This document shows, in pieces, positions 1 through 64,000 of a stretch of DNA of 64,000 nt. The position numbers and the translations under genes were made by a program. Below the pieces are notes generated by a model. It was not told the DNA's origin. It searched no databases and was given only the letters and a program-made list of their open reading frames with translations. How positions within the stretch are numbered: the stretch's first letter is position 1; each line of letters starts with the position of its first letter. Source of the stretch: Halobaculum sp. XH14 (GTDB taxonomy: Archaea > Halobacteriota > Halobacteria > Halobacteriales > Haloferacaceae); NCBI RefSeq assembly GCF_032116555.1, contig NZ_CP134949.1:1426001-1490000 (forward strand), given 5' to 3'.

Positions 1-1864
1 TCACGCCCCCGGTCGTGGACTGCTTGCCGCGACAGCCGCCACAGCCGTGACAGAGTTCGGCCATGCCCGCGAAGCCGTTCTCGTTCCGCCAGTTCAGTTC
101 GGGTTCGAAGCCCGCGTCGAAGTCGTAGGCCGAGTCGAACCGGAGGTTCTCCGTCAGGTCGGCGTCGCCACAGACGTTCCCGGGGTTCAACAACCAGTCC
201 GGGTCGAACGCGGTCTTGAGCGACCGGAACGTCTCCCAGAGCTCGTCGCCGTACAGCTTCCGGTTCCACTGGGTTCGCGCCCGGCCGTCGCCGTGCTCGC
301 CCGACACCGACCCGCCGAACTCGACGACCAGATCCGTCGCGCGGTCCGCGATGTCGTACATCGTCTCGCGGTCGTCCACGTCCTTCGTGTTGACCAGCGG
401 CCTGACGTGGAGCACGCCCGGCCCCGCGTGGGCGTAGAAGGCGGCGAACGTGTCGTTGTCCGCGAGGATCTCCTCGAAGCCGGCGACGTACTCCGCGAGG
501 TGCTCGGGCGGCACCGCACAGTCCTCGATGTACGAGATGTGCTTGGCGTCGGAGGTGCGGCTGAGGAGGATCGGCATGCCGGCCTTGCGCATCTTCCAGA
601 ACGTCGCCCGCCGGTCGGCGTCGTGGGCTTCGAGGGCGGCCTCGGCGCGGACCGGCGCGTCGGCCTCGACCCGTCCCTCGGTCGGATCCGCATCCGTCTC
701 CGTTCCCGGAACGCGGTCGGCGACCAGATCCGCGACCTTCCCGCGCCCCTCCGCGTCGTCCCCGGCGTAGAACTCGACGAGCAGCACGGAGTCGGTCCCC
801 TCCGGGAGCAGATCCACGACCGGGCCGAACTCCGCCGTCTCGCGGGCGAGTCCGAGGAACACGTCGTCCATCACCTCGACCGCGGCCGGGTCGTGTTCGA
901 GGATGGGGCCGACGTCCTCCATCGCGTCCGCGAGCGACGAGTAGGTGAGCAGCGCGACCGCCTTCGTCTCGGGCACGGGGACGAGCGACACCTCGACCTC
1001 GGTGACGACCGCGAGCGTCCCCTCGCTGCCGGCCATGAGCCGGCCGAGGTTGACCACGTCCGCCTCACCCCGCTCGCCGTTCGCCTCCTCGACGAGCACG
1101 TCCAGGTTGTACCCCGACACGTTCCGCTTCATGTCCGGGAACCGCTCCTCGACGGCGTCGGCGTCCTCCTCGAGGATCCGGACGACCTCGGCGTAGATCC
1201 GTTCGCGGACGCTCCCGTCCGGGTCGCCCGCCTCGCGCATCGTCTCGACCGCGACGTCGCCGAACGTCTCGACGCTCCCGTCGGCGAGCACCACCTCGCA
1301 TTCCTCGACGTACGCGTCCGTCTTCCCGTACTTCAGCGAGTGTGACCCGGTGGAGTTGTTGCCGACCGCGCCGCCCATCGCCGACTTGTCGCGCCAGGCG
1401 GGGTCCGGCGCGAACTTCAGGCCGTCGGGCGCGAGCGCCTCGTTCAGATCGCCGAGGATGCACCCCGCCTGGACCCGCGCGCGACGGGCGTCCGCGTCCG
1501 TCCCGAGGATGCCGTCCATGTATCTGGTGAAATCCAGCACGACCGCCTCGTTCACCGTCTGGCCCGCGAGCGAGGTGCCGCCCCCGCGCGGCAACACCGG
1601 AATCCCCTCGTCCGCGCAGTAGCCCATCACCGCGGCGACGTCCCCGGTCGAGCGGGGGAGCACGACGCCGATCGGCGTCACCTCGTAGGCCGACGCGTCC
1701 GTCGCGTACAGCTGTCTGGAGTAGGTGTCGAAGCGGACGTCGCCCTCGACGCGCGTCTCCAGGGCGGCAACCAGGTCCGGTCGGGCGACCTCCTCGGAGG
1801 TGAAGTCGTAGTCCGCCCCCTCCAGCGCCGGATCGCCGGAGGGAGTCGGTGCGTCGGAACTCAT
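1..1864 (-). CDS. FAD-linked oxidase with C-terminal Fe-S region (glycolate/D-lactate dehydrogenase type), 3' end cut off
   Basis: Reading the minus strand from the ATG at 1864 gives an uninterrupted frame to the window edge (621 codons seen). The N-terminal half has the FAD-binding PCMH features of GlcD/Dld proteins: an LPRGGGTSLAGQ segment near residues 95-106 and a GAVGNNSTG segment near residue 165. The C-terminal FAD-oxidase part contains SGEHGDGRAR, a substrate/flavin loop of the family. The last visible residues, CHGCGGCRGK, begin a cysteine cluster, so a fused Fe-S domain follows beyond the window. It likely oxidises a 2-hydroxy acid such as D-lactate or glycolate and passes electrons to the chain. 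A TTAT box near 1890-1896 lies about 27 nt upstream of the ATG, fitting a leaderless transcript. It is divergent from lutC. Exact substrate is not determined. Confidence 0.88.
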   Translation of the reverse strand, partial: MSSDAPTPSGDPALEGADYDFTSEEVARPDLVAALETRVEGDVRFDTYSRQLYATDASAYEVTPIGVVLPRSTGDVAAVMGYCADEGIPVLPRGGGTSLAGQTVNEAVVLDFTRYMDGILGTDADARRARVQAGCILGDLNEALAPDGLKFAPDPAWRDKSAMGGAVGNNSTGSHSLKYGKTDAYVEECEVVLADGSVETFGDVAVETMREAGDPDGSVRERIYAEVVRILEEDADAVEERFPDMKRNVSGYNLDVLVEEANGERGEADVVNLGRLMAGSEGTLAVVTEVEVSLVPVPETKAVALLTYSSLADAMEDVGPILEHDPAAVEVMDDVFLGLARETAEFGPVVDLLPEGTDSVLLVEFYAGDDAEGRGKVADLVADRVPGTETDADPTEGRVEADAPVRAEAALEAHDADRRATFWKMRKAGMPILLSRTSDAKHISYIEDCAVPPEHLAEYVAGFEEILADNDTFAAFYAHAGPGVLHVRPLVNTKDVDDRETMYDIADRATDLVVEFGGSVSGEHGDGRARTQWNRKLYGDELWETFRSLKTAFDPDWLLNPGNVCGDADLTENLRFDSAYDFDAGFEPELNWRNENGFAGMAELCHGCGGCRGKQSTTGGV

Positions 1865-1968
1865 TGTCGGTGGTGTGGGTCCGAGTCGCATAAGCCCGGT
1901 GAACGCGGCGACGCTGGGTGGCCGTGCGCGGACGAGCGGGAGCGCCTACGGAAGGCGGCAGATGACAC

Positions 1969-1978
1969 GCGTTAACGC
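1969..1978. promoter_or_regulatory. Perfect 10-bp palindrome GCGTTAACGC in the lut divergent promoter region
   Basis: The 147-bp gap between the FAD oxidase and lutC contains one perfect palindrome whose TTAA centre sits where the TATA box of lutC is expected (about 38 nt before its ATG). It could be the TATA element itself, an operator overlapping it, or both. The palindrome is seen; its role is inferred. Confidence 0.4.
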
Positions 1979-2011
1979 AACACACAAGCGCCGTCGGCCG
2001 AAGACGCTGGT

Positions 2012-2563
2012 ATGAGTACGGAGACGCTCGACTCGTTCCGAAGGAACGCCGAGCACCACCACGCGACCGTCCACGAAACCGCGCCGGAGGACGTCCGCTC
2101 GACGGTGGCCTCGCTTATCGACCCGCCCGCCGTCGGCGTCGCCGCCGGCTACGACCTGCCGGCGGGAATCGAGACGAACCCCACGCCGACCGAGCTGTCG
2201 GCCGCGAACACGGGCGTCACCGTCGCGAGCGTCGCCATCGCGGACTACGGGACGCTCGTCCTCGAGGACGACGCGGCCGGGAGCGAACCGGCCTCGCTGT
2301 TCCCCGAGCGACACGTCGCCATCCTCCGGACCGACGACGTCGTCCCGAGCATCGCCGATGCGCTCGGGACGCTCGGGCCGAGACTGCGCGAGGGAGCGAG
2401 CGCGATCCTCGCCACCGGCCCGAGCGCGACCGCCGACATGGGCGAACTCGTCCTGGGCGCGCACGGCCCCGAGGCCGTGGACGTGGTCCTGGTGGGAGAG
2501 GACGCGGATGCGGGCGAGACCGCCGGAGACGGGGACGAAGCCGGCGGGGAGGCCGACCGATGA
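2012..2563 (+). CDS. lutC: LUD-domain protein, LutC-like lactate utilization subunit
   Basis: A 183-aa protein of the LUD (LutB/LutC, former DUF162) family. The order is typical of LutC: a helical start, a central TELSAANTGVTVASVAIADYGTLVLE region that ends in a Ser/Thr-rich ligand loop, and a late ATGPSATADMGELVLGAHGPE segment corresponding to the family signature near the C terminus. LutC works with LutA and LutB in lactate oxidation in Bacillus. Its stop overlaps the start of the next gene (ATGA), so the two are translationally coupled. The last 20 residues are an acidic, low-complexity tail usual for halophiles. Confidence 0.85.
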   Translation: MSTETLDSFRRNAEHHHATVHETAPEDVRSTVASLIDPPAVGVAAGYDLPAGIETNPTPTELSAANTGVTVASVAIADYGTLVLEDDAAGSEPASLFPERHVAILRTDDVVPSIADALGTLGPRLREGASAILATGPSATADMGELVLGAHGPEAVDVVLVGEDADAGETAGDGDEAGGEADR

Positions 2564-4773
2564 GCGAAGCGCGGGAGGGGAAAGCCGAGAAGCTCCACAG
2601 GCTCCTGGAGACCGAGGGCGACGCGGTCGCCGAGAACACCCGCGGCTTCAACCGCGGCCGCTACGAGTCGACCGACGACCTCCCGGCCTACGAGGCGCTG
2701 AAGGACGAGGCGCGCGCGATCAAGGAGGACGCCATCGAACGCCTGCCCGAACTGATCGAGGAACTGCGGGAGGCGGTCGAGTCGAACGGCGGGACGCTGT
2801 ACGTCGCCGACGACGCCGCGGACGCGAACGAGTACGTGCGCGACGTCGTCACCGAACGCGGCGACCGGGTCGTCAAGAGCAAGTCGATGACGACCGAGGA
2901 ACTGGAGCTGAACGAGCACCTCGAGGGGGCGGGCGTCGACGTCACCGAAACCGACCTCGGCGAGTGGGTGCTCCAGATCGCGGACGAGGCGCCCTCACAC
3001 ATCGTCGGCCCGGCGCTGCACAAGTCCAGCGAGTCCATCGCGGAGCTGTTCAACGCGCACTTCGATCCCGACCCGCCGCTCTCGACGCCCAAGGAGCTGA
3101 CGAACTTCGCCCGCGACATGCTGCTGCAGGACATCGAGGCGGCCGACGTCGGCATCACCGGCGCGAACTTCGTGACGGCCGACTCGGGCACCATCGCGCT
3201 CGTGACGAGCGAGGGGAACGCCCGCAAGACCGCCGTCGTCCCCGACACGCACGTCGCCGTCGCCGGCGTCGAGAAGGTGATCCCGTCGGTCGAGGACCTC
3301 GCACCGTTCCTCGAACTCATCGGCAAGTCCGCGACCGGCCAGGACGTCACCTCCTACTTCTCGCTGTTCACGCCGCCGATCGCGTCGCCGCCGGTGGCGT
3401 TCGACCGGCCGGACCGACCGATGGGCGAGGACCCAGCCCGGCGGGAGTTCCACCTCGTCCTCGTCGACAACGGCCGGACGGCGATGCGCGAGGACGAGGA
3501 CCTGCGCGAGACGCTGTACTGCATCCGGTGTGGCGCCTGTGCCAACTCCTGCGGGAACTTCCAGTCGGTCGGCGGCCACGCGTTCGGCGGCGAGACGTAC
3601 ACGGGCGGCATCGCCACCGGCTGGGAGGCCGGGGTCGAGGGGCTCGACAGCGCGGCCGAGTTCAACGACCTCTGTACCGGCTGTTCGCGCTGCGTGCCGG
3701 CCTGTCCGGTGAAGATCGACATCCCGTGGATCAACACGGCCGTCCGGGATCGGGTGAACCACGCGGACGGCGACGGGTCGTTCGACTTCCTCGTCGAGGG
3801 GCTGACGCCCGACGAGGAGCCCGGTGGGCTCGCCCCGGCCAAACGCCTGTTCGGCAACTTCGAGACCCTGGCGAAGTGGGGGAGCCGCACCGCGCCGCTC
3901 TCGAACTGGATCGCCGGCAGCAGGCCGGCACGGTGGGCGATGGATCGCTTCGTGGGCGTCGCCGCCGAACGCGAGTTACCGGCGTTCCAGCGCCGGACGC
4001 TGGTGGACTGGTTCGAGTCGCGCGGGAGCTGCGTCGCCCCGGAGGACGCCACCCGGGAGGCGGTGCTGTACCCGGACGTCTACACGAACCACGTCGCCGT
4101 CGAGCGGGGGAAGGCTGCGGTCCGGGTGCTGGAGGCGCTCGAGGTACGCGTCGTCGTTCCCCGCCGGACGGCGGTCGGCAGCGGGCGAGCGCCGCTCTCG
4201 CAGGGGATGGTCGACACGGCCCGCCGGCAGGCCGAGCGGTGCCGCGACGCACTGGAGCCGGAACTCGACGCCGGACGCGACGTGGTCGTCGTCGAGCCGA
4301 GCGACCTCGCGGCGTTCCGGCGGGAGTACGAGAAACTGCTCCCGGCCGGGGACTTCGAGCGCGTTTCGGGGTCGAGCTACGAGGTGCTGGAGTACGTGTT
4401 CGGCCTGCTGGAGAACGGCGCCGACGAAGGGCGCCTCTCGGCCGGCGACGACGAGCCGGTGGACTATCACGCCCACTGCCAGCAGCGCACCCTGGGGCTG
4501 GACGAACACACCGTCGCGGTGCTGGAGCGGCTCGGCTACGACGTCACCACGTCGGACACGGAGTGTTGCGGGATGGCCGGGAGCTTCGGCTACAAGTCCG
4601 AGTACTACGAGCTGTCGATGGACGTCGGCGAGCCACTCCAGCAGCAGTTCGGGGAGGACGAGCGGCGCGTGCTCGCGTCGGGGACCTCGTGTGTCGACCA
4701 ACTGGAGGCGCTGCTGTCGCGGCCGGCGACGCATCCGATCGAACTGCTCGCGCCCGACTCGTCCGCACGGTGA
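2560..4773 (+). CDS. lutB: LutB-type LUD/4Fe-4S protein fused to a LutA-like CCG domain
   Basis: This 737-aa protein joins three parts. Residues about 60-310 are a LUD domain ending in the TSYFSLFTPP region of LutB. Residues about 321-331 and 372-383 carry the two ferredoxin-like clusters CIRCGACANSC and CTGCSRCVPACP, which bind two 4Fe-4S centres. From about residue 490 the chain continues into a cysteine-rich (CCG) half typical of LutA, GlpC and HdrB, with HCQQ near 638 and ECCGMAGSFG near 667. LutA and LutB are separate in Bacillus, so this is a fusion that probably serves as the electron-transfer core of an L-lactate dehydrogenase complex with LutC. Only one full CCG repeat is evident, fewer than in stand-alone LutA. 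It overlaps lutC by 4 nt. Confidence 0.87.
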   Translation: MSEAREGKAEKLHRLLETEGDAVAENTRGFNRGRYESTDDLPAYEALKDEARAIKEDAIERLPELIEELREAVESNGGTLYVADDAADANEYVRDVVTERGDRVVKSKSMTTEELELNEHLEGAGVDVTETDLGEWVLQIADEAPSHIVGPALHKSSESIAELFNAHFDPDPPLSTPKELTNFARDMLLQDIEAADVGITGANFVTADSGTIALVTSEGNARKTAVVPDTHVAVAGVEKVIPSVEDLAPFLELIGKSATGQDVTSYFSLFTPPIASPPVAFDRPDRPMGEDPARREFHLVLVDNGRTAMREDEDLRETLYCIRCGACANSCGNFQSVGGHAFGGETYTGGIATGWEAGVEGLDSAAEFNDLCTGCSRCVPACPVKIDIPWINTAVRDRVNHADGDGSFDFLVEGLTPDEEPGGLAPAKRLFGNFETLAKWGSRTAPLSNWIAGSRPARWAMDRFVGVAAERELPAFQRRTLVDWFESRGSCVAPEDATREAVLYPDVYTNHVAVERGKAAVRVLEALEVRVVVPRRTAVGSGRAPLSQGMVDTARRQAERCRDALEPELDAGRDVVVVEPSDLAAFRREYEKLLPAGDFERVSGSSYEVLEYVFGLLENGADEGRLSAGDDEPVDYHAHCQQRTLGLDEHTVAVLERLGYDVTTSDTECCGMAGSFGYKSEYYELSMDVGEPLQQQFGEDERRVLASGTSCVDQLEALLSRPATHPIELLAPDSSAR

Positions 4774-4858
4774 GTAAGTCGTCCGCGCGTTGACGGGCGT
4801 CTGACGGGCGTCCGCCCGTGGGGACGCTTTTAAGACCCGGCGTTCCGTTCGCGGCTGT

Positions 4859-5152
4859 ATGGACGCAGACGGCTCCCCACAGGAGATCACGACGCTCGTG
4901 GGACGCGAGGTGTACTCCAACAACGGGGTCTTCGTCGGCGAGGTCGAGGACGTCCGCCTCGACCTCGACGGGCAAGCAGTGACCGGGCTGGCGCTCACCG
5001 AACTGAACGGGGAACTGTTCTCGGGCCGCATCGAACCCGGGAAGGGCGTGATGGTGCCGTATCGGTGGGTACGCGCCGTCGGCGACGTCATCCTCGTCAA
5101 CGACGTCGTCGAGCGCCTCAAGGACGACGAACACGAGGAAGCGGTCGCCTGA
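4859..5152 (+). CDS. PRC-barrel domain protein
   Basis: A 97-aa protein consisting of one PRC-barrel: LVGREVYSNNGVFVGEVEDV at the start is the typical strand-turn-strand of this fold, followed by a VPYRWVRAVGDVILV segment. Archaeal single-domain PRC barrels include CdpB-type proteins that act with FtsZ and SepF in cell division, but many are uncharacterised. A CTTTTAAG box at about 4827-4834 lies close to 30 nt before the ATG, which supports this start and a leaderless transcript. Function beyond the fold is not assigned. Confidence 0.8.
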   Translation: MDADGSPQEITTLVGREVYSNNGVFVGEVEDVRLDLDGQAVTGLALTELNGELFSGRIEPGKGVMVPYRWVRAVGDVILVNDVVERLKDDEHEEAVA

Positions 5153-5180
5153 GCCCGATCGACGGCCGAACCGCCACTCC

Positions 5181-5190
5181 GATTTTCTCG
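5181..5190 (+). terminator. T-rich stop signal after the PRC-barrel gene
   Basis: A TTTTCTC tract lies 30 nt after the stop codon at a convergent gene boundary. Archaeal polymerase terminates at short T-tracts; no hairpin is needed. The call rests on position and composition only. Confidence 0.35.
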
Positions 5191-5236
5191 CTACCAACCT
5201 CCGAGCGGCGACGTCCGAGGCGGTTTCCCGGCCGGG

Positions 5237-6709
5237 TCAGGAGCCGTTGGTGGCGTCGCCGCCCGAACTCGACCCCGAGCTCTCGACGCCCATCGCGTCG
5301 AACAGCTTCCTGCGGACCGCCTCCTCGGAGAGCTGGAGGAGCGTGTCGCGGTTCGACTCGCTCGCCTCGATGCCGGTGAACAGCCCGAGCGGGATCTCCG
5401 CGTTCCCCTGCGTCGAGTGGCCGGCGGCCTCGCCGATGTCCGAGAAGCCGTCCTGCAGCACGGTGCCGATGTTGATGCGGATGTCCTTCGAGCGCGCCGC
5501 GAGGTAGATGGTGTCGTCCGCGATGCCGAACACGGCGGAGGTCGTGATACCCTCGAGGTCGAGGAGTTGCTGGGCGGCCTGCGCGAGCGCCTCGCGGTCG
5601 CGGATGAACCCCGCGTTCGAGACGAGGTGGCTCCCCTGGACCTCCCGGTTCTGGATGGCCTCGGCGAGGACGTCCAGCGTCTCTGGCGACATCGACGGGG
5701 ACTCGACCTCCTCCAGCATGTCGTGGTCGGCGAACGGGTGGAGGTACGCCGCGGCGGTGAGGTCCGCGGGCGTCGTGTCCCGCTTGAAGTCGACCGTCTC
5801 GGCGCGGATGCCGTACAGCAGCGCGGTGGCGACCGTCTCGCTCGGCGAGAGGTCGAACTCCTGGATGTACTTCGTGAGGATGGTCGAGGTGGCCGAGACG
5901 TTCTTGCGGATGTCGGTGAACTGCGCCTCGATCGGCTCCTCGGGCACCTCGTGGTCGATGTAGATGTCGACGTCGGAGTCGACGTCGAGTTCGTCGGCCT
6001 CGGAGTAGTCGACGATCGCGAGGGCCCCGTACTCCGAGAGCGGGGGGGCGTCTTCGCGTGCCAGCAGGTCGATGCCGAGCGTGTTGACGAACGCACGGTT
6101 CTCCTGGTGGCCGATCTCGCCGTCGTAGAGGATGTCGGCCTCGACGCCGTACTCGTCCGCGATGGCCCCGAGCGCGACCGCGGAGGCGATGGAGTCGGGG
6201 TCCGGGTTGTCGTGTGCGAGGATGGCGAGGCGGCCGTCAGCGCTCGAAATGATGTCGGCGAGCTGGCGCGCCTTGTACTCCAGTTCGCCCGATTCGAGCG
6301 AGCGGAGCGCCGAGTCGGCGATGACCGTCGAGGGGGTGATCACCACGTCCGCGCCCAGTTCCGTGAGTTCGTCCTGGCTCACCGGGTCGGAGGCGCGCAC
6401 GACGACGTACTGCTCGCCGTCGTGGTCCCGGATGGCCCGCACCGCCTCCTTGTTCGCGTCCACGTCCGAGGAGAGGATGAGGATGACGTCGCGGTCGGCG
6501 ACGACCCCGGCGACGTCGTCCTCGGCGATGTCCTGGACCTGCGCGTTGAGGTCCTGGTCGCGCAGGGCCTCCACGCGGGCCTCGTCCTTGTCGAGGATGA
6601 GCACGTCCTTGCCCTCCTCGGTGAGTTCGTCCGCGACGGCGTGCCCGACGCTCCCACACCCCAGGATCGCGTAGGTAGACATCGAGGAAATCGTCACCCC
6701 AGCACTCAT
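5237..6709 (-). CDS. TrkA-N (RCK) plus DHH/DHHA1 phosphoesterase fusion protein
   Basis: 490 aa from the ATG at 6709. Residues about 10-130 are a Rossmann TrkA-N/RCK domain (YAILGCGSVGHAVADEL, then LILDKDE). Residues about 160-320 are a DHH-family phosphoesterase with HDNPDPDSIASA, IVDYSEAD and a DHE triplet at about 252-254 where the family normally reads DHH. The C-terminal part is DHHA1-like (GHSTQGNAEIPLG). Such fusions are candidate nucleotide or cyclic-di-AMP phosphodiesterases with a ligand-sensing domain. The TTAA box at 6739-6742 sits about 30 nt upstream of 6709, favouring that start over the internal ATG at 6682. Substrate is inferred from family only. Confidence 0.82.
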   Translation of the reverse strand: MSAGVTISSMSTYAILGCGSVGHAVADELTEEGKDVLILDKDEARVEALRDQDLNAQVQDIAEDDVAGVVADRDVILILSSDVDANKEAVRAIRDHDGEQYVVVRASDPVSQDELTELGADVVITPSTVIADSALRSLESGELEYKARQLADIISSADGRLAILAHDNPDPDSIASAVALGAIADEYGVEADILYDGEIGHQENRAFVNTLGIDLLAREDAPPLSEYGALAIVDYSEADELDVDSDVDIYIDHEVPEEPIEAQFTDIRKNVSATSTILTKYIQEFDLSPSETVATALLYGIRAETVDFKRDTTPADLTAAAYLHPFADHDMLEEVESPSMSPETLDVLAEAIQNREVQGSHLVSNAGFIRDREALAQAAQQLLDLEGITTSAVFGIADDTIYLAARSKDIRINIGTVLQDGFSDIGEAAGHSTQGNAEIPLGLFTGIEASESNRDTLLQLSEEAVRRKLFDAMGVESSGSSSGGDATNGS

Positions 6710-6735
6710 TGGTGACTCGCCGTCGGGGGTGACGG

Positions 6736-6744
6736 GCCTTAAGC
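6736..6744 (-). promoter_or_regulatory. TATA box of the TrkA-N/DHH gene
   Basis: On the minus strand the sequence reads GCTTAAGGC, the only TA-rich spot upstream, centred about 30 nt before the ATG at 6709. It decides the start choice and implies little or no 5' leader. Confidence 0.5.
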
Positions 6745-6823
6745 GGTGATGTTCGTTCACGCCCGCGCGGCGGGTGGGAAGCGGAAGGCATTTTACACGC
6801 ACGGCGGAACGTAGACTCGCCGA

Positions 6824-6897
6824 GGGCCGGTAGCTCAGTTAGGGAGAGCGACGGACTCTTAATCCGTCGGTCGGGGGTTCAAATCCCTCCCGGCCCG
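6824..6897 (+). tRNA. tRNA-Lys (anticodon CTT)
   Basis: A 74-nt cloverleaf. The acceptor stem GGGCCGG pairs with CCGGCCC at 6890-6896, with G as discriminator at 6897. The D-arm contains TAGCTCAGTT, the anticodon loop reads CTCTTAA (anticodon CTT), and the T-arm loop TTCAAAT closes a GGGGG/CCCTC stem. No intron and no encoded CCA. A TTTTACA box lies about 30 nt upstream. The gene is followed directly by a 119-nt unit that repeats its 3' end. Confidence 0.97.
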
Positions 6898-7016
6898 TGG
6901 AACGAGACGGTGAGCGGAGCGAACCCTCGAGTGGAACGGAGAGGGAGGGATTCGAACTAGACCGGGCGCGCGCAGCGAAGCGAGCACGTCCGGGCGTGGT
7001 TCAAATCCCCGGCCCG
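6898..7016 (+). repeat. tRNA-Lys-flanked miniature element with inverted and direct T-arm copies
   Basis: Directly after tRNA-Lys. An inverted copy of the T-arm lies at 6943-6957 (14 of 15 bases match the complement of 6877-6891). A direct copy of the tRNA 3' end, GGTTCAAATCCCCGGCCCG, closes the unit at 6998-7016. Between them is an AGCGAAGCGAG stretch. The same layout follows tRNA-Leu(TAG) and tRNA-Glu with nearly the same length. There is no reading frame of note. A TTTT follows at 7017-7020 and could end the tRNA transcript. The origin as a mobile or tRNA-derived element is inferred. Confidence 0.65.
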
Positions 7017-7205
7017 TTTTCTCTCGGACGCGGACGACGACCGACGAGCGGCGCCGCCGTCAACGGTAGGCGGAACCGGGGCCAGGTTCCAGCACGACCC
7101 CGCGTAGGGGTACTCCCCAAAAGCACCAGTTGACCACCGCTTCCTCCGAAGTACTCCCTCCCGGCCTGGCCAATCTACAAGTACAGTCGAGTGGTATGCG
7201 TACAC

Positions 7206-7358
7206 ATGGCTATCTGTCCCCACTGCGATCAGTCCATCACCGACTGGGCGGAGCGCATCGAGGGCGCGACCCACCCCCCGAGCACGCCGAAAGTGTGGAC
7301 GTGTCCGAACTGCGACGTCGTTCTCGGCATCTCCGACTGGGGGATGCGAGCGGAGTGA
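7206..7358 (+). CDS. 50-aa zinc-ribbon micro-protein
   Basis: A short ORF encoding MAICPHCDQSITDWAE at its start and WTCPNCDVVLG later, that is CPxC at residues 4-7 and CPxC at 33-36, spaced as one zinc ribbon. Small CPxCG-related zinc finger proteins are abundant in haloarchaea and several affect stress, biofilm or motility phenotypes in Haloferax. An ATCTACAAG stretch at about 7171-7179 is a possible promoter element about 30 nt upstream. It ends before a convergent SMR gene. Specific role unknown. Confidence 0.8.
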   Translation: MAICPHCDQSITDWAERIEGATHPPSTPKVWTCPNCDVVLGISDWGMRAE

Positions 7359-7406
7359 GTCCGGCGACTTCGCGTCGACGCGGCGCCGGATCGAACGACC
7401 CGCGGT

Positions 7407-7739
7407 TCAGTGTGCCGACATCCCGGAGACGACGTTGAGACAGTAGACGCCGGCGACGATCAGTCCGACGCCGACGACGCCTGCGGGGTCGAGCGTCTCG
7501 TCGAACACGACGACGCCGATGGCCGCGACGCCGACGATGCCGAGCGCCGCCCAGGTGCCGTAGACCACGCCGATGGGAAGGTCTTCCAGCGTGAGCGAGA
7601 CTAGGTAGAAGGCGGCGGCGTAGCCGGCGACGACGCCCAGGCTGGGCAGCGGGCGCGAGAAGCCCTCCGAGAGTTTGAGCGAGGTCGTTCCCAGCAGTTC
7701 CGAGAGGATCGCCACGCCGAGCAACACGTACGGGTTCAT
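7407..7739 (-). CDS. SMR-family multidrug/quaternary ammonium exporter
   Basis: 110 aa with four membrane helices (about 3-21, 33-50, 58-79, 86-104), the standard size of Small Multidrug Resistance proteins. The membrane-embedded glutamate that couples proton and drug is present in helix 1 (AILSELLGTTSLK, Glu14). Helix 3 has the family GTWAALGIVGVAAIG pattern with the conserved GxW. Acts as a dimer in the cytoplasmic membrane. Substrate could be guanidinium or lipophilic cations; not decidable here. Confidence 0.9.
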   Translation of the reverse strand: MNPYVLLGVAILSELLGTTSLKLSEGFSRPLPSLGVVAGYAAAFYLVSLTLEDLPIGVVYGTWAALGIVGVAAIGVVVFDETLDPAGVVGVGLIVAGVYCLNVVSGMSAH

Positions 7740-7896
7740 ACACCCCGGTCCTCACAGGCGTCTGATAGGCGTTTCGAGAGCCCGTCGGCAGGATGGCTGG
7801 CCGCCGGACCGTGGCCGTCGTCGGACTCACTACTCGGGTCCGTCCCTGCGGTTCGGCCCAGACCGGCCCGTTCCGGCGGTTCGACCCCGACCGGTC

Positions 7897-8277
7897 TCAG
7901 TTCACGAACGGGTCCCGCTCCATCAACGCCAGCAACTCGGCGACGAGAACCAGTTCGGGCACGACCGCCTCCGCCGAAGCGGGACCGCCGAAACAGGACT
8001 GCTCGGTCGTGAACCCGACCCATCCGTCACGCACGCCCCACTCCAGGTCCGGCCCCTCCTCGACTCGCCACGAGGCGGCGTCACCCTCCAGCGACGTCCT
8101 GGTGAACCCGCGGTAGAACGTCGTCGCGGCGTCGCCCCCGACGACTGACTCGTCGAGGGGCGACGTCTCGCGCCCGAGCGCGGTCGGCGGGCCACAGACG
8201 ACCAGTGGCCGACCGTCGTGCTCCGTCGTGTAGACCACCTCCTCGGGGAGCACGTGTGGGGGCGTGGTGGAACTCAT
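7897..8277 (-). CDS. Conserved haloarchaeal protein of unknown function
   Basis: 126 aa, soluble, acidic, no signal peptide or membrane helix. The start MSSTTPPHVLPEEVVYTT and the later FYRGFTRTSLEGDAASWRVEEGP suggest a small beta-rich domain. I recognise no catalytic motif. A GAATAAG box at about 8300-8306 sits at the right distance upstream for a leaderless start at 8277. Codon usage matches the neighbours, which supports it as a real gene. Confidence 0.65.
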   Translation of the reverse strand: MSSTTPPHVLPEEVVYTTEHDGRPLVVCGPPTALGRETSPLDESVVGGDAATTFYRGFTRTSLEGDAASWRVEEGPDLEWGVRDGWVGFTTEQSCFGGPASAEAVVPELVLVAELLALMERDPFVN

Positions 8278-8363
8278 CGGGCTGTTCTCCGCGGGAACGC
8301 GAATAAGGCTGTCGTCGGCAGTGACAGGGGCGTCTTCACGCAGTCCCGATTCTTCACGCAGTC

Positions 8364-8660
8364 TCAGTCGTCATCGCGCCCGCACGCGACGGAGACGTCG
8401 TAGGTGACCGGCAGCTCCTCACAGTCCATGATCTCGGCGATCTGTTCGGCGGTCAGGCTCCCCTCCTCGCGGGCCCGCCGGATGAGCCGCGCGACCCGCC
8501 CGCCCGCCGGCTGCAGGCGGTTGTCGCCGGCCATGAAACAGTAGTACTCCGCGGCGACGTCGATCGCCTGGGATCGGGAGCGCTCGCCCGTCGCCTCCTG
8601 GAGGGCGTCGTACACCGACTGGCGTCGGTCCGTCAGCCTGATCGTCGTCGCCTGGCTCAT
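8364..8660 (-). CDS. Small ribbon-helix-helix-like haloarchaeal protein
   Basis: 98 aa. The N terminus TTIRLTDRRQSVYDALQEATG, followed by SRSQAIDVAAEYY, resembles the strand-helix-helix pattern of MetJ/Arc-type DNA-binding proteins. The C-terminal half is helical, with EEGSLTAEQIAEIMDCEELPV reminiscent of a second DNA- or protein-contact segment. It may be a local transcription regulator. The upstream gap is short (84 nt) and contains GGCAAATAT, a plausible TATA region. Confidence 0.6.
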   Translation of the reverse strand: MSQATTIRLTDRRQSVYDALQEATGERSRSQAIDVAAEYYCFMAGDNRLQPAGGRVARLIRRAREEGSLTAEQIAEIMDCEELPVTYDVSVACGRDDD

Positions 8661-8744
8661 ACGAGCAACTAGACGCGAAACGGCAAATATCCACAGTTGA
8701 CTGAAAGCGGCGTTTCAGCAACCGGGCCGCGCCGGACTCGCCGC

Positions 8745-9188
8745 TCAGCGTTCCGGCGCGTCCCCGAGCGCCTCCTCCCGGAGTCGTCGCCCCTCCGCCG
8801 AGTCGACCGAGAGGTCCGGAACCGGCGTCGGTTCGAGGGTTTCGTCGACGGCGACGAACACGAAGTACGACGCGGTCGTCTGCTCGCGCTCGCCCGTTCT
8901 GGGGTTCTCGCGGAAGGCGCGAAGTCGGACCCGGACGCTCGTCCTGCCCGTCGCGTAGGCGTACGAGTCGATGACGCAGGTGTCGCCCTGCGGGACCGGA
9001 CGCTCGAAGTCGAGGCGGTCGATGCTGGCGGTGACACACGACTCGCCGGCGAGCCGCATCGCCGACATCGCGCCCGTCTCGTCCATCCATCGTGCGACGT
9101 TGCCGCCGTGGGCGGTGCCGTAGTTGTTGGTGTCGTCCGGCTGGACGCGCTCGCGGTTCTCGATGCGCGTGTCGAGCAGGGTGACCAT
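8745..9188 (-). CDS. Acyl-CoA thioesterase, hotdog fold (YciA/BACH type)
   Basis: 147 aa. The NNYGTAHGGNVARWMDETGAM region (about residues 20-40) is the hotdog signature; the downstream Asp/Glu lies in the catalytic helix. TASIDRLDFERPVPQGD is the second conserved strand block. It hydrolyses acyl-CoA to free acid and CoA in the cytoplasm. I start at the ATG at 9188 because the family begins just before LLDTxIENR and a TTTCAA box lies about 27 nt upstream; an in-frame ATG at 9227 would add 13 residues. Confidence 0.85.
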   Translation of the reverse strand: MVTLLDTRIENRERVQPDDTNNYGTAHGGNVARWMDETGAMSAMRLAGESCVTASIDRLDFERPVPQGDTCVIDSYAYATGRTSVRVRLRAFRENPRTGEREQTTASYFVFVAVDETLEPTPVPDLSVDSAEGRRLREEALGDAPER

Positions 9189-9289
9189 GCTCGCCCTTTC
9201 GGGCGCGTCCGCTTGAAATCGAGCCATCGTCTCCCGCGTCCGCACCGCCGAGTTCGGACCTGGTTCCGGCCACCCTTGCCGCCTCACTC

Positions 9290-10594
9290 GTGCGGTTTCG
9301 ACGGACCTTTGACGGCGGTACTCCGAGCGCGACCGTGTCCCGCGACGCCGACCCGTCAGCGCTTCAGTTCTGGACGCTGTATCTCTCCCGGTTCGCCGGC
9401 GGGTTCGGGTCAATCACGCTCGTCATCCTCATCCCGAAACTGGCCCCGGAACTCGGGCTGGGCGGGGTCGGACTCGGCCTGCTGTACACCGCGTTCACCC
9501 TCGCCCAGACGCTCATGGTTGTCCCGCTCGCGTGGGCGGGCGACCGGTACGACAAGCGGCTCGTCCTGCTCGGGACGCTCGCGCTCGGCGTGCTCACGTA
9601 CGCCGCGTTCGGGTTCGTCACCACCGGACGGCAGCTGATGGCCGTCCGCGCGTTCCAGGGCGTCGTCTTCACCGGGATGGGGCTGATGACGCTCGCGCTG
9701 GTCGGCGAGCTCGCCACGAAGGGCACCCGTGCGAACCACATCGGGAAGGCGAACGCCGCCTCGTTCGCCGCGTCCATCGTCGGCGGCCTCTCGGCCGGCT
9801 TCCTCTACGACTACTTCGCGGGCGGCCGGGAGGTGTTCCTGCTCATCACCGCCCTGTACGTCGTCACGTTCGGGGCGACGGCGCTGCTCCTGTCTTCGGA
9901 CGACACGCGCATTCACGGGTTCCCGTTCTCGGACCTCGCGGTCAACCGGCGGATCCTCACGCTCACGTCCTTCCGCGCGCAGTACTCGGTCGCGGTCACG
10001 CTCGTCCGGAACTGGGTGCCGGTGTTCGCGGGCTACGCGCTCGCGCAGGGCGGGCTCGGCTACCCGGCCTTCGCGGTCTCGGTCATCACCGTCTCCGAGA
10101 AGTTCACCAACATGCTGCTCCAGCCGTTCACCGGCCGGCTCTCCGATCGGTCCGGTCGGTCGCTGTTCGTCTTCGCGGGCGGCGGCACGTACGGGGTCGT
10201 CGCGCTGCTCGTCCCGTTCACGCCGATGATCGGCGCCACGGTCGGTCTCCCCGAGAGCTACCCCATCGTCGGCGCGGTCTCGGCCGCCTTCCTCCCGCTC
10301 GTCGCGCTCAACTGCGGGCTGGGCATCGCCGACAGCTTCCGGGAGCCGGCCAGCATGGCGCTGTTCGCGGACGAGGGGAGCGACGGGGAGGGCGTCGCGT
10401 CGAGCTTCGGCATCCGCGAACTCGTGTGGCGGCCCGGGTCGGTGCTCGCGCCGGTCGCGGGCGGGTGGCTGATGGCCGAGATCGGGATGGACTCGGTGTT
10501 CTACGTCGGCGGCGCGTTCGCGGTGCTCGGGGCGCTGACGTTCCTCGGCATCCTCTGGCGTGCCCACGGCGCGGGTGCCCTCCGGGAGTGGTAG
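9290..10594 (+). CDS. MFS transporter
   Basis: 434 aa, GTG start, about 12 membrane helices. The loop between helices 2 and 3 reads AGDRYDKR, the MFS motif A (GxxxDRxGRR type), and its second-half counterpart GRLSDRSGR lies at about residues 283-291. The family includes sugar, drug and metabolite carriers; no substrate-specific feature is recognised. The start is uncertain: a second in-frame GTG at 9335 would remove 15 residues before ADPSALQFWTLYLSRF. The gene is convergent with the aminotransferase. Confidence 0.85.
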   Translation: MRFRRTFDGGTPSATVSRDADPSALQFWTLYLSRFAGGFGSITLVILIPKLAPELGLGGVGLGLLYTAFTLAQTLMVVPLAWAGDRYDKRLVLLGTLALGVLTYAAFGFVTTGRQLMAVRAFQGVVFTGMGLMTLALVGELATKGTRANHIGKANAASFAASIVGGLSAGFLYDYFAGGREVFLLITALYVVTFGATALLLSSDDTRIHGFPFSDLAVNRRILTLTSFRAQYSVAVTLVRNWVPVFAGYALAQGGLGYPAFAVSVITVSEKFTNMLLQPFTGRLSDRSGRSLFVFAGGGTYGVVALLVPFTPMIGATVGLPESYPIVGAVSAAFLPLVALNCGLGIADSFREPASMALFADEGSDGEGVASSFGIRELVWRPGSVLAPVAGGWLMAEIGMDSVFYVGGAFAVLGALTFLGILWRAHGAGALREW

Positions 10595-10633
10595 GGAGGG
10601 AAAATCCCGGCCGTCCGGCGGGTTCGACGTCGC

Positions 10634-11818
10634 TTACAGTTCGGCCGCGACGGTCTCGGTTCCCGCGCCCACGTCCACGTTCGCACCGTGGTCGCGGAGC
10701 GTCTCGCCGAGCGCGCTCGCGAGGAACGAGACGTTCCCCGGGCGGGCGGAGTGGCCCATGCAGCCGATGCGGAAGACGTCCCCCGAGAGGTCGCCGAGCC
10801 CGCCGGCGATCTCGAGGTCGTACTCCGAGAGCAGGTCGTCGATGACCGCGCCGTCGTCGACGCCGGCCGGGACGCGGACGGCGTTGAGACTCGGGAGCCA
10901 GAACTCGTCGGCGGCGTTCATCTCCAGCCCCATCGCCTCCACGCCGGCCTTCAGCGCGCCGGCGACGCGGCGGTGACGGCCCCACCGCTCCTCGATGCCC
11001 TCCTCGGCGACGAGACGGAGTGCCTCCCGGAGCGCGTAGACGTTGGTGATCGGTGCCGTGTGGTGGTACGCGCGCTCGTCGCCCCAGTACCCCTCCAGCA
11101 GCGAGAGGTCGAGATACCACGAGCGGGCCGGCTCCTCCCGGCTCAACACCTTGTCCATCGCGCGGTCGTTCAGGGTGAGCGGCGACGCGCCAGGCGGGCA
11201 CGAGAGACACTTCTGGGGGCCCGAGTAGGCGACGTCGACGTTCCAGTCGTCCACCCGTAGCTCCACGCCGCCCAGCGACGTGACGCAGTCGGCGACGACG
11301 TACGCGTCGTGGTCGTGCGCGATGGAGGTGAGTTCGGGGACGCTCGGCTGCAGCGCGCCGGTCGACGTCTCGGCGTGGACGAAGCCGAACACGTCGGGCT
11401 GGTGTTCGTCGAAGGCGTCCTGCACGTCGGCCGGGTCGAGCGGTTCGCCCCACGGCGCGTCGACCTCGGCGACCTCGCCGCCGGCGCGGCGGGCCATCTC
11501 GGCCATCCGGCCGCCGAAGTAGCCGTTCGTCGGGACGAGCATCGTCTCGCCCGGCTCGACGAGGTTGCCGATGGCGGCCTCCATCGACGCCGACCCCGTC
11601 CCCGAGACGGGAATCGTCCACCGGTTGTCCGTCCGGAACGTGTAGCGGAGCAGTTCCTGGGTCTCGTCCATCACGTCGATGAACGACGGGTCGAGGTGTC
11701 CGACGAGCGGGGTCGCCATCGCGCGGAGCACGCGCGGGTGAACGTCGCTCGGGCCGGGGCCCATCAGGGTTCGATCGGACGGCGTGAGTTCGCCGACGTC
11801 GGGTCGGTCCATGCTCAT
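10634..11818 (-). CDS. Class V aminotransferase (serine-pyruvate / alanine-glyoxylate type)
   Basis: 394 aa. MGPGPSDVHPRVLRAM at the start is the substrate-loop signature of the AGXT/SerA-like class V family. VSGTGSASMEAAIGNLV, near residue 70, binds the PLP phosphate, and the catalytic lysine sits in YSGPQKCLSCPPG near residue 200. It catalyses PLP-dependent amino transfer, probably between alanine or serine and glyoxylate or pyruvate. A CTTTTG box about 22-27 nt upstream fits starts at 11818 or 11812. Divergent from nop5. Confidence 0.88.
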   Translation of the reverse strand: MSMDRPDVGELTPSDRTLMGPGPSDVHPRVLRAMATPLVGHLDPSFIDVMDETQELLRYTFRTDNRWTIPVSGTGSASMEAAIGNLVEPGETMLVPTNGYFGGRMAEMARRAGGEVAEVDAPWGEPLDPADVQDAFDEHQPDVFGFVHAETSTGALQPSVPELTSIAHDHDAYVVADCVTSLGGVELRVDDWNVDVAYSGPQKCLSCPPGASPLTLNDRAMDKVLSREEPARSWYLDLSLLEGYWGDERAYHHTAPITNVYALREALRLVAEEGIEERWGRHRRVAGALKAGVEAMGLEMNAADEFWLPSLNAVRVPAGVDDGAVIDDLLSEYDLEIAGGLGDLSGDVFRIGCMGHSARPGNVSFLASALGETLRDHGANVDVGAGTETVAAEL

Positions 11819-11914
11819 GGCCACCACGGGCCGGGGCAAAAGCGCCGCGCTTCCGGACGGTGCGGCCGCGTCCAACGGGGAACGCTTACCCGCGCCCCCT
11901 CGGAAGACGACGGT

Positions 11915-12781
11915 ATGACCGACGGGGACACCGACGCGGACGCCGGGTGGTTCGCCGGCGACGACCCGGTCGATCGCGTCCGCACCGGCAGCGCGAGTGC
12001 GCCCGCCGACTGGCCGGAACTGGCCGTGGAGGCGGGCGCCGCGAGCGACCGCGAGGACTACTACCGCCGACTCAAGGAGGCGACGACGGAAGCGGCGCGA
12101 GCGGCCGTCGCCGAGCGCGAGCGGGCAGACGACAGACAGCTCCTGCACGCCGTCCGCGCGATGGACGACGCGGACCGGACCGCGAACGAACTGTCGGAGC
12201 GGCTCGCGGAGTGGGCCGGCAGCGTCTACGACGAGTCCGGCTCGGGCGTCGAGTACGCCCGCGAGGTCGCCGGCCGCGAGCCCGACGGGCCGACCGAGGA
12301 GCGGGTCGGCTCGCTCGCCACCCGGATCGTCGAACTGACCGAGGAAGCACGCGACCTCGAAGCGTTCATCGAGTCCCGTGGGCCGGTGGCAGCGCCGAAC
12401 CTCTCGGCGCTCGCCGGTCCGGTGCTCGCCGCGCGGCTGATCTCGCTCGCGGGCGGACTCGAACCGCTCGCCAAGAAGCCGTCCGGGACGCTCCAGGTGC
12501 TCGGCGCGGAGGACGCGCTGTTCGCACACCTCCGTGGCCACGCGCCGTCGCCGAAACACGGCGTCATCTACACCCACGACTACGTCCGGGGAACGCGGGC
12601 CGAGGACCGCGGGTCGGCCGCCCGCGCGCTCGCCGGGAAGCTGACCATCGCGGCGAGAATCGACCACTACTCGGGCGACCTGCGCCCGGACCTCGAAGCC
12701 GACCTCGACGAGCGGATGCGGACCATCCGTGCGCGTGGTGAGGGTGGCGTCGACGGGAGTGAGGAGGCGACCGATGGATAA
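11915..12781 (+). CDS. nop5: NOP5/NOP56-related C/D box RNP core protein
   Basis: 288 aa. The C-terminal NOP domain is clear: the Ala/Leu-rich GPVLAARLISLAGGLEPLAKKPSGTLQVLGAEDALFAH block binds L7Ae-K-turn RNA, followed by HGVIYTHDYV. The first 140 residues form the N-terminal and coiled-coil parts that contact fibrillarin and a second NOP5. The complex guides 2'-O-methylation of rRNA and tRNA. A GCTTAC box at about 11885-11890 places the start at 11915. The stop overlaps the fibrillarin start by 8 nt, so the two partners are co-translated. Confidence 0.93.
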   Translation: MTDGDTDADAGWFAGDDPVDRVRTGSASAPADWPELAVEAGAASDREDYYRRLKEATTEAARAAVAERERADDRQLLHAVRAMDDADRTANELSERLAEWAGSVYDESGSGVEYAREVAGREPDGPTEERVGSLATRIVELTEEARDLEAFIESRGPVAAPNLSALAGPVLAARLISLAGGLEPLAKKPSGTLQVLGAEDALFAHLRGHAPSPKHGVIYTHDYVRGTRAEDRGSAARALAGKLTIAARIDHYSGDLRPDLEADLDERMRTIRARGEGGVDGSEEATDG

Positions 12782-13406
12782 TCTGCCCGAGGGAGTGACG
12801 CGCCGCGAGTTCGACGGCCGCGACCGACTCTGTACGCGGGGTGAGCCGGTGTATGGCGAACCGACCGACGGCGACTGGCGAGTCTGGGACGCCTCCCGGT
12901 CGAAGCTGGGTGCGATGCTCGAACTGGGGATGGAGACGGGGCTCTCCGGCGGCGACTCGGTGCTGTATCTCGGCGCGGCGAACGGAACCACCGTGAGCCA
13001 CGTCGCCGACGTCGCCGGGCCGACCTACGCCGTCGAGTTCGCGCCCCGGCCCGTGCGGGACCTGCTGGCGGCGGCGGAGTCGCGCTCGAACCTGCTCCCC
13101 CTGCTGAAGGACGCCCGGCGCCCGGAGTCGTACGCCCACGTCGTCGAGTCGGACGTCGACGTGCTGGTCCAGGACGTGGCGACCCGCGGACAGGCGACCG
13201 TGGCGACCAGGAACGCCCGGTTCCTGTCCGGGGACGGGAGGCTCGTGCTCGCCGTCAAGGCGCGCTCTGAGGACGTCGCCGCCTCGCCCGAGTCCGTGTT
13301 CGCCGACGTGCGGACGGAGCTCTCGGAGGCCTACGAGATCCTGGGGGAGTCGCGGCTCGATCGCTTCCACGCGGACCACCTCGGCATCGTGGCGCGGCCA
13401 CGGTAG
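12774..13406 (+). CDS. flpA: Fibrillarin-like rRNA/tRNA 2'-O-methyltransferase
   Basis: 210 aa. The SAM-binding motif LYLGAANGTTVSHVADV starts near residue 64 and the acidic ribose-binding YAVEFAPRPVRDLL follows near residue 84; the QDVA motif near 126 and the lysine in LAVKARSEDV near 156 complete the catalytic set of the fibrillarin family. Works with NOP5 and L7Ae on C/D box guide RNAs. The ATG at 12774 overlaps the nop5 stop and matches the usual family N terminus. Confidence 0.95.
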   Translation: MDNLPEGVTRREFDGRDRLCTRGEPVYGEPTDGDWRVWDASRSKLGAMLELGMETGLSGGDSVLYLGAANGTTVSHVADVAGPTYAVEFAPRPVRDLLAAAESRSNLLPLLKDARRPESYAHVVESDVDVLVQDVATRGQATVATRNARFLSGDGRLVLAVKARSEDVAASPESVFADVRTELSEAYEILGESRLDRFHADHLGIVARPR

Positions 13407-13501
13407 CAGTTGCCCGGCGGCGTCGGTGCCACGTCCGTGACCAGCACGTCCCGGTTTCTCTGCTCGGCCTCCCGGCTACGCGGACTACGGGTTCGGCCAG
13501 C

Positions 13502-13621
13502 CACGCCGAACCACCGGCGTCCGTGCGTGCTGGCCCCGGATTCGTATTTGAAGCTTCGCCCGTGAACCGGCGGTACGCTGTGACACGCCGAACCGTCGGC
13601 GCTCGTGCGCGGAAAGCGCAC
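13502..13621. repeat. Two 29-nt direct repeats and a strong hairpin upstream of gshA
   Basis: Two copies of a 29-nt sequence starting CACGCCGAACC lie at 13502-13530 and 13584-13612. Each holds an inverted pair CGCCG-N6-CGGCG. The second copy runs into a perfect 7-bp hairpin, CGTGCGC-GGAAA-GCGCACG, at 13603-13621, just before the gshA TATA box. A TATTTGAAG box at 13544-13552 could start a short RNA across the second copy. Role unknown: a regulator site array, a fibrillarin-operon terminator and a small RNA are all possible. Confidence 0.45.
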
Positions 13622-13640
13622 GACGTGAGCCGCTATCCCG

Positions 13641-13650
13641 GGATATATAC
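13641..13650 (+). promoter_or_regulatory. TATA box of gshA
   Basis: GGATATATAC is a strong archaeal TATA element centred 28-29 nt before the ATG at 13675. It argues for a leaderless transcript starting at that ATG and against the in-frame GTG at 13657. Confidence 0.7.
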
Positions 13651-13674
13651 CACCCCGTGCCCAACCCCGGTTCG

Positions 13675-14823
13675 ATGGAGCGAGGTTCGCGGGAGGCGTT
13701 CACCCGGCTCGGGACTCTCGGCGTCGAGGAGGAGTTCTACATCGTCGACGACACGGGGCGGCCCGTCTCGGGCACCGACGACCTCGTCTACGGCGACCCG
13801 CCCGAGTCGGACCTCCTCGCGGACCGCATCGACCACGAACTGTTCAAGTGTACGATCGAGACGCAGACGCCGCTCATCGAGAACCCCGGTGACGTGGAAC
13901 CGAACGTCGTCGCGGTCCGGGAAGCGCTCGTCGAACACGCCGAGCGTCACGGCTATCGGATCGCCGGTGCGGGCCTCCACCCGGCGGCGAAGTGGCGCGA
14001 ACTCGATCACGCGGAGAAGCCACGCTATCGGGCCCAGCTCGACCGGATCCAGTATCCACAGCACCGAAACACGACCGCCGGACTCCACGTCCACGTCGGC
14101 GTCGACGACGCCGACAAGGCGGTGTGGATCGCCAACGAACTCCGCTGGCATCTCCCACCGTTGCTCGCGCTGTCGGCCAACTCGCCGTTCTGGAACGGGT
14201 TCGACACCGGGCTCGCTTCCGCCCGTGCCAAGATATTCGAGGGGCTCCCGAACACTGGGATGCCCACGCGCTTTGCGGACTTCGAGGCGTTCGACCGGTT
14301 CGAGCGGCGGATGATGGCCCACGGGTCGATCGACGACCGCGGCGAACTCTGGTACGACGTCCGCCCGCACACCGACCACGGGACCGTGGAGGTCCGTGCC
14401 CCCGACGGGCAGTCCGACCCGGCGGTCGTGTCGCCGTTCGTCGAGGTCGTCCACGCGCTCGTGCTGGATCTCGCGGCACGGTACGAGGACGAGGCGACGC
14501 CGAGCGACGACGGGTCGACCGTCGGCGGAGCCGGCGGTCGCGCCGCCGCCGACGGCGCCGTCGGGTCGTCGTCGGACGGGCTCCGACGCGAACTCCTCGA
14601 CGAGAACAAGTGGCGGGCGATGCGGTACGGGCACGGAGCGTCGTTCATCGACCGCGACGGCGACTCGGTCGTCGATCTCGCCACCGTCGTCGACGGGCTG
14701 GAGGAACGACTGGGCGTCGAGTCGCTGTCGACCCTGTACGAGCGGGAATCCGGGGCCGAACGACAGCGTCGGATCCACGAGGAGGGCGGCTTCGACGCGC
14801 TCCGTGAGTCGCTTCTGGTTTAG
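13675..14823 (+). CDS. gshA: Glutamate-cysteine ligase (GCS2 family)
   Basis: 382 aa. [12 protein letters not shown] near residues 14-25 is the N-terminal metal/glutamate-binding signature of the YbdK/GCS2 family; later [20 protein letters not shown] and SPFWNG are also family blocks, and [10 protein letters not shown] closes the active site near residue 312. It joins glutamate and cysteine to gamma-glutamylcysteine, the main low-molecular-weight thiol of haloarchaea. A 35-residue Gly/Ala/Asp-rich insertion around residues 277-305 is typical halophile padding. No glutathione synthetase is adjacent, as expected. Confidence 0.88.
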
Positions 14824-14877
14824 TCCTCGCCGCGCCGACGGGTTTTTTCCGACGGAGTTCCGAGCGCCTACAGAACC

Positions 14878-15519
14878 ATGGCTTCCGAGGACGGCCCGGA
14901 GGACGCGGGCGAGGACGACGACGGACGGGTGAGCGTCGGCGCGGAGGGCGCACGGGAGCAGTTGCGGGAGGCGACCGAGCGGATCGGCGAGAGCGCGGGC
15001 GACGTCGCGGAGAGCTTCGACGAGCGCGCCATCGACCTGCTGTCGTGGCTACTGGACACCGAGACTCGAGCGCGGATCTACGTGTTCCTCCGCGAGAACC
15101 CGGACTCGACCAGCCAGGAGGTCGCCGACGGGACCGGACTCTACCCGAGCACCGTCCGGGAGGCGCTCGCGGAGCTTCACGAGGACGAGACCGTGACGCG
15201 ACGAAAGCGGGAGGCGACGGGGGCCGGCAACAACCCCTACGAGTACGAGGCCATCGCGCCGTCGACGCTGGTCGAGGGCGTCGTCGAACAGGTCCAGACG
15301 GAGCTCAACACCGTGTTCAACCTCGACCGTCACCTGGGCCGGGACGCCTCCGACGAGACGACGCCGGTCACCATCTCGGTCGAGACCGCCGACGGCGACG
15401 CCCGGAACGAACCGGGTGGCCGGGGCGACGGCGGCGGTCCGGAGCGTCGCGGCGACCGGGAGGACCGGGGCGAGCGTTCCGGGACCCACGGGGACGAACC
15501 GCCCGCCGACGACTCGTAG
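14878..15519 (+). CDS. Winged-helix transcription regulator (ArsR/TrmB-like)
   Basis: 213 aa. Residues about 56-115 form a winged helix: TRARIYVFLRENPDSTSQEVADGTGLYPSTVREALAELHEDETVTRR contains the helix-turn-helix and wing. A central ASTLVEGVVEQVQTELN-type helix could dimerise. The N terminus is acidic and the last 50 residues are a disordered Gly/Arg/Asp-rich tail. Similar haloarchaeal regulators are common; the target is unknown. It lies between gshA and coaD in the same direction. Confidence 0.75.
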   Translation: MASEDGPEDAGEDDDGRVSVGAEGAREQLREATERIGESAGDVAESFDERAIDLLSWLLDTETRARIYVFLRENPDSTSQEVADGTGLYPSTVREALAELHEDETVTRRKREATGAGNNPYEYEAIAPSTLVEGVVEQVQTELNTVFNLDRHLGRDASDETTPVTISVETADGDARNEPGGRGDGGGPERRGDREDRGERSGTHGDEPPADDS

Positions 15520-15555
15520 CGCCCCATTTATGGTCCGGCGGGCAAACGGAGTTCC

Positions 15556-16050
15556 ATGAACGTCGCGCTGGGCGGGACATTCGACCCCATCCACGACGGC
15601 CATCGCGTGCTGTTCGAGCGCGCGTTCGAACTCGGCGACGTGACGGTCGGGCTCACCTCCGACGAACTCGCGCCGAGGACGCGCCACGAGGACCGCTGGG
15701 TCCGCCCGTTCGACGAGCGAAAGCGCGATCTGGAGGCCGAACTCGCGCCGCTGGCTGCCGAACACGGCCGCGAGTTCTCCGTCAGGCCGCTCACCGAACC
15801 GACCGGCATCGCGACCGAACCGGAGTTCGACGCGCTCATCGTCTCGCCCGAGACCCGCGAGGGGGGCGAGCGGATCAACCAACTCCGCCGGGAGGCCGGT
15901 CACGACCCGCTCCGCATCGAAGTCGTCGAACACGTCCCGGCCGAGGACGGCGACCGGATCTCCTCGACCCGCATCGTCAAGGGCGAGATCGACCAGCACG
16001 GGAACCTCACGCCCGAGCGTGAGGGCCGTGGCACCGCCCGCCCGGACTGA
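15556..16050 (+). CDS. coaD: Phosphopantetheine adenylyltransferase, archaeal type
   Basis: 164 aa. ALGGTFDPIHDGHRVLFERAF at the N terminus carries the nucleotidyltransferase HxGH-type motif (HDGH, residues 14-17), and ISSTRIVKGEID near residues 136-147 is the second conserved motif (ISSTR). It transfers AMP from ATP to 4'-phosphopantetheine in coenzyme A synthesis. A CATTTATGG region at about 15526-15534 is a plausible promoter about 27 nt upstream. The tail after residue 150 is degenerate and ends at the next gene's start. Confidence 0.92.
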   Translation: MNVALGGTFDPIHDGHRVLFERAFELGDVTVGLTSDELAPRTRHEDRWVRPFDERKRDLEAELAPLAAEHGREFSVRPLTEPTGIATEPEFDALIVSPETREGGERINQLRREAGHDPLRIEVVEHVPAEDGDRISSTRIVKGEIDQHGNLTPEREGRGTARPD

Positions 16051-16051
16051 C

Positions 16052-16276
16052 GTGCCGTTCAGCGGTGCAACCGGGTGGCTCTCCCGGCGGTCGGCACCGG
16101 TGCTCCTCCTCTCGGGCGGCGCGGGACTCGCACTGGCCGGCTACGCGCTGATCCGTTCGACTGGAACGGATCCCGACAGCCTCCTCGCGTACGTCGGCGG
16201 CGCGCTGCTGCTGCTCGGTCAGCTTTCGGCAGTCGTCGGCCTCGCGATCCTCGCCTGGTGGCTCGTCAGCGACTGA
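16052..16276 (+). CDS. Small two-helix membrane protein
   Basis: 74 aa from a GTG directly after the coaD stop, so probably translated from the same transcript. Two membrane helices (about 16-34 and 45-70) joined by a short loop; no recognisable motif. A GTG at 16019, inside coaD, would give 85 aa but needs an 11-residue overlap. Role unknown. Confidence 0.6.
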   Translation: MPFSGATGWLSRRSAPVLLLSGGAGLALAGYALIRSTGTDPDSLLAYVGGALLLLGQLSAVVGLAILAWWLVSD

Positions 16277-16319
16277 TCGTCTTCGCTTCCCTCGCGGAAC
16301 GGGAGCGCGTTGGGCCGGG

Positions 16320-16628
16320 TCACCACGTCGGCGGGGAGAACCCCGCATCCCTGAGGATCTCCTTCCAGCGCTGCTGGACCGACAGCCGCGTCACGTCCAT
16401 CGACTCGGCCACGCGAGTCTGTGACCGCTCGTCGCCGGCGATGAGCGCGCCGGCGTACAGCGCCGCCGCGGCCATCGCGGGCTTGGACCGCTCGGCCTCG
16501 GGGACGTGGGAGAGGAACAGGTCCGTCGCGTTCGACCGCGCCTCGCTCGAGAGCTCCAGCGACTCGGCGGCCCGCCGGAGGTCGCGGAGCCACTCCTCGT
16601 TTTCCACCTCGTCGCTCGCGCGGTACAC
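16320..16628 (-). CDS. TFB-like protein with a single cyclin fold
   Basis: 102 aa. The segment SKPAMAAAALYAGALIAGDERSQTRVAESMDVTRLSVQQRWKEI is the second half of a TFIIB cyclin repeat, including the recognition-helix-like end (VTRLSVQQRWKEI). Full TFB has an N-terminal zinc ribbon and two cyclin repeats; both the ribbon and one repeat are missing. It could modulate transcription initiation or bind DNA on its own, but it is too small to bridge TBP and polymerase like TFB. Confidence 0.8.
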   Translation of the reverse strand: MYRASDEVENEEWLRDLRRAAESLELSSEARSNATDLFLSHVPEAERSKPAMAAAALYAGALIAGDERSQTRVAESMDVTRLSVQQRWKEILRDAGFSPPTW

Positions 16629-16711
16629 GGTGGGACTGTCGTCGTTCCGCTACTTAAGGGCTCGGCGTCCTCCGACAGCTACTTACGACGATTTCCGGTA
16701 GTATTCGATGC

Positions 16712-16796
16712 GCGCGGGTAGCCAAGCCAGGCCAACGGCGCAGCGCTTAGGACGCTGTCCCATAGGGGTCCGCCGGTTCGAATCCGGTCCCGCGCA
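16712..16796 (+). tRNA. tRNA-Leu (anticodon TAG)
   Basis: An 85-nt class II tRNA. The acceptor GCGCGGG pairs with CCCGCGC at 16789-16795, with discriminator A at 16796. The anticodon stem-loop GCGCTTAGGACGC gives TAG, the long variable arm is GTCCCATAGGGGTCC-like, and the T-arm reads CCGGTTCGAATCCGG. No intron. Followed by a 115-nt unit that repeats its 3' end. Confidence 0.96.
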
Positions 16797-16911
16797 GTGA
16801 CCGTCGCGAGCGGAGCGAGCGGCGTGAACGAGCAGGACCGAATTCGAAGGAGACGAGGCGCGCACGGTGGAGCGAGCAGGTCTCGGGGTGGTTCGAATCC
16901 GGTTTCCGTGC
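16797..16911 (+). repeat. tRNA-Leu-flanked miniature element with inverted and direct T-arm copies
   Basis: An inverted T-arm copy, GGACCGAATTCGAA, lies at 16835-16848 (13 of 14 bases match the complement of the tRNA). A direct copy of the T-arm and acceptor 3' strand, GGTTCGAATCCGGTTTCC plus GTGC, closes the unit at 16890-16911. GAGAC at 16850-16854 can pair with GTCTC at 16880-16884 to form a hairpin between the two copies. Length and order match the units after tRNA-Lys and tRNA-Glu. Confidence 0.65.
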
Positions 16912-17010
16912 TTGGGGGATGAAGTTGCGACTGAGAGGGAACACCTAATGACGACCGCAAAATCCCCCACTTCTGTCGGCTCGGTGCGGCCGCTGTGCTC
17001 CTCGCGCTCA

Positions 17011-17264
17011 CTCGCTTCGCTCGTTCGCGCTGTGGTGCTTGTCGGTCCGCGCTTACGGAAGACTCGCTTCGCTCGACTTCCGAATTCTCGTTCGCTTCTC
17101 GCTCACGAGAGCTTCCCCGACGGAAGCGGCCCCTTTCAGTCCCACCCGACCGCGACCGTACGGCACGGCCACATGCCTCCCTTACCTCGGAGCACGCTCC
17201 TCGGAACTCACCCTCGCTTCGCTCGCGTGAACAGCCGATTCGCTCGGTTGGCTCGCTTCGCTCG
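17011..17264. repeat. Gene-free region with four exact CTCGCTTCGCTCG repeats
   Basis: Between the tRNA-Leu unit and dacZ (16912-17491) no convincing gene is seen; long frames here are antisense or read-through artefacts with atypical composition. The 13-mer CTCGCTTCGCTCG occurs exactly at 17011, 17063, 17213 and 17252. Its complement is the CGAGCGAAGCGAG motif of the tRNA-flanked units, and a fifth exact copy lies in the tRNA-Glu unit at 56723. The stretch GCGGCCCCTTTCAGTCCCAC at 17126-17145 also looks like an intergenic repeat end. Confidence 0.5.
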
Positions 17265-17491
17265 CCGCCCTCCACTCATCCCTCGCGCGGTTCGGCCGCC
17301 CACGGGGGGCGGCCGCCGCGCGCCACCGCACACCGCCCAGCCAACCGCCACCGCAGACGGTCACGGTGAACCGCCGGACTGCCCCCCGTCGTCGCTCCGA
17401 TTCGAACGTCGTCTCGCGGTCCCGAACACCGCAAGCCGGGCGCATGACGGGTTCGCAAGGACTTTGGCACAGCCCCGGCACCGTATAGGAA

Positions 17492-18301
17492 ATGTCCCGT
17501 CCGACCGACCTCCTGTCCGACCTCGTCGGGGACGTCGACGGGGTCGTCCTCTTCTCCCCGTCCGGCTCGCAGTACACCGAGTTCGTCGAGGCCGAGGGGG
17601 ACCCGGTCGTCGTCGCCGCGGACAACGACGTGGAGGCCGAGCGGTACGTCGAACTGCCGCTGACGTTCGACAACGTCAAGGACAGGATCCGGTTCGGGAT
17701 CGAGGGGGCGATGGAGCGCGACTTCCTCGAGGACGGCGACACGGTCGCCTGCGCGGTCGGGGTGTTCGACGACGCCATCGACGGGGTCGTTCGGACGCCG
17801 GTCGACGAGTCGATGCACTCGGGCATCTTCGACCTGTTCGCCAACTCGCGGGCGGACCCGAACGTCGTCCGCGACGTGTTCGACGTCGCCATCGAACTCG
17901 GGAAGAAGGGCCAGAAGGGCAAGCCCGTCGGCGCGCTGTTCGTCGTCGGCGACGCGGGGAAGGTGATGAACAAGTCCCGTCCGCTCTCGTACAACCCGTT
18001 CGAGAAGTCCCACGTCCACGTCGGCGACCCCATCGTGAACGTGATGTTGAAGGAGTTCTCCCGACTCGACGGCGCGTTCGTCATCAGCGACTCGGGCAAG
18101 ATCGTCTCGGCCTACCGCTACCTCGAACCGGCCGCAGAGGGCGTCGACATCCCGAAGGGGCTCGGGGCACGCCACATGGCCGCCGGGGCGATCACCCGCG
18201 ACACGAACGCCATCGCCATCGTGCTCTCGGAGTCCGACGGCCTCGTCCGCGCGTTCAAGGGCGGGACGATCATCCTCGAACTCGATCCGGAGGAGTACTG
18301 A
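17492..18301 (+). CDS. dacZ: Diadenylate cyclase DacZ (c-di-AMP synthase)
   Basis: 269 aa. The C-terminal DisA_N/DAC domain has the two key motifs: DGAFVISDSGKI with DGA near residue 193, and GARHMAAGAITRDTNAIAI with RHM near residue 227, where the family has DGA and RHR/RHxAA. The N-terminal half is the DacZ-type domain of Euryarchaeota. It makes c-di-AMP from two ATP; in Haloferax volcanii DacZ is essential and tied to osmotic and cell-size control. The gene is 3 nt ahead of an MscS channel gene and so is probably co-transcribed. Confidence 0.93.
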   Translation: MSRPTDLLSDLVGDVDGVVLFSPSGSQYTEFVEAEGDPVVVAADNDVEAERYVELPLTFDNVKDRIRFGIEGAMERDFLEDGDTVACAVGVFDDAIDGVVRTPVDESMHSGIFDLFANSRADPNVVRDVFDVAIELGKKGQKGKPVGALFVVGDAGKVMNKSRPLSYNPFEKSHVHVGDPIVNVMLKEFSRLDGAFVISDSGKIVSAYRYLEPAAEGVDIPKGLGARHMAAGAITRDTNAIAIVLSESDGLVRAFKGGTIILELDPEEY

Positions 18302-18304
18302 CCC

Positions 18305-19123
18305 ATGTCGGTCCTCGACCCCACACTCGCGCTCGTTCAGGCGACGCCCAGCCCCCTCGATCGAGCCGTCCGGTCGGTTCCCGCGAGGGTGTGGCTCGCC
18401 GTGGGCGTCCTGCTGTTCGGCGCGCTGCTCAGCTACGCCGTCATCGCCGTGAACCGTCGGATCCTCGAGAGCGCCGGCGTTCCGGGGACGATCGAGGGGA
18501 CCGCGTTCGAGCGGACAGCACGCGAGTTCGGGACCTCGACCGTCTCCATCATCGCGAAGCTGTCCGGCTACTTCATCTTCATCCTCTCGATGCTCGTCGC
18601 GCTGACCGTCGCGGACGTGAGCTTCATCTCGGAGTTCTGGAACCGCGTCGCCGTCTTCCTCCCGAAGGTGTTCATCGCCATCCTCGTGCTCATCGTCGGC
18701 ATCGTCGTCGGCGACAAGGTCCAGTTGCTCGTCGAGGAGCGACTCCGCGGGGTGAAGCTCCCGCAGGTGAGCGTGCTCCCGCTCGCCGCGAAGTACAGCG
18801 TCTTCTACATCGCGGCGCTCGTCGCGCTCAGCCAGATCAACGTCGCCACCGGCGCGCTCGTCGTGCTGCTCGGGGCCTACGCGCTGGCGGTCGTCCTGTT
18901 CTGCTCGCTCGCGTTCCGCGACCTGCTCGCCTCCGGTGCGGCCGGCATCTTCCTCCTGCTCAACCAGCCGTACGGCATCGGCGACCGCGTCCGGATCGGG
19001 GAGACGGAGGGCATCGTCCAGGAGGTCGACATCTTCGTCACGCACGTCGAGACCGACGACGAGGAGTACGTCGTGCCGAACCGCCGGGCGATGACCGACG
19101 GCATCGTTCGAATCCGCTCTTGA
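18305..19123 (+). CDS. mscS: MscS-family mechanosensitive channel
   Basis: 272 aa with about five membrane helices (near 28-48, 79-101, 113-137, 158-176, 180-200) followed by the MscS beta domain (NQPYGIGDRVRIGETEGIVQEVDIFVTHVETDDEEYVVPNR). The Ala/Gly-rich last helix before that domain is the pore helix TM3. The C-terminal alpha/beta vestibule of E. coli MscS is missing, so it is a short form. It releases solutes on hypo-osmotic stress; its location right after dacZ links it to c-di-AMP signalling. Confidence 0.9.
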   Translation: MSVLDPTLALVQATPSPLDRAVRSVPARVWLAVGVLLFGALLSYAVIAVNRRILESAGVPGTIEGTAFERTAREFGTSTVSIIAKLSGYFIFILSMLVALTVADVSFISEFWNRVAVFLPKVFIAILVLIVGIVVGDKVQLLVEERLRGVKLPQVSVLPLAAKYSVFYIAALVALSQINVATGALVVLLGAYALAVVLFCSLAFRDLLASGAAGIFLLLNQPYGIGDRVRIGETEGIVQEVDIFVTHVETDDEEYVVPNRRAMTDGIVRIRS

Positions 19124-19177
19124 GGGGCCGCGTTCGCGGCTCGCGTTCGGCCGGCGCGGCCCGATGCGCTCATCGGG

Positions 19178-19792
19178 TCACTCCCGTCGGACGGGCTCGG
19201 CCGGAACGCCCGCGACCGTCTCGCCGTCCGGGACGTCGTCCGCGACGAGCGAGTTCGCGGCCACCTGCGCGTCGTCGCCGACGTGGACGCCCGGGAGGAC
19301 CGTCACGTTCGCGCCCAGCATCGCGCGGTCGCCGACGACGACGTCGCCCACCCGGTACTCGTCCTGCAGGAACTCGTGACACAACAGCACCGAGTCGTAG
19401 CCGACGATGGCGTCCTCGCCCAGGCTGATCCGTTCGGGCCAGAACACGTCCGGGGTCGCCTCCAGCCCCCACGAGACCCCCTCGCCGACGTCCGCGCCGA
19501 GCCGACGGAGCAGCCAGTTCTTCGCGCGAAGGCTCGGCGAGATCCGGATCAGCCAGACGACGAGGTAGTTGAGAGCGACCCGTACCGGCGACTTCGCGTC
19601 GGTCCAGAACCGGAGCGAGTTCCGGCCGCCCGGGGTCGGGTGCCGTTCGAGCCGGTCGTAGCGGGCGGGTCCGCCGGAGCCGGCCGGGACGTGGTCGGTC
19701 GGTACGTCGTCGGCCGGGTCCTGGTCTGCCGTGGCGCTGTCGGCCGAGGCGTCGGCGTCCCGATCGTCGTCGCCCTGGTCGTCCTCGATCAC
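19178..19792 (-). CDS. Left-handed beta-helix acyltransferase (LbH, maltose/galactoside acetyltransferase-like)
   Basis: 204 aa from a GTG at 19792. After an acidic 40-residue start and an amphipathic helix, the chain has hexapeptide repeats: GADVGEGVSWG, ISLGEDAIVGYDSVL, VVVGDRAMLGANVTVLPGVHVGDDAQVAANSLVADDVPDGETVAG. This fold transfers acetyl or acyl groups from CoA. The DHH-type catalytic His is seen as LCHEF. A TTTGATTAG box about 26 nt upstream supports the GTG start. Substrate is not assigned; its neighbour purD is divergent in function. Confidence 0.8.
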   Translation of the reverse strand: MIEDDQGDDDRDADASADSATADQDPADDVPTDHVPAGSGGPARYDRLERHPTPGGRNSLRFWTDAKSPVRVALNYLVVWLIRISPSLRAKNWLLRRLGADVGEGVSWGLEATPDVFWPERISLGEDAIVGYDSVLLCHEFLQDEYRVGDVVVGDRAMLGANVTVLPGVHVGDDAQVAANSLVADDVPDGETVAGVPAEPVRRE

Positions 19793-19857
19793 GTTCCCCT
19801 CTCGGACTCCCCGGCTAATCAAACCGTGTGGGCCGGGGTTCGAACAGCGGCGGCCCC

Positions 19858-21150
19858 TCAGTCGTCCTCGCCGCGAAGCTCGGCCATGTGGTCGACCCGT
19901 CGTCGGACGAGCGATTCGGTCCCGACGTCGTGCCGGACGTGGAACCCCTCGCCGGCCGCGGCCAGCGCCGACTCGGCCCGCCCCTCGGCGGCGGCGATCG
20001 AGTCCCCCAGGCCGACGACCGCGAACGACCGGGAGGTCGTCGTGTACAGGCCGTCCTCGCGCTCGTCGACGCTGGCGTAGAAGAGGATCGCCTCGCCGGC
20101 GGCGTCCTCGTCGACCTCGATTCGCGCGCCCGCCTCGGGGTCCGTTGGGTAGCCCGCCGGCACGGCGTACTTGCAGACCGTCGCGTCCCCGGAGAACGAC
20201 AGTTCGGGGAGCGAGTCGCCGTCGCGTGCCGCGGTCAGCACGTCGAGGAACGGCGTCTCCAGGGCGGGCAGCGTGTTCATCGCCTCCGGGTCGCCGAAGC
20301 GCGCGTTGAACTCGACCACCTTCGGTCCCTCGGCACCGAGCATGAACTGGCCGTAGAGGACCCCCTTGTACTCCGGGAGGGCGTCGACGACCGCCTCCAG
20401 CACCGCGACCGCGTCCTCGTAGTCGTCCCCGGTCATGAACGGCAGCGTGGGGGTCGTGTCCGAGTAGCTCCCCATCCCGCCGGTGTTGGGCCCCTCGTCG
20501 CCCTCGTAGGCGCGCTTGTGGTCCTGGATGGCGGGCGTGACGCGGACCTCGCCGTCGGCTACGAACGCCTGGACGGTGAACTCCTCGCCGACGAGGCGCT
20601 CCTCGACCACCCACTCGTCGTGGTCGGCCTCGCGGACGTACGCGGCGGCCTCGGCGTGGGCCACCTGGTCGCCGGTGACGCGGACGCCCTTCCCGCCGGT
20701 GAGCCCCGTCGGTTTCACGGCCACGTCGTCGTCGACCGACTCGACGTACTTCGCCGCCGACTCGGCGTCCTCGAACGTCTCGAACGCCGGACAGCCCGGG
20801 ATCGACTCCTCGCGCATGAACCGCCGCTGGAACGCCTTGTCCGTCTCCAGGCGTGCTTGGGCGGCCCGCGGGCCGAACGTGTAGACGCCAGCGTCGTCGA
20901 GGGCGTCCGCGACGCCCGCTTCGAGCGCGGACTCCGGGCCGACGACGGCGAGATCCGCGCCGACGTCCGCCGCGTAGTCGACGATTTCGCCGGCCTCGCG
21001 CTCCCCGACGGCTTCGAACCCGTCGGCGAGGGCGGCGATGCCGGGGTTCCGGTTGCTCGCGCAGGCGTACAGGTCACAGTCGTCGGCCAGCGCACGGGCG
21101 ATGGCGTGTTCCCGTCCGCCGCCGCCGACGAGCAGCACCGTCTCTGTCAT
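19858..21150 (-). CDS. purD: Phosphoribosylamine-glycine ligase
   Basis: 430 aa, normal length for GARS. VLLVGGGGREHAIARALA is the N-terminal domain start; GPESALEAGVADAL, FVKPTGLTGGKGVRVTGD-type ATP-grasp segment (VAVKPTGLTGGKGVRV), DHKRAYEGDEGPNTGGMGSYS and VEFNARFGDPE (ATP/Mg site, with NARFGDPE) are all family blocks. It makes GAR from phosphoribosylamine, glycine and ATP in purine synthesis. A CTTACAC box at 21175-21181 fits the ATG at 21150, so the longer frame to 21201 is not used. Confidence 0.95.
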   Translation of the reverse strand: MTETVLLVGGGGREHAIARALADDCDLYACASNRNPGIAALADGFEAVGEREAGEIVDYAADVGADLAVVGPESALEAGVADALDDAGVYTFGPRAAQARLETDKAFQRRFMREESIPGCPAFETFEDAESAAKYVESVDDDVAVKPTGLTGGKGVRVTGDQVAHAEAAAYVREADHDEWVVEERLVGEEFTVQAFVADGEVRVTPAIQDHKRAYEGDEGPNTGGMGSYSDTTPTLPFMTGDDYEDAVAVLEAVVDALPEYKGVLYGQFMLGAEGPKVVEFNARFGDPEAMNTLPALETPFLDVLTAARDGDSLPELSFSGDATVCKYAVPAGYPTDPEAGARIEVDEDAAGEAILFYASVDEREDGLYTTTSRSFAVVGLGDSIAAAEGRAESALAAAGEGFHVRHDVGTESLVRRRVDHMAELRGEDD

Positions 21151-21298
21151 GGGTGCATTCGGTAGGCATACGAGTGTAAGTCTTGCTCTCTCACGGCGCA
21201 AGAATGTTCACGAACGTGGTCACCGTTTCCGTACCCCGGGTTCGCCCCGAAGCCCGCCCGACCGCCCATCTTTTCCGGCGGGCGCGCGACCATGATCC

Positions 21299-23494
21299 AT
21301 GAGCGACCCCACGGCGCGAAACCGGCTGGACGAGGAGGCCAGCCCGTACCTGCGCCAGCACGCCGACAACCCCGTCAACTGGCAGCCCTGGGACGACGAC
21401 GCGCTCGCTGCCGCCCGCGAGCGGGACGTGCCCATCTTCCTCTCGGTCGGCTACTCGGCGTGCCACTGGTGTCACGTCATGGAGGAGGAGTCGTTCGAGG
21501 ACGACGCGGTCGCGGCGGTGCTGAACGAGTCGTTCGTCCCGGTGAAGGTCGACCGCGAGGAGCGCCCCGACCTCGACCGCGTCTACCAGACGGTCTGTCA
21601 ACTGGTCAGCGGCCGCGGGGGCTGGCCGCTCTCCGCCTGGCTCACGCCCGAGGGGGAGCCGTTCTACGTCGGGACGTACTTCCCGCGCGACGGGCGGCAG
21701 GGGATGCCCGGCTTCCTCGAAATCTGCCGGAACATGGCCGACTCCTGGGCCGACCCGAAACAGCGCTCGGACATCGAGGACCGGGCTGACCAGTGGACGA
21801 CCGCGGTGCGTGACGAACTCGAGGAGTCCGAAACGGGGGCCGGAGCCGCCGACGATTCCGGCTTCGATTCCGACTCCGACGACGGTGACGACCGGACGCT
21901 CCTCGACGACGCGACGACGGCGGCGATCAGGAGCGCGGACCCCGAACACGGCGGCTTCGGCCACGGCGGGCCGAAGTTCCCCCAGCCCGAGCGGGTCGAC
22001 CTGCTGATGCGGGCCTACGCGCGTTCCGGTCGACAGGAGCCGCTCGACGTCGCGCTGGGCGCGCTGGAGGCGATGGCGAACGGCGGCCTCTACGACCACG
22101 TCGGCGGCGGCTTTCACCGCTACTGCACCGACCGCGAGTGGGTGGTCCCCCACTTCGAGAAGATGCTGTACGACAACGCGGAACTCGCGCGGACGTACCT
22201 CGACGCCCACCAGTTGACGGGTCGGTCGCGGTACGGCGTCGTCGCCCAGGAGACGCTCGGGTTCGTCGACCGCGAACTCTCCCATCCGGACGGCAGCTTC
22301 TACGCGACGCTCGACGCGGACTCCGGCGAAGGCGAGGGGGCCTACTACGTCTGGACGCCCGAGGGCGTCCGGGAGGCGGTCGGCGACGAACTGACGGCGG
22401 ACCTGCTGTGCGAGCGATACGGGGTGACCGAGGGCGGGAACTTCGAGGGCGGCCGCACCGTCGTGACGATCGCTGCCGACGTCGAGGCGCTGGCGGAGCG
22501 GCACGAGCTCGACGTCTCGGACGTCCGTCGGCGGCTCGTCGACGGTCGGCTCGAACTGTTCGCCGCGCGCGACGGGCGGGAACGACCGCCGCGCGACGAG
22601 AAGGTGCTCGCCGGCTGGAACGGGCTGATGATCTCGGCGTTCGCCCGGGGCGGCAGGGTGCTCGGCCCGGAACTCGGCGAGCGGGCCGAGCGGGCGCTCT
22701 CGTCCGTCCGCGAGCACCTCTGGGACGGCGAGCACCTCTCGCGCCGGGTGATGGACGGCGAGGTCAAGGGGGTCGGCTACCTGGAGGACTACGCCTTCCT
22801 CGCGCGCGGCGCGTTCGACACCTACCAGGTGACCGGCGACGTGACCCACCTCTCGTTCGCGCTGGACCTGGCGCGGGTCGTCGTGGACGCGTTCTACGAC
22901 GCCGAGGCGGGCACCGTCTACGCGACGCCGGCGGACGGCGAGGAACTCGTCGCACGGCCACAGGAGCCGAAGGACCAGTCCACCCCCTCGAGCCTCGGCG
23001 TGGCGACGTCGCTCCTGCTGGACCTGCACCAGTTCGCGCCCGACGAGGGGTTCGAGGTGGCCGCGACCGACGTGCTGGCGACCTACGAGGATCGGGTCCG
23101 CGCGAGCCCGCTCGAACACACGACCCTGGCGATGGCGGCAGCCAAGCGTGCGCGCGGGCCGATCGAGGTGACGCTGGCGGCCGGGTCGGTCGGGACTGCT
23201 GGCTCGGCCGAATCCGCCGGGTCGTCGGACCGGATCGACCTCCCCGACGGGTGGCGAGAGACGCTCTCGGACCGGTATCTCCCGGGGGCGGTCGTCGCGC
23301 CACGGCCCGCCGACGAGGACGGGCTGGCCGAGTGGCTCGACGCGCTGGACCTGGACGACGCGCCACCGATCTGGGCGGATCGGGGCGCTCGCGACGGCGA
23401 ACCGACGGCGTACGTCTGTGAGAACTTCACCTGTTCGCCGCCGAACCACGACCTCGCGGAGGCGCTGGCCTGGGCTGACGACCGGGAAGCGTGA
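21299..23494 (+). CDS. Thioredoxin-domain protein, YyaL/SPATA20 family (DUF255)
   Basis: 731 aa. The start NRLDEEASPYLRQHADNPVNW and the CHWC motif in GYSACHWCHVM (Cys55, Cys58) define the DUF255 thioredoxin-like domain. From about residue 210 follows an (alpha/alpha)6-barrel like those in N-acylglucosamine epimerases, seen as GGFGHGGPKFPQPERVDLL, VVPHFEKMLYDNAELA and VLAGWNGLMISAFARGG. The family's reaction is not settled; members are widespread in archaea. A 25-residue low-complexity linker occurs near 170-200 and another near 635-660. Confidence 0.88.
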   Translation: MSDPTARNRLDEEASPYLRQHADNPVNWQPWDDDALAAARERDVPIFLSVGYSACHWCHVMEEESFEDDAVAAVLNESFVPVKVDREERPDLDRVYQTVCQLVSGRGGWPLSAWLTPEGEPFYVGTYFPRDGRQGMPGFLEICRNMADSWADPKQRSDIEDRADQWTTAVRDELEESETGAGAADDSGFDSDSDDGDDRTLLDDATTAAIRSADPEHGGFGHGGPKFPQPERVDLLMRAYARSGRQEPLDVALGALEAMANGGLYDHVGGGFHRYCTDREWVVPHFEKMLYDNAELARTYLDAHQLTGRSRYGVVAQETLGFVDRELSHPDGSFYATLDADSGEGEGAYYVWTPEGVREAVGDELTADLLCERYGVTEGGNFEGGRTVVTIAADVEALAERHELDVSDVRRRLVDGRLELFAARDGRERPPRDEKVLAGWNGLMISAFARGGRVLGPELGERAERALSSVREHLWDGEHLSRRVMDGEVKGVGYLEDYAFLARGAFDTYQVTGDVTHLSFALDLARVVVDAFYDAEAGTVYATPADGEELVARPQEPKDQSTPSSLGVATSLLLDLHQFAPDEGFEVAATDVLATYEDRVRASPLEHTTLAMAAAKRARGPIEVTLAAGSVGTAGSAESAGSSDRIDLPDGWRETLSDRYLPGAVVAPRPADEDGLAEWLDALDLDDAPPIWADRGARDGEPTAYVCENFTCSPPNHDLAEALAWADDREA

Positions 23495-23694
23495 GCGGCC
23501 GGATGAGCCATCTCGGGGACGTTTCGGCCGGGCCGGCCGACTCGCCGTGTGCGGCCCGCTCACACCCGCGCAGGGCGGTCACTTCGTGATGTTTAAGTAC
23601 GGCTCCCGTGTCCGTGCAAACGGAGACACTGCAGGGGCGATCGGGTCCCGAGTCCGACGCACGGACGCGGCGGGCGGTGATACTGAACGCAGGT

Positions 23695-23778
23695 GTTGCG
23701 GTAGCCAAGCCTGGCCCAAGGCGCTGGGTTGCTAACTCAGTGGCGCAAGCCTCCGGGGTTCGAATCCCCGCCGCAACG
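23695..23778 (+). tRNA. tRNA-Ser (anticodon GCT)
   Basis: An 84-nt class II tRNA. The acceptor GTTGCGG pairs with CCGCAAC at 23771-23777, discriminator G. The anticodon loop TTGCTAA gives GCT, the variable arm is long, and the T-arm reads CGGGGTTCGAATCCCCG. It stands 20 nt ahead of the uS13 gene and leads the ribosomal operon. The strong TTTAAG box at 23592-23597 is about 100 nt upstream of the tRNA, so a tRNA leader of roughly 70 nt would have to be removed. No 3'-end repeat follows this tRNA. Confidence 0.96.
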
Positions 23779-23798
23779 CTGTCTAGCCACCAAAAGAC

Positions 23799-24341
23799 AT
23801 GAGTGCAGAAGAACCAGAGGACGCGCCAGACGGCGAGGAGGACGACGACGACCTCCAGTACTTCGTCCGGATCGGGCAGACCGACCTGGACGGGACGAAG
23901 ACCGTCGAGCGCAGCCTCACGGACATGAAGGGTATCGGCCAGCGGACGGCGCGACTGGTCGCCGAGTCGGCGGACGTGGACCGAACGGCCACGTTCGGCC
24001 GCCTCGACGAGGAGGCCATCGACGCCGTCGTCGACGTCGTCGAGCACCTCGAGGACCACATCCCGGCGTGGATGGTCAACCGGCAGAAGGACTTCTTCAC
24101 CGGCGAGACCGCCCACAAGACGGGCTCTGACCTCCAGGAGAAGCGACGTCACGACATCAACCGCATGAAAATGATCGACTCCTACAAGGGGACTCGCCAC
24201 AAGCGCGGGCAGAAGGTCCGCGGACAGCGGACCAAGTCCACGGGCCGGACCGAGGGCACCATCGGCGTCAACGTCGAGGAGATCCGCGAGGAGGCGGCCG
24301 AGGAGGCCGCAGCCGCCGAGGAGGAGGGTGAGGAGATCTGA
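23799..24341 (+). CDS. rpsM: Ribosomal protein uS13
   Basis: 180 aa. The helix-two-turn-helix core is seen in YFVRIGQTDLDGTKTVERSL and MKGIGQRTARLVAES; the basic tail YKGTRHKRGQKVRGQRTKSTGRT near residues 130-150 reaches into the small-subunit head between the tRNAs. A 30-residue acidic Glu/Ala tail follows, common in haloarchaea. First protein gene of the operon; its stop overlaps the uS4 start by 1 nt. Confidence 0.97.
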   Translation: MSAEEPEDAPDGEEDDDDLQYFVRIGQTDLDGTKTVERSLTDMKGIGQRTARLVAESADVDRTATFGRLDEEAIDAVVDVVEHLEDHIPAWMVNRQKDFFTGETAHKTGSDLQEKRRHDINRMKMIDSYKGTRHKRGQKVRGQRTKSTGRTEGTIGVNVEEIREEAAEEAAAAEEEGEEI

Positions 24342-24865
24342 TGACGACCGGAAACTCCACCAAGCGATACGAGACGCCCAACCACCCGTACCAGGGCGAG
24401 CGCATCGCCCAGGAGTCGGACCTGGTCGGGCGCTACGGCCTGAAGAACAAGGAGGAGCTCTGGCGCGCGCAGTCGGAACTGCGCGACTACCGCCGCGAGG
24501 CGCGACGCCTCATCGGCGAGGCCCAGGGTGACGTCGAGGCCGCCGGCGAGGCGGGCGCCGACTTCGTCGATAGCCTCCGCCGCTACGGCATCCTCGGCGA
24601 CAACGACGACATCACCGAGGTGCTCTCGCTCGAGGTCACCGACGTGCTCGAACGCCGCCTCCAGACGGTCGCCTACCGCAAGGGCGTCGGCAACACGCCC
24701 GACCAGGCGCGACAGTTCATCGTCCACGGCCACGTGGTCGTCGGCGACGCCCGCGTCACGCGGCCGTCCTACCAGGTCCCGAGCGACGAGGCGGACCTCG
24801 TCTCCTTCGACGAGACGAGTCCGCTCGCGGACGAACTCCACCCGGAACGCGCGGAGGGTCAGTAA
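24341..24865 (+). CDS. rpsD: Ribosomal protein uS4
   Basis: 174 aa. It has the archaeal uS4 order: a basic start NSTKRYETPNHPYQGERI, helical RYGLKNKEELWRAQSELRDYRREARRLI, then an S4 RNA-binding domain LQTVAYRKGVGNTPDQARQFIVHGHVVVGDARVTRPSYQV. A primary 16S rRNA binder in 30S assembly. Translationally coupled to uS13 (TGATG) and directly abutting uS11. Confidence 0.97.
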   Translation: MTTGNSTKRYETPNHPYQGERIAQESDLVGRYGLKNKEELWRAQSELRDYRREARRLIGEAQGDVEAAGEAGADFVDSLRRYGILGDNDDITEVLSLEVTDVLERRLQTVAYRKGVGNTPDQARQFIVHGHVVVGDARVTRPSYQVPSDEADLVSFDETSPLADELHPERAEGQ

Positions 24866-25270
24866 ATGAGCGAATCCGAGAACACGCCAGAGGGCGAGGG
24901 CAAGTGGGCCATCGCCAACGTCTTCGCATCGTTCAACAACACGCTCATCACCGTCACGGACGTCACGGGCGCCGAAACGCTCGTGAAGTCCTCCGGCGGC
25001 GCGGTCGTGAAGCAGAACCGCGACGAGGCGTCGCCCTACGCCGCGATGCAGATGGCGGAGGGCGTCGCCGAGGACCTGCTCGCCCAGGGCATCGAGGGCG
25101 TGCACGTCCGCGTGCGCGGTCCCGGCGGGAACGCACAGAAGTCCCCCGGCCCCGGCTCGCAGGCGACGATCCGTGCGCTCGCGCGGGCCGGACTCGAGAT
25201 CGGTCGCATCGAGGACGTGACTCCCATCCCGCACGACGGCACGCGGGCACCGAAGAAGAACCGGCTGTAA
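24866..25270 (+). CDS. rpsK: Ribosomal protein uS11
   Basis: 134 aa. [23 protein letters not shown] and the C-terminal [20 protein letters not shown] are diagnostic; the [18 protein letters not shown]-type loop ([18 protein letters not shown]) contacts 16S rRNA near the platform. Starts immediately after the uS4 stop (TAAATG). Confidence 0.97.
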
Positions 25271-25276
25271 TCCACC

Positions 25277-26026
25277 ATGGCAGACGAATTCGACGTGGAG
25301 GTGGTTTCCCGGGACGACCGCACCGCGAACCTGCTCGTGCGGGGGCTCACGCCCGCCGTGGCGAACGGGATCCGGCGCAGCGTCCTCGCGGAAGTGCCGA
25401 CCCTATCCATCGACACCGTCCGGTTCGTGGAGAACACGTCGGTGATGTTCGACGAGATGGTGGCGCTCAGGCTCGGGCTCGTCCCGCTGACGACGCCGCT
25501 CGACGACTACGAGATCGGTGACACCGTCACCGTCGCGCTCGAGGTCGACGGGCCGGCCACGGCCTACTCGGGCGACATCGAGACGTCCGACTCGCTCGTC
25601 CAGCCAGCCGACGAGAACGTTCCCATCATCGAGCTGAAGGAAGGCCAGCGCCTCGAGTTCGAAGCCGACGCCGTGCTCGACACCGGGAAGGGCCACGCCA
25701 AACATCAGGGCGGCGTGGGCATCGGCTACCGACACCTCCAGAAGGTGGAGGTCGTCGGGGAGCGCGGCGAGTTCGACGAGGAGGAGCCTCACATCCTCCG
25801 GGGCGTCATCGAGACCGAGGACGGCGAGTACGTCCACACCGACGAGTTCGACGCCGACCTCACGAACCGCTACCCCGGCAAGGAGCTGGAGGTGACCGAC
25901 GTCCCCGACGCGTTCGTCTTCCACGTCGAGTCGGACGGCTCCGTGGACGTCGACGAACTGATCCTCCGCGCGGTCGAGTCGCTGCAGGACCGCGCGGACG
26001 AACTGGCAACGAAGGTCGCAGTCTGA
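25277..26026 (+). CDS. rpo3: RNA polymerase subunit Rpo3 (RpoD)
   Basis: 249 aa, homologous to eukaryal Rpb3 and the N-terminal domain of bacterial alpha. [45 protein letters not shown] is the dimerisation/assembly core. The Fe-S cluster cysteines found in some archaeal D subunits are absent: this protein has no cysteine in the region, consistent with haloarchaeal versions lacking the cluster. Pairs with Rpo11 in core assembly. 6 nt after the uS11 stop. Confidence 0.96.
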
Positions 26027-26163
26027 CGTGACCATGTCCGCATCCCCCACACGAACGGCGTTCGCTCCCGCAACGAGCGGCGCGTCCGCGAGCCGAATCG
26101 CGGCGCCCGCGGCGGGTGGGACCGAAAGCCGTTTAACCGGGGATGCGGTACGACGGAGTGCTT

Positions 26164-26248
26164 GCAGGGATAGCCAAGTCTGGCCAACGGCGCAGCGTTC
26201 AGGGCGCTGTCCTGTAGAGGTCCGCAGGTTCAAATCCTGCTCCCTGCA
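26164..26248 (+). tRNA. tRNA-Leu (anticodon CAG) inside the ribosomal operon
   Basis: An 85-nt class II tRNA. GCAGGGA pairs with TCCCTGC at 26241-26247, discriminator A. The anticodon loop reads TTCAGGG (CAG); the T-arm reads GCAGGTTCAAATCCTGC. It separates rpo3 from eL18, with its own TTTAAC box at 26131-26136, so the downstream genes may be transcribed from this promoter. No intron and no repeated 3' end downstream. Confidence 0.96.
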
Positions 26249-26349
26249 CTCCCACTCCGTTTCTCTCGCGGCTCCGAGCCGGAGCGGCCGCCCCGCGACT
26301 GGGCGGCGCTCCGGGGACGGGGCCACCCACTCCACTACGGAGGTTCACT

Positions 26350-26706
26350 ATGAGTAGTAGCAAGACCAATCCGAGACTTCAGAACCTCATCGCCGAACTG
26401 AAGTCGGTCGCGCGCTCGTCCGAGGCCAGCGTCTGGCAGGACGTCGCCGACCGGCTCGAAAAGCCGCGGCGCACGCACGCGGAGGTCAACCTCGGCCGCA
26501 TCGAGCGGTACGCGAACGAGGACGAGACCGTCATCGTGCCGGGCAAGGTGCTCGGCTCGGGCGTGCTCCGCAAGGACGTCACCGTCGCCGCCGTCGACTT
26601 CTCCGGCACCGCCGAGACGAAGATCGACCAGGCCGGCTCCGCGGTGACCCTGGAGGAAGCGCTGTCGAACAACCCAGACGGGTCCGACGTACGGGTGATC
26701 CGATGA
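26350..26706 (+). CDS. rpl18e: Ribosomal protein eL18
   Basis: 118 aa. [49 protein letters not shown] and [11 protein letters not shown] are typical of archaeal L18e, a 23S rRNA binder. A GGAGG sequence 8 nt ahead of the ATG (at 26339-26343) is a clear Shine-Dalgarno, unusual among the leaderless genes here and consistent with being read from a longer transcript. Overlaps uL13 by 4 nt. Confidence 0.97.
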
Positions 26707-27182
26707 GCCTCGCCGAGTTCGAGGCCGACCTCGTCGTCGACGCCCGGGACTGCATCATGGGTCGGGTCGCCTCCGAGGTGGCCCAGCGCGCGCTCGAGGG
26801 CGAGCGCGTCGCGGTGGTGAACGCCGAGCGGGCGGTCATCACCGGCAACGAGGAGGCCACGATGGAGACGTACCGCACGCGCGCGGAACTCGGCTCCGAC
26901 CGTGGCCCCGAGTACCCCAAGCGGCCGGACCGCATCTTCAAGCGGTCCATCCGCGGCATGGTCCCGTACAAGAAGCCCCGCGGCCGCGAGGCGTTCGAGA
27001 ACGTCCGCGTCTACGTGGGCAACCCGTTCGCGGACGACGCCTCGACGCGGTCGCCCGCCGGCGACGCCGAGTCGCCCGAGGCCGAGATCCTCGAGGGGAC
27101 CTCGCTGGACCGACTGTCGACCATCAAGTTCACGACCCTCGGCGACGTCGCCGAGGACCTTGGAGCGAACGTCACATGGTAA
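26703..27182 (+). CDS. rplM: Ribosomal protein uL13
   Basis: 159 aa. [38 protein letters not shown] is the N-terminal core and [24 protein letters not shown] the RNA-binding block. A short acidic insertion ([16 protein letters not shown]) near residues 113-128 is halophile-specific. Overlaps both neighbours: 4 nt with eL18 and 7 nt with uS9. Confidence 0.97.
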
Positions 27183-27574
27183 CGAACACATCAGGAAAGA
27201 AGAAGACGGCCGTCGCCCGCGCCACGGTACGCGAGGGCGAGGGCCGCGTCCGCATCGACTCCGAGCCCGTCGAGCTGGCAGAGCCGGAGCAGGCCCGCCT
27301 GAAGATGCTGGAGCCGTTCCGCATCGCCGGCGAGGACCTCCGCTCGCAGGTCGACATCGACGTCGCCGTCAACGGCGGCGGCTACGCCGGGCAGGCAGAC
27401 GCCGCCCGCACCGCCATCGCCCGCGGGCTCGTCGAGTATCTCAACGACGCCGAACTCCGCGACGCGTTCATGGAGTTCGACCGCTCGCTGCTCGTGAACG
27501 ACTCGCGGCAGTCCGAGCCGAAGAAGTGGGGCGGGCCCGGCGCGCGCGCCCGCTACCAGAAGTCGTACCGCTGA
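27176..27574 (+). CDS. rpsI: Ribosomal protein uS9
   Basis: 132 aa. [22 protein letters not shown] at the start and the C-terminal tail [17 protein letters not shown], whose last Arg reaches the P-site tRNA, are diagnostic. Starts inside the uL13 end. Confidence 0.97.
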
Positions 27575-27586
27575 GGTGATCCATCC

Positions 27587-27781
27587 ATGATGATTCCAGT
27601 CCGGTGTTTCACGTGCGGCACGGTCATCGGTGAGCACTGGGAGGAGTTCAAGGCCCGCGCCCGCGAGGGCGAGGAGGACCCCGGCGAGGTCCTCGACGAG
27701 CTGGGCGTCGACCGGCACTGCTGCCGGCGGATGATGATCTCCCACACGGACCTCGTCGACGTCGTCTCACCGTACCAATGA
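27587..27781 (+). CDS. rpo10: RNA polymerase subunit Rpo10 (RpoN)
   Basis: 64 aa. A single zinc-binding domain: [15 protein letters not shown] (CxxC at 7 and 10) and [12 protein letters not shown] (adjacent CC at 44-45), the invariant Rpb10 arrangement. Binds Rpo3 in the assembly platform. Start overlaps nothing; its stop overlaps the Rpo6 ATG by 4 nt. Confidence 0.97.
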
Positions 27782-27969
27782 GCGGGAACGAGCCCGCCAT
27801 CCGGTACAACCGGTACGAGAAGGCACGCATCCTCGGGGCACGAGCCCTGCAGCTCGCGTACGGCGCGCCCGTGCTGGTCGAGAGCGACCAGTCCGAGCCC
27901 ATCCTCATCGCGGCCGAGGAGTACGACGCCGGCGTCCTGCCGTTCACGGTCAGGCGGGAGGGCAAATGA
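27778..27969 (+). CDS. rpo6: RNA polymerase subunit Rpo6 (RpoK)
   Basis: 63 aa, counterpart of Rpb6 and bacterial omega. [24 protein letters not shown] is the conserved helix-loop that latches the largest subunit. Overlaps rpo10 and enolase by 4 nt on each side. Confidence 0.96.
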
Positions 27970-29177
27970 CGCGCATCGCCTCGGTGTCGCTCCGGCGCGT
28001 GCTCGACTCGCGGGGGAACCCGACCGTCGAGGCGGACGTCCTCACGGAGTCGGGCGGCTTCGGCCGTGCGGCGGCCCCGTCCGGGGCGAGCACGGGCGAG
28101 TACGAGGCGATCGAGCTCCCGCCGCGGGAGGCGATCGCCGCGGCCCGCCAGCACGCGGTTCCCCGGCTCGTGGACGAGGTTCACGCCGGCAACCAGCGCG
28201 ACGTCGACGCGGCGCTGCGCGCGGCCGACGGCACGGACGACTTCTCCGAGATCGGCGCGAACAGCGCGGTGGCCATCTCGATGGCGGCCGCGAAGGCCGG
28301 CGCCGACGTGCTCGGCGCGCCGCTGTTCCAGCACCTCGGAGGGACGTTCCGCGACGCGGAGCGCTCGTTCCCGGTGCCGCTCGGGAACGTCGTCGGCGGC
28401 GGCGAACACGCGAAGGAGGCGACCCACATCCAGGAGTTCCTGGCCGCGCCGGTCGGCGCGCCGTCGGTCTCCGAGGCCGTCTTCGCCAACGCCGCCGTCC
28501 ACGCGACCGTCGGCGATCTGCTCGACGAGCGGGGCGTCGCGGCCGCGAAGGGCGACGAGGGCGCGTGGGCGCCCGCCATCGACGACGCCGAGGCGTTCGA
28601 ACTCGTCGCGGAGGCGACCGAACTCGTCGCGGACGACGTGGGCTTCGAGGTCCGCTTCGGCCTCGACGTCGCCGCCTCCGAACTGTGGGACGCCGACGCC
28701 GGCGTCTACCGCTACGGCGACGATGAGCGCACGCCCGACGAGCAGGTCGACTACGTGGCCGACCTCGTCGAGGAGTACGACCTCGCGTACGTCGAGGACC
28801 CGCTGGAGGAGGACGACTTCGACGGCTTCGCCGCCCTGACGGATCGGGTCGGCGACCGGACGCTCGTCTGTGGCGACGACCTGTTCGTCACCAACGTCGA
28901 GCGGCTGGAGACCGGCATCGACGTCGGCGCGGCCAACAGCATCCTGATCAAGCCGAACCAGATCGGCACGCTGTCGGACGCGTTCGACGCGGTCGAACTG
29001 GCCCAGCGGAACGGGCTCGACGCCGTCGTCTCCCACCGCTCGGGCGAGACCGAGGACGCGACGATCGCACACCTCGCCGTGGCCACGGCCGCCCCGTTCA
29101 TCAAGACGGGCACCGTGGGCGGCGAGCGAACCGCCAAGCTGAACGAACTCATCCGCATCGCGGAGGAGGCAGTATGA
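27966..29177 (+). CDS. eno: Enolase
   Basis: 403 aa. N-terminal [27 protein letters not shown], catalytic-loop [14 protein letters not shown], metal-binding [10 protein letters not shown] (Asp/Glu near 275-280) and [12 protein letters not shown], catalytic Lys in [13 protein letters not shown], and SHRSGETED are all present. Converts 2-phosphoglycerate to phosphoenolpyruvate. Its place in the ribosomal operon between rpo6 and uS2 is conserved in haloarchaea. Confidence 0.97.
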
Positions 29178-29965
29178 GCGAAAGCGAAAACGACACAGAC
29201 GAGGCGCCCGCCGAGGAGGAGGTCGAGGAGACCGAGACCGAGGCAGAGACGGCGCCCGAGACGAACGCACAGCCGGACGAGGCGGCCGAGGCCGCCGACT
29301 CCGAGGGAGCCGAGGAGTCCGAGGAGGGCGCGGAAGCCGACGAGGCCGAGACGCGCTTCGACGAGGACGTCATGCCGGACGAGGAGGCCGACCTCCTCAT
29401 CCCGGTCGAGGACTACCTCTCGGCCGGCGTCCACATCGGCACCCAGCAGAAGACGAAGGACATGGAGCGGTTCATCCACCGCGTCCGCGACGACGGCCTC
29501 TACGTGCTCGACGTGAGCCAGACGGACGGCCGAATCCGGACGGCGGCGAACTTCCTCGCCAACTACGACCCCGAGCAGGTGCTCGTCACCTCCTCGCGGC
29601 AGTACGGCCGGTTCCCGGCCGAGAAGTTCGCCGAGGCCATCGGGGCCCGCGCCCGCACCGGGCGCTTCATCCCGGGGACGCTGACGAACCCCGAGTACGC
29701 CGGCTACATCGAGCCGGACGTCGTGGTCGTCACCGACCCGATCGGCGACGCGCAGGCGGTCAAGGAGGCCATCACGGTGGGCATCCCGGTCATCGCCATG
29801 TGCGACTCGAACAACCAGCTCAGCAACGTCGATCTCGTCGTCCCGACGAACAACAAGGGCCGCCGCGCGCTGTCGGTCGTCTACTGGCTGCTCGCCAACG
29901 AGACGCTCGACCGCCGCGGCGCCGAACCCACCTACGCCCTCGAGGACTTCGAGGCGGAGATCTAG
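29174..29965 (+). CDS. rpsB: Ribosomal protein uS2 with long acidic N-terminal extension
   Basis: 263 aa. The uS2 body begins only near residue 75 ([28 protein letters not shown]) and ends with [21 protein letters not shown]. The first 70 residues are almost purely Glu, Ala, Asp, Thr and Ser, far more than the usual archaeal N terminus. Such tails may shield the protein in high salt or act as a tether. Start codon overlaps the enolase stop by 4 nt, so the extension is not a wrong-start artefact. Confidence 0.95.
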
Positions 29966-29971
29966 TCGGGA

Positions 29972-29990
29972 CCAGATTTTCAGTTTCTCC
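29972..29990 (+). terminator. T-rich terminator at the end of the ribosomal operon
   Basis: ATTTTCAGTTTCTCC lies 10-25 nt past the uS2 stop and is the only T-rich spot before a gene on the other strand. Two T-tracts fit archaeal intrinsic termination. Confidence 0.5.
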
Positions 29991-30064
29991 CGCCGGGGTC
30001 GACACCACTCGGTAGCCGTGGCACTGTCGATCCGGTCGTCCCGAAACCGAACTCCCGTGGGCCG

Positions 30065-30415
30065 TTACTCCGCGAGCACCCGCTCGGCGGTCCGCCTGTC
30101 CGGAGCGGTCCGTTCGGCGTTCGACACCGCCTCGCCCTCGCCGACCCTGACCACGGCACGAGCACCGGCGAACTCGAGAACCCGTTCCCACTCGGCGAGC
30201 GTGGGGAGCGCCCCCGGGTCGTCCGCCGTGAACTGCCGGGCGTCGATGATGACCGTGAACCCGGACTCGCACTGCTCTGCGGCGTGTCTGACGCGGGCCA
30301 TCGCGGCGACGACTCCCGACGTGGAGAACGCGCCCGAGAGTGTGAGATACAGCCGGTTTCCGTCCGGGTCTCGGTTCACTGTCGGGCCGGAGTTGGTGGG
30401 AGTCGTCGAACTCAT
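30065..30415 (-). CDS. HalX/STAS-like small protein, unrecognised
   Basis: 116 aa. Reading from the ATG at 30415, a short disordered start is followed by LYLTLSGAFSTSGVVAAMARVRHAAEQCESGFTVIIDARQFTADDPG, which has the strand-helix-strand layout of STAS/SpoIIAA-like domains (a Ser-Thr switch region is not obvious). I treat this as a fold-level resemblance only. GAATTATG at about 30440-30447 is a TATA candidate about 29 nt upstream and argues against the longer start at 30451. Confidence 0.6.
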   Translation of the reverse strand: MSSTTPTNSGPTVNRDPDGNRLYLTLSGAFSTSGVVAAMARVRHAAEQCESGFTVIIDARQFTADDPGALPTLAEWERVLEFAGARAVVRVGEGEAVSNAERTAPDRRTAERVLAE

Positions 30416-30800
30416 CGAACTGGACACGGGGCCGGGAGCACATAATTCCACCGCCTGATTATTTGATTGGATAACTGGAAGGGATAACCAGTCGCCGTCC
30501 GTCCGGTTCCACCGTCCCGTTCGGTTGGTTCCCCGGTGAAGACGGGTTGGCGAAGGTTTCGGCGCGTTCGCCGTCGATTACTCCGGGGAGACGACGCTCG
30601 TGGGAACGCGAGCGCTGGTCGGAACGAACCGGCCGTACGAGAAGCGTCCATCCGCGGAACCGGGGACCGAGCGCCCGTCGACACGGGCTGCGGCGCGGCG
30701 CCCTTCCCCCTGCCCCGTCCCCGGTCGAGCCGCGACGAACGAACTGTCACACGCGCAGTGGCGACGCTGCGCCACAGCATCAAGAGCGGCCGTCTCTAGC

Positions 30801-30900
30801 TTAAACCTACCGGTGCGGTATCAGTACGAAAAGAAGTCCCTCCCGCTCGCACGCGGGCGGGAGTCGCAACTTCTGTTACCCCTCCCCCGGAGTAGGAGAT
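30801..30900 (+). promoter_or_regulatory. Promoter and structured 5' leader of mvk
   Basis: The 30416-30900 gap holds no convincing gene. CTTAAAC at 30800-30806 is a TATA candidate that places the transcript start near 30830, about 70 nt before the mvk ATG. Inside this leader lies a perfect 7-bp stem, CTCCCGC at 30840-30846 with GCGGGAG at 30857-30863. GGAGTAGGAG just before the ATG is a Shine-Dalgarno candidate. Most single genes here are leaderless, so a structured leader stands out. Confidence 0.5.
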
Positions 30901-31917
30901 ATGACTACCTGCAGCGCGCCGGGGAAGGTGTACCTCTTCGGCGAGCACGCCGTCGTCTACGGCGAGCCTGCGGTCCCCTGTGCCATCGAGCGGCGGGCGC
31001 GTGTCACCGCCGAACCCCGCGAGGACGGCCGGGTCCGGGTCGAGGCTGCCGACCTCTCGCTGGACGGGTTCACCGTCACCTGGGGCGACGGGACCGACGA
31101 CCACCCGGACATCGACGCGCCGACGCCGCTCGTGGAGGCCGGGATGGGCTACGTCAACGAGGCGGTCGAACAGGCCAGGGACGCGGCCGACGCGCCCGAG
31201 GTCGGCTTCGACGTCACCGTCGAGTCGGACATCCCGCTCGGCGCGGGGCTGGGCTCCTCGGCGGCGGTCGTCGCCGCGGGCATCGACGCCGGCACCCGCT
31301 CGCTCGGCGTCGAACTCCCTCCCGAGGAGATCGCGGACCGCGCGTACCGCGCCGAGTACGAGGTACAGGACGGCCAGGCGTCCCGTGCCGACACGTTCTG
31401 TTCGACGATGGGCGGGGCCGTCCGCGTCGAGGGCGCGGACTGCCGGACCATCGACGCGCCGGAACTGCCGCTGGTCGTCGGCTACGACGGCGGCGCGGGC
31501 GACACCGGGAAACTCGTCGCCGGGGTCCGGGCGCTTCGTGACGAGTACGAGTTCGCGGCCGACACCGTCGCGGCCATCGGCGACGTGGTCCGCGAAGGGA
31601 CCGAGGTGCTCCGCGAGGCCGACCCGGACGGGGAGGCCGACCCGGACCTGCTCGCCGAACTGGGTCGTCTGATGAACTTCGATCACGGCCTGCTGTCGGC
31701 GCTGGGCGTCTCCTCCCGCTCGCTCGACGCGATGGTCTGGGCCGCCCGCGACGCCGACGCCCACGGCGCGAAACTCACCGGCGCGGGCGGGGGCGGCTGC
31801 ATCGTCGCGCTCGACGAGACCGGCGGGACGGAGACGGCGCTCGATTACACGCCGGGCTGTGAGAGATCGTTCCGCGCGGAACTTGCGACCGAGGGGGTGC
31901 GCGTCGAGGAGCCATGA
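30901..31917 (+). CDS. mvk: Mevalonate kinase
   Basis: 338 aa. GHMP kinase family: SAPGKVYLFGEHAVVYGEPAV at the N terminus, IPLGAGLGSSAAVVAA (ATP loop, near residue 112) and KLTGAGGGGCIVAL (motif 3, near 288). It phosphorylates mevalonate on the way to archaeal isoprenoid lipids. Followed with a 4-nt overlap by isopentenyl phosphate kinase, which catalyses a later step of the archaeal mevalonate route. Confidence 0.95.
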   Translation: MTTCSAPGKVYLFGEHAVVYGEPAVPCAIERRARVTAEPREDGRVRVEAADLSLDGFTVTWGDGTDDHPDIDAPTPLVEAGMGYVNEAVEQARDAADAPEVGFDVTVESDIPLGAGLGSSAAVVAAGIDAGTRSLGVELPPEEIADRAYRAEYEVQDGQASRADTFCSTMGGAVRVEGADCRTIDAPELPLVVGYDGGAGDTGKLVAGVRALRDEYEFAADTVAAIGDVVREGTEVLREADPDGEADPDLLAELGRLMNFDHGLLSALGVSSRSLDAMVWAARDADAHGAKLTGAGGGGCIVALDETGGTETALDYTPGCERSFRAELATEGVRVEEP

Positions 31918-32648
31918 CGGTCGTCCTGAAGCTCGGCGGCTCGGTGATCACCGAGAAGGACAGCCCGGAGACGCTGGACGGGCGGGCGCTCGACGCGCTC
32001 GCGGCTGCCATCGCGGCGGCCGACGTCGAGAACCTGGTGATCGTCCACGGCGGCGGCTCGTTCGGCCACCACCACGCCTCGGCCCACGGCGTCTCGACGA
32101 CGGAGGGGTCACACGACACGGCGGCGATCATGGACGTCCACGGCGCGATGACGACGCTCAACCGGTTCGTCCTGAGTCGGCTCCACGAACACGACGTGCC
32201 CGCGCTCCCCGTCCACCCGTTCTCGGCGGCCGCCCGCGACGAACACGCGACCCTCTCGATGCCGACCGACCAGGTCGGAACGATGCTGGAGGAAGGGTTC
32301 GTCCCCGTGCTCCACGGCGACGGCGTCGTCCACGCGGGCGAGGGCGTGACGGTGCTCTCGGGCGACGAACTGGTGACACACCTCGCGTCGGCGCTCGACG
32401 CGGACCGGGTCGGCGTCTGTTCGACGGTCCCGGGCGTGCTGGACGCCGAGGACGCGGTGGTCCCCGAGATCGACTCGTTCGAGGAGGTGGCGGACCTGCT
32501 CGGCGCGAGCGACGCCACGGACGTCAGCGGCGGCATGGCCGGCAAGGTGCGGGAACTGCTCGACCTGGGCGCGCCGGCACACGTGTTCGGCCCCGACGCG
32601 CTGGCGGCGTTCCTGGCGGGCGGCGAGCCGGGAACCAGGATCGGTTGA
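31914..32648 (+). CDS. ipk: Isopentenyl phosphate kinase
   Basis: 244 aa, amino acid kinase fold. VVLKLGGSVITEK binds ATP phosphate; GGGSFGHHHASAHGV carries the catalytic and substrate His residues near 46-52; VLHGDGVVHAGEGVTVLSGDELV and GGMAGKVRELLDL follow. It converts isopentenyl phosphate to IPP, the last step of the alternative mevalonate pathway in archaea. Coupled to mvk. Confidence 0.95.
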   Translation: MTVVLKLGGSVITEKDSPETLDGRALDALAAAIAAADVENLVIVHGGGSFGHHHASAHGVSTTEGSHDTAAIMDVHGAMTTLNRFVLSRLHEHDVPALPVHPFSAAARDEHATLSMPTDQVGTMLEEGFVPVLHGDGVVHAGEGVTVLSGDELVTHLASALDADRVGVCSTVPGVLDAEDAVVPEIDSFEEVADLLGASDATDVSGGMAGKVRELLDLGAPAHVFGPDALAAFLAGGEPGTRIG

Positions 32649-32661
32649 GCCGACGCCCCGC

Positions 32662-33564
32662 TCACCCGAACGCGCGTCGCAGTCCCGACCGCAGCGACCG
32701 TCGTTTCACGACGAGGAACGCGAGCAGGATGAGCAGGAACCCGGCGACGGTGTCCCACGTCACCGTCTCGTCGAGCACGAGCCAGCCGAACAGCGCGGTG
32801 AACGGTGGGATGGCGTACTCCAGCATCCCGGCCTGGATCGGACCGAGCCTGTCGAGCAGCCGGAAGTACAGCAGGAAGCCGCCCGCGCCGGGAACCACGC
32901 CGAGGTAGACGAGCCAGCCGACGCTCTCGGCTGTCGCGGTCACGTCGCCGAAGCCCTGCCCGAGGGCGACCGCCGCGAGATGGAGCGACGCGGCACCGAC
33001 GAACGCCATCCAGGCCTGCATCGGGAGCGGCGAGAGCGTCGCCCCGTCCTCCCGGGTCGTCACCGCGCCCAGCACCCACGCGACCGCCGAGCCGAACACG
33101 AACAGCGCACCGGCGTTCGACGCGAGCGCCCGTGGCTCAGGCCTCGCGACGACGAGCAGGCCGGCGAACCCGACGACCACGCCGGCCGCGCTGACGGCGT
33201 CCAGCCGCTCGTCCGGACGGAGGACCCGCGTCGCCATCGGCGTGAGCACGGGGATGAGACCGACCAGCGTCGCGGCGACGGCGCTCGTCACGTACGCCTG
33301 GCCGCTGAACAGGAGCGCGTGGTGCGCGCCGATGCTGAACAGCCCGCCCGTTGCGATGGGCCGAAGGTCGCCGGCGCCATCGGGGCGGATGGACCGCCCG
33401 GTGGCGAACGCGAGCGCGAACAGGAGCACCGACGCAACGTCGAACCGCAGGGCGGCGAGCAGTACGGGTGGGAAGTCCGGAAGCGCCGCCTTCGTCGCCA
33501 CGAACGCGGTTCCCCAGACCGCGGCGAGCGCGAGAAAGCCAGTCCAGTCCCCGAGGTCGCTCAC
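32662..33564 (-). CDS. DMT-superfamily transporter (EamA type)
   Basis: 300 aa from a GTG at 33564; ten membrane helices in two EamA repeats. The first repeat starts AVWGTAFVATKAALPDFPP, a typical pattern, and the second ends with LYFRLLDRLGPIQAGMLEYAIPPFTALFGWLVLDE, the classic EamA C-terminal block. Substrate unknown. The GTG overlaps the stop of the metallo-beta-lactamase gene by 4 nt (GTGA), so the two are one operon. Confidence 0.88.
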   Translation of the reverse strand: MSDLGDWTGFLALAAVWGTAFVATKAALPDFPPVLLAALRFDVASVLLFALAFATGRSIRPDGAGDLRPIATGGLFSIGAHHALLFSGQAYVTSAVAATLVGLIPVLTPMATRVLRPDERLDAVSAAGVVVGFAGLLVVARPEPRALASNAGALFVFGSAVAWVLGAVTTREDGATLSPLPMQAWMAFVGAASLHLAAVALGQGFGDVTATAESVGWLVYLGVVPGAGGFLLYFRLLDRLGPIQAGMLEYAIPPFTALFGWLVLDETVTWDTVAGFLLILLAFLVVKRRSLRSGLRRAFG

Positions 33565-34319
33565 ACCTCGAACCGGAGACCGTCGCGCGCCACCCGAACG
33601 TCGCCGTCGAACCGCTCGCGTACGCTCTCGATCATTTCCTCGTGACGGCCCTCGGTGTGCGGATAGAGGTGCGTCAGGTACAGTCGCCCGACGTCGTATC
33701 CGGAAAGCGCCGCGCCGAGCTGGCTCGGGATCGGGTGGTTGTCGACGTCGACCTCGTCGGGGAACGAGCAGTCGTGCGCGAGCACTTTCGCGCCGTCGGC
33801 GAACGTCGAGAGCCCCTCGAACGCCTCCGTGTCGCCCGAGAAGACGAACTCGTCGTCGCTCCCGGGCTCGGAGAACCGGTAGGCGAGACACGGCATCGAG
33901 TGGCGGGTCTCCCGCGCGGCGACCTCGAAGCCGGAGACGGCGAACGGCTCGTTCGGGTGGATCTCCCGGACCTGGAGGTCGACGCGACCGTCGAGATAAT
34001 CGTGAACGCCGAGCAGGTCGTCGACCAGCGCCTTGGTTCCCGTCGGCCCGACGACCTCGAGGTGGTCCTCGCCCGCGAGCCAGCGGGCCTTCAGCAACGC
34101 GAGCAGGTCCGAGACGTGGTCGAGGTGGTGGTGGGTGAGCAGCACCGTCGAGACGGCCTCGTAGCCGGGATCTGTCTGGGAGAGCCGGTGGAGGACGCCC
34201 GCACCGCAGTCGACCAGGAGCGGCCCGCCGTCGTCGGCCGCGGGTTCGAGGAGGAGCCCCGTCTGGACCCGCTCGGCCAGCGGCATCGCGGAGCCGGTGC
34301 CGAGGAACGTGACGCGCAT
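33561..34319 (-). CDS. Metallo-beta-lactamase fold hydrolase, RNase Z-like
   Basis: 252 aa. MRVTFLGTGSAMPLAERVQTG and the LTHHHLDHVSDL motif (His63, His65, Asp67, His68) are the zinc site of the ElaC/RNase Z branch; later FSGDTEAFEG and LAHDCSFPD supply more ligands, and the final YLTHLYPH holds the last His. No exosite (flexible arm) insertion of true RNase Z is evident, so it may be a phosphodiesterase or other hydrolase. Upstream partner of the DMT transporter. Confidence 0.85.
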   Translation of the reverse strand: MRVTFLGTGSAMPLAERVQTGLLLEPAADDGGPLLVDCGAGVLHRLSQTDPGYEAVSTVLLTHHHLDHVSDLLALLKARWLAGEDHLEVVGPTGTKALVDDLLGVHDYLDGRVDLQVREIHPNEPFAVSGFEVAARETRHSMPCLAYRFSEPGSDDEFVFSGDTEAFEGLSTFADGAKVLAHDCSFPDEVDVDNHPIPSQLGAALSGYDVGRLYLTHLYPHTEGRHEEMIESVRERFDGDVRVARDGLRFEV

Positions 34320-34392
34320 GTCATCGGGTCCGGCGGCGCGTCGGATAGCCGTGGCGGTTGGTGCGAGGAGGGGACGCCGGGGTCGGTCGGCC

Positions 34393-34818
34393 TCAGCCGT
34401 CTGCGAGTCCGAGCTGTTCGAACGTCTCCTGTCGGTCGAAGCAGGTCCGGTACTCCTGAATCCTCCCGTCATCGACGCGATAGCTTGCCATCTCTCGAAC
34501 CTCGGCCGTCCGTCCCGTCGGTGCGATCCCTTGGAACTCGCCCTCGTGGGTCATCGAGAGCGTCGCCTCGTACATCACCACGTCGTCGCTCGACAGCATC
34601 TCGTGAACCGTCACCCGGAAGTCGGGGAAGCCGGACAGGATTCCCCGCATGAACGCCTCCAGGTCCTCCCGTCCGTGGAGGGCGCCCCCGGGTGCGGTCG
34701 GGTTGTGGGCCACGACGGACTCGGAGACGAGGTCCGGTAGCCTCCCGAACTCCCGTTCGTTCCATGCCGTGACGTACGCATCGACGATCGGCTCGGGTTT
34801 CGCTTCGATCTTAGACAT
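34393..34818 (-). CDS. SnoaL-like / ester cyclase family protein
   Basis: 141 aa, one NTF2-like domain. PIVDAYVTAWNEREFGRLPDLVSESVVAHNPTAPG, GREDLEAFMRGILSGFPDFRVTVHEMLSSDDVVMYEATLSMTHEGEF and REMASYRVDDGRIQEYRTCFD match the SnoaL polyketide-cyclase-like layout. Members of this group range from cyclases to small-ligand binders, so no reaction is assigned. The start at 34818 fits the family. It is divergent from the HTH regulator at 34965. Confidence 0.82.
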   Translation of the reverse strand: MSKIEAKPEPIVDAYVTAWNEREFGRLPDLVSESVVAHNPTAPGGALHGREDLEAFMRGILSGFPDFRVTVHEMLSSDDVVMYEATLSMTHEGEFQGIAPTGRTAEVREMASYRVDDGRIQEYRTCFDRQETFEQLGLADG

Positions 34819-34933
34819 CCGTGAGCCACCGTGTGTTACTGGGGCGCAGCGCCGCTTAGCGTTACGCCGTGGGAGCGTTCCCACGGTGTGGACGGCAGTG
34901 GGCCCACACGCCGATGGATGTCCTGCCCGGGGG

Positions 34934-34941
34934 ACTTTTAC
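34934..34941 (+). promoter_or_regulatory. TATA box of the 34965 regulator gene
   Basis: ACTTTTAC centred about 27 nt before the ATG at 34965. It supports a leaderless transcript and this start rather than longer in-frame starts. Confidence 0.55.
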
Positions 34942-34964
34942 GCGACGGCGTGGTAATAAATGAC

Positions 34965-35786
34965 ATGGGCGGCGCGCTCGAGGGCGTTCGGTTCCTGGCG
35001 AACTCCGCGAACCGTGTGCGGGTCCTGGAGGCGCTCGCGGACGGGTCGGCGACCCGACGCGAGGTTCAGGAGACGACGGGAATCCCCCGCTCGACGGTGG
35101 CCAGGAACCTCGCCGCGGCCGAGGACCGCGGGTGGGTCAGTTCGGAGGGGAGCCGCTACGACCTCACAACGTCGGGTGAACTGTGGGTGGCGGAGTTCCG
35201 CGGCTACCTGGAGACCACGGCCGGGATGAAGCACCTCGGTCCCGCCATCGAGTGGCTTCCCGACCCCGCGTACGAACTCGACTTCCGTCACTTCCGGGGC
35301 GCGACCGTCACCACGCCGACGGACGGTAATCCGACCGCCCCGTTCGATAGGGCGCTGAAGCTCGTTCGGGAGGCGGACTCGTACCGTGGCCTCACGCAGA
35401 ATTCGCTTCCACAACTCATGAGCGTCGTCCGCGACCGCGTCGTCGCCGACGAACTGGCATACGAGGGCGTCATCGAAGCCAGCTTTCTCGACGTCGTCCG
35501 GGAGAGTGAGGATCGGGCGGCACGCTGGCGGGGTATCGCATCCCGAATGTATCGGTACGACGGCCACGTCCCCCTCAACGTGCACATCGTCGACGGGCGG
35601 ACGCTCCTCTGGCTCTGCACCGAGAACGAAGCCGGCGAGGACGTGATCGTCAAGGGGCTACTGGAGAGCGAGGTGCCGGCTGTAGTCTCGTGGACGGAGT
35701 CACTGTACGAGGAGTTCCGGGCCGAATCGGACCCGGTCGACGCCGAACTGATGTCGCCGGAGGGGCCGGATCCGCCGGAGTCCTGA
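34965..35786 (+). CDS. Winged-helix regulator with C-terminal effector domain (haloarchaeal MarR/GntR-like)
   Basis: 273 aa. Residues about 5-80 are a winged helix: FLANSANRVRVLEALADGSATRREVQETTGIPRSTVARNLAAAEDRGWV. The remainder holds a conserved archaeal ligand-type domain with RFHFRG-like and LPQLMSVVRDRVVADELAYEGVIEASFLDVV blocks, and VEVHIVDGRTLLWL-type strand (LNVHIVDGRTLLWLC). Many haloarchaea carry several paralogues. It faces away from the SnoaL gene and may control it. Confidence 0.8.
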   Translation: MGGALEGVRFLANSANRVRVLEALADGSATRREVQETTGIPRSTVARNLAAAEDRGWVSSEGSRYDLTTSGELWVAEFRGYLETTAGMKHLGPAIEWLPDPAYELDFRHFRGATVTTPTDGNPTAPFDRALKLVREADSYRGLTQNSLPQLMSVVRDRVVADELAYEGVIEASFLDVVRESEDRAARWRGIASRMYRYDGHVPLNVHIVDGRTLLWLCTENEAGEDVIVKGLLESEVPAVVSWTESLYEEFRAESDPVDAELMSPEGPDPPES

Positions 35787-35911
35787 TTCCGCTACGGGAT
35801 CGCCCCCGGTGTAGCCCGAGCCGTCACCGCGCTCGTCCGGCGCCGCTCCCGCTCGATTTCACTTCCGGCGTCGGCACAACCCACTTACCCGCTCGCCACG
35901 TCCCCTCGCCA

Positions 35912-38713
35912 ATGCGAGGACGGGAACTGCTCGCGACGTCCGGGATCGACTACGGCTTCGACCCCGCGTCGGTTCCCGTCGAGGACGGCGACGTGCTCGA
36001 CCTGCTCGAACCGTCGGTCCGGGAGTGGTGGGTCGACCAGTTCGGCGAGTACGTCCCGGGAAACGGCGGCTTCTTCACCCCGCCACAGCGCGAGGCGATC
36101 CCGCTCATCCGCGAGGGGACGAACAGCCTCATCTGCTCGCCGACGGGGTCGGGCAAGACGCTCGCCTCCTTCACCGCGATCATCAACGACCTCTACCGCC
36201 GGGAGCGCGAGCGAGCGGACGGGCTCGACAACGCGGTGTACTGCCTCTACGTCTCCCCGCTCAAGTCGCTCGCCAACGACATCCACCGGAACCTCGAACG
36301 CCCGCTCGCCGGCATCAAGGAGAACCTCGCGGCCGACGGGCACGAGACGGAGATCCGCCACGCCATCCGCCACGGCGACACGAGCGACAGCGAGCGACAG
36401 CGGATGCTCGAGGAGACGCCCCACATCCTCAACACGACGCCCGAGACGCTCGCCATCCTGCTGAACTCCCCGAAGTTCAAGGAGAAACTGGCGAGCGTCG
36501 AGTACGTCGTCGTCGACGAGATTCACAGTCTCGCGGGCAACAAGCGCGGCACGCACCTGTCGGTCTCGCTGGAACGGCTCGAACGAATGTGCGAGGGATC
36601 GCCGACGCGAATCGGCTGTTCGGCGACCGTCGAGCCGCTGGAGACGATGGCCGAGTTCCTCGTGGGGGGCGAACGGACGGCGGGAAACTCCGGTGCCGGT
36701 GGAGGTGCGGGCGACTGGGAGCCACGCGAGTACGAGATCGTCGACACCCGGTTCGTCCGCGAGTTCGACCTCCGACTGGAGTGTCCGACCGACGACCTCA
36801 TCGGCACGCCCCGGGACGTCGTCACCGACCGCTTCTACGACCGCCTCCACGACCTGATCGGCGACCACGAGAACACGCTCGTCTTCACGAACACCCGGTC
36901 GGGCGCCGAGCGGGTGCTCGGCACCCTCCGCGAGCGGTTCGACGCGTACGACGGGGACAACTCCGGCTGTCACCACGGGTCGATGTCGAAGGGGACGCGG
37001 GAGTCGATCGAGGCGAAGCTGAAATCGGGCGACGTGGACGTCGTCACCTCCTCCACGTCGCTCGAACTCGGCATCGACATGCCCCACATCGACCTGGTCG
37101 TCCAAGTGGGCTCCCCCAAGTCGGTCGCCTCGCTGCTCCAGCGCGTCGGCCGCGCCGGCCACCGCCTCGGGCAGACCGTCGAGGGGCGGGTCGTCGCGCT
37201 CGACCGCGACGAACTCGTCGAGTGTGCGGTAATGTTGCGGAAGGCCGAGGAGGGGTTCGTCGACCGCGTGTTCGTCCCCGAGAACGCCCGGGACGTCGCC
37301 GCCCAGCAGGTGTACGGGATGGCGATCAACGACGTGTGGCGCGAGTCGGACCTGCGCGAGACGCTGGGTCGGGCGTACCCGTACCGGAACTACGACGGTT
37401 GCGACTGGGAGGAACTCATGCGGTATCTCACGGCCGGCTACGAGGGGATGGAGGATCGGAACGTGTACGCGAAAGTCTGGCGCGACACGAACGACGCGCC
37501 CGACGGCGAGCACCACTACCCCGAGTACGACGTCGGCGAGCCCCTGATCGGAAAACGCGGCCGGCTCGCACGGGTCATCTACATGACGAACGTCGGCACC
37601 ATCCCGGACTCGTTCACCTGCGACGTCTACACCCGCGCCGACGACGAGTGGGTGGGACAACTGGACGAGAACTACCTCGACACGCTGGAGCCGGGCGACG
37701 TGTTCCAGCTCGGCGGCGGCACCTACGAGTACCGCTACCGGCGCGGCTCGAAGGTCCGCGTCGACCCCTCGAGCGCCCGGCCCACCGTCCCGTCGTGGTA
37801 CTCCGAACGGCTCCCGCTGAGCTACGACCTCGGACGGGAGGTGCTCGACTTCCAGGCGGCGGTCCTCGACCGGCTCGAGGACGGCGGCCAGCCCGCGGCC
37901 CGCGAGTGGCTCCGGGAGTTCCCGCTCGACGAGAACTCGGTGCGGGCCCTCGCGCGGACGTTCGACGAGCAGGTTCGCTACGCCGGCCGGGAGTCGGTGT
38001 CGACGCCCGACAGGCTGGCGATCGAAGTCGAACTGGACCGGGAGGAGTACCGCCGGCACTACTACGTCCACTCGAACTACGGCCGCGAGTTCAACGACGG
38101 CCTCTCGCGGCTCGTCGCGTACCACTGCACGAGACGGGCGAACACGAACGTCCAGGTCGCGGTCGCCGACAACGGCTTCACGGTCTCGATGCCGCTCAAC
38201 CGGAAGGTGGACGTGCCGGGCGTCATCGAGGAGCTCGATCCAGACGAGGTCCTTCCGGACCTCCGTGCGGCCCTCGACGGGACCGACCTGCTGAAGCGCT
38301 ACTTCCGCATCAACGCGACGCGGGCGCTGATGATCCTCAAGCGGTACAAGGGGTACGAGAAGTCGGCCGCCCAGCAGCAGGTGTCCTCGGAGATGCTCAT
38401 CTCGTTCGCGCGGGACCTCGACTCGTTCGCGGTGATGGAGGAGACGTACCGCGAGATCACCGAGGACAAACTGAACCTCGGGGGCGTCCGGGAGGTGCTC
38501 GGCCGCGTGCAGGCGGGCGAGATCGACGTCGTGGACCGGGAGGTCGAGAGCCCGTCGCCCCGGGCGTTCGGCCTGGCGACGCTGATGGCGAGCGACGTCG
38601 TGCTCGCCGAGGACGAGTCGGCCGTGCTCCAGGAGTTCCACGAGCGCGTCATGGACGAACTCGGCGACGACGCGAGCGACGGCGCGCTGGCCGAGATCGA
38701 GGGCGACGACTGA
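35912..38713 (+). CDS. lhr: Lhr-type superfamily 2 helicase
   Basis: 933 aa. RecA domain 1: Q-type region FFTPPQREAIPLI, Walker A SPTGSGKT at 76-83, DEIH box in VVVDEIHSLAG near 206, and GCSATV. RecA domain 2: FTNTRSGAERVL, STSLELGIDMPHIDLVVQVGSPKSVASLLQRVGRAGHR. A winged helix and the large Lhr C-terminal beta-barrel domain follow. It unwinds DNA or RNA-DNA hybrids 3' to 5' in repair. CTTACC at 35884-35889 fits the ATG at 35912. The long antisense frame over this gene is an artefact of GC-rich coding. Confidence 0.9.
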   Translation: MRGRELLATSGIDYGFDPASVPVEDGDVLDLLEPSVREWWVDQFGEYVPGNGGFFTPPQREAIPLIREGTNSLICSPTGSGKTLASFTAIINDLYRRERERADGLDNAVYCLYVSPLKSLANDIHRNLERPLAGIKENLAADGHETEIRHAIRHGDTSDSERQRMLEETPHILNTTPETLAILLNSPKFKEKLASVEYVVVDEIHSLAGNKRGTHLSVSLERLERMCEGSPTRIGCSATVEPLETMAEFLVGGERTAGNSGAGGGAGDWEPREYEIVDTRFVREFDLRLECPTDDLIGTPRDVVTDRFYDRLHDLIGDHENTLVFTNTRSGAERVLGTLRERFDAYDGDNSGCHHGSMSKGTRESIEAKLKSGDVDVVTSSTSLELGIDMPHIDLVVQVGSPKSVASLLQRVGRAGHRLGQTVEGRVVALDRDELVECAVMLRKAEEGFVDRVFVPENARDVAAQQVYGMAINDVWRESDLRETLGRAYPYRNYDGCDWEELMRYLTAGYEGMEDRNVYAKVWRDTNDAPDGEHHYPEYDVGEPLIGKRGRLARVIYMTNVGTIPDSFTCDVYTRADDEWVGQLDENYLDTLEPGDVFQLGGGTYEYRYRRGSKVRVDPSSARPTVPSWYSERLPLSYDLGREVLDFQAAVLDRLEDGGQPAAREWLREFPLDENSVRALARTFDEQVRYAGRESVSTPDRLAIEVELDREEYRRHYYVHSNYGREFNDGLSRLVAYHCTRRANTNVQVAVADNGFTVSMPLNRKVDVPGVIEELDPDEVLPDLRAALDGTDLLKRYFRINATRALMILKRYKGYEKSAAQQQVSSEMLISFARDLDSFAVMEETYREITEDKLNLGGVREVLGRVQAGEIDVVDREVESPSPRAFGLATLMASDVVLAEDESAVLQEFHERVMDELGDDASDGALAEIEGDD

Positions 38714-38908
38714 ACCGCTCGCTCTCGGAACACGGGGACGTGGTCGAGGCGAGCACCGCGGTCGCCTCGCGACGACACCGACGGTGGCGAGGAATTTCAC
38801 GTCGGGATGGATGCCATGACCCCGGAGGAACTCAGCCGGAAAGCGTGTCCGCTTCCTGATCGGAAGCTCGATCCCAAAGGCTATCTGTTTTTCGTCTGAT
38901 GTCTACGT

Positions 38909-39448
38909 ATGCTGCCCTCCTTTCGGCTGACGCTTCGAAAGGCCTGTAAACGGTACGGCCCCGGTCGTCTTCCCAGCGCAGATCGCCCCGACGTCGGCGC
39001 CGGATACGCAGCCGCTTCCGCGGCGGTTTTCGCGACCGTCCTGTACGGCATCGTGCTGAGCGCGTATGCCGTGGGAGGGCCGAGCGACGACTGGATCGCG
39101 AGTTTCCTGTTTCCCGCCCTCGCGCTCCCGCTCGTCGTGCCGTCGGCGTTTCTCCTCGGCGTCGTCGGCTGGCGGCTGTCGCCGTCGGCCTCCTCGTTCG
39201 CCGGCATCGTTGCCGGCGGGCTCGGAGCGATCGCGACGTATCTCGTGTCGCTCGTCCTCCTCGCGGGAGTGCTCGCCGCCGGAGCCGTCCTTTCACTGAC
39301 CGGTGGGACCCTCGTGGAGGCCGCCGAGTTCTCGGCAGCGCTCGTCGCGCTGGCGTTCGTTCTCACGTGGTGGGTCTCCATCCCGGTCGGCTGCCTCTCG
39401 GGACTGGTGTACATGAACGTGACCGGGACCGCCGCGAACGCCACGTGA
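38909..39448 (+). CDS. Membrane protein of unknown function
   Basis: 179 aa with a basic N-terminal 40 residues and four membrane helices (about 33-55, 66-88, 98-123, 140-165). Unrecognised family. The promoter area has TGTTTTTCG at 38885-38893. The preceding 195-nt gap (38714-38908) shows nothing else. Confidence 0.65.
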   Translation: MLPSFRLTLRKACKRYGPGRLPSADRPDVGAGYAAASAAVFATVLYGIVLSAYAVGGPSDDWIASFLFPALALPLVVPSAFLLGVVGWRLSPSASSFAGIVAGGLGAIATYLVSLVLLAGVLAAGAVLSLTGGTLVEAAEFSAALVALAFVLTWWVSIPVGCLSGLVYMNVTGTAANAT

Positions 39449-39499
39449 CCGAGCGCCGATACCCCTCACCCTTTTGATGGAGCGTCTGAACCCACGCCC

Positions 39500-39958
39500 A
39501 TGGAGACACTCGACTCTCGCGTCCGTCTGGTCTGGATCGCGGGCACGCTCGTCACGGCCGGCGTCCTCGCCGTGATCGGCTACGGCCTCCTGCGGTTCGA
39601 CCTCCCGGTCCCCCGGGCGCTCGTCGTCGCCGTCGTCGCGCTCGTGGCGATCGCCGGCGTCGTGCTCGCGCTCCTCCGCTACCGCGTCTGGCGGTTCGAG
39701 GTGCGAGAGGACTCGCTGTATCTCGTTCGCGGCGTGCTGACGCGGACCGACACCTCGGTGCCGTTCGTCCGCGTCCAGCACGTGGACACCCGACGCGGGC
39801 CGGTCGAGCGCGCGGTCGGCCTGGCGAGCGTCGTCGTCTACACCGCCGGCACCCGCGGCGCGGACATCTCGATCCCCGGACTGACGCCGGAGCGCGCCCG
39901 GAGCCTCCGCGAGCGACTGCGCGATCTCGCGACCGAGAGCGAGCTGGACGCCGTCTGA
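39500..39958 (+). CDS. bPH2-domain membrane protein, YdbS-like
   Basis: 152 aa. Two membrane helices (about 10-28 and 40-60), then a bacterial PH domain: RVWRFEVREDSLYLVRGVLTRTDTSVPFVRVQHVDTRRGPVERAVGLASVVVYTAG. YdbS and YdbT pairs occur next to each other in Bacillus and archaea, with roles suggested in resistance to antibiotics or cell-envelope stress. Its stop is 1 nt before the YdbT-like start. Confidence 0.85.
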   Translation: METLDSRVRLVWIAGTLVTAGVLAVIGYGLLRFDLPVPRALVVAVVALVAIAGVVLALLRYRVWRFEVREDSLYLVRGVLTRTDTSVPFVRVQHVDTRRGPVERAVGLASVVVYTAGTRGADISIPGLTPERARSLRERLRDLATESELDAV

Positions 39959-39959
39959 G

Positions 39960-41798
39960 ATGACCCGACTCCACCCGCTCTCGGCCGGCATCGACGCCGT
40001 CCAGCGCGCGATCCAGTTCGGGTCGTTCGCCTTCTTCGGGGTGATCATGCTGTCGGGACCCCTCGGCGTCCTCGAGTTCTTTCCGGCGCTGCTGCTCGCG
40101 CCGGTGGCGGCCGTCGTCGGCGCGGGCTATGCGGTCGCGCGCTATCTGCGGTTCGAGTACGAACTCGCCCCGGAACACCTGATCGTCACGTCCGGCGTGT
40201 TCTCACGGCAGGAGCGGGAGATCCCCCTCCGTCGGGTCCAGAACGTCGACGTCTCCCGGACGCTCGTCCAGCGCGTCCTGGGGCTGGCGACGGTCCGGTT
40301 CGAGACGGCCGGCGGCAGCGCCACGGAAGCGGAACTCGACGCGCTCGACGCGGACGAGGCGGACCGACTCCGACACGAGGTCGGCGAGCGCGTCAGGGCG
40401 ATCCGGGATGCGGAGCAGACCGGGGACGACGAATCCACGGTCGACGACGGCGAGCCCGGCGTACCTGCCGACCCTGCCGACTCGGCCGCCGAAACGCGTC
40501 GACCCGCGTCGGCACCCGACTCCCGGGGCGAGACCCTGTACGAGATCTCGACCGAGGACCTCCTCGTCCTGAGCGCCGTCTCGTTCCGTCCGAGCGCGGT
40601 CGTCGCACCCGTGTTCGGCGCGCCGTTCCTCGGGGACGTCGTCGCGGAAGGCGGACTGTTCGTGTTCCGTCTGGTCGGCGGTGCCAGGGCGGGCGGGCTC
40701 TCGGACGTGCTCGCGGCCGGCGCGACCGCGCTCGTCGGCGTCGTGGCGTTCGCGCTCACCGTCTGGGTCGCCAGCGCGGCGCTGACGTTCGCCCGCTACT
40801 ACGACTTCAAACTCGACCGGGTGGCCGACGAACTCCGGTACGAGCGCGGCCTGCTCGGTCGGTACAGCGGGACCGTCCCGCTGGGGAAGGTCCAGACGGT
40901 TTCGGTCGGCGAGAACGTCGCCATGCGTCGGCTCGGCTACGCCAGCCTCTCGGTGGAGACGGCCGGCTACGCGCCGGGGTCGAGCCGCGCGGGCGGCGCC
41001 GAGACGGCGATCCCGCTCGCGGCGCGAACGCGGGTCGTCGAACTCGCCCGGGACCTCCAGCCGTACGGCGAGCCGACGTTCCAGCGCCCGCCGAACCGCG
41101 CGCGGCGGCGGTACGCGATCCGGTACGCGCTCGTCTCGCTCGCCGTCGCTGCCGGCGTCTTCGGACTCAGCGTCGCGGTGGCCCCGCTGCCGGCGTTCGC
41201 CGCGGTGGCTCCGCTCCTGGGGCTCCTGCTCGCTCCCGTCGCCGCCCGGGCCAAGTGGCGACACCGCGGCTTCGACGAACGCGCGGACGCGGTGCTCACC
41301 CGGTCGGGGTTCTGGCACCGGACCACGCGAGTCGTGCCCTACTACCGGCTCCAGACCGTGTTCGTGCGCCGGACGATCTTCCAGCGCCGCTGGGGACTCG
41401 CCAGCCTCACGGCCGATACGGCCTCGACGACGAGCCTCGTCGGCGGCGACGCGACCGCCCACGACATCGACGAGGACGCCGCGGACGGGCTCCGCGAACG
41501 CCTGATCGAGCGACTCCGGGAGGATCTGGCGGAACGACGCGAGGACGTGAGCCCGAACGGAACGGCTCGCGGGCCGAACGGTGTCGGGGAACTCGATGAC
41601 GGTGACGGCACCGGACGGGGCCGCGGAACTACCGGACGAGGAGACGCGGACGGTGTCGGTGACGGTACCGGCGTCGGCGGCGACGGAAGCAGCGCCGGTG
41701 GCGACGGAACCGGCGTCGGTCGTGACGGCGGACGCGATGGTGACCGCGGCGGGGATGGCCGAACCGACGACGGCACCGCCGACGGTTCCAGCGGGTGA
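39960..41798 (+). CDS. Multi-bPH2-domain membrane protein, YdbT-like
   Basis: 612 aa. Three bPH2 repeats, each with the pattern PLRxVQNVDVxR..LGLATVxxETAG: near residues 60-125 (IPLRRVQNVDVSRTLVQRV), 280-345 (VPLGKVQTVSVGENVAMRR) and 440-505 (VPYYRLQTVFVRRTIFQRR), separated by pairs of membrane helices. The last 70 residues are a Gly/Asp/Arg-rich repeat tail with degenerate GDGTGxG units. Operates with the YdbS-like partner immediately upstream; function of the pair is unclear. Confidence 0.87.
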   Translation: MTRLHPLSAGIDAVQRAIQFGSFAFFGVIMLSGPLGVLEFFPALLLAPVAAVVGAGYAVARYLRFEYELAPEHLIVTSGVFSRQEREIPLRRVQNVDVSRTLVQRVLGLATVRFETAGGSATEAELDALDADEADRLRHEVGERVRAIRDAEQTGDDESTVDDGEPGVPADPADSAAETRRPASAPDSRGETLYEISTEDLLVLSAVSFRPSAVVAPVFGAPFLGDVVAEGGLFVFRLVGGARAGGLSDVLAAGATALVGVVAFALTVWVASAALTFARYYDFKLDRVADELRYERGLLGRYSGTVPLGKVQTVSVGENVAMRRLGYASLSVETAGYAPGSSRAGGAETAIPLAARTRVVELARDLQPYGEPTFQRPPNRARRRYAIRYALVSLAVAAGVFGLSVAVAPLPAFAAVAPLLGLLLAPVAARAKWRHRGFDERADAVLTRSGFWHRTTRVVPYYRLQTVFVRRTIFQRRWGLASLTADTASTTSLVGGDATAHDIDEDAADGLRERLIERLREDLAERREDVSPNGTARGPNGVGELDDGDGTGRGRGTTGRGDADGVGDGTGVGGDGSSAGGDGTGVGRDGGRDGDRGGDGRTDDGTADGSSG

Positions 41799-41822
41799 GG
41801 CCGGCGCGGCGTGGTAGCCCTC

Positions 41823-42449
41823 TCAGGGCTCCCACTCCACCTCCGCGTCGGGAGCGTTCTTCAGGACGCTTCGCAGCCCTCGCCGGGCGGAGCGATCGGA
41901 CGAGTAGCCCTCCCCGGATGTGGCGATGACGTTCCCGTTCCGGTGGACGAGCCGCCAGCGCCACTCGTCGGCGCTGTCACGGTAGAGCTGGAAGCGGGCC
42001 AGGCTGGGTCCCTCGGCGGTCGGGGCGTCGGCGGGCGGGGCCACGAACGCGTCGCACTCCTCGATCCCCTCGGCGTCCCGGTGTCCCGCGGCCTCGGCGC
42101 GCATCGGTTCGCCGGGCGGTGCGCCCCAGAGCCTGGACCCGGTCGCGCTCCCGACCGTCGCCGCTCGCCCGCTCGCATCCGCACCGGTCGTTCCCGACGC
42201 CGCGTACTGCCGGCTCGACGTGCCGAGCGCGCTCGCGGGCGAGAGGCCGCCGGCGAGGATGGCCGCGACGACCAGCAGCGCCGCCGAGAGCACGACGAAG
42301 TTTCCGCTCGGCGCCTGTCCGGCCAGCGCGCCGCCGGTCCGGACGACGAACACGGTCAGGTAGAACGCGACGACCGCGAGCACGATCATCACGAGGAACC
42401 CGACGACGCTCTCCAGGAAACTGCCGAGTGCCCTGCCAACTCGTGACAT
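41823..42449 (-). CDS. Membrane-anchored DUF1508 (YegP-like) protein
   Basis: 208 aa. Two N-terminal membrane helices (about 14-35 and 49-66) and a polar linker lead to a C-terminal DUF1508 domain near residues 150-208: FQLYRDSADEWRWRLVHRNGNVIATSGEGYSS. In bacteria YegP is soluble and usually holds two DUF1508 repeats; here one is tethered to the membrane. The gene is convergent with the YdbT-like gene. Confidence 0.78.
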   Translation of the reverse strand: MSRVGRALGSFLESVVGFLVMIVLAVVAFYLTVFVVRTGGALAGQAPSGNFVVLSAALLVVAAILAGGLSPASALGTSSRQYAASGTTGADASGRAATVGSATGSRLWGAPPGEPMRAEAAGHRDAEGIEECDAFVAPPADAPTAEGPSLARFQLYRDSADEWRWRLVHRNGNVIATSGEGYSSDRSARRGLRSVLKNAPDAEVEWEP

Positions 42450-42661
42450 GCCTAGGCGGACCCGACCCGCCCCAATAACTATTCTCCGCTTACCGTCCCA
42501 TCGCGGACGCGCTTAACCCGGATTCCCGCCGCTCAGGCGGTACGGGTTCCCTTCCTGTTTCCTCGTCGCCCCCATCGAGACGACGCGGACCGGAACCGGT
42601 CGGCCGTTCCGGTGGGCGCCGCGAGGTATCCGGGGCTCGCCGCGGTCGGCACCGACCCGCC

Positions 42662-43168
42662 TCACACGTCGTACCGGGGGATCCGGGCGAACCGCGCGAA
42701 CAGCGAGCCGAGGACGTACCCGTACACGAAGTGTGCCAGCAGGGTGACGACGACGAACGTCCAGAACGTCCCCTCGGCCCTGTTGGCCCCGAACGCGAAG
42801 AAGAAGCCGGTCCAGACGATGCTCGCGAACACGACGCCGCGGAGGCCGATGGAGCGCGAGGGGGGCAGGGAGCCGGCTAGGGCGACGAACAGTGTCGGGA
42901 GCATCGTCATCCCGATGGCGACGAAGAGGGCGACCCCGACCGGGAACGCCCAGGGGGAGGGGACTGCCACGCCGAGGAAGGTCGCGAGGCTGGCGAACTC
43001 CGTCGGCGAGAGCGCGCCGAGGGCGGCGGCGGCGACGAGCAGCGGTGCCATGGCGAGCACGCCGACGAGGCCGGCCCCGCCAGCGATCGCCAGCTTCCGC
43101 GGGGTGATGTCGCTCGACCCGTCCGATTCCGACTCCGTGGACGTCGCCGTCTCGGCGGAGTTCGACAC
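42662..43168 (-). CDS. Four-helix membrane protein (DUF6789-like)
   Basis: 168 aa. A polar Ser/Thr/Glu N terminus of 25 residues, then helices near 27-50, 72-95, 106-126 and 136-155, ending in a short polar tail. Resembles small membrane proteins near respiratory genes in haloarchaea; role unknown. The gap 42450-42661 upstream of its end contains no gene. Confidence 0.6.
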   Translation of the reverse strand: MSNSAETATSTESESDGSSDITPRKLAIAGGAGLVGVLAMAPLLVAAAALGALSPTEFASLATFLGVAVPSPWAFPVGVALFVAIGMTMLPTLFVALAGSLPPSRSIGLRGVVFASIVWTGFFFAFGANRAEGTFWTFVVVTLLAHFVYGYVLGSLFARFARIPRYDV

Positions 43169-43211
43169 GGGTCGACGGAGGGGCAGGCCGACAATAAACG
43201 CCGAGCCTGCA

Positions 43212-45917
43212 CTAGCGACGTGCCCACGAGAGCATCCGCTCGTAGAACGGCTCGGAGGCGAGCGCGTCGGCGTCGCCGACGAGACAGAGGGCCTTCTTCG
43301 CCCGCGTCAGCGCGACGTTCACCCGCCGCGGGTCCTCGAAGATCGGCGAGGCGAGCGAGCCGGTGGCGACGAACGAGACGACGATCACCTCCTCGCTCGA
43401 CCCCTGGAAGCGGTCGACCGTGTCCACCGTCACGTCCGTGCGACGACCGATCTCGGCGACCTGTGCGCGGAACGGCGCGATGACGCCGACGTCCTCTCGG
43501 GGGACGCCGGCGTCGACGTACTCCGTCACGATCTCAGCGACGCGCTCGGCCTCCACGGGGTTCGCGTTCCCCGCACGCTCGCCGTCGGGGTCGACGAACG
43601 AGACGCCCTCGCGGAGTTCCGGCGGCAGGTCGCCGACGTCGACGCCTACCTCTCCGAGCGTCTGCCCGGCGACCTCGGGGGTCGCCGGGCGCAACGCCCC
43701 GTCGTAGAACTCGCTCGAGGAGAACGCCTGGATGCGCTGGCTCATCCGGTACTGCCGGTCGAGCATGACGCCTGCGTCGGGGTGCTCCTCGATGAGCCGC
43801 TGGAACAGCGAGCGCCGGAGGTCGGCTCGCGGCCCACTCCCCTCCCCGCTCGTACCCGAGGCGTGGAACGCCTCGCCGTTCTCCGCGCGGACGACTGGCG
43901 GCAACTGCTCGTGGTCGCCGACCAGCACGAACCGGTCGGCGAGGTTGACCGCGGCGAGCGTTCCCGGCTCCGTGAGCTGTGAGGCCTCGTCGACGAGCGC
44001 GACGTCGAACGCCTGCTCGCGCATCGCTCGCGACCCGCAGGCGGCCGTGGTGGCCGCGACGACGGGTGCGGAGTTCAGTTCGGCGGCGCGGTCGTTCGGC
44101 TCCCCCTTCCTGACGAGCCTGACGTCCTGCATGTCGCCCCGGACGCCGGTCTCCGTGCCGTAGCGGACCGCTCCCTCGAACCCCTGCTCCCGCAGTGCTT
44201 CCAGCGCGTTGTCGACCGCGCGGTTCGTGAACGCCGACAGCAGGACGCGGTCGCCGCGGTCGACGAACGCGCGGACGATGCGGGCGATGGTGTACGTCTT
44301 TCCCGTTCCGGGCGGTCCGTGGACGAGCGCGAAGTCCTCGGCGTTCAGCGCGCGGTTCACGGCCTCGTTCTGGGCGTCGTTGTTGTCGACGTACGTCGAC
44401 TCCCCGGAACCGAACTCCGGGTCGCGCCGGCCGAACAGCACGTCCTTCCGGTCGGGGTCGCCCTTGAGGACGGCGTCGTGGAGCGCGGTCAGCATCCGGT
44501 CGACCGAGATCTCGGAGGGGTAGACGTCGAGCCGTCGCAGGTCGACGGGCTCGTCGGTCGTCACGACGACCGACTCGCCCAGTTCCTCGATGCGACAGAG
44601 TTCGCTGTGGCCGCCCGTCGGGTCGCCGTCGGAGGCGAGCGCGACGTCGCCCTCGCGGAGCTTCGACACGGCCTCCGGGTCCTTCTCGGCCCGGAGCCGC
44701 CAGCGCCCGCCGGGGAGTTCCTCGCGGTCGACGGGGTCGAGGTCGATCAGCGCGCGGTCGTCCGCGGCGCGCCCCTGGGGGGTCTGCTCCCAGAGCTTCC
44801 GGTACTCGGCGTGGGTCTCGGCCCGCTCCTCCTCGATGGCGCGGTAGAACCGGTCGAAGTACTCGCGCTCCTCCGCGGGGAGCGGGGTGCCGATCTGGCC
44901 CGCCTTCGACTCCTGGTCCAGGCGGCCCGAGACGACCATGCAGGTGTCCTGCTCGAAGCAGTACTCGCAGTTCGCGTCTGCTTCGAACCCCGTCGGAATC
45001 GACGTGTCGTACTCCATCGCGGCGATCTCGTTGCGCGTGCGGACGACGAAGTCGAGCAGCCCCTTCCCGACCGAGAACTCCTTGGCGGGCGAGAGGTCCC
45101 CGCTGGCCTCCGACCGGTCGAGCGCGGTGTTCTTCGTGTACAGCAGCGTCCCCGTGTCTGCAGACACGCCGCGCTCCTCCAACAGCAGCGCGTAGCAGGC
45201 CGCCTGGATCTTGTCCTGGAACCGCGGGTCGCGGTTGGTGTTCTTCCCGGTCTTGAGTTCGACCGGCATCCCGCGGCGCAGGGCGTCGGCCCGTCCCTTG
45301 ATGCCGAACGTCGGCGAGATGAGCGTGTACTCCGAGCGCCAGTCGTCCTCCTCCGGGGTCAGCGTCCCCTGGTTCAGCCAGCCCTCGATGGCGGCGGCGT
45401 TCCGGCGAACCTCGTCTTCCACCTCCTCGCGCTCGCGCCCCAGCAGGCCGAGTTCGAGGCCCGCCTCCGCGACCTGCTCCTCGATGGACTCCTCCAGGTC
45501 GACGCCGCGGAGCAGGTCCCCGAACACCTCGTGGACGATGGTCCCCTTGACGACCGGGTAGTTCAGCGGGATGCCCGAAAGCTTGTTCAGGTAGTACATC
45601 CGCGGGCACTGCACCCACGAGCGGACGTCGGTCACGTCCACGAGGAAGTCCGGTTCGAGGACGACGGACGACTCCGAGGAGGTGGTGTACCCCTCGCGGT
45701 CGCCGAAGTCGTCCCGCTCGGCCTCGGTGAGCAGCAGTTCCATCCCGACCGCGGCGTGCTCGGCGGTGTGGGTCCACTTGCCCCACAGCGTCACCGTGAC
45801 GGGGTCGCCCGCGCCGCCGTCCGGCCGGACGGTGAGTTCCGCCAGGTCGCGCTCGCCGTACTTGGTGTCCACCGAGCGCACCGCGCCGACGTCAAGGATG
45901 GGCCCGCGAACGTTCAC
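43212..45917 (-). CDS. dna2: Dna2-like Fe-S nuclease and superfamily 1 helicase
   Basis: 901 aa. An N-terminal OB-like domain (to about residue 85), then a RecB-family nuclease: Cys near 103 (QCPRMYYL), IVHEVF, and GRADALRRGMPVELKTGK with the catalytic Asp and Glu/Lys; CEYCFEQDTC near 318-327 supplies the other three Fe-S cysteines. The helicase has Walker A GPPGTGKT near 533-540, DEASQL, GDHEQLPPV, DRQYRM and VDTVDRFQG. It trims 5' flaps and resects breaks, and here may act with FEN1 at 56939-57916. Confidence 0.9.
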   Translation of the reverse strand: MNVRGPILDVGAVRSVDTKYGERDLAELTVRPDGGAGDPVTVTLWGKWTHTAEHAAVGMELLLTEAERDDFGDREGYTTSSESSVVLEPDFLVDVTDVRSWVQCPRMYYLNKLSGIPLNYPVVKGTIVHEVFGDLLRGVDLEESIEEQVAEAGLELGLLGREREEVEDEVRRNAAAIEGWLNQGTLTPEEDDWRSEYTLISPTFGIKGRADALRRGMPVELKTGKNTNRDPRFQDKIQAACYALLLEERGVSADTGTLLYTKNTALDRSEASGDLSPAKEFSVGKGLLDFVVRTRNEIAAMEYDTSIPTGFEADANCEYCFEQDTCMVVSGRLDQESKAGQIGTPLPAEEREYFDRFYRAIEEERAETHAEYRKLWEQTPQGRAADDRALIDLDPVDREELPGGRWRLRAEKDPEAVSKLREGDVALASDGDPTGGHSELCRIEELGESVVVTTDEPVDLRRLDVYPSEISVDRMLTALHDAVLKGDPDRKDVLFGRRDPEFGSGESTYVDNNDAQNEAVNRALNAEDFALVHGPPGTGKTYTIARIVRAFVDRGDRVLLSAFTNRAVDNALEALREQGFEGAVRYGTETGVRGDMQDVRLVRKGEPNDRAAELNSAPVVAATTAACGSRAMREQAFDVALVDEASQLTEPGTLAAVNLADRFVLVGDHEQLPPVVRAENGEAFHASGTSGEGSGPRADLRRSLFQRLIEEHPDAGVMLDRQYRMSQRIQAFSSSEFYDGALRPATPEVAGQTLGEVGVDVGDLPPELREGVSFVDPDGERAGNANPVEAERVAEIVTEYVDAGVPREDVGVIAPFRAQVAEIGRRTDVTVDTVDRFQGSSEEVIVVSFVATGSLASPIFEDPRRVNVALTRAKKALCLVGDADALASEPFYERMLSWARR

Positions 45918-46017
45918 TACCCGAATGGACGGCCCTGCGCGAAAAACGGTGTCGGTACCCGGGCCGGAGCGGGAACCCTCCGGTGGAGTTTACCCCGCCG
46001 CCGACCCAGGGTGTCCC

Positions 46018-46698
46018 ATGGAGTACTTCGTCGTCGCGGTCCGGTGGCTCAGTCTGGGCGACGACGGCCTCGCGGGCAAGCACCGCGCGCTCGTCGAGCA
46101 CGTCGCCCCCGCGATGCGCGCCGTCGAGGACGCGGGCGAGGTCGCGCTGTGGATGCACTCGTTCTGGGACGCGAGCGGTCGGTTCGACGCGCCGACGCTC
46201 CGGGTCATCGTGGCGACCGACGGCGACGCCGCGGCCGCCGCCGCCGCGGTCGCGGACTCGCTTGAGGCACACGGCGTCTCCGCGGACGAGTTCGACCTCG
46301 ACACGTCGTTCGCCGCCGAACGACTGCACCGGTTCTGGGGCGAGCACCTCGACCAGTGGGCGGTCGCCAAGGCCGCCCTGTCGGATCTCGCGGTCGCGGC
46401 GATCGCCGACGATCTGGGCGAGTCGTTCGCGTTCCACCGGACCGTGAACCGGCCGGGCCACGTCTGGGCGAACATGCTCGGCTGCACGTACCTCGACGAG
46501 GCGGCGCTGTACGTCGCGCTCGCCCGCGGCTACCTCCAGTTGCTGAACCACGGCGACGGCCCGGACGCCGGTCCCGTCGCCGACGCGCTCGCCAGCCTCG
46601 ACGCGGCCGCGGCCGACCTCCCGGACCCGATGCGGGAACTCGACACCACGGAACTGGGCTCGGCGAACGCGAGCGGGACGCGGACGCCGCGGCGCTAG
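46018..46698 (+). CDS. Uncharacterised 226-aa protein
   Basis: MEYFVVAVRWLSLGDDGLAGKHRALVEH opens a soluble alpha/beta protein with a middle FWDASGRFDAPTLRVIVATDG segment and a helical C-terminal half (DEAALYVALARGYLQLLNH). I do not recognise the family. GTTTACC at 45988-45994 sits about 27 nt upstream of the ATG, supporting a leaderless transcript. It stands between dna2 and UPF0179 on the opposite strand. Confidence 0.65.
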   Translation: MEYFVVAVRWLSLGDDGLAGKHRALVEHVAPAMRAVEDAGEVALWMHSFWDASGRFDAPTLRVIVATDGDAAAAAAAVADSLEAHGVSADEFDLDTSFAAERLHRFWGEHLDQWAVAKAALSDLAVAAIADDLGESFAFHRTVNRPGHVWANMLGCTYLDEAALYVALARGYLQLLNHGDGPDAGPVADALASLDAAAADLPDPMRELDTTELGSANASGTRTPRR

Positions 46699-46779
46699 CG
46701 GGTCCGGCCGGTCTTCGGGTTCCGATCAACGACCCGCAGAATGGCGACAGTGGCTCCGGAGAGCGACGGACGGGTGCGC

Positions 46780-47229
46780 TCAGTCGCCGTCCGGGGAGAA
46801 CTCGACGAGCGTGAGGTCGCGGTCCAGCGCACACGTCTCGTGGGGCGGGTCGCCGCGGACCTCGTCGATGCGACGTTCCTCCTCGAAGTCGGCGCCCAGC
46901 GGGACGCAGTACTCGTGGCTCGGACACTCGACGTGGGGACACGGCCCCGCGAGCGAGGCTTTGCTGCCGGCGTACGCGCCACGCGAGGGGACGCAGGCGG
47001 TGAGGCCGGTCGGCTCGACTTCGACCGCGCGGACCCCCTCGTCGTGGACCGCACAGTCGAGCAGTTGCGTGTTGTCGCGGACGCCCGTCACGCGGTAGCG
47101 TCGCCCCTCGGTGAGGTTGAGACACTGGCTCCGATAGGGGCAGCCCTCGCAGGCCGAGGACTCGCCCTCGTAGACGAACTCGGCGCCCGCCTCCGCAAGA
47201 CGGCTCCCGACGAGCGTGACAGCGGTCAT
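46780..47229 (-). CDS. UPF0179 family protein
   Basis: 149 aa. Eight or more cysteines in paired sets: CEGCPYRSQC near residues 27-36, LLDCAVHDEG, ACVPSRGAYAGSKASLAGPC, ECPSHEYC and later ETCALD. This pattern is specific to the archaeal UPF0179 family, probably binding zinc or an Fe-S cluster. Reaction unknown. 25 nt downstream of the DUF5820 gene on the same strand, probably one operon. Confidence 0.87.
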   Translation of the reverse strand: MTAVTLVGSRLAEAGAEFVYEGESSACEGCPYRSQCLNLTEGRRYRVTGVRDNTQLLDCAVHDEGVRAVEVEPTGLTACVPSRGAYAGSKASLAGPCPHVECPSHEYCVPLGADFEEERRIDEVRGDPPHETCALDRDLTLVEFSPDGD

Positions 47230-47254
47230 GTGACCCCCTTCCGCGGGGTCGCGG

Positions 47255-47647
47255 TTACGCCTTTCGCCCGACCAGTTCGTCGAGCTTCTCGAAGTAGCGC
47301 TCCCGGGGCACCTGATAGACGTCGCGGTAGTCGATCCCGCCCGAGGCGAACCGGTCCGCGAGCTCGCGCGCCGCAGTCACCGCCGCCGCCCTGTCGTCCA
47401 GCCGCTCCGACGTCGCCTCGACCTCGGGTTCGAGAAACAGCGTCACCCGCCACTCGTCGGTCTCGCGGTGGGCCGCACCCGGCCGTTTCCGGGGCGAGCC
47501 GTTGGTCACGTACAGCGTCGGGAGACAGGCGGCCGGGGAGGCGTCACCGTCGAACACGTCCGGCCGGTAGACGAGGACGGTGCGACCCTCCGGCTCCTCG
47601 TTCCACACGCGCCAGCCGTCCGCGAGGGCGTCCGACTCGAAGCTCAT
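47255..47647 (-). CDS. DUF5820-type haloarchaeal protein
   Basis: 130 aa, soluble alpha/beta: GWRVWNEEPEGRTVLVYRPDVFDG, then TLFLEPEVEATSERLDDRAAAVTAARELADRFASG, then IDYRDVYQVPRERYFEKLDELVG. I match this to a small conserved haloarchaeal family of unknown function. A CCTTAGTGG box at about 47668-47676 lies near 27 nt upstream. Confidence 0.75.
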   Translation of the reverse strand: MSFESDALADGWRVWNEEPEGRTVLVYRPDVFDGDASPAACLPTLYVTNGSPRKRPGAAHRETDEWRVTLFLEPEVEATSERLDDRAAAVTAARELADRFASGGIDYRDVYQVPRERYFEKLDELVGRKA

Positions 47648-47770
47648 GCTCGAACGGACGCGCCCGGTCCACTAAGGCAGTCCGCTCCGCAGGGGCGGGA
47701 CTTATAAAGCCTGTCGGACGCCCGGCTGCCGTGAGGCTGACGCGTGCGACTTCTCCCACGGGGGGCACAA

Positions 47771-47947
47771 GGCTTTTAGGTGTTAACAACCCACATGGCA
47801 TTAAGCCTCCCCTCCGGAGGAGGGAGGTCGACCCCGCTCGCCCCGCTGCTCTGGTCGCATCCCCGCCGTCACGTCGCGTGGGTAGGGTCGCACACGGTCG
47901 GCGCTGTATCGACGGAACTCGTCGAACACGCGGACACACAAACCACA
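47771..47947 (+). promoter_or_regulatory. Promoter and long leader of the prkA operon, with palindrome and hairpin
   Basis: CTTTTAGG at 47773-47780 is the main TATA candidate. Directly behind it is the perfect palindrome TGTTAACA (47781-47788), then an imperfect hairpin CCTCCCCTCCGG / GAGGGAGG at 47806-47827, and then over 100 nt before the ATG at 47948. CATTAAGCC at 47799-47806 is a second candidate box. The layout suggests regulation at transcription start and in a structured 5' leader. An upstream in-frame ATG at 47795 would add 51 residues but matches no family sequence. Confidence 0.55.
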
Positions 47948-50020
47948 ATGACCGGAGCCATGAAAACCCTCGAGGAGCTCAGTGATCGGTACAAGGAGAC
48001 GGTGCCCTCGGACCTGCGCGAGGCCAAGTCGTTCGACTGGTACCTCTCGGAGGTCCACGAGCACCCCCGGATCGCGCGCAACGCACACCAGCGCGTCGCC
48101 GACATGTTCGACCACTACGGCACGCGCTACGACGAGGACGCGGGCGTCGTGGAGTACCAGCTCGCCAGCGAGGACCCGCTGCACGACGGCGAGAACAACT
48201 TCTACGGCAGGGAGGTCCACGAGTCGATCCACGAGTTCGTCAACAAGGTGAAGTCGGGCGCCCGCGGGCTCGGTCCCGAAAAGCGGATCAAACTCATGCT
48301 CGGCCCCGTCGGGTCGGGCAAGAGCCACTTCGACTGGCTCGTGCGTCGCTACTTCGAGGACTTCACCCGAACCGACGAGGGGCGACTGTACACGTTCCGC
48401 TGGACCAACCTCTGTGAGGTCATCCCCGACCAGGACCCCGCCGACGACACGGTCCGGTCCCCGATGAACCAGGACCCGCTCGTCTTACTGCCCCAGCCCC
48501 AGCGCGACGAGGTGATCGAGAACCTCAACGCGTCGCTCGATGCGCCCTACACCATCCGCAACGAGCAGAGCCTCGACCCGGCGTCGGGCTTCTACATGAA
48601 CGAACTGCTCGCCGAGTACGATGACGACCTCCAGGCGGTGCTCGAGAACCACGTCGAGATCGTCAGGCTCGTCGCCGACGAGAACCGTCGCCGCTGCGTC
48701 GAGACGTTCGAGCCGAAGGACAAGAAGAACCAGGACGAGACCGAACTCACCGGCGACGTCAACTACTCCAAACTGGCCGTCTACGGCGAGAACGACCCGC
48801 GCTCGTTCGACTACGCGGGGGCGTTCTGTAACGCCAACCGCGGCATCTTCAGCGGCGAGGAGCTGTTGAAGCTCCAGCGCGAGTTCCTCTACGACTTCCT
48901 GCACGCCTCCCAGGAGCAGACCATCAAGCCGCGGAACAACCCGCGGATCGACATCGACCAGGTGATCGTCGGCCGGACGAACATGCCCGAGTACCGGGAC
49001 AAGAAGGGCGACGAGAAGATGGAGGCGTTCAACGACCGGACCAAGCGGATCGACTACCCGTACGTCCTCGAGTACGACGAGGAGGCCGAGATCTACCGGA
49101 AGATGCTCCGGAACGCCGACGTGCCCGACATGCACATCGAGCCCCACGCCATGGAGATGGCGGGGCTGTTCGGCGTGCTCACCCGCATCGAGGAGCCCTC
49201 CGACGGCGGCGTCACGCTCGTCCAGAAGGCGAAGGCCTACAACGGGGAGATCGACGAGACCGACGACGTCGACGAGCGGAAGCTCCGGGAGGACGGCGAC
49301 GCAGTCGCCGACATCGCGGAGGGGATGGAGGGCGTCTCCGCGCGCTTCATCGGCGACGAGATCGCCGAGGCGATCATGGACGCGACCCACCGCGGGCGCG
49401 GCTACCTCTCGCCGCTCTCGGTGTTCACCCACTTCGAGGAGAACCTGGAGAACCACGGCTCGATCCCCGAGGAGAACCTCGACCGGTACGAGCGCTACCT
49501 CGAACTCGTCCGCGACGAGTACCGCGAGCGCGCCATCGAGGACGTCCGCCACGCGCTCGCCTACGACGTCGAGGAGATCCAGCGCCAGGGCGAGAAGTAC
49601 ATGGATCACGTGATGGCGTACATCGACGGGGCGACCGTCGAGGACGACATCACCGGCCGGGAGCAGGAGCCCGACGAGACGTTCCTGCGTTCCGTCGAGG
49701 AGAAACTGGAGATCCCCGGCGACCGGAAGGACGACTTCCGCCAGGAGGTCGCAAACTGGGTGTCCCGACGCGCCCGCGAGGGCGTGAGCTTCGACCCGCA
49801 GGACAACGACCGCCTGCGCCGCGCGCTCGAGCGGAAGCTCTGGGAGGACAAGAAGCACAACATCAACTTCTCCGCGCTGGTCTCGGCCGGGGAACTGGAC
49901 GACGACGAGCGGAGCGCCTGGGTCGACGCGCTCCACGAGCAGGGCTACTCGCGGGAGGGGGCCCGCGAGGTGCTGGAGTTCGCCGGCGCGGAGGTGGCAA
50001 AGAGCGAACTGGAGGACTGA
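47948..50020 (+). CDS. prkA: PrkA-type serine protein kinase, paralogue 1
   Basis: 690 aa. PrkA/YeaG family: an AAA-like N-terminal region with Walker A GPVGSGKS at 119-126, ARGLGPEKRIKLML just before it, and the family's NANRG-type segment (FCNANRGIFSGEELLKLQREFLYDFLHA); the C-terminal PrkA kinase half includes EPHAMEMAGLFGVLTRIEEP and a helical tail. YeaG-type kinases act with YeaH and the SpoVR homologue YcgB in stationary-phase and nitrogen-stress responses. The start ATG (MTGAMKTLEEL) is chosen by family match. The stop overlaps the next ATG (TGATG). Confidence 0.9.
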   Translation: MTGAMKTLEELSDRYKETVPSDLREAKSFDWYLSEVHEHPRIARNAHQRVADMFDHYGTRYDEDAGVVEYQLASEDPLHDGENNFYGREVHESIHEFVNKVKSGARGLGPEKRIKLMLGPVGSGKSHFDWLVRRYFEDFTRTDEGRLYTFRWTNLCEVIPDQDPADDTVRSPMNQDPLVLLPQPQRDEVIENLNASLDAPYTIRNEQSLDPASGFYMNELLAEYDDDLQAVLENHVEIVRLVADENRRRCVETFEPKDKKNQDETELTGDVNYSKLAVYGENDPRSFDYAGAFCNANRGIFSGEELLKLQREFLYDFLHASQEQTIKPRNNPRIDIDQVIVGRTNMPEYRDKKGDEKMEAFNDRTKRIDYPYVLEYDEEAEIYRKMLRNADVPDMHIEPHAMEMAGLFGVLTRIEEPSDGGVTLVQKAKAYNGEIDETDDVDERKLREDGDAVADIAEGMEGVSARFIGDEIAEAIMDATHRGRGYLSPLSVFTHFEENLENHGSIPEENLDRYERYLELVRDEYRERAIEDVRHALAYDVEEIQRQGEKYMDHVMAYIDGATVEDDITGREQEPDETFLRSVEEKLEIPGDRKDDFRQEVANWVSRRAREGVSFDPQDNDRLRRALERKLWEDKKHNINFSALVSAGELDDDERSAWVDALHEQGYSREGAREVLEFAGAEVAKSELED

Positions 50021-52416
50021 TGACCGACTACATCGACCGCGCCGACCGCGCGCTCGCCGGTGCCTACGAGCCGCCGATGAGCATCGCGGAGTACGTCGAG
50101 CAGGTGTTCGAGCGGCCGGAGACGGCCGCCGGTTCCGCCGCGTACCTGCTCGGCGCCATCGAGTCGCTCGGCACCCGCACGGTCGTCGAGGAGGGGGAGA
50201 CGCGCGAGCGCTTCCGCTTCTTCGACGACCCGCACAACGACGGCGAGCACGCCGTGCTCGGGAACACGGCCGTCCTGAACGCGTTCGTCGACGACCTCAG
50301 AACCCTGGCTGCGGGCCGCGGTAAGGACGAGAAGATCCACTGGTTCGACGGGCCGACCGCGACCGGCAAGTCCGAACTGAAGCGCTGTCTCGTCAACGGC
50401 CTGCGCGAGTACTCGAAGACCGACGAGGGCCGACGTTACACCGTCGAGTGGAACATCGCCGACGGGACCGACGCCGGAAGCCTCGGGTACGGTCCCGCAC
50501 AGGACCACGAGGACGACTGGTACGAGAGCCCCGTCCGGAGCCACCCGCTCTCGGTGTTCCCCGACGACGTGCGACGTGACCTGCTCGCGGAACTGAACGA
50601 GCGAGCCGACCCGGAGTTCCCGATCCGCGTCGACGCCGGCATGGACCCGTTCAGCCGCGAGGCGTACGACTACCTCGAGGAGGAGTACCGCCGTGCTGGA
50701 CGGAGCGACCTGTTCTCGGCGGTCACCGACGACCGCCACCTCCGGGTGAAAAACTACGTCGTCGACGTCGGCGACGGCATCGGCGTCCTCCACGCGGAGG
50801 ACGACGGTAGCCCGAAGGAGCGGCTCGTCGGCTCGTGGATGCCGGGGATGCTCCGCGAACTCGACAGTCGCGGCCGGAAGGACCCGCGGGCGTTCAGCTA
50901 CGACGGCGTGCTCTCGCAGGGCAACGGCCTCCTCACGGTCGTCGAGGACGCCAGCCAGCACGCCGATCTGCTCCGGAAACTGCTGAACGTCCCCGACGAG
51001 AAGCGGGTCAAACTGGACAAGGGGATCGGGATGGATCTGGACACCCAGCTCGTCGTCATCTCGAACCCCGACCTCGACGCCGAACTCGACCAGTTCTCCG
51101 ACCGGAACGGCCGCGACCCGCTGAAGGCGCTCAAGCGCAGGCTCGACCGCCACGAGTTCCGCTATCTCACCAGCATCTCGCTGGAGACCGAACTGGTCCA
51201 CCGGGAACTCACCGACGAGACCGAGGTGTGGGAGACGGTCGCCGCCGAGACGACGGGATCGGAGGCCGCCCGCGGACCTCGTGCCGTCGGCGGCCCCGGC
51301 CCCGGCGCCGAGTACGACGGCGGGGCCGACGCGGCGCGAGCCGACGTGGAGCGTGCCGACGTGGACGACCTGGACGCCGTCCGCGAGGCGGTCGACGAGC
51401 GCGTCCGCGCGCCGCTGTTCATGACCGTGCGCGACGAACGGGGGCGGACGACCGAGCGTGAACTTGCGCCCCACGCCGTCGAGGGCGCGGCGACCTACAG
51501 CGTCCTCACGCGGCTGGACGGCGAATCGCTGCCGGCCGACCTCTCGCTGGTCGACAAGGCGCTGCTGTACGAGAACGGGTTCCTGCGGGAGGGCGACGAG
51601 CGCGTCGACGCCGACGAGTTCGACCTGGACGGCGAGGACGGCGTCCACGGCATCCCCGTGACCTACACCCGGGACGTCATCGCGGACCTGCTCCACGAGC
51701 GGTCCGAGCGTGCCCACCCCGAACTCGACGTGGAGTCGGTGCTGATGCCCGAGGACGTGCTCGACGCGATGGCCGAGGGGCTCGACGACGCGCCGGTGTT
51801 CTCCCGCGCGGAGGCCGCCGAGTACGAGAACCGGCTCGCCGAGGTGAAAGAGTACGTGTTCGACAGACAGGAGCAGGACGTGCTCGACGCGGTGCTCGCG
51901 GACAAGGGCGTCCCCGAGGACACCGTCGCGGAGTACGTCGAGCACGTGTTCGCCTGGGACGCCGGCGAGCAGGTGCGGACCGACCGCGGCGAGGTCGACC
52001 CCGATCCGCTCCTCATGCAGGTGTTCGAGACCGAACACCTCGGGCGGTTCGAGGAGGCAGACTACGACGGCACCGACCCGACCTCGCCGGTCGCCCGCTT
52101 CAGGTCCGAGAAGGTCATCACCGCGCTGAACCGCTACGCGTGGGAGCACCGCGACGAGGACTTCGCCGTCTCGGACGTCGACCTCTCGGAGATCCCGGTC
52201 ATCCGCGAGGTGATCGACACCCACTCGTGGGACGACGTGAAGCGCATCTACCCCGACTTCGACCCGACGCGGTGGGACGACCCGCCCGCCGACACCGAGA
52301 CCGAACGGGTGAAGGAGCGAACCGTCGATCACCTCCGCGAACGCGGCTACACCGCCGCATCCGCGGAGCTGACCGGCCGGGCCGTCCTCAAGGAGGTGAG
52401 CGCACGATGGGACTGA
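50020..52416 (+). CDS. prkA: PrkA-type serine protein kinase, paralogue 2
   Basis: 798 aa, about 100 residues longer than its upstream paralogue. AAA region with Walker A GPTATGKS at 111-118, [11 protein letters not shown], and the matching [23 protein letters not shown] block in place of the paralogue's NANRG segment. An Ala/Gly/Asp-rich insertion lies near 405-450. Both copies keep the ATP site, so this is not a decayed duplicate. It is coupled to prkA1 by TGATG and overlaps yeaH by 10 nt. Haloarchaea commonly keep the pair; why is unknown. Confidence 0.89.
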
Positions 52417-53717
52417 GAGAGGATCTCGAGCGGTTCCGCGCGGTCGGCGAGGAGCGCCGGCCGGACCTGGCCGAGTTCATCCGCGAGGGCGACCTGGCGG
52501 GCGGCAGCGACACGGTTCGCATCCCGGTGAAGCTGGTCGATCTCCCGAAGTTCGAGTACGACCGGCGCGACATGGGCGGCGTCGGCCAGGGCGAGGGCGG
52601 CACGCCAGAGCCCGGGCAGCCCGTCGACGTCCCCGGCGACCCCGAGGACGGCGACGACGACGGCGACGAGGCCGGCGACGGGCCGGGCGAACACGGCTAC
52701 TACGAGATGGACCCGGCCGAGTTCGCGGAGGAACTCGACGAGACGCTGGGGCTGGATCTCGAACCCAAGGGCAAGCGCATCGTCGAGGAACTGGAGGGCG
52801 ACTTCACCGAACTCGCCCGCGCCGGCCCGAACTCCACGCTCGACTTCGAGACGCTGTTCAAGCGCGGGCTGAAGCGGAAGCTCGCGACCGACTTCGACGA
52901 GTCGTTCGTCCGGGAGGCCTGCAAGGTCGAGGGTGCCAGCGCGCGGGACGTGTTCGAGTTCTGCCGCGAGGAGAACGTCCTCGTCTCGCTCGCCTGGGTC
53001 GAGGAGGCGATGACCGACGTCGCCGACGAGCGGGGCGCGTGGGACTCCTTCGAACAGGTCCGCGAGGCGGTCGAGCGCGAACCCGTCACCGACCGAATCC
53101 GGCGGGACGGGCTCCGTGAGGTGCCATTCCGCAGCGAGGACGAGCGCTACCGCCACCCCGAGGTCGTCGAAAAGAAGCGGAAGAACGTCGTCGTCGTCAA
53201 CATCCGCGACGTCTCCGGGTCGATGCGCCAGCGCAAGCGCGAACTCGTCGAGCGGGTGTTCACGCCGCTCGACTGGTATCTCACCGGGAAGTACGACGAG
53301 GCGGAGTTCCGCTACGTCGCCCACGACGCGGAGGCCTGGGAGGTCGAGCGGGGCGAGTTCTTCGGCATCCGCTCGGGCGGCGGGACGCGCATCTCCAGCG
53401 CGTACGAACTCGCCGCGGAGATCCTCGAGGAGTACCCGTGGCACGAGTGGAACCGATACGTGTTCGCCGCGGGTGACTCGGAGAACTCCAGCAACGACAC
53501 CGTCGACAGCGTCGTCCCGCTGATGCGCGAACTCGACGCGAACCTCCACGCCTACGTGGAGACACAGCCCGGCGGCGGTGCCGTGAACGCGACCCACGCC
53601 GAGGAGGTCGAGCGCGAACTCGCCGACCGGGACAACGTCGCCGTCACCCGCGTCGGCGGCCCCGAGGACGTGACCGACGCCATCTACGACATCCTCAGCA
53701 CGGAGGAGGAGACGTGA
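52407..53717 (+). CDS. yeaH: YeaH/UPF0229 (DUF444) protein with von Willebrand A domain
   Basis: 436 aa. The start [20 protein letters not shown] fits the family and lies inside the prkA2 end. An acidic linker (about 75-95) precedes the DUF444 core; the VWA domain starts near 260 with [13 protein letters not shown], whose DVSGS at 268-272 is the MIDAS metal site, and includes [19 protein letters not shown] (Thr MIDAS residue). In E. coli it is a cofactor of the YeaG kinase. The order prkA-prkA-yeaH-spoVR is the full system. Confidence 0.9.
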
Positions 53718-53739
53718 CCAGCAACGCCGAGGTGCGATC

Positions 53740-55725
53740 ATGACAACGAACCAGAACCGACACGCCCGCCGCGAGGCGGCGCGGCTGACCGAACCGACCG
53801 AGAGGGCCCGGGAGCTGGCCGAACGGCTCGGCCTGCGGCCGTACCCGGTGAACTACTGGGTCGTCGACTACGACGAGATGAACGAGCTCATCGCGTACGA
53901 CGGCTTCCAGACGCGCTACCCGCACTGGCGCTGGGGGATGAAGTACGACCGCCAGCGCAAGCAGGACGCGTTCGGCATGGGGAAGGCGTTCGAGATCGTC
54001 AACAACGACAACCCCTGCCACGCGTTCCTCCAGGAGTCGAACGGCCTCGCCGACCAGAAGGCGGTCATCACACACGTCGAGGCCCACGCGGACTTCTTCC
54101 GGAACAACGAGTGGTTCGCCCGGTTCGCGGGCGACCGCGAGGAGCCCGCGGCCGCGGCGATGCTGGAGCGACACGCCAGCACCATCGCCGGGTTCATGGC
54201 GGACCCGGAGATCGACCGCGGCGAGGTCGAGCGGTTCATCGACGCCGTGCTCTGTCTGGAGGACACCATCGACCAGCACCGGGCGCTCGCCGAGGAGCGC
54301 GGCGGCGAGTTCGAGGAGGACGTCGCCGACATCGAGGAGCGGCTCGACCGGCTCGGGCTCTCGCCGGAGGTCCGCGACCAGGTGTTCGACGAGGAGTGGG
54401 TGTCGGCCCGCGAGAGCGAGGAGAGCCCGAGCGTGCCGCGCCCGGACGTGCTCGCGTTCCTCCGCGAGCACGGCGAGCGGTACGACGAGGACGAGGGCAA
54501 GGCCGAGGAGCGCGAGCCCTGGATGGACGAGACGCTGGAACTGCTCCGACGCGAGGCGTACTACTTCGCGCCACAGAAGCTGACGAAGGTGATGAACGAG
54601 GGCTGGGCGGCCTACTGGGAGTCGCTGATGATGGCCGAGGAGGGGTTCGCCACGACCGACGAGTTCCTCACCTACGCCGACCACCAGTCGCGCGTCCTCG
54701 GCTCGAAGGGGCTGAACCCGTACAAGCTGGGCAAGGAGCTCTGGGAGTACATCGAGAACACCACGAACCGCCGCGAGGTGGTGGACAAACTGCTTCGCGT
54801 GGACGGCATCACCTGGCGGAGCTTCCACGACGTGGTCGACTTCGAGGCGGTCGAGGAACTGCTCGCGCCCGACGAGATGGTCGACGAGATCCGGTCCGAC
54901 ACGCTGGACCGGCTCGACCCCGAGGATCCGCGGGTGGACGCGGACGGGCTCACGGCGGCGCGCGACGGGGAGGTTGACGTCGACCGCTATCCCTGGTACG
55001 TGCTCACCTCCGACGGCCTCGCGGAGCGACACTTCTCGCTTGCCAAGCCGGCCAATCGGGGGTTCCTCTCGCGCGTCGGACGCTCGGAACTCGAACGGCT
55101 CGCCCGGTACATGTTCGACGACTCGAAGTACGCGAGCGTCGAGGAGGCGCTCGCCGAGGTCGACTACGGCCTCGGCTGGGACCGGATGCGTGAGGTCCGG
55201 GAGAGCCACAACGACGTGACGTTCATCGACGAGTTCCTCACCTCGGAGTTCGTCACCGAGGGCAACTACTTCACCTACGAGTACTCGCGGGCGGCGGGCG
55301 GCTATCGCGTCTCCAGCACCGACCCCGAGGACGTGAAGAGGAAGCTCCTGCTCCGGTTCACGAACTTCGGCAAGCCCAGCGTCGCCGTCTTCGACGGCAA
55401 CTACGCCAACCGCGGCGAACTGCTGCTCGGGCACCGGTACAACGGCGTCGCGCTCGACGTCGAGCAGGCCGAGCGGACGCTCGAACGCGCGTTCGAGCTC
55501 TGGGGCCGCCCGGTGAACCTCGCCACCATCGTCACCGAGTACGACGAGCACGAACTCGAGGTGGCGAGCCGCCGCGGCTACGAGCCGGCCGGCGAGGAGG
55601 TCGGCACGCTCATCAGGTACGACGGTGCCGAGATCGAGCACCACGACCTCGACCCGGACCTGGAGGAGCGTATCGGCGCGGAGGGCGTCGATTACGACAC
55701 GAAGCCCGAGGAGTGGCTCGCGTAG
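53740..55725 (+). CDS. spoVR: SpoVR family protein (YcgB-like)
   Basis: 661 aa. RELAERLGLRPYPVNYWVVDYDEMNELIAYDGFQTRYPHWRWGMKYD is the SpoVR N terminus; EIVNNDNPCHAFLQESN, HVEAHADFFRNNEWFA and LMMAEEGFATTDEFLTYADHQSRVLGSKGLNPYKLGKELW follow. Bacillus SpoVR is needed for spore cortex formation; in E. coli YcgB acts in the YeaG/YeaH stress pathway. Biochemical role unknown. 22 nt after yeaH and last gene of the operon. Confidence 0.92.
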   Translation: MTTNQNRHARREAARLTEPTERARELAERLGLRPYPVNYWVVDYDEMNELIAYDGFQTRYPHWRWGMKYDRQRKQDAFGMGKAFEIVNNDNPCHAFLQESNGLADQKAVITHVEAHADFFRNNEWFARFAGDREEPAAAAMLERHASTIAGFMADPEIDRGEVERFIDAVLCLEDTIDQHRALAEERGGEFEEDVADIEERLDRLGLSPEVRDQVFDEEWVSARESEESPSVPRPDVLAFLREHGERYDEDEGKAEEREPWMDETLELLRREAYYFAPQKLTKVMNEGWAAYWESLMMAEEGFATTDEFLTYADHQSRVLGSKGLNPYKLGKELWEYIENTTNRREVVDKLLRVDGITWRSFHDVVDFEAVEELLAPDEMVDEIRSDTLDRLDPEDPRVDADGLTAARDGEVDVDRYPWYVLTSDGLAERHFSLAKPANRGFLSRVGRSELERLARYMFDDSKYASVEEALAEVDYGLGWDRMREVRESHNDVTFIDEFLTSEFVTEGNYFTYEYSRAAGGYRVSSTDPEDVKRKLLLRFTNFGKPSVAVFDGNYANRGELLLGHRYNGVALDVEQAERTLERAFELWGRPVNLATIVTEYDEHELEVASRRGYEPAGEEVGTLIRYDGAEIEHHDLDPDLEERIGAEGVDYDTKPEEWLA

Positions 55726-55730
55726 TCCGA

Positions 55731-55742
55731 CCCCTTTTCCGT
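55731..55742 (+). terminator. T-tract after spoVR
   Basis: CCCCTTTTCC lies 8 nt past the spoVR stop, then a second run GGGTTTCG. The 55726-55964 gap has no other feature apart from the promoter of the next gene. Position and composition only. Confidence 0.4.
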
Positions 55743-55964
55743 GGGTTTCGATCCGATCGAAACGAAACCTCCGATCGGTGAGTCGCGTCCCGGCGGGGCA
55801 TCGTCGTCCCACCGAGGCCCGCTCCGTTGTCGGCCGAGCTAGACCCGTCGCGCGATTCGGGGGTATCTCCGTCTTCCACCGGGGCGATCTCATCCTCCCG
55901 TTGCCAGATTCACAGCTGTTTTATCACCGCTCCGTCATCTCCCGGCCATGTGGGGTAGTGCCAG

Positions 55965-56564
55965 ATGTCACTGACGGACGCGTGGAGACCGGAGAACAGA
56001 CGCGAGCGGTACAGTCTGATGGCGGATGCGGCGGATCGGAAGTTTACGACCGGCGCGGTCGCCGTCCCACTGATACTCCCGATCGCGGGCTACCTCTCGA
56101 ACGACCCGCGAATCCTGTTCACCGTCCACCTCTTTCTCGGGGCGTTCTGGTTCGGTACAGCGGTGCTGGGGGCGGTCGTTCTCGGCCCCGTGATGGGGAG
56201 TCTCTCCCGGGAAGCGAACGCCGAGTTCGCCGAGGGGTTCGTGCCGAAGATGACGTTCCTCATGGAACCGCTCTCGATCGGCGTCGTCGGGTCCGGTATC
56301 GGCCTCGCCGGGTTGATGGGGCTGTGGGACTCCCCGACGCCCGCTCTCTGGACGTCACTCGTCCTCGCCGTCGCACTCCTCGTTCTCGGCTTCGGACCGC
56401 TGCACAAGTTCACCGTCGGAATGTTCGACGAGATCGCCGCACAGGAGACGGATCACGAGCGTCTTGCCGATCTCAACCGGAAGTATGGCATGCTGAGCAT
56501 GGTCGAACTCGTGTTGATGGTTGCGATCGTCGTCTCGATGTCCGGCCTTCGCTGGGGTTTCTAG
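55965..56564 (+). CDS. Membrane protein, CopD/DUF2269-like
   Basis: 199 aa with four to five helices (about 32-48, 55-80, 105-124, 130-150, 175-195). TVHLFLGAFWFGTAVLGAVVLGPVM resembles the heme-copper-linked CopD/DUF2269 pattern in which a His at the start of the second helix may bind a cofactor. The TGTTTTATC box at 55915-55923 is some 45 nt upstream of the ATG at 55965, so a short leader is likely; an ATG at 56019 (MADAADRKF) is an alternative. Confidence 0.65.
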   Translation: MSLTDAWRPENRRERYSLMADAADRKFTTGAVAVPLILPIAGYLSNDPRILFTVHLFLGAFWFGTAVLGAVVLGPVMGSLSREANAEFAEGFVPKMTFLMEPLSIGVVGSGIGLAGLMGLWDSPTPALWTSLVLAVALLVLGFGPLHKFTVGMFDEIAAQETDHERLADLNRKYGMLSMVELVLMVAIVVSMSGLRWGF

Positions 56565-56683
56565 CGCCGGTTCGTCACCCGAAGGGGAACGGGCGACGTC
56601 TCCCCGAACAGGACGCGCTCGCTTCGCACTCGGTCCCTCCACGCTCTTCCTGCGCTTCAGCTCGTCACTTCGTTCCTCGCAGA

Positions 56684-56803
56684 ATGCTCGGTCAGGGATT
56701 GGAACCACACCGAGACGGTCGCCTCGCTTCGCTCGACGCCGCGTCTCGTCTACTTCAAATCCCCTACCTGGGCGTGTTCTTCCTCACTCCGTTCGTCAGA
56801 ACA
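56684..56803 (-). repeat. tRNA-Glu-flanked miniature element with inverted and direct T-arm copies
   Basis: Read on the minus strand after tRNA-Glu. An inverted T-arm copy lies at 56753-56765, and a direct copy of the tRNA 3' end at 56684-56705 that differs from the tRNA (56804-56825) at one base. CGAGAC at 56743-56748 pairs with GTCTCG at 56710-56715, making a long imperfect hairpin with the two T-arm copies. CTCGCTTCGCTCG lies at 56723-56735. Beyond 56684 a weaker second unit may follow (56590-56680), so the element may be tandem here. Confidence 0.65.
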
Positions 56804-56878
56804 TGCTCGGTCAGGGATTTGAACCCTGGTCGTCGGCTCGAAAGGCCAACATGATTGGCCGGACTACACCAACCGAGC
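56804..56878 (-). tRNA. tRNA-Glu (anticodon TTC)
   Basis: A 75-nt cloverleaf on the minus strand. GCTCGGT pairs with ACCGAGC, discriminator A at 56804. The D-arm has TGGTGTAGTCCGGCCAATCAT, the anticodon loop reads CTTTCGA (TTC) and the T-arm CAGGGTTCAAATCCCTG. No intron. Followed on its strand by a 120-nt unit repeating its 3' end. Confidence 0.96.
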
Positions 56879-56938
56879 GTATCACCACCTTCCGCTCCGG
56901 GTGTGTTAATCGTGTCGAATCGCGGTGCCGGCGCCCGG

Positions 56939-57916
56939 TCAGGTCCAGTCGTCCAGTCCGGTCTGGGTCAGCCCCTCCTCGATGCGCTCGAAGCCGCGTT
57001 CGACCTCCTCGGGGTCGACCTCCCACTCGTCGACGACGTACTCCCGGGCGGCGGCGACGTCCGGGCTCACCGTCGCGTCGAGATCGTAGTCGTCCGTGAC
57101 CGGCGGGTGGTGGAAGAACTCGCGGATGCGCTCGGCGTGCTCGATGTCGGCGTCGCGGGCGTCCAGAACGGCGAACAGGTCGCCGTGCTCTCTCACGAGT
57201 TTCAGCGCCGTCTTCGGCCCGATGCCCGAGACGCCCTCGTTGAAGTCCGTCCCGCAGAGCATCGCGATGTCGACCAGCTGCTCGTAGCTCACGTCCAGCT
57301 CCGCGAGGGTCGCGTCGAGGTCCATCAGTTCGGGGTCGCCGGACGAGGTGAGCTTTCTGAGCGTCCGCGGCCCGCCGAACAGCAGCACGTCGTAGTCCTC
57401 GCTGCCGGTGTAGTCCACGTCGCCGACGCGGTTCATGTGGGCACACTGGGCCTCGCCCTCGGCCGGCGCTTCGATCACCGGCACGTCGAGCAGTCGGAGC
57501 AGTTCGCGCGACGTCTCGTGGATGGTGTCGGTGAGCCGCTGGGTCCTGGCCTCCAGGCGCGCCGCCTCGACGGAATCGCCGCGGTCCTCGGCCGCCTGCC
57601 GCCGCTCCTCGGCCTTCTCTCGCGCCTCGCGGCGCTTGGCCACCTCGTCGTCCTTCAGGTCCGTGACGCCGCCGTCGAAGACGAACACGGGAGTGAGGTC
57701 GTGCTCGAAGAACTTCGGCAGCCCCTGGACGATGCCGATCAGGTTCGCCACCTCCGTCCCCGACGCCGTCGTGTACGTCCCGTCGGCGGTGAACTTCACC
57801 GTCGTCGTGAGATAGCGGTAGAGCCAGTTGTGCGCGTCGACCGCGACGACGCCGCCCAGGTCCTCGAAGGCCACCTCCTCGATGGCGGCCAGGTCACGGA
57901 GGTCTGCGTTTCCCAT
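56939..57916 (-). CDS. fen1: Flap endonuclease 1
   Basis: 325 aa. N-terminal [27 protein letters not shown] (Asp in GG.. motif), [15 protein letters not shown] (metal site near 148-153) and [12 protein letters not shown], then [20 protein letters not shown] (helix-hairpin-helix for duplex contact). The C-terminal QTGLDDWT is a PIP box for binding PCNA. It cuts 5' flaps in Okazaki-fragment maturation and repair. [10 protein letters not shown] is the family start; the longer frame to 58054 is not supported. Confidence 0.95.
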
Positions 57917-58050
57917 CGGCGGCCATAGGACGGTCCGGGTGTTGAAACTCCCGAGTCGCGTTCGCCCGTCCGGAACGGCCCTTCGAACCCCCGGCCTTCC
58001 CTCGAACCCTCGGCGCACTCGAATTCTCGGGCCTCCCCCGAACTCTCGGC

Positions 58051-58665
58051 TCACTCGACCGCGGTCGGCTCCGGTGGTCCGCGCGCCCGCTTCTCCCGGA
58101 TGAACGTCCGCTCGGCGTCGGTCAGTTCCCCTCGCCGGGCGAAGGCGTCCAGGCCCGCCCGGTACCGCTCCGGATCCGACGTGGCGGGCGCGCCCGTCGG
58201 CCGTTCGAGCACGAGTTCGGCCAGCCCCGTTTCCTCGCCGGTGAACCCGAACCCGGCGCGGTGGAGCGCCTCGTAGGAGTACGGGTTGTTCACCGCGATG
58301 CCAATGCGGTCGTAGCCCCGCTCGGCGGTGCGCTCACAGACGAACGCACAGAGTCGTGGGCCGAGCCCCTCGCCGCGTTTGTCGTCCCGGACGGTGACGT
58401 ATCGGAGCCGAACGGTTCCGGGGTCGGTTCGGTCCTCGTCGAACGCCACGCCCGCGAACACGTCCGTCCGCATGGACGCGTCCGCGTCGGTCGGATCGGT
58501 CGGATCGGCCCGTCCGGACCGGCCTTCGCGACCGTCCCACCCGTCGGGGACGAGCACGGCCTTCCCGGTGCTCGACATGACGAACTTCCCGGCGTAGGCG
58601 TACCGACGGTAGTCGAGTCGGAGCGTCGGGCCCGCGGCGGGCCAGCCGAGCAGCCGGGACTCCAT
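58051..58665 (-). CDS. GNAT acetyltransferase
   Basis: 204 aa. The acetyl-CoA loop reads [61 protein letters not shown] is the A motif (RxxGxG) and the Asn/Tyr pattern is motif B. A 30-residue low-complexity Asp/Thr/Pro insertion lies near residues 48-75. A 40-residue C-terminal extension is acidic-basic and helical. Substrate unknown. Divergent from the methyltransferase. Confidence 0.83.
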
Positions 58666-58731
58666 ACCCCCACTCGGGCCCGGACCGCCATGAGCGCCAC
58701 GGCTTTGCCCGGCGCGGACGAACCACGACGC

Positions 58732-59322
58732 ATGCTCGGGCACGGAGACGTCAGGTTCTTCGACGCCGTCGCCGCGGGGTACGACCGCGTGATGCCGGCC
58801 GCGACGCCCGAGGACCTCCGGGCCGGACTGGCGTTCGCACACCGGCCGCTCGAGCGAGTGCTCGACGTGGGCGGCGGGACCGGGCGTGCCGCACGCGCGC
58901 TCGGCGGTCGCGGGATCGACCCGATCGTCGTCGATCTCTCGGTCGGGATGCTCGCCCGTGCGCGGAACGCGGGTCACCCGGTCGTCCGCGCCGACGCGGG
59001 CGCGCTTCCGATCGGCGACGGGACCGTCGACGCGGTCGTCGTGACCGACGCGCTCCACCACTTCCCGGCCCCGGAACTCGCGCTCGCGGACTGTGTTCAC
59101 GTGCTCGCTCACGGTGGCGTCCTCCTCGTCCGGGAGTTCGATCCGACCACGCGACGGGGCCGTCTGCTGGCCGCGACCGAACACCTCGTCGGGATGGACT
59201 CACGCTTTTTCGCGTCCGAGGACCTCGCGTCGGTCCTCGAGACGCTCGGTCTCCGGAGCTACGTCGTCCATCCCGGCTTCGGCTACACGGTCGTCGGCGT
59301 AAAACCGACCGACGCAGCCTGA
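58732..59322 (+). CDS. Class I SAM-dependent methyltransferase
   Basis: 196 aa from the ATG at 58732. VRFFDAVAAGYDRVMP, then SAM motif I VLDVGGGTGRAARAL near residues 45-58, IVVDLSVGMLARAR (motif post I), and VVVTDALHHFPAPELALADCVHVLAHGGVLLVREFDP. The group includes ubiquinone/menaquinone biosynthesis enzymes (UbiE-like), so a lipid or quinone substrate is plausible. An ATG at 58690 would add 14 residues; the shorter start fits relatives and a GCTTTG box at 58701. Confidence 0.82.
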   Translation: MLGHGDVRFFDAVAAGYDRVMPAATPEDLRAGLAFAHRPLERVLDVGGGTGRAARALGGRGIDPIVVDLSVGMLARARNAGHPVVRADAGALPIGDGTVDAVVVTDALHHFPAPELALADCVHVLAHGGVLLVREFDPTTRRGRLLAATEHLVGMDSRFFASEDLASVLETLGLRSYVVHPGFGYTVVGVKPTDAA

Positions 59323-59396
59323 TCGCTCGACGAGAGGGGCGCGATCGGCCGACCGAGAACCCGGGAGATTAAGCCGGGTCGGGCGAACGCCCGGAC

Positions 59397-59819
59397 ATGG
59401 CAGTCGCCGACTTCCTCGACCGCCGGGTGGACGCGGGGGCGCTCCCGCTCGCACTCGGGGACGTGCTGGTAATCCTGGCGTTCGTCTACGCCGGGTCGAT
59501 CCGTCACCAATCGGTCTCGTTCCCGCCCGCGGGGGTCGGGGACCTGACCGCCCTGCTCGCCATCGCCGCGCCGTTCCTGCTCGGATGGGTCGTCGCCGCG
59601 CCGCTCGTCGGCGCCTACTCGGCGGGCGCGGTCGAGTCCGCGAAGGCGTCGGTCCCGCTGACGATCCGCTCGTGGGTCCCGGCGGCCGTCATCGGCCTCG
59701 CGGTCCGGGCGACCCCGTGGGTCGACGGGGGCGTCCAACTCGTCTTCGCCGTCGTGATGATCGTCGTCGGCAGCGTCTGTCTGGGCCTCTGGCGGGTCCT
59801 CGCGGCACGACTCGTCTGA
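59397..59819 (+). CDS. DUF3054 membrane protein
   Basis: 140 aa with four membrane helices; VDAGALPLALGDVLVILAFVYAGSIRHQSV and TIRSWVPAAVIGLAVRA are DUF3054 features. Function unknown. GATTAAGCC at 59366-59374 lies about 27 nt upstream of the ATG (leaderless). Confidence 0.85.
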   Translation: MAVADFLDRRVDAGALPLALGDVLVILAFVYAGSIRHQSVSFPPAGVGDLTALLAIAAPFLLGWVVAAPLVGAYSAGAVESAKASVPLTIRSWVPAAVIGLAVRATPWVDGGVQLVFAVVMIVVGSVCLGLWRVLAARLV

Positions 59820-59963
59820 GCGTCCGGGTCGACGGAACCCCGGCCACGCTCGACCGACGGAACCCACCGCAGTACGCCGACTTTCGCCCCCGTTCAGTGC
59901 GCGCTTGCCATCGAAAGCCGTCGCTTCTTCCCTCCGACTGGCGAATATTACGGGGGTGGCACC

Positions 59964-60425
59964 ATGAGTGAACGAACCGGAGACACGGAGATGGACGACG
60001 AGCGGACGGGAGAGACCGACCGCACGACCACAGGGAGCACGACGGCGGACGATCGCGGCAGGTGGATCTCGGCGATCATCGCGCTGCTGGGCGTCTGGAT
60101 GATCGTCGAGGCGGTCCTGCTCGACCTCGTCGCGGGACAGTTCTGGAACGACGTCGTCGTCGGCCTGCTGTTGCTCGCTGCCGGCGGGTACAACTACTAC
60201 AGACGGGCCGACGCGCAGATGGCCAACGTAGCCGCAGCGAGCCTCGCGGCCGTGCTCGGTCTGTGGCTCGTCGCGTCGCCGTTCGTGTTCGGCGACGCCG
60301 GAGCCGCGACCGGCTTCGCGTTCTGGAACGACGTCGTCGTCGGCCTGTTCGCGTTCATCCTGGGTGCCTACAGCGCCTACAGGGGACGTGACCGGCGACG
60401 GACCGCTCGACGGACGACGGGGTAG
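59964..60425 (+). CDS. SPW-repeat membrane protein
   Basis: 153 aa. Two SPW-type units, each with FWNDVVVGL: at about residues 60-68 and 114-122. Between are helices near 37-57, 66-82, 91-108 and 122-137. A 35-residue Asp/Thr/Glu-rich start precedes them. SPW proteins are small bacterial and archaeal membrane proteins of unknown role. Haloarchaea often carry them in small clusters with DUF3054-like proteins as seen here. Confidence 0.85.
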   Translation: MSERTGDTEMDDERTGETDRTTTGSTTADDRGRWISAIIALLGVWMIVEAVLLDLVAGQFWNDVVVGLLLLAAGGYNYYRRADAQMANVAAASLAAVLGLWLVASPFVFGDAGAATGFAFWNDVVVGLFAFILGAYSAYRGRDRRRTARRTTG

Positions 60426-60494
60426 TCGAGGAGGTCGACCCGCCACGGCCGGTCCTCGTCCCGGCGGTCGGCGAGGCCCGGCCGGTCGAGCGTC

Positions 60495-60761
60495 CTACTC
60501 CGCCGGCGTTCGGGTCACGCGCTGGCGTCGGTACGACGCCACGTGGTACTGGGTGACGAGAACGGAGTAGGCGACCACCACGGCGGAAAAACAGGCGATG
60601 ACGAGGAGCGAGCCGTCGTTGATGACGCCGTTGATCAACTGGAACAGCGCGAACAGCGGCAGGCCGAACGTGAAGATGCACGTCCGTACCGGGAACTCGC
60701 GCGCCATCCGGTAGAACAGGTCCACGTCGCCCGCGGTTTCGGTCGTCGGTACGCGGCTCAT
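60495..60761 (-). CDS. Small membrane protein, two helices
   Basis: 88 aa. CIFTFGLPLFALFQLINGVI and SLLVIACFSAVVVAYSVLV form two membrane helices; the tail is basic. Unrecognised family. It stands between the SPW gene (convergent) and an MFS gene; codon use matches the neighbourhood. Confidence 0.6.
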   Translation of the reverse strand: MSRVPTTETAGDVDLFYRMAREFPVRTCIFTFGLPLFALFQLINGVINDGSLLVIACFSAVVVAYSVLVTQYHVASYRRQRVTRTPAE

Positions 60762-60859
60762 ATCGCTTCTTGTTCACTCCCTACCGAGGACAGGGATACG
60801 TGCTTCGAATCCGACCGGGATGACGGACTATCGGCCCCGTACGAGCCGGGAACCGACGC

Positions 60860-62164
60860 TCACCGACCGCGTGAGAGCCAGATGCCGACCGCGCAGGCGA
60901 CCAGCGCGAAGCAGGCGAGCACCGCGAACAGCGTCGGCGGGTTCGCGTACTCGAGGACGACGCCGGCGACGGTGCCGCCCAGCGCGCCGACGCCGAACAC
61001 GCCGAGGTAGGTGTAGCCGTACGAGAGGCCGCGCGTCCCGGCCGGGGTGTACTCCGCGACGGTCGCCTGGTAGAACGGCTGAACGACGAATAGCGCCGCG
61101 CCGAGCACGAACCCGAGCGCGAGCAGCGGGATCACGCCGGCGTTGGCCGCGGGGAGGAACAGCACCGCGAGGACGGCGAGCAGCCCGAAGCCGCCCGCGA
61201 TGCCGTGCTCGACCGGGATGCGGTCGGTGAGCTTTCCGCCGACGAACTGGCCGAGCACGCCGACCATCAGCAGGCCGGAGTAGAAGTAGTCGCCCGGGCG
61301 AACCCGGGTCGACCCGACCTGCTCGATGCCCAGCGTCTCCAGCAGGCCGCCGGGAACGACCGCAGAAACGGGGATCGGCTCGAACGTCGGGAGCCCCTGG
61401 AGGAGGTCGGGCATGAACGTGAGGATGCCCCGGTAGTAGAGTCCGGAACACATGACGACGAGGAAGACGAGCGCGAACGAGCCGGTGAACAGCTTCGCGC
61501 TCTCGGCGCGGAACTCGGCGAGCGAGTCGACTCCCGAGGACGCCTTCGAATCGCCGCCGTCGGCGGCGGGTTCGACCGCGGCGTTCTCGTCGAAGCTGGC
61601 CGTCGTCGCGTACGCCGCCGCGAGCAGCGCGGGCACGGCCAGCACCATCGCGACGGCTCGCCAGTCGAACACCAGCAGCATGACGGCGGTCAGCAGCGGG
61701 CCGAGCCCGATGCCGAGGTTCCCCGCGATGCCGTGGTAGGCGAACCCGGAGCCGCGCTCCTCGACGCCCTTGGAGATGAGCGCGAGCCCCGCCGGGTGGT
61801 AGACGGAGGCCGAGACGCCCCAGACGACCATCGCCAGCGTGATGGCGACGAGCCCGGGGGCGAGCCCGAGCAGGAGGAACGAGCCGGCCATGCCCGCGAG
61901 ACAGGCGACGATGAGCCGACGCGAGCCGACGCGGTCCACGAGGATGCCGCCGGGGAGCGCGCCGAGCCCGAACAGGCCGTAGCCGACGGTGACGAGCACG
62001 CCGAGCGTCGCGGAGGTGACCGCGAGTTCGACGGGGCCGAGGCTGATGACGTCGAACGCGTCGAGCCAGACCGGGATGAAGATGGGGATGGAGAGCTCGT
62101 AGGTGTGGACCATCCCGTGGGCCAGCATGACGAGCGCGACGATCGAGCGATCGTTTCGATTCAC
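60860..62164 (-). CDS. MFS transporter (YfcJ/NarK-like branch)
   Basis: 434 aa from a GTG at 62164 (VNRNDRSIVALVMLAHGMVHTYE). About 12 helices; the first loop has GGILVDRVGSRR (motif A) and the second half GGKLTDRIP. A central loop of about 30 residues, rich in Ala/Asp/Ser, separates the halves. The group resembles fosmidomycin-type resistance exporters. GCTTACAGG at 62191-62199 sits about 30 nt upstream of the GTG, so the long upstream frame to 62377 is not part of it. Confidence 0.82.
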   Translation of the reverse strand: MNRNDRSIVALVMLAHGMVHTYELSIPIFIPVWLDAFDVISLGPVELAVTSATLGVLVTVGYGLFGLGALPGGILVDRVGSRRLIVACLAGMAGSFLLLGLAPGLVAITLAMVVWGVSASVYHPAGLALISKGVEERGSGFAYHGIAGNLGIGLGPLLTAVMLLVFDWRAVAMVLAVPALLAAAYATTASFDENAAVEPAADGGDSKASSGVDSLAEFRAESAKLFTGSFALVFLVVMCSGLYYRGILTFMPDLLQGLPTFEPIPVSAVVPGGLLETLGIEQVGSTRVRPGDYFYSGLLMVGVLGQFVGGKLTDRIPVEHGIAGGFGLLAVLAVLFLPAANAGVIPLLALGFVLGAALFVVQPFYQATVAEYTPAGTRGLSYGYTYLGVFGVGALGGTVAGVVLEYANPPTLFAVLACFALVACAVGIWLSRGR

Positions 62165-62328
62165 TAGTTCGGCGTGCGGGACTGGCGCACCTGTAAGCGT
62201 CGGTTGCGGCACATTGGGGTTCGAAGGTTTAGGTCCGAGCGACTCGATCCCGAGAGGTTTGCCTACCGAATCGTTCGTTATATTACGAAACCCCGAGACG
62301 ATGGTGTATCTGTCCGCAGTCACGGAGT

Positions 62329-63081
62329 ATGTCCGAAAAAATAACCGTAAGGCGGCAAACTCGAGGGACTGATCCACTCGCGGTCTCGATAGTTATTCCG
62401 ACGTACAATGAGTCCGAGACCATCGGCTCCGTCGTCAAGGGGGCTATCGCTGCTCTCTCGGGGTATTCGTTCGAGGTCCTTGTTGTCGATGACAGTAGCC
62501 CCGACCAGACGGCACAGACAGTCAGACGTGAGTTCGAGAACGACTTTCGTATCACCGTTGTCGAACGCAGTAGTAAGCAGGGCCGTGCGAGCGCGGTGGT
62601 AGAGGGGATCGAGCGCTCCGAAGCCGACATCGTTGCTGTACTCGACGGTGACGGCCAGCACCCGCCGGACGTTCTCCCCGAGCTATTCACGAATGTTAAT
62701 TCTGGCACATGTTCCGTCGCAGTTGCATCACGGTACCGGGCCGGTTCGGCAGTTCAGTGTTCACTCCCCCGGGAGGCGATCAGTCGGGCCAGTACTCGAC
62801 TGGCGAAGATGAGTTGCGAGCAACTCAGGCCGCTTTCGGATCCACTCAGCGGACTGTTCGTTGCCGATAAATCCTGTCTGTTCGACATAGAGATTTCCGG
62901 ATACGGACTGAAAATCCTCCCGGAAGTACTCGCACAGGTGGGTAGCGATGCGGTAATCGAGGTCCCCTACCGCTTCGATAGGCGAGCCGCCGGCCGAAGC
63001 ACCGTGTCACTCCGGACCGGCGTCGCGTTTCTCCATCACATACTCCGGGTCGGCCGCGGAAATTTCGGGACAGTAGAGTGA
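62329..63081 (+). CDS. GT2 family glycosyltransferase, dolichol-phosphate mannosyltransferase-like
   Basis: 250 aa. AVSIVIPTYNESETIGSVV (N-terminal Rossmann strand), LVVDDSSPDQTAQTVRREF, and DIVAVLDGDGQHPPDVLPELF, where DGDGQ is the DXD metal site. SDPLSGLFVADKSCL and VPYRFDRRAAGRSTVS follow, as in DPM1. It transfers a sugar from a nucleotide-sugar to dolichol phosphate in protein N-glycosylation. The gene is less GC-rich than its surroundings and ends flush against a gene on the other strand. Confidence 0.87.
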   Translation: MSEKITVRRQTRGTDPLAVSIVIPTYNESETIGSVVKGAIAALSGYSFEVLVVDDSSPDQTAQTVRREFENDFRITVVERSSKQGRASAVVEGIERSEADIVAVLDGDGQHPPDVLPELFTNVNSGTCSVAVASRYRAGSAVQCSLPREAISRASTRLAKMSCEQLRPLSDPLSGLFVADKSCLFDIEISGYGLKILPEVLAQVGSDAVIEVPYRFDRRAAGRSTVSLRTGVAFLHHILRVGRGNFGTVE

Positions 63082-63603
63082 TTATTCCGGGACCGTAATC
63101 TCCTCGTACCATTCGGAGTGTTTGCCCTGGTGATACGAGACGTAGAGAAAGACGGTAGAACCCAGGATGAGGAGGATCATCCCGCCCCCGCCGAACCACC
63201 ACCAGACGGTGTCGGATACGGACGTCGAAAGCAGCCAGGAGAACGCACCTCCAGCGGTAAATACGCTGGCGACTAACATTCCTTTGGCGTTTTTCGTCAT
63301 ATCCTTCCCCTTCTCGAACACTTCTGAGTCGTTCCGGCTCACGCCACAGGAGAACACCGTGTTCGCTACACTGAAGGTGTGAAACGAGATGGACGTACTC
63401 AGGGTCGCAAGCGTAAATGCGCCGACGACGGAGACGCTCTTGCTGTCGATCAGGAACAGCGCGGACAACGCAACCGAGGCGACAATCTGTATGCTCCCCA
63501 CCGCTACCCATGCCTCCCTTCCACGAAACGTCTCGAGCCGTGAGTAGAAGGCATCGAGTGCGTTTCCCGCACCATCTGACCTGTTAGAGCCTGAATCAGT
63601 CAC
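63082..63603 (-). CDS. Membrane protein, less GC-rich than neighbours
   Basis: 173 aa with four helices (about 32-49, 57-77, 106-125, 135-155). The N terminus is polar; the last 20 residues (SYHQGKHSEWYEEITVPE) are soluble. No family recognised. It is convergent with the glycosyltransferase, with no spacer (63081/63082), and shares its lower GC, so the two probably came as a unit. Confidence 0.65.
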   Translation of the reverse strand: MTDSGSNRSDGAGNALDAFYSRLETFRGREAWVAVGSIQIVASVALSALFLIDSKSVSVVGAFTLATLSTSISFHTFSVANTVFSCGVSRNDSEVFEKGKDMTKNAKGMLVASVFTAGGAFSWLLSTSVSDTVWWWFGGGGMILLILGSTVFLYVSYHQGKHSEWYEEITVPE

Positions 63604-63731
63604 GATGAGTACACCTATCGTTTCGGTCCCGAATGCGTAGCTTCATAATTTTTCCTCCCGAAACCGGGGGACTCAGTCGGCGCTTCCGAGGAACGAAACA
63701 CCTAATCCGAGCCCGTCTGTACGCAGTTGCA

Positions 63732-64000
63732 ATGAGCGCGCAGGACTGGCCACACGACCCGGACGGCGAGCAGGGTAGCGAGGGTCGACGCAAGTACGGC
63801 CACGCGGTGCTGGTGAAGAACGTCGACGAGGAGGAGGACTTCCCGCTTCGGGCCGGCGACTACGCCGAGGAGTACGGTGACTACCCGGTTCGGCTCGACG
63901 CCGACACCGTCGTCTCCGTCGAGGACATCTTCGCCGGCATCGACGACGACGAGGTGTACGACGACATCGTCGCGTTCCACAAGGCGGTCGGGGCCGCCAT
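63732..64000 (+). CDS. DUF5785 haloarchaeal protein, cut off by window end
   Basis: The frame from ATG 63732 runs to the window edge (89 codons seen): SAQDWPHDPDGEQGSEGRRKYGHAVLVKNVDEEEDFPLRAGDY and VVSVEDIFAGIDDDEVYDDIVAFHKAVG. I match this to DUF5785, a small acidic family of Halobacteria. CACCTAATCC at about 63699-63708 is a weak promoter candidate. Reading frame continues past the end. Confidence 0.8.
   Translation, partial: MSAQDWPHDPDGEQGSEGRRKYGHAVLVKNVDEEEDFPLRAGDYAEEYGDYPVRLDADTVVSVEDIFAGIDDDEVYDDIVAFHKAVGAA

Follow-up and report, generated by a model that had tools for sequence, protein, structure and literature searches.

Downstream of tRNA genes in haloarchaea, we identified a family of short, gene-less units, which are probably a DNA-level, tRNA-tail-bound, non-autonomous mobile family. 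Each unit follows its host tRNA gene in the same order: a spacer, an inverted copy of the T-loop and the 3′ T-stem, a core hairpin, and the last 20 nt of the tRNA repeated. The unit measures ~100–150 nt, and occurs singly or in tandem. What is new is this anatomy, in which the outer arms of a gene-less unit copy its target; the chemistry of movement may well be that of an ordinary recombinase.

The family was recognized in a 64-kb stretch of DNA (hereafter, the window; G000:C1:1426001-1490000) from the genome of Halobaculum sp. XH14 (3.68 Mb, 43 tRNA matches). The initial annotation had reported three units, behind tRNA-Lys, tRNA-Leu(TAG), and tRNA-Glu, and re-examination of the sequence located each of them, as follows.

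6824..6897, + strand: host tRNA-Lys(CTT) (ARAGORN, Rfam RF00005)
6898..6942, + strand: Lys unit, spacer, containing a small GAGCGGAGCGAA hairpin (sequence)
6943..6956, + strand: Lys unit, inverted T-loop/3′ T-stem copy GGGAGGGATTCGAA (13/14 bases complementary to the host tail)
6957..6999, + strand: Lys unit, core hairpin CTAGACCGGGCG...CGTCCGGGCGTGG with a GCGAAGC apex (covariance model E 7e-13, which is not independent because the Lys unit was among the sequences used to build the model)
7000..7016, + strand: Lys unit, direct copy of the tRNA 3′ end TTCAAATCCCCGGCCCG, T-loop to discriminator (sequence)
16712..16796, + strand: host tRNA-Leu(TAG) (ARAGORN)
16797..16834, + strand: Leu unit, spacer with a GAGCGGAGCGAG mini-hairpin (sequence)
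16835..16848, + strand: Leu unit, inverted arm GGACCGAATTCGAA (13/14)
16849..16891, + strand: Leu unit, core GGAGACGAGGCG...GGTCTCGGGGTGG (covariance model match 1.3e-12)
16892..16911, + strand: Leu unit, direct tail copy, 3′ half decayed (sequence)
56804..56878, − strand: host tRNA-Glu(TTC) (ARAGORN, Rfam)
56768..56803, − strand: Glu unit, spacer (its initial 17 nt can be aligned to the native flank in the unit-less congener G002)
56754..56767, − strand: Glu unit, inverted arm GTAGGGGATTTGAA (12/14)
56705..56753, − strand: Glu unit, core GTAGACGAGACG...CCGTCTCGGTGTGG with a GCGAAGC apex (covariance model match 1.7e-18)
56685..56704, − strand: Glu unit, direct tail copy, 19/20 (the copy and the next flank align with the G002 empty site)

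The Lys unit and its counterpart behind the corresponding tRNA of the congener G001 were 91% identical, and the Lys direct copy in the window had lost 3 nt relative to the host tail. The GTGG preceding the tail copy, previously described as foreign to the host tRNA, is indeed not host T-stem. No unit follows Ser-GCT or Leu-CAG, the only other tRNAs in the window. Rfam at gathering thresholds returned only tRNAs across the whole window, and no described RNA family was matched by the units. Similarly, no published description was found in the open-access literature, in line with the earlier remark that none was known; subscription journals or preprints may hold one. As a separate observation, a 253-nt stretch immediately downstream of the Leu unit (17011-17263, − strand) contains four exact GAGCGAAGCGAG mini-hairpin motifs. 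The window contains six of these motifs, compared to 0.17 expected; the motif is also present outside tRNA units and may be a wider haloarchaeal repeat component.

To map the arrangement genome-wide, an inverted plus a direct tail copy was sought within 200 nt downstream of all 43 tRNAs. It was found at Lys-CTT, Lys-TTT, Leu-TAG, Glu-TTC, Ser-GGA, Met-CAT, Arg-CCG, and Gly-TCC. Traces of it were seen at Thr-CGT and Arg-CCT, and about 8–10 of the 43 tRNA genes of the host genome carry a unit. A covariance model (R1) built from eight units of this genome additionally detected a unit ~9.4 kb downstream of tRNA-Val-CAC. Chance occurrence was assessed with 131 tRNAs of three congeneric genomes, using 350 nt flanks and a cognate 20-nt tail match of at least 15/20. 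Cognate tail copies were observed downstream of 18 tRNAs and upstream of none, compared to 4.6 expected with shuffled non-cognate tails; the inverted 12-mer was found at 15 downstream and 0 upstream positions (1.5 expected). The tRNA-tail units are far beyond chance.

At the Val-CAC locus (L085, G000:C1:2352000-2365500), a 9.4-kb element sits between the tRNA and its unit. This element contains a split phage integrase (2848-3845; PF02899, PF00589), which is a decayed tyrosine recombinase, a second integrase-like fragment without a Pfam match (11273-11839), and a gene for a CitMHS/TrkA_C transporter. Since the recombinase is part of this larger element, which lies between the tRNA and the unit, it is not evidence of linkage. 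Elsewhere in the genome (L053, G000:C1:192951-193012), a weak R1 match (E 0.004) retains CGCCGAGACGG...GCGACTCGTC and no T-arms; it may be a decayed core or a chance match.

The initial annotation had named the lack of such units in other haloarchaea as evidence against a mobile origin and had proposed a covariance-model search. Instead, R1 matched 31/40 haloarchaeal relatives (29/38 genera), many of them with tandem matches. Across 148 sampled Halobacteriota genomes, R1 matches were confined to the order of the host, in which 20 of about 25 genomes were matched, compared to 0 of about 123 outside it. R1 derives from the host genome alone, its E-values are rough, and a genome without a match is not proof of absence; for the complete genomes G007, G010, and G032, which gave no match, a compositional failure of the model may be the reason. 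Furthermore, a DNA pattern search over 85,000 species genomes, with a pattern biased to GTGG-type ends, was conducted. Among the matches listed, the great majority were haloarchaeal (Halorhabdus, Natrialba, Natrinema, Halorubrum, Haloarcula, and others), and nearly all lay 35–80 nt, or unit multiples, behind a tRNA whose own tail recurs. A pooled set of 308 distinct tRNA loci, enriched for hits and including the listed pattern matches, yielded copies at 151 loci, with 234 units, 180 of them well formed, arrays of up to eight units, and at least 35 tRNA species. Thus, the proposal of one short family held, and its extent is far wider than the three tRNAs from which it was drawn. Units were collected with a tail match of at least 14/20 and an inverted arm of at least 10/14; these thresholds favour the canonical form, and therefore the per-position figures given below describe that set.

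Non-haloarchaeal pattern matches (L111, L146, L169, and L173) were mostly real tRNA T-arms or chance. In an AT-rich Methanomassiliicoccales MAG (L120), two units with an identical plan follow a tRNA-Ser, one of them with a GAGCGAAGCGAG apex, a motif class that occurs just twice in that whole genome. These units look real. Their spacers (~6740-6960) also hold an inverted acceptor-strand piece, GCTGAGGG, ~25–30 nt before the inverted T-arm, which is not the rule in haloarchaea. A second candidate place in the same genome (L327) had no tRNA within about 1.5 kb. We also observed that a small contig of the congener G001 (C4, ~46-59 kb) clusters ~27 tRNA genes in 13 kb, resembling those of tRNA-rich viruses or plasmids.

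The anatomy of the units was then resolved position by position. The spacer spans 22 to over 100 nt and starts pyrimidine-rich in 130/175 units; at Glu-TTC and Ser-GGA, it shares homology with the native flank found in relatives that lack the unit in question. The inverted arm, described earlier as a T-arm copy, was host-specific compared to permuted hosts over the 12 nt of the T-loop and the 3′ T-stem only. Its host match was 0.94–0.99 in the T-loop, fell along the T-stem (0.99, 0.92, 0.82, 0.61, and 0.55), and equalled background in the acceptor strand, so that, family-wide, the inverted arm stands as a host copy without the acceptor strand. The direct copy extends from T54 to the discriminator and matches the host across all 20 nt. 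At differences between copy and host, the inverted arm agreed with the host 22 times and with the copy twice. The inverted arm follows the host and not the copy; therefore, the arms are made from or selected against the tRNA sequence and then drift, and quasi-palindrome correction between the inverted arm and the copy is rejected.

Between the arms, the core measures 22–75 nt in most units, with a 5′ end of N-Y-A-G and a 3′ end of C-G-T-G-G. In the 5′ foot, the first two bases are variable, with A3 at 84% and G4 at 76%. The internal loop of the core was one base longer on the 3′ side in 101/121 measurable cores. All four Watson–Crick pairs occur in the 4-bp inner stem, and G.T or A.C almost never. 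A two-pair GNA mini-hairpin was present in the apex on the tRNA-sense strand of 130/171 cores, compared to 6 on the opposite strand and 38.6 in shuffles. Mini-hairpins with a GNA loop, for example d(GCGAAGC), are known to form extraordinarily stable structures in DNA (PMC4686876). Cores of the CCACGG type are an ordinary core class and not inverted cores.

Gain, loss, and exchange were analyzed through comparisons between species. In the search for empty sites that the initial annotation had called for, congeners differed by whole units. Within the genus, the Glu-TTC, Ser-GGA, and Leu-TAG units occur in the host genome only, a Leu-TAA unit occurs in G001, and a Gly-CCC unit in G002; Lys-TTT of G001 carries a different core class as a tandem duplicate. 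When the Glu-TTC locus was aligned with the empty site of G002, −374..17 aligned with −374..17 and 98..144 with −21..25, and the Ser-GGA empty site aligned likewise. In another genus, tRNA-Ser-GGA of five species is followed by three, one, one, a decayed, and one unit, respectively. The upstream flanks of these loci are 93–95% identical, the downstream gene is common to all, and a shared older unit and the native flank remain recognizable.

Cores also appear independently of their surroundings. In 60 pairs of units at different tRNA genes, part of them between Val isoacceptors, cores were at least 90% identical and spacers were unrelated. Conversely, adjacent units with identical spacers can carry unrelated cores. 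Identical tandem units occur in L090 and L089, and a chimeric core in L061. In Halovenus salina (L127), the core is flipped between its arms, the one clear flip among about 175 units. A systematic search for tails of other tRNAs inside arrays returned real downstream tRNAs alone. At tRNA-Lys-TTT of Halorubrum xinjiangense (L175), we noticed by eye a second unit whose tail resembles an Arg tRNA (TTTGAATCCCGTCGCGCCCG) and whose inverted arm fits Lys; this hybrid is a possible exchange between tRNA loci.

We give about even chances to the proposal that the units are one family of gene-less cassettes at haloarchaeal tRNA 3′ ends, moved at the T-loop by a recombinase acting in trans. This proposal starts from what was observed (anatomy, host match, distribution, presence and absence, tandem arrays, core sharing, and one flipped core) and adds single-stranded DNA folding, strand exchange at the T-loop, and a trans-acting enzyme, for which a tyrosine recombinase is our favoured guess. 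The mobile part would be the core, bounded by two inverted T-loop sites. The tRNA-sense strand would fold as single-stranded DNA, and the inverted arm and the tail would pair, re-creating a double-stranded T-loop site, with the extra 3′ base of the core marking the strand. The recombinase would then exchange strands within the 7-bp T-loop TTCRAAT. Recombination between direct T-loops, one in the tRNA and one in the copy, would insert or delete entire units; the 20-nt tail would form the direct repeat, and the tRNA would stay intact. Recombination between the two inverted T-loops would swap the core between tRNAs, or rarely flip it, while spacer and T-stem stay with the host. Unit gain and loss bounded by tail repeats, and core exchange bounded by the two inverted T-loops, would both be achieved by one T-loop recombinase.

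Strict T-loop identity with a relaxed T-stem is as would be expected of a crossover region and its arms. Furthermore, the one-base asymmetry and the stable DNA apex suggest, by analogy with integron attC, recognition of a folded single strand; the specific folded-strand recombinase mechanism has, at best, an even chance. The most complete version can be put forward only tentatively: an integron-like, gene-less system in haloarchaea and at least one Methanomassiliicoccales, in which a recombinase on folded single-stranded DNA would insert, delete, flip, and swap 22–75 nt hairpin cassettes at tRNA genes throughout an archaeal order, with the T-loops as sites. Against the cassette model stand the recombinase-free surroundings of intact units in the fetched loci, the lack of a viral or plasmid carrier in the searches described below, the single clear core flip, dynamics drawn from comparisons between species, and a sense-strand bias that suits RNA as well. 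In addition, a double-stranded circle of 100–150 bp would be unusually small, and simple strand exchange does not account for the inverted arm at a newly colonised tRNA.

The observation that the units hold no gene and no integrase was borne out across haloarchaea, and in the fetched loci, no recombinase was encoded in or adjoining intact units. Neither a larger or autonomous version with an internal recombinase in the fetched loci nor a larger version in viral contigs was found. Patterns for two core types detected no haloviral carrier in viral contigs, and the plasmid search gave one weak match and no plasmid carrier. One viral-contig match (L330) was host flank with tRNA-Glu, and the matches L105-L108, L331, and L332 of the carrier search look like chance.

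The regulatory tail suggested in the initial annotation is not favoured. According to this explanation, the hairpin acts as RNA in the pre-tRNA trailer, where the inverted arm pairs with the T-arm or the decoy copy and thereby controls folding or 3′ maturation. The hairpin is indeed located on the tRNA-sense strand, which folds better than its complement, and four of the five units that were folded gave z-scores of −3.1 to −5.6; this bias in loops and folding energy fits single-stranded DNA of that strand and equally RNA. However, arm mismatches in 175 units comprised 62 G.T and 59 A.C, so G.U is not preferred over A.C, and compensatory change between the arms is almost absent. The inner stem co-varies yet avoids G.U, which differs from the compensation with G-U tolerance that marks structured RNA. 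In addition, most tRNAs of a genome have no unit, congeners differ, and the pyrimidine- or T-rich start that often precedes the hairpin may terminate transcription. Taken together, an RNA function is unlikely. A derivation from larger integrative elements at tRNA 3′ ends, with the units as scars or attachment-site remnants after internal deletion, is rather unlikely as well. In its favour, tRNA-targeting integrases leave exactly such a tail repeat, and the 9.4-kb element at Val-CAC, with its decayed tyrosine recombinase, lies between a tRNA and a unit, as does a similar 3-kb gap in L166. Nevertheless, both units are outside the element and behind their own tail copy, and were therefore present independently. 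No full-size element or viral contig had the hairpin at its end, and unrelated elements would not yield one core architecture across at least 35 tRNA species.

Alternatively, homologous recombination, slippage, and template switching alone might have generated the units through hairpin-prone sequence at a duplication junction, followed by gene conversion between tRNA loci and with no dedicated enzyme. The spacer resembles the native post-tRNA flank, and thus the tail and flank would have been duplicated together; the identical tandem units and the chimeric core described above also fit. Generic slippage would hardly produce an order-wide core architecture with a fixed +1 asymmetry, a GNA loop, and a GTGG end, and restriction to one order of the sampled phylum is hard to explain, leaving this origin about as unlikely as that from scars. 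Action in trans of an IS200/IS605-type Y1 transposase, with the inverted arm as guide at the hairpin foot and the T-loop as cleavage site, seems quite improbable. An imperfect hairpin with an extra stem base, a complementary stretch 5′ of the foot, and a target 3′ would suit such an enzyme, and GTAG/GGAG 5′ ends recall REP elements, whose 5′ ends are GTAG/GGAG-like. Nonetheless, known guides are shorter than the 12-nt complementarity seen here, the motif at the 5′ end varies, and IS200/IS605-type insertion is not known to create a 20-nt target duplication.

These results describe a hitherto undescribed repeat family behind a substantial minority of the tRNA genes of an entire archaeal order. 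If the units are recombinase cassettes, they represent a gene-less mobile element with outer arms from the host tRNA, provide a further natural example of site-specific recombination acting on folded single-stranded DNA, and explain some of the plasticity seen at tRNA 3′ ends, which are the most frequent hot spots of integration. In practice, the tRNA-tail copies can mislead boundary calls of proviruses and integrative elements as well as tRNA-fragment annotation.

Several known systems share features with the units. Casposase-type integration can repeat a tRNA 3′-end copy beside its anchor, and casposons and CRISPR arrays resemble the units in this respect; the units, in contrast, are similar hairpins and not diverse spacers or Cas1-coding elements, and the inverted arm is unaccounted for. 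The end hairpins of REP and IS200-IS605 elements are likewise imperfect and of one strand polarity, with a GTAG/GGAG-like foot in part of the family. However, the units as a whole lack a conserved GTAG/GGAG 5′ foot and add tail repeats, tRNA specificity, tandem arrays, and 12-nt flank complementarity. A MITE carries terminal inverted repeats that belong to the element and generates a short duplication at an arbitrary target. The MITE-like reading offered earlier holds insofar as the units are a short, gene-less, dispersed, and tRNA-specific family with an inverted repeat, presence and absence, tandems, and shared cores, presumably moved in trans. The strict label fails because it is the target, in every case a tRNA 3′ end, that the arms reproduce: the outer arms follow the host tRNA, and neither element-own terminal inverted repeats nor a short arbitrary target duplication is present.

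Archaeal tyrosine-recombinase elements commonly integrate at tRNA 3′ ends (review PMC8371274), and the units share with them a tRNA 3′-end direct repeat and an intact tRNA. In contrast, the units measure ~100–150 nt and not kilobases, have no integrase or element genes between the repeats, and show an extra inverted arm and a single core architecture across many tRNAs. Integron attC arrays and CALINs have been reported in archaeal MAGs, haloarchaea not being named in the text searched (PMC9668308). The units differ from integron cassettes in that they hold no open reading frames, their spacers spanning 22 to over 100 nt and their cores mostly 22–75 nt. The attC core sites have the consensus RYYYAAC ... 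GTTRRRY, which the units lack; their site is the host tRNA T-loop plus tail, with a 3′ site of GTTCRAA (the host T-loop) and C as the base after the inverted GAA in only 30%. Nevertheless, like attC arrays and CALINs, the units form tandem arrays in which each unit ends in an imperfect inverted repeat with strand asymmetry, and, as in integrons, the arrays grow from a fixed anchor site with a short direct repeat as boundary.
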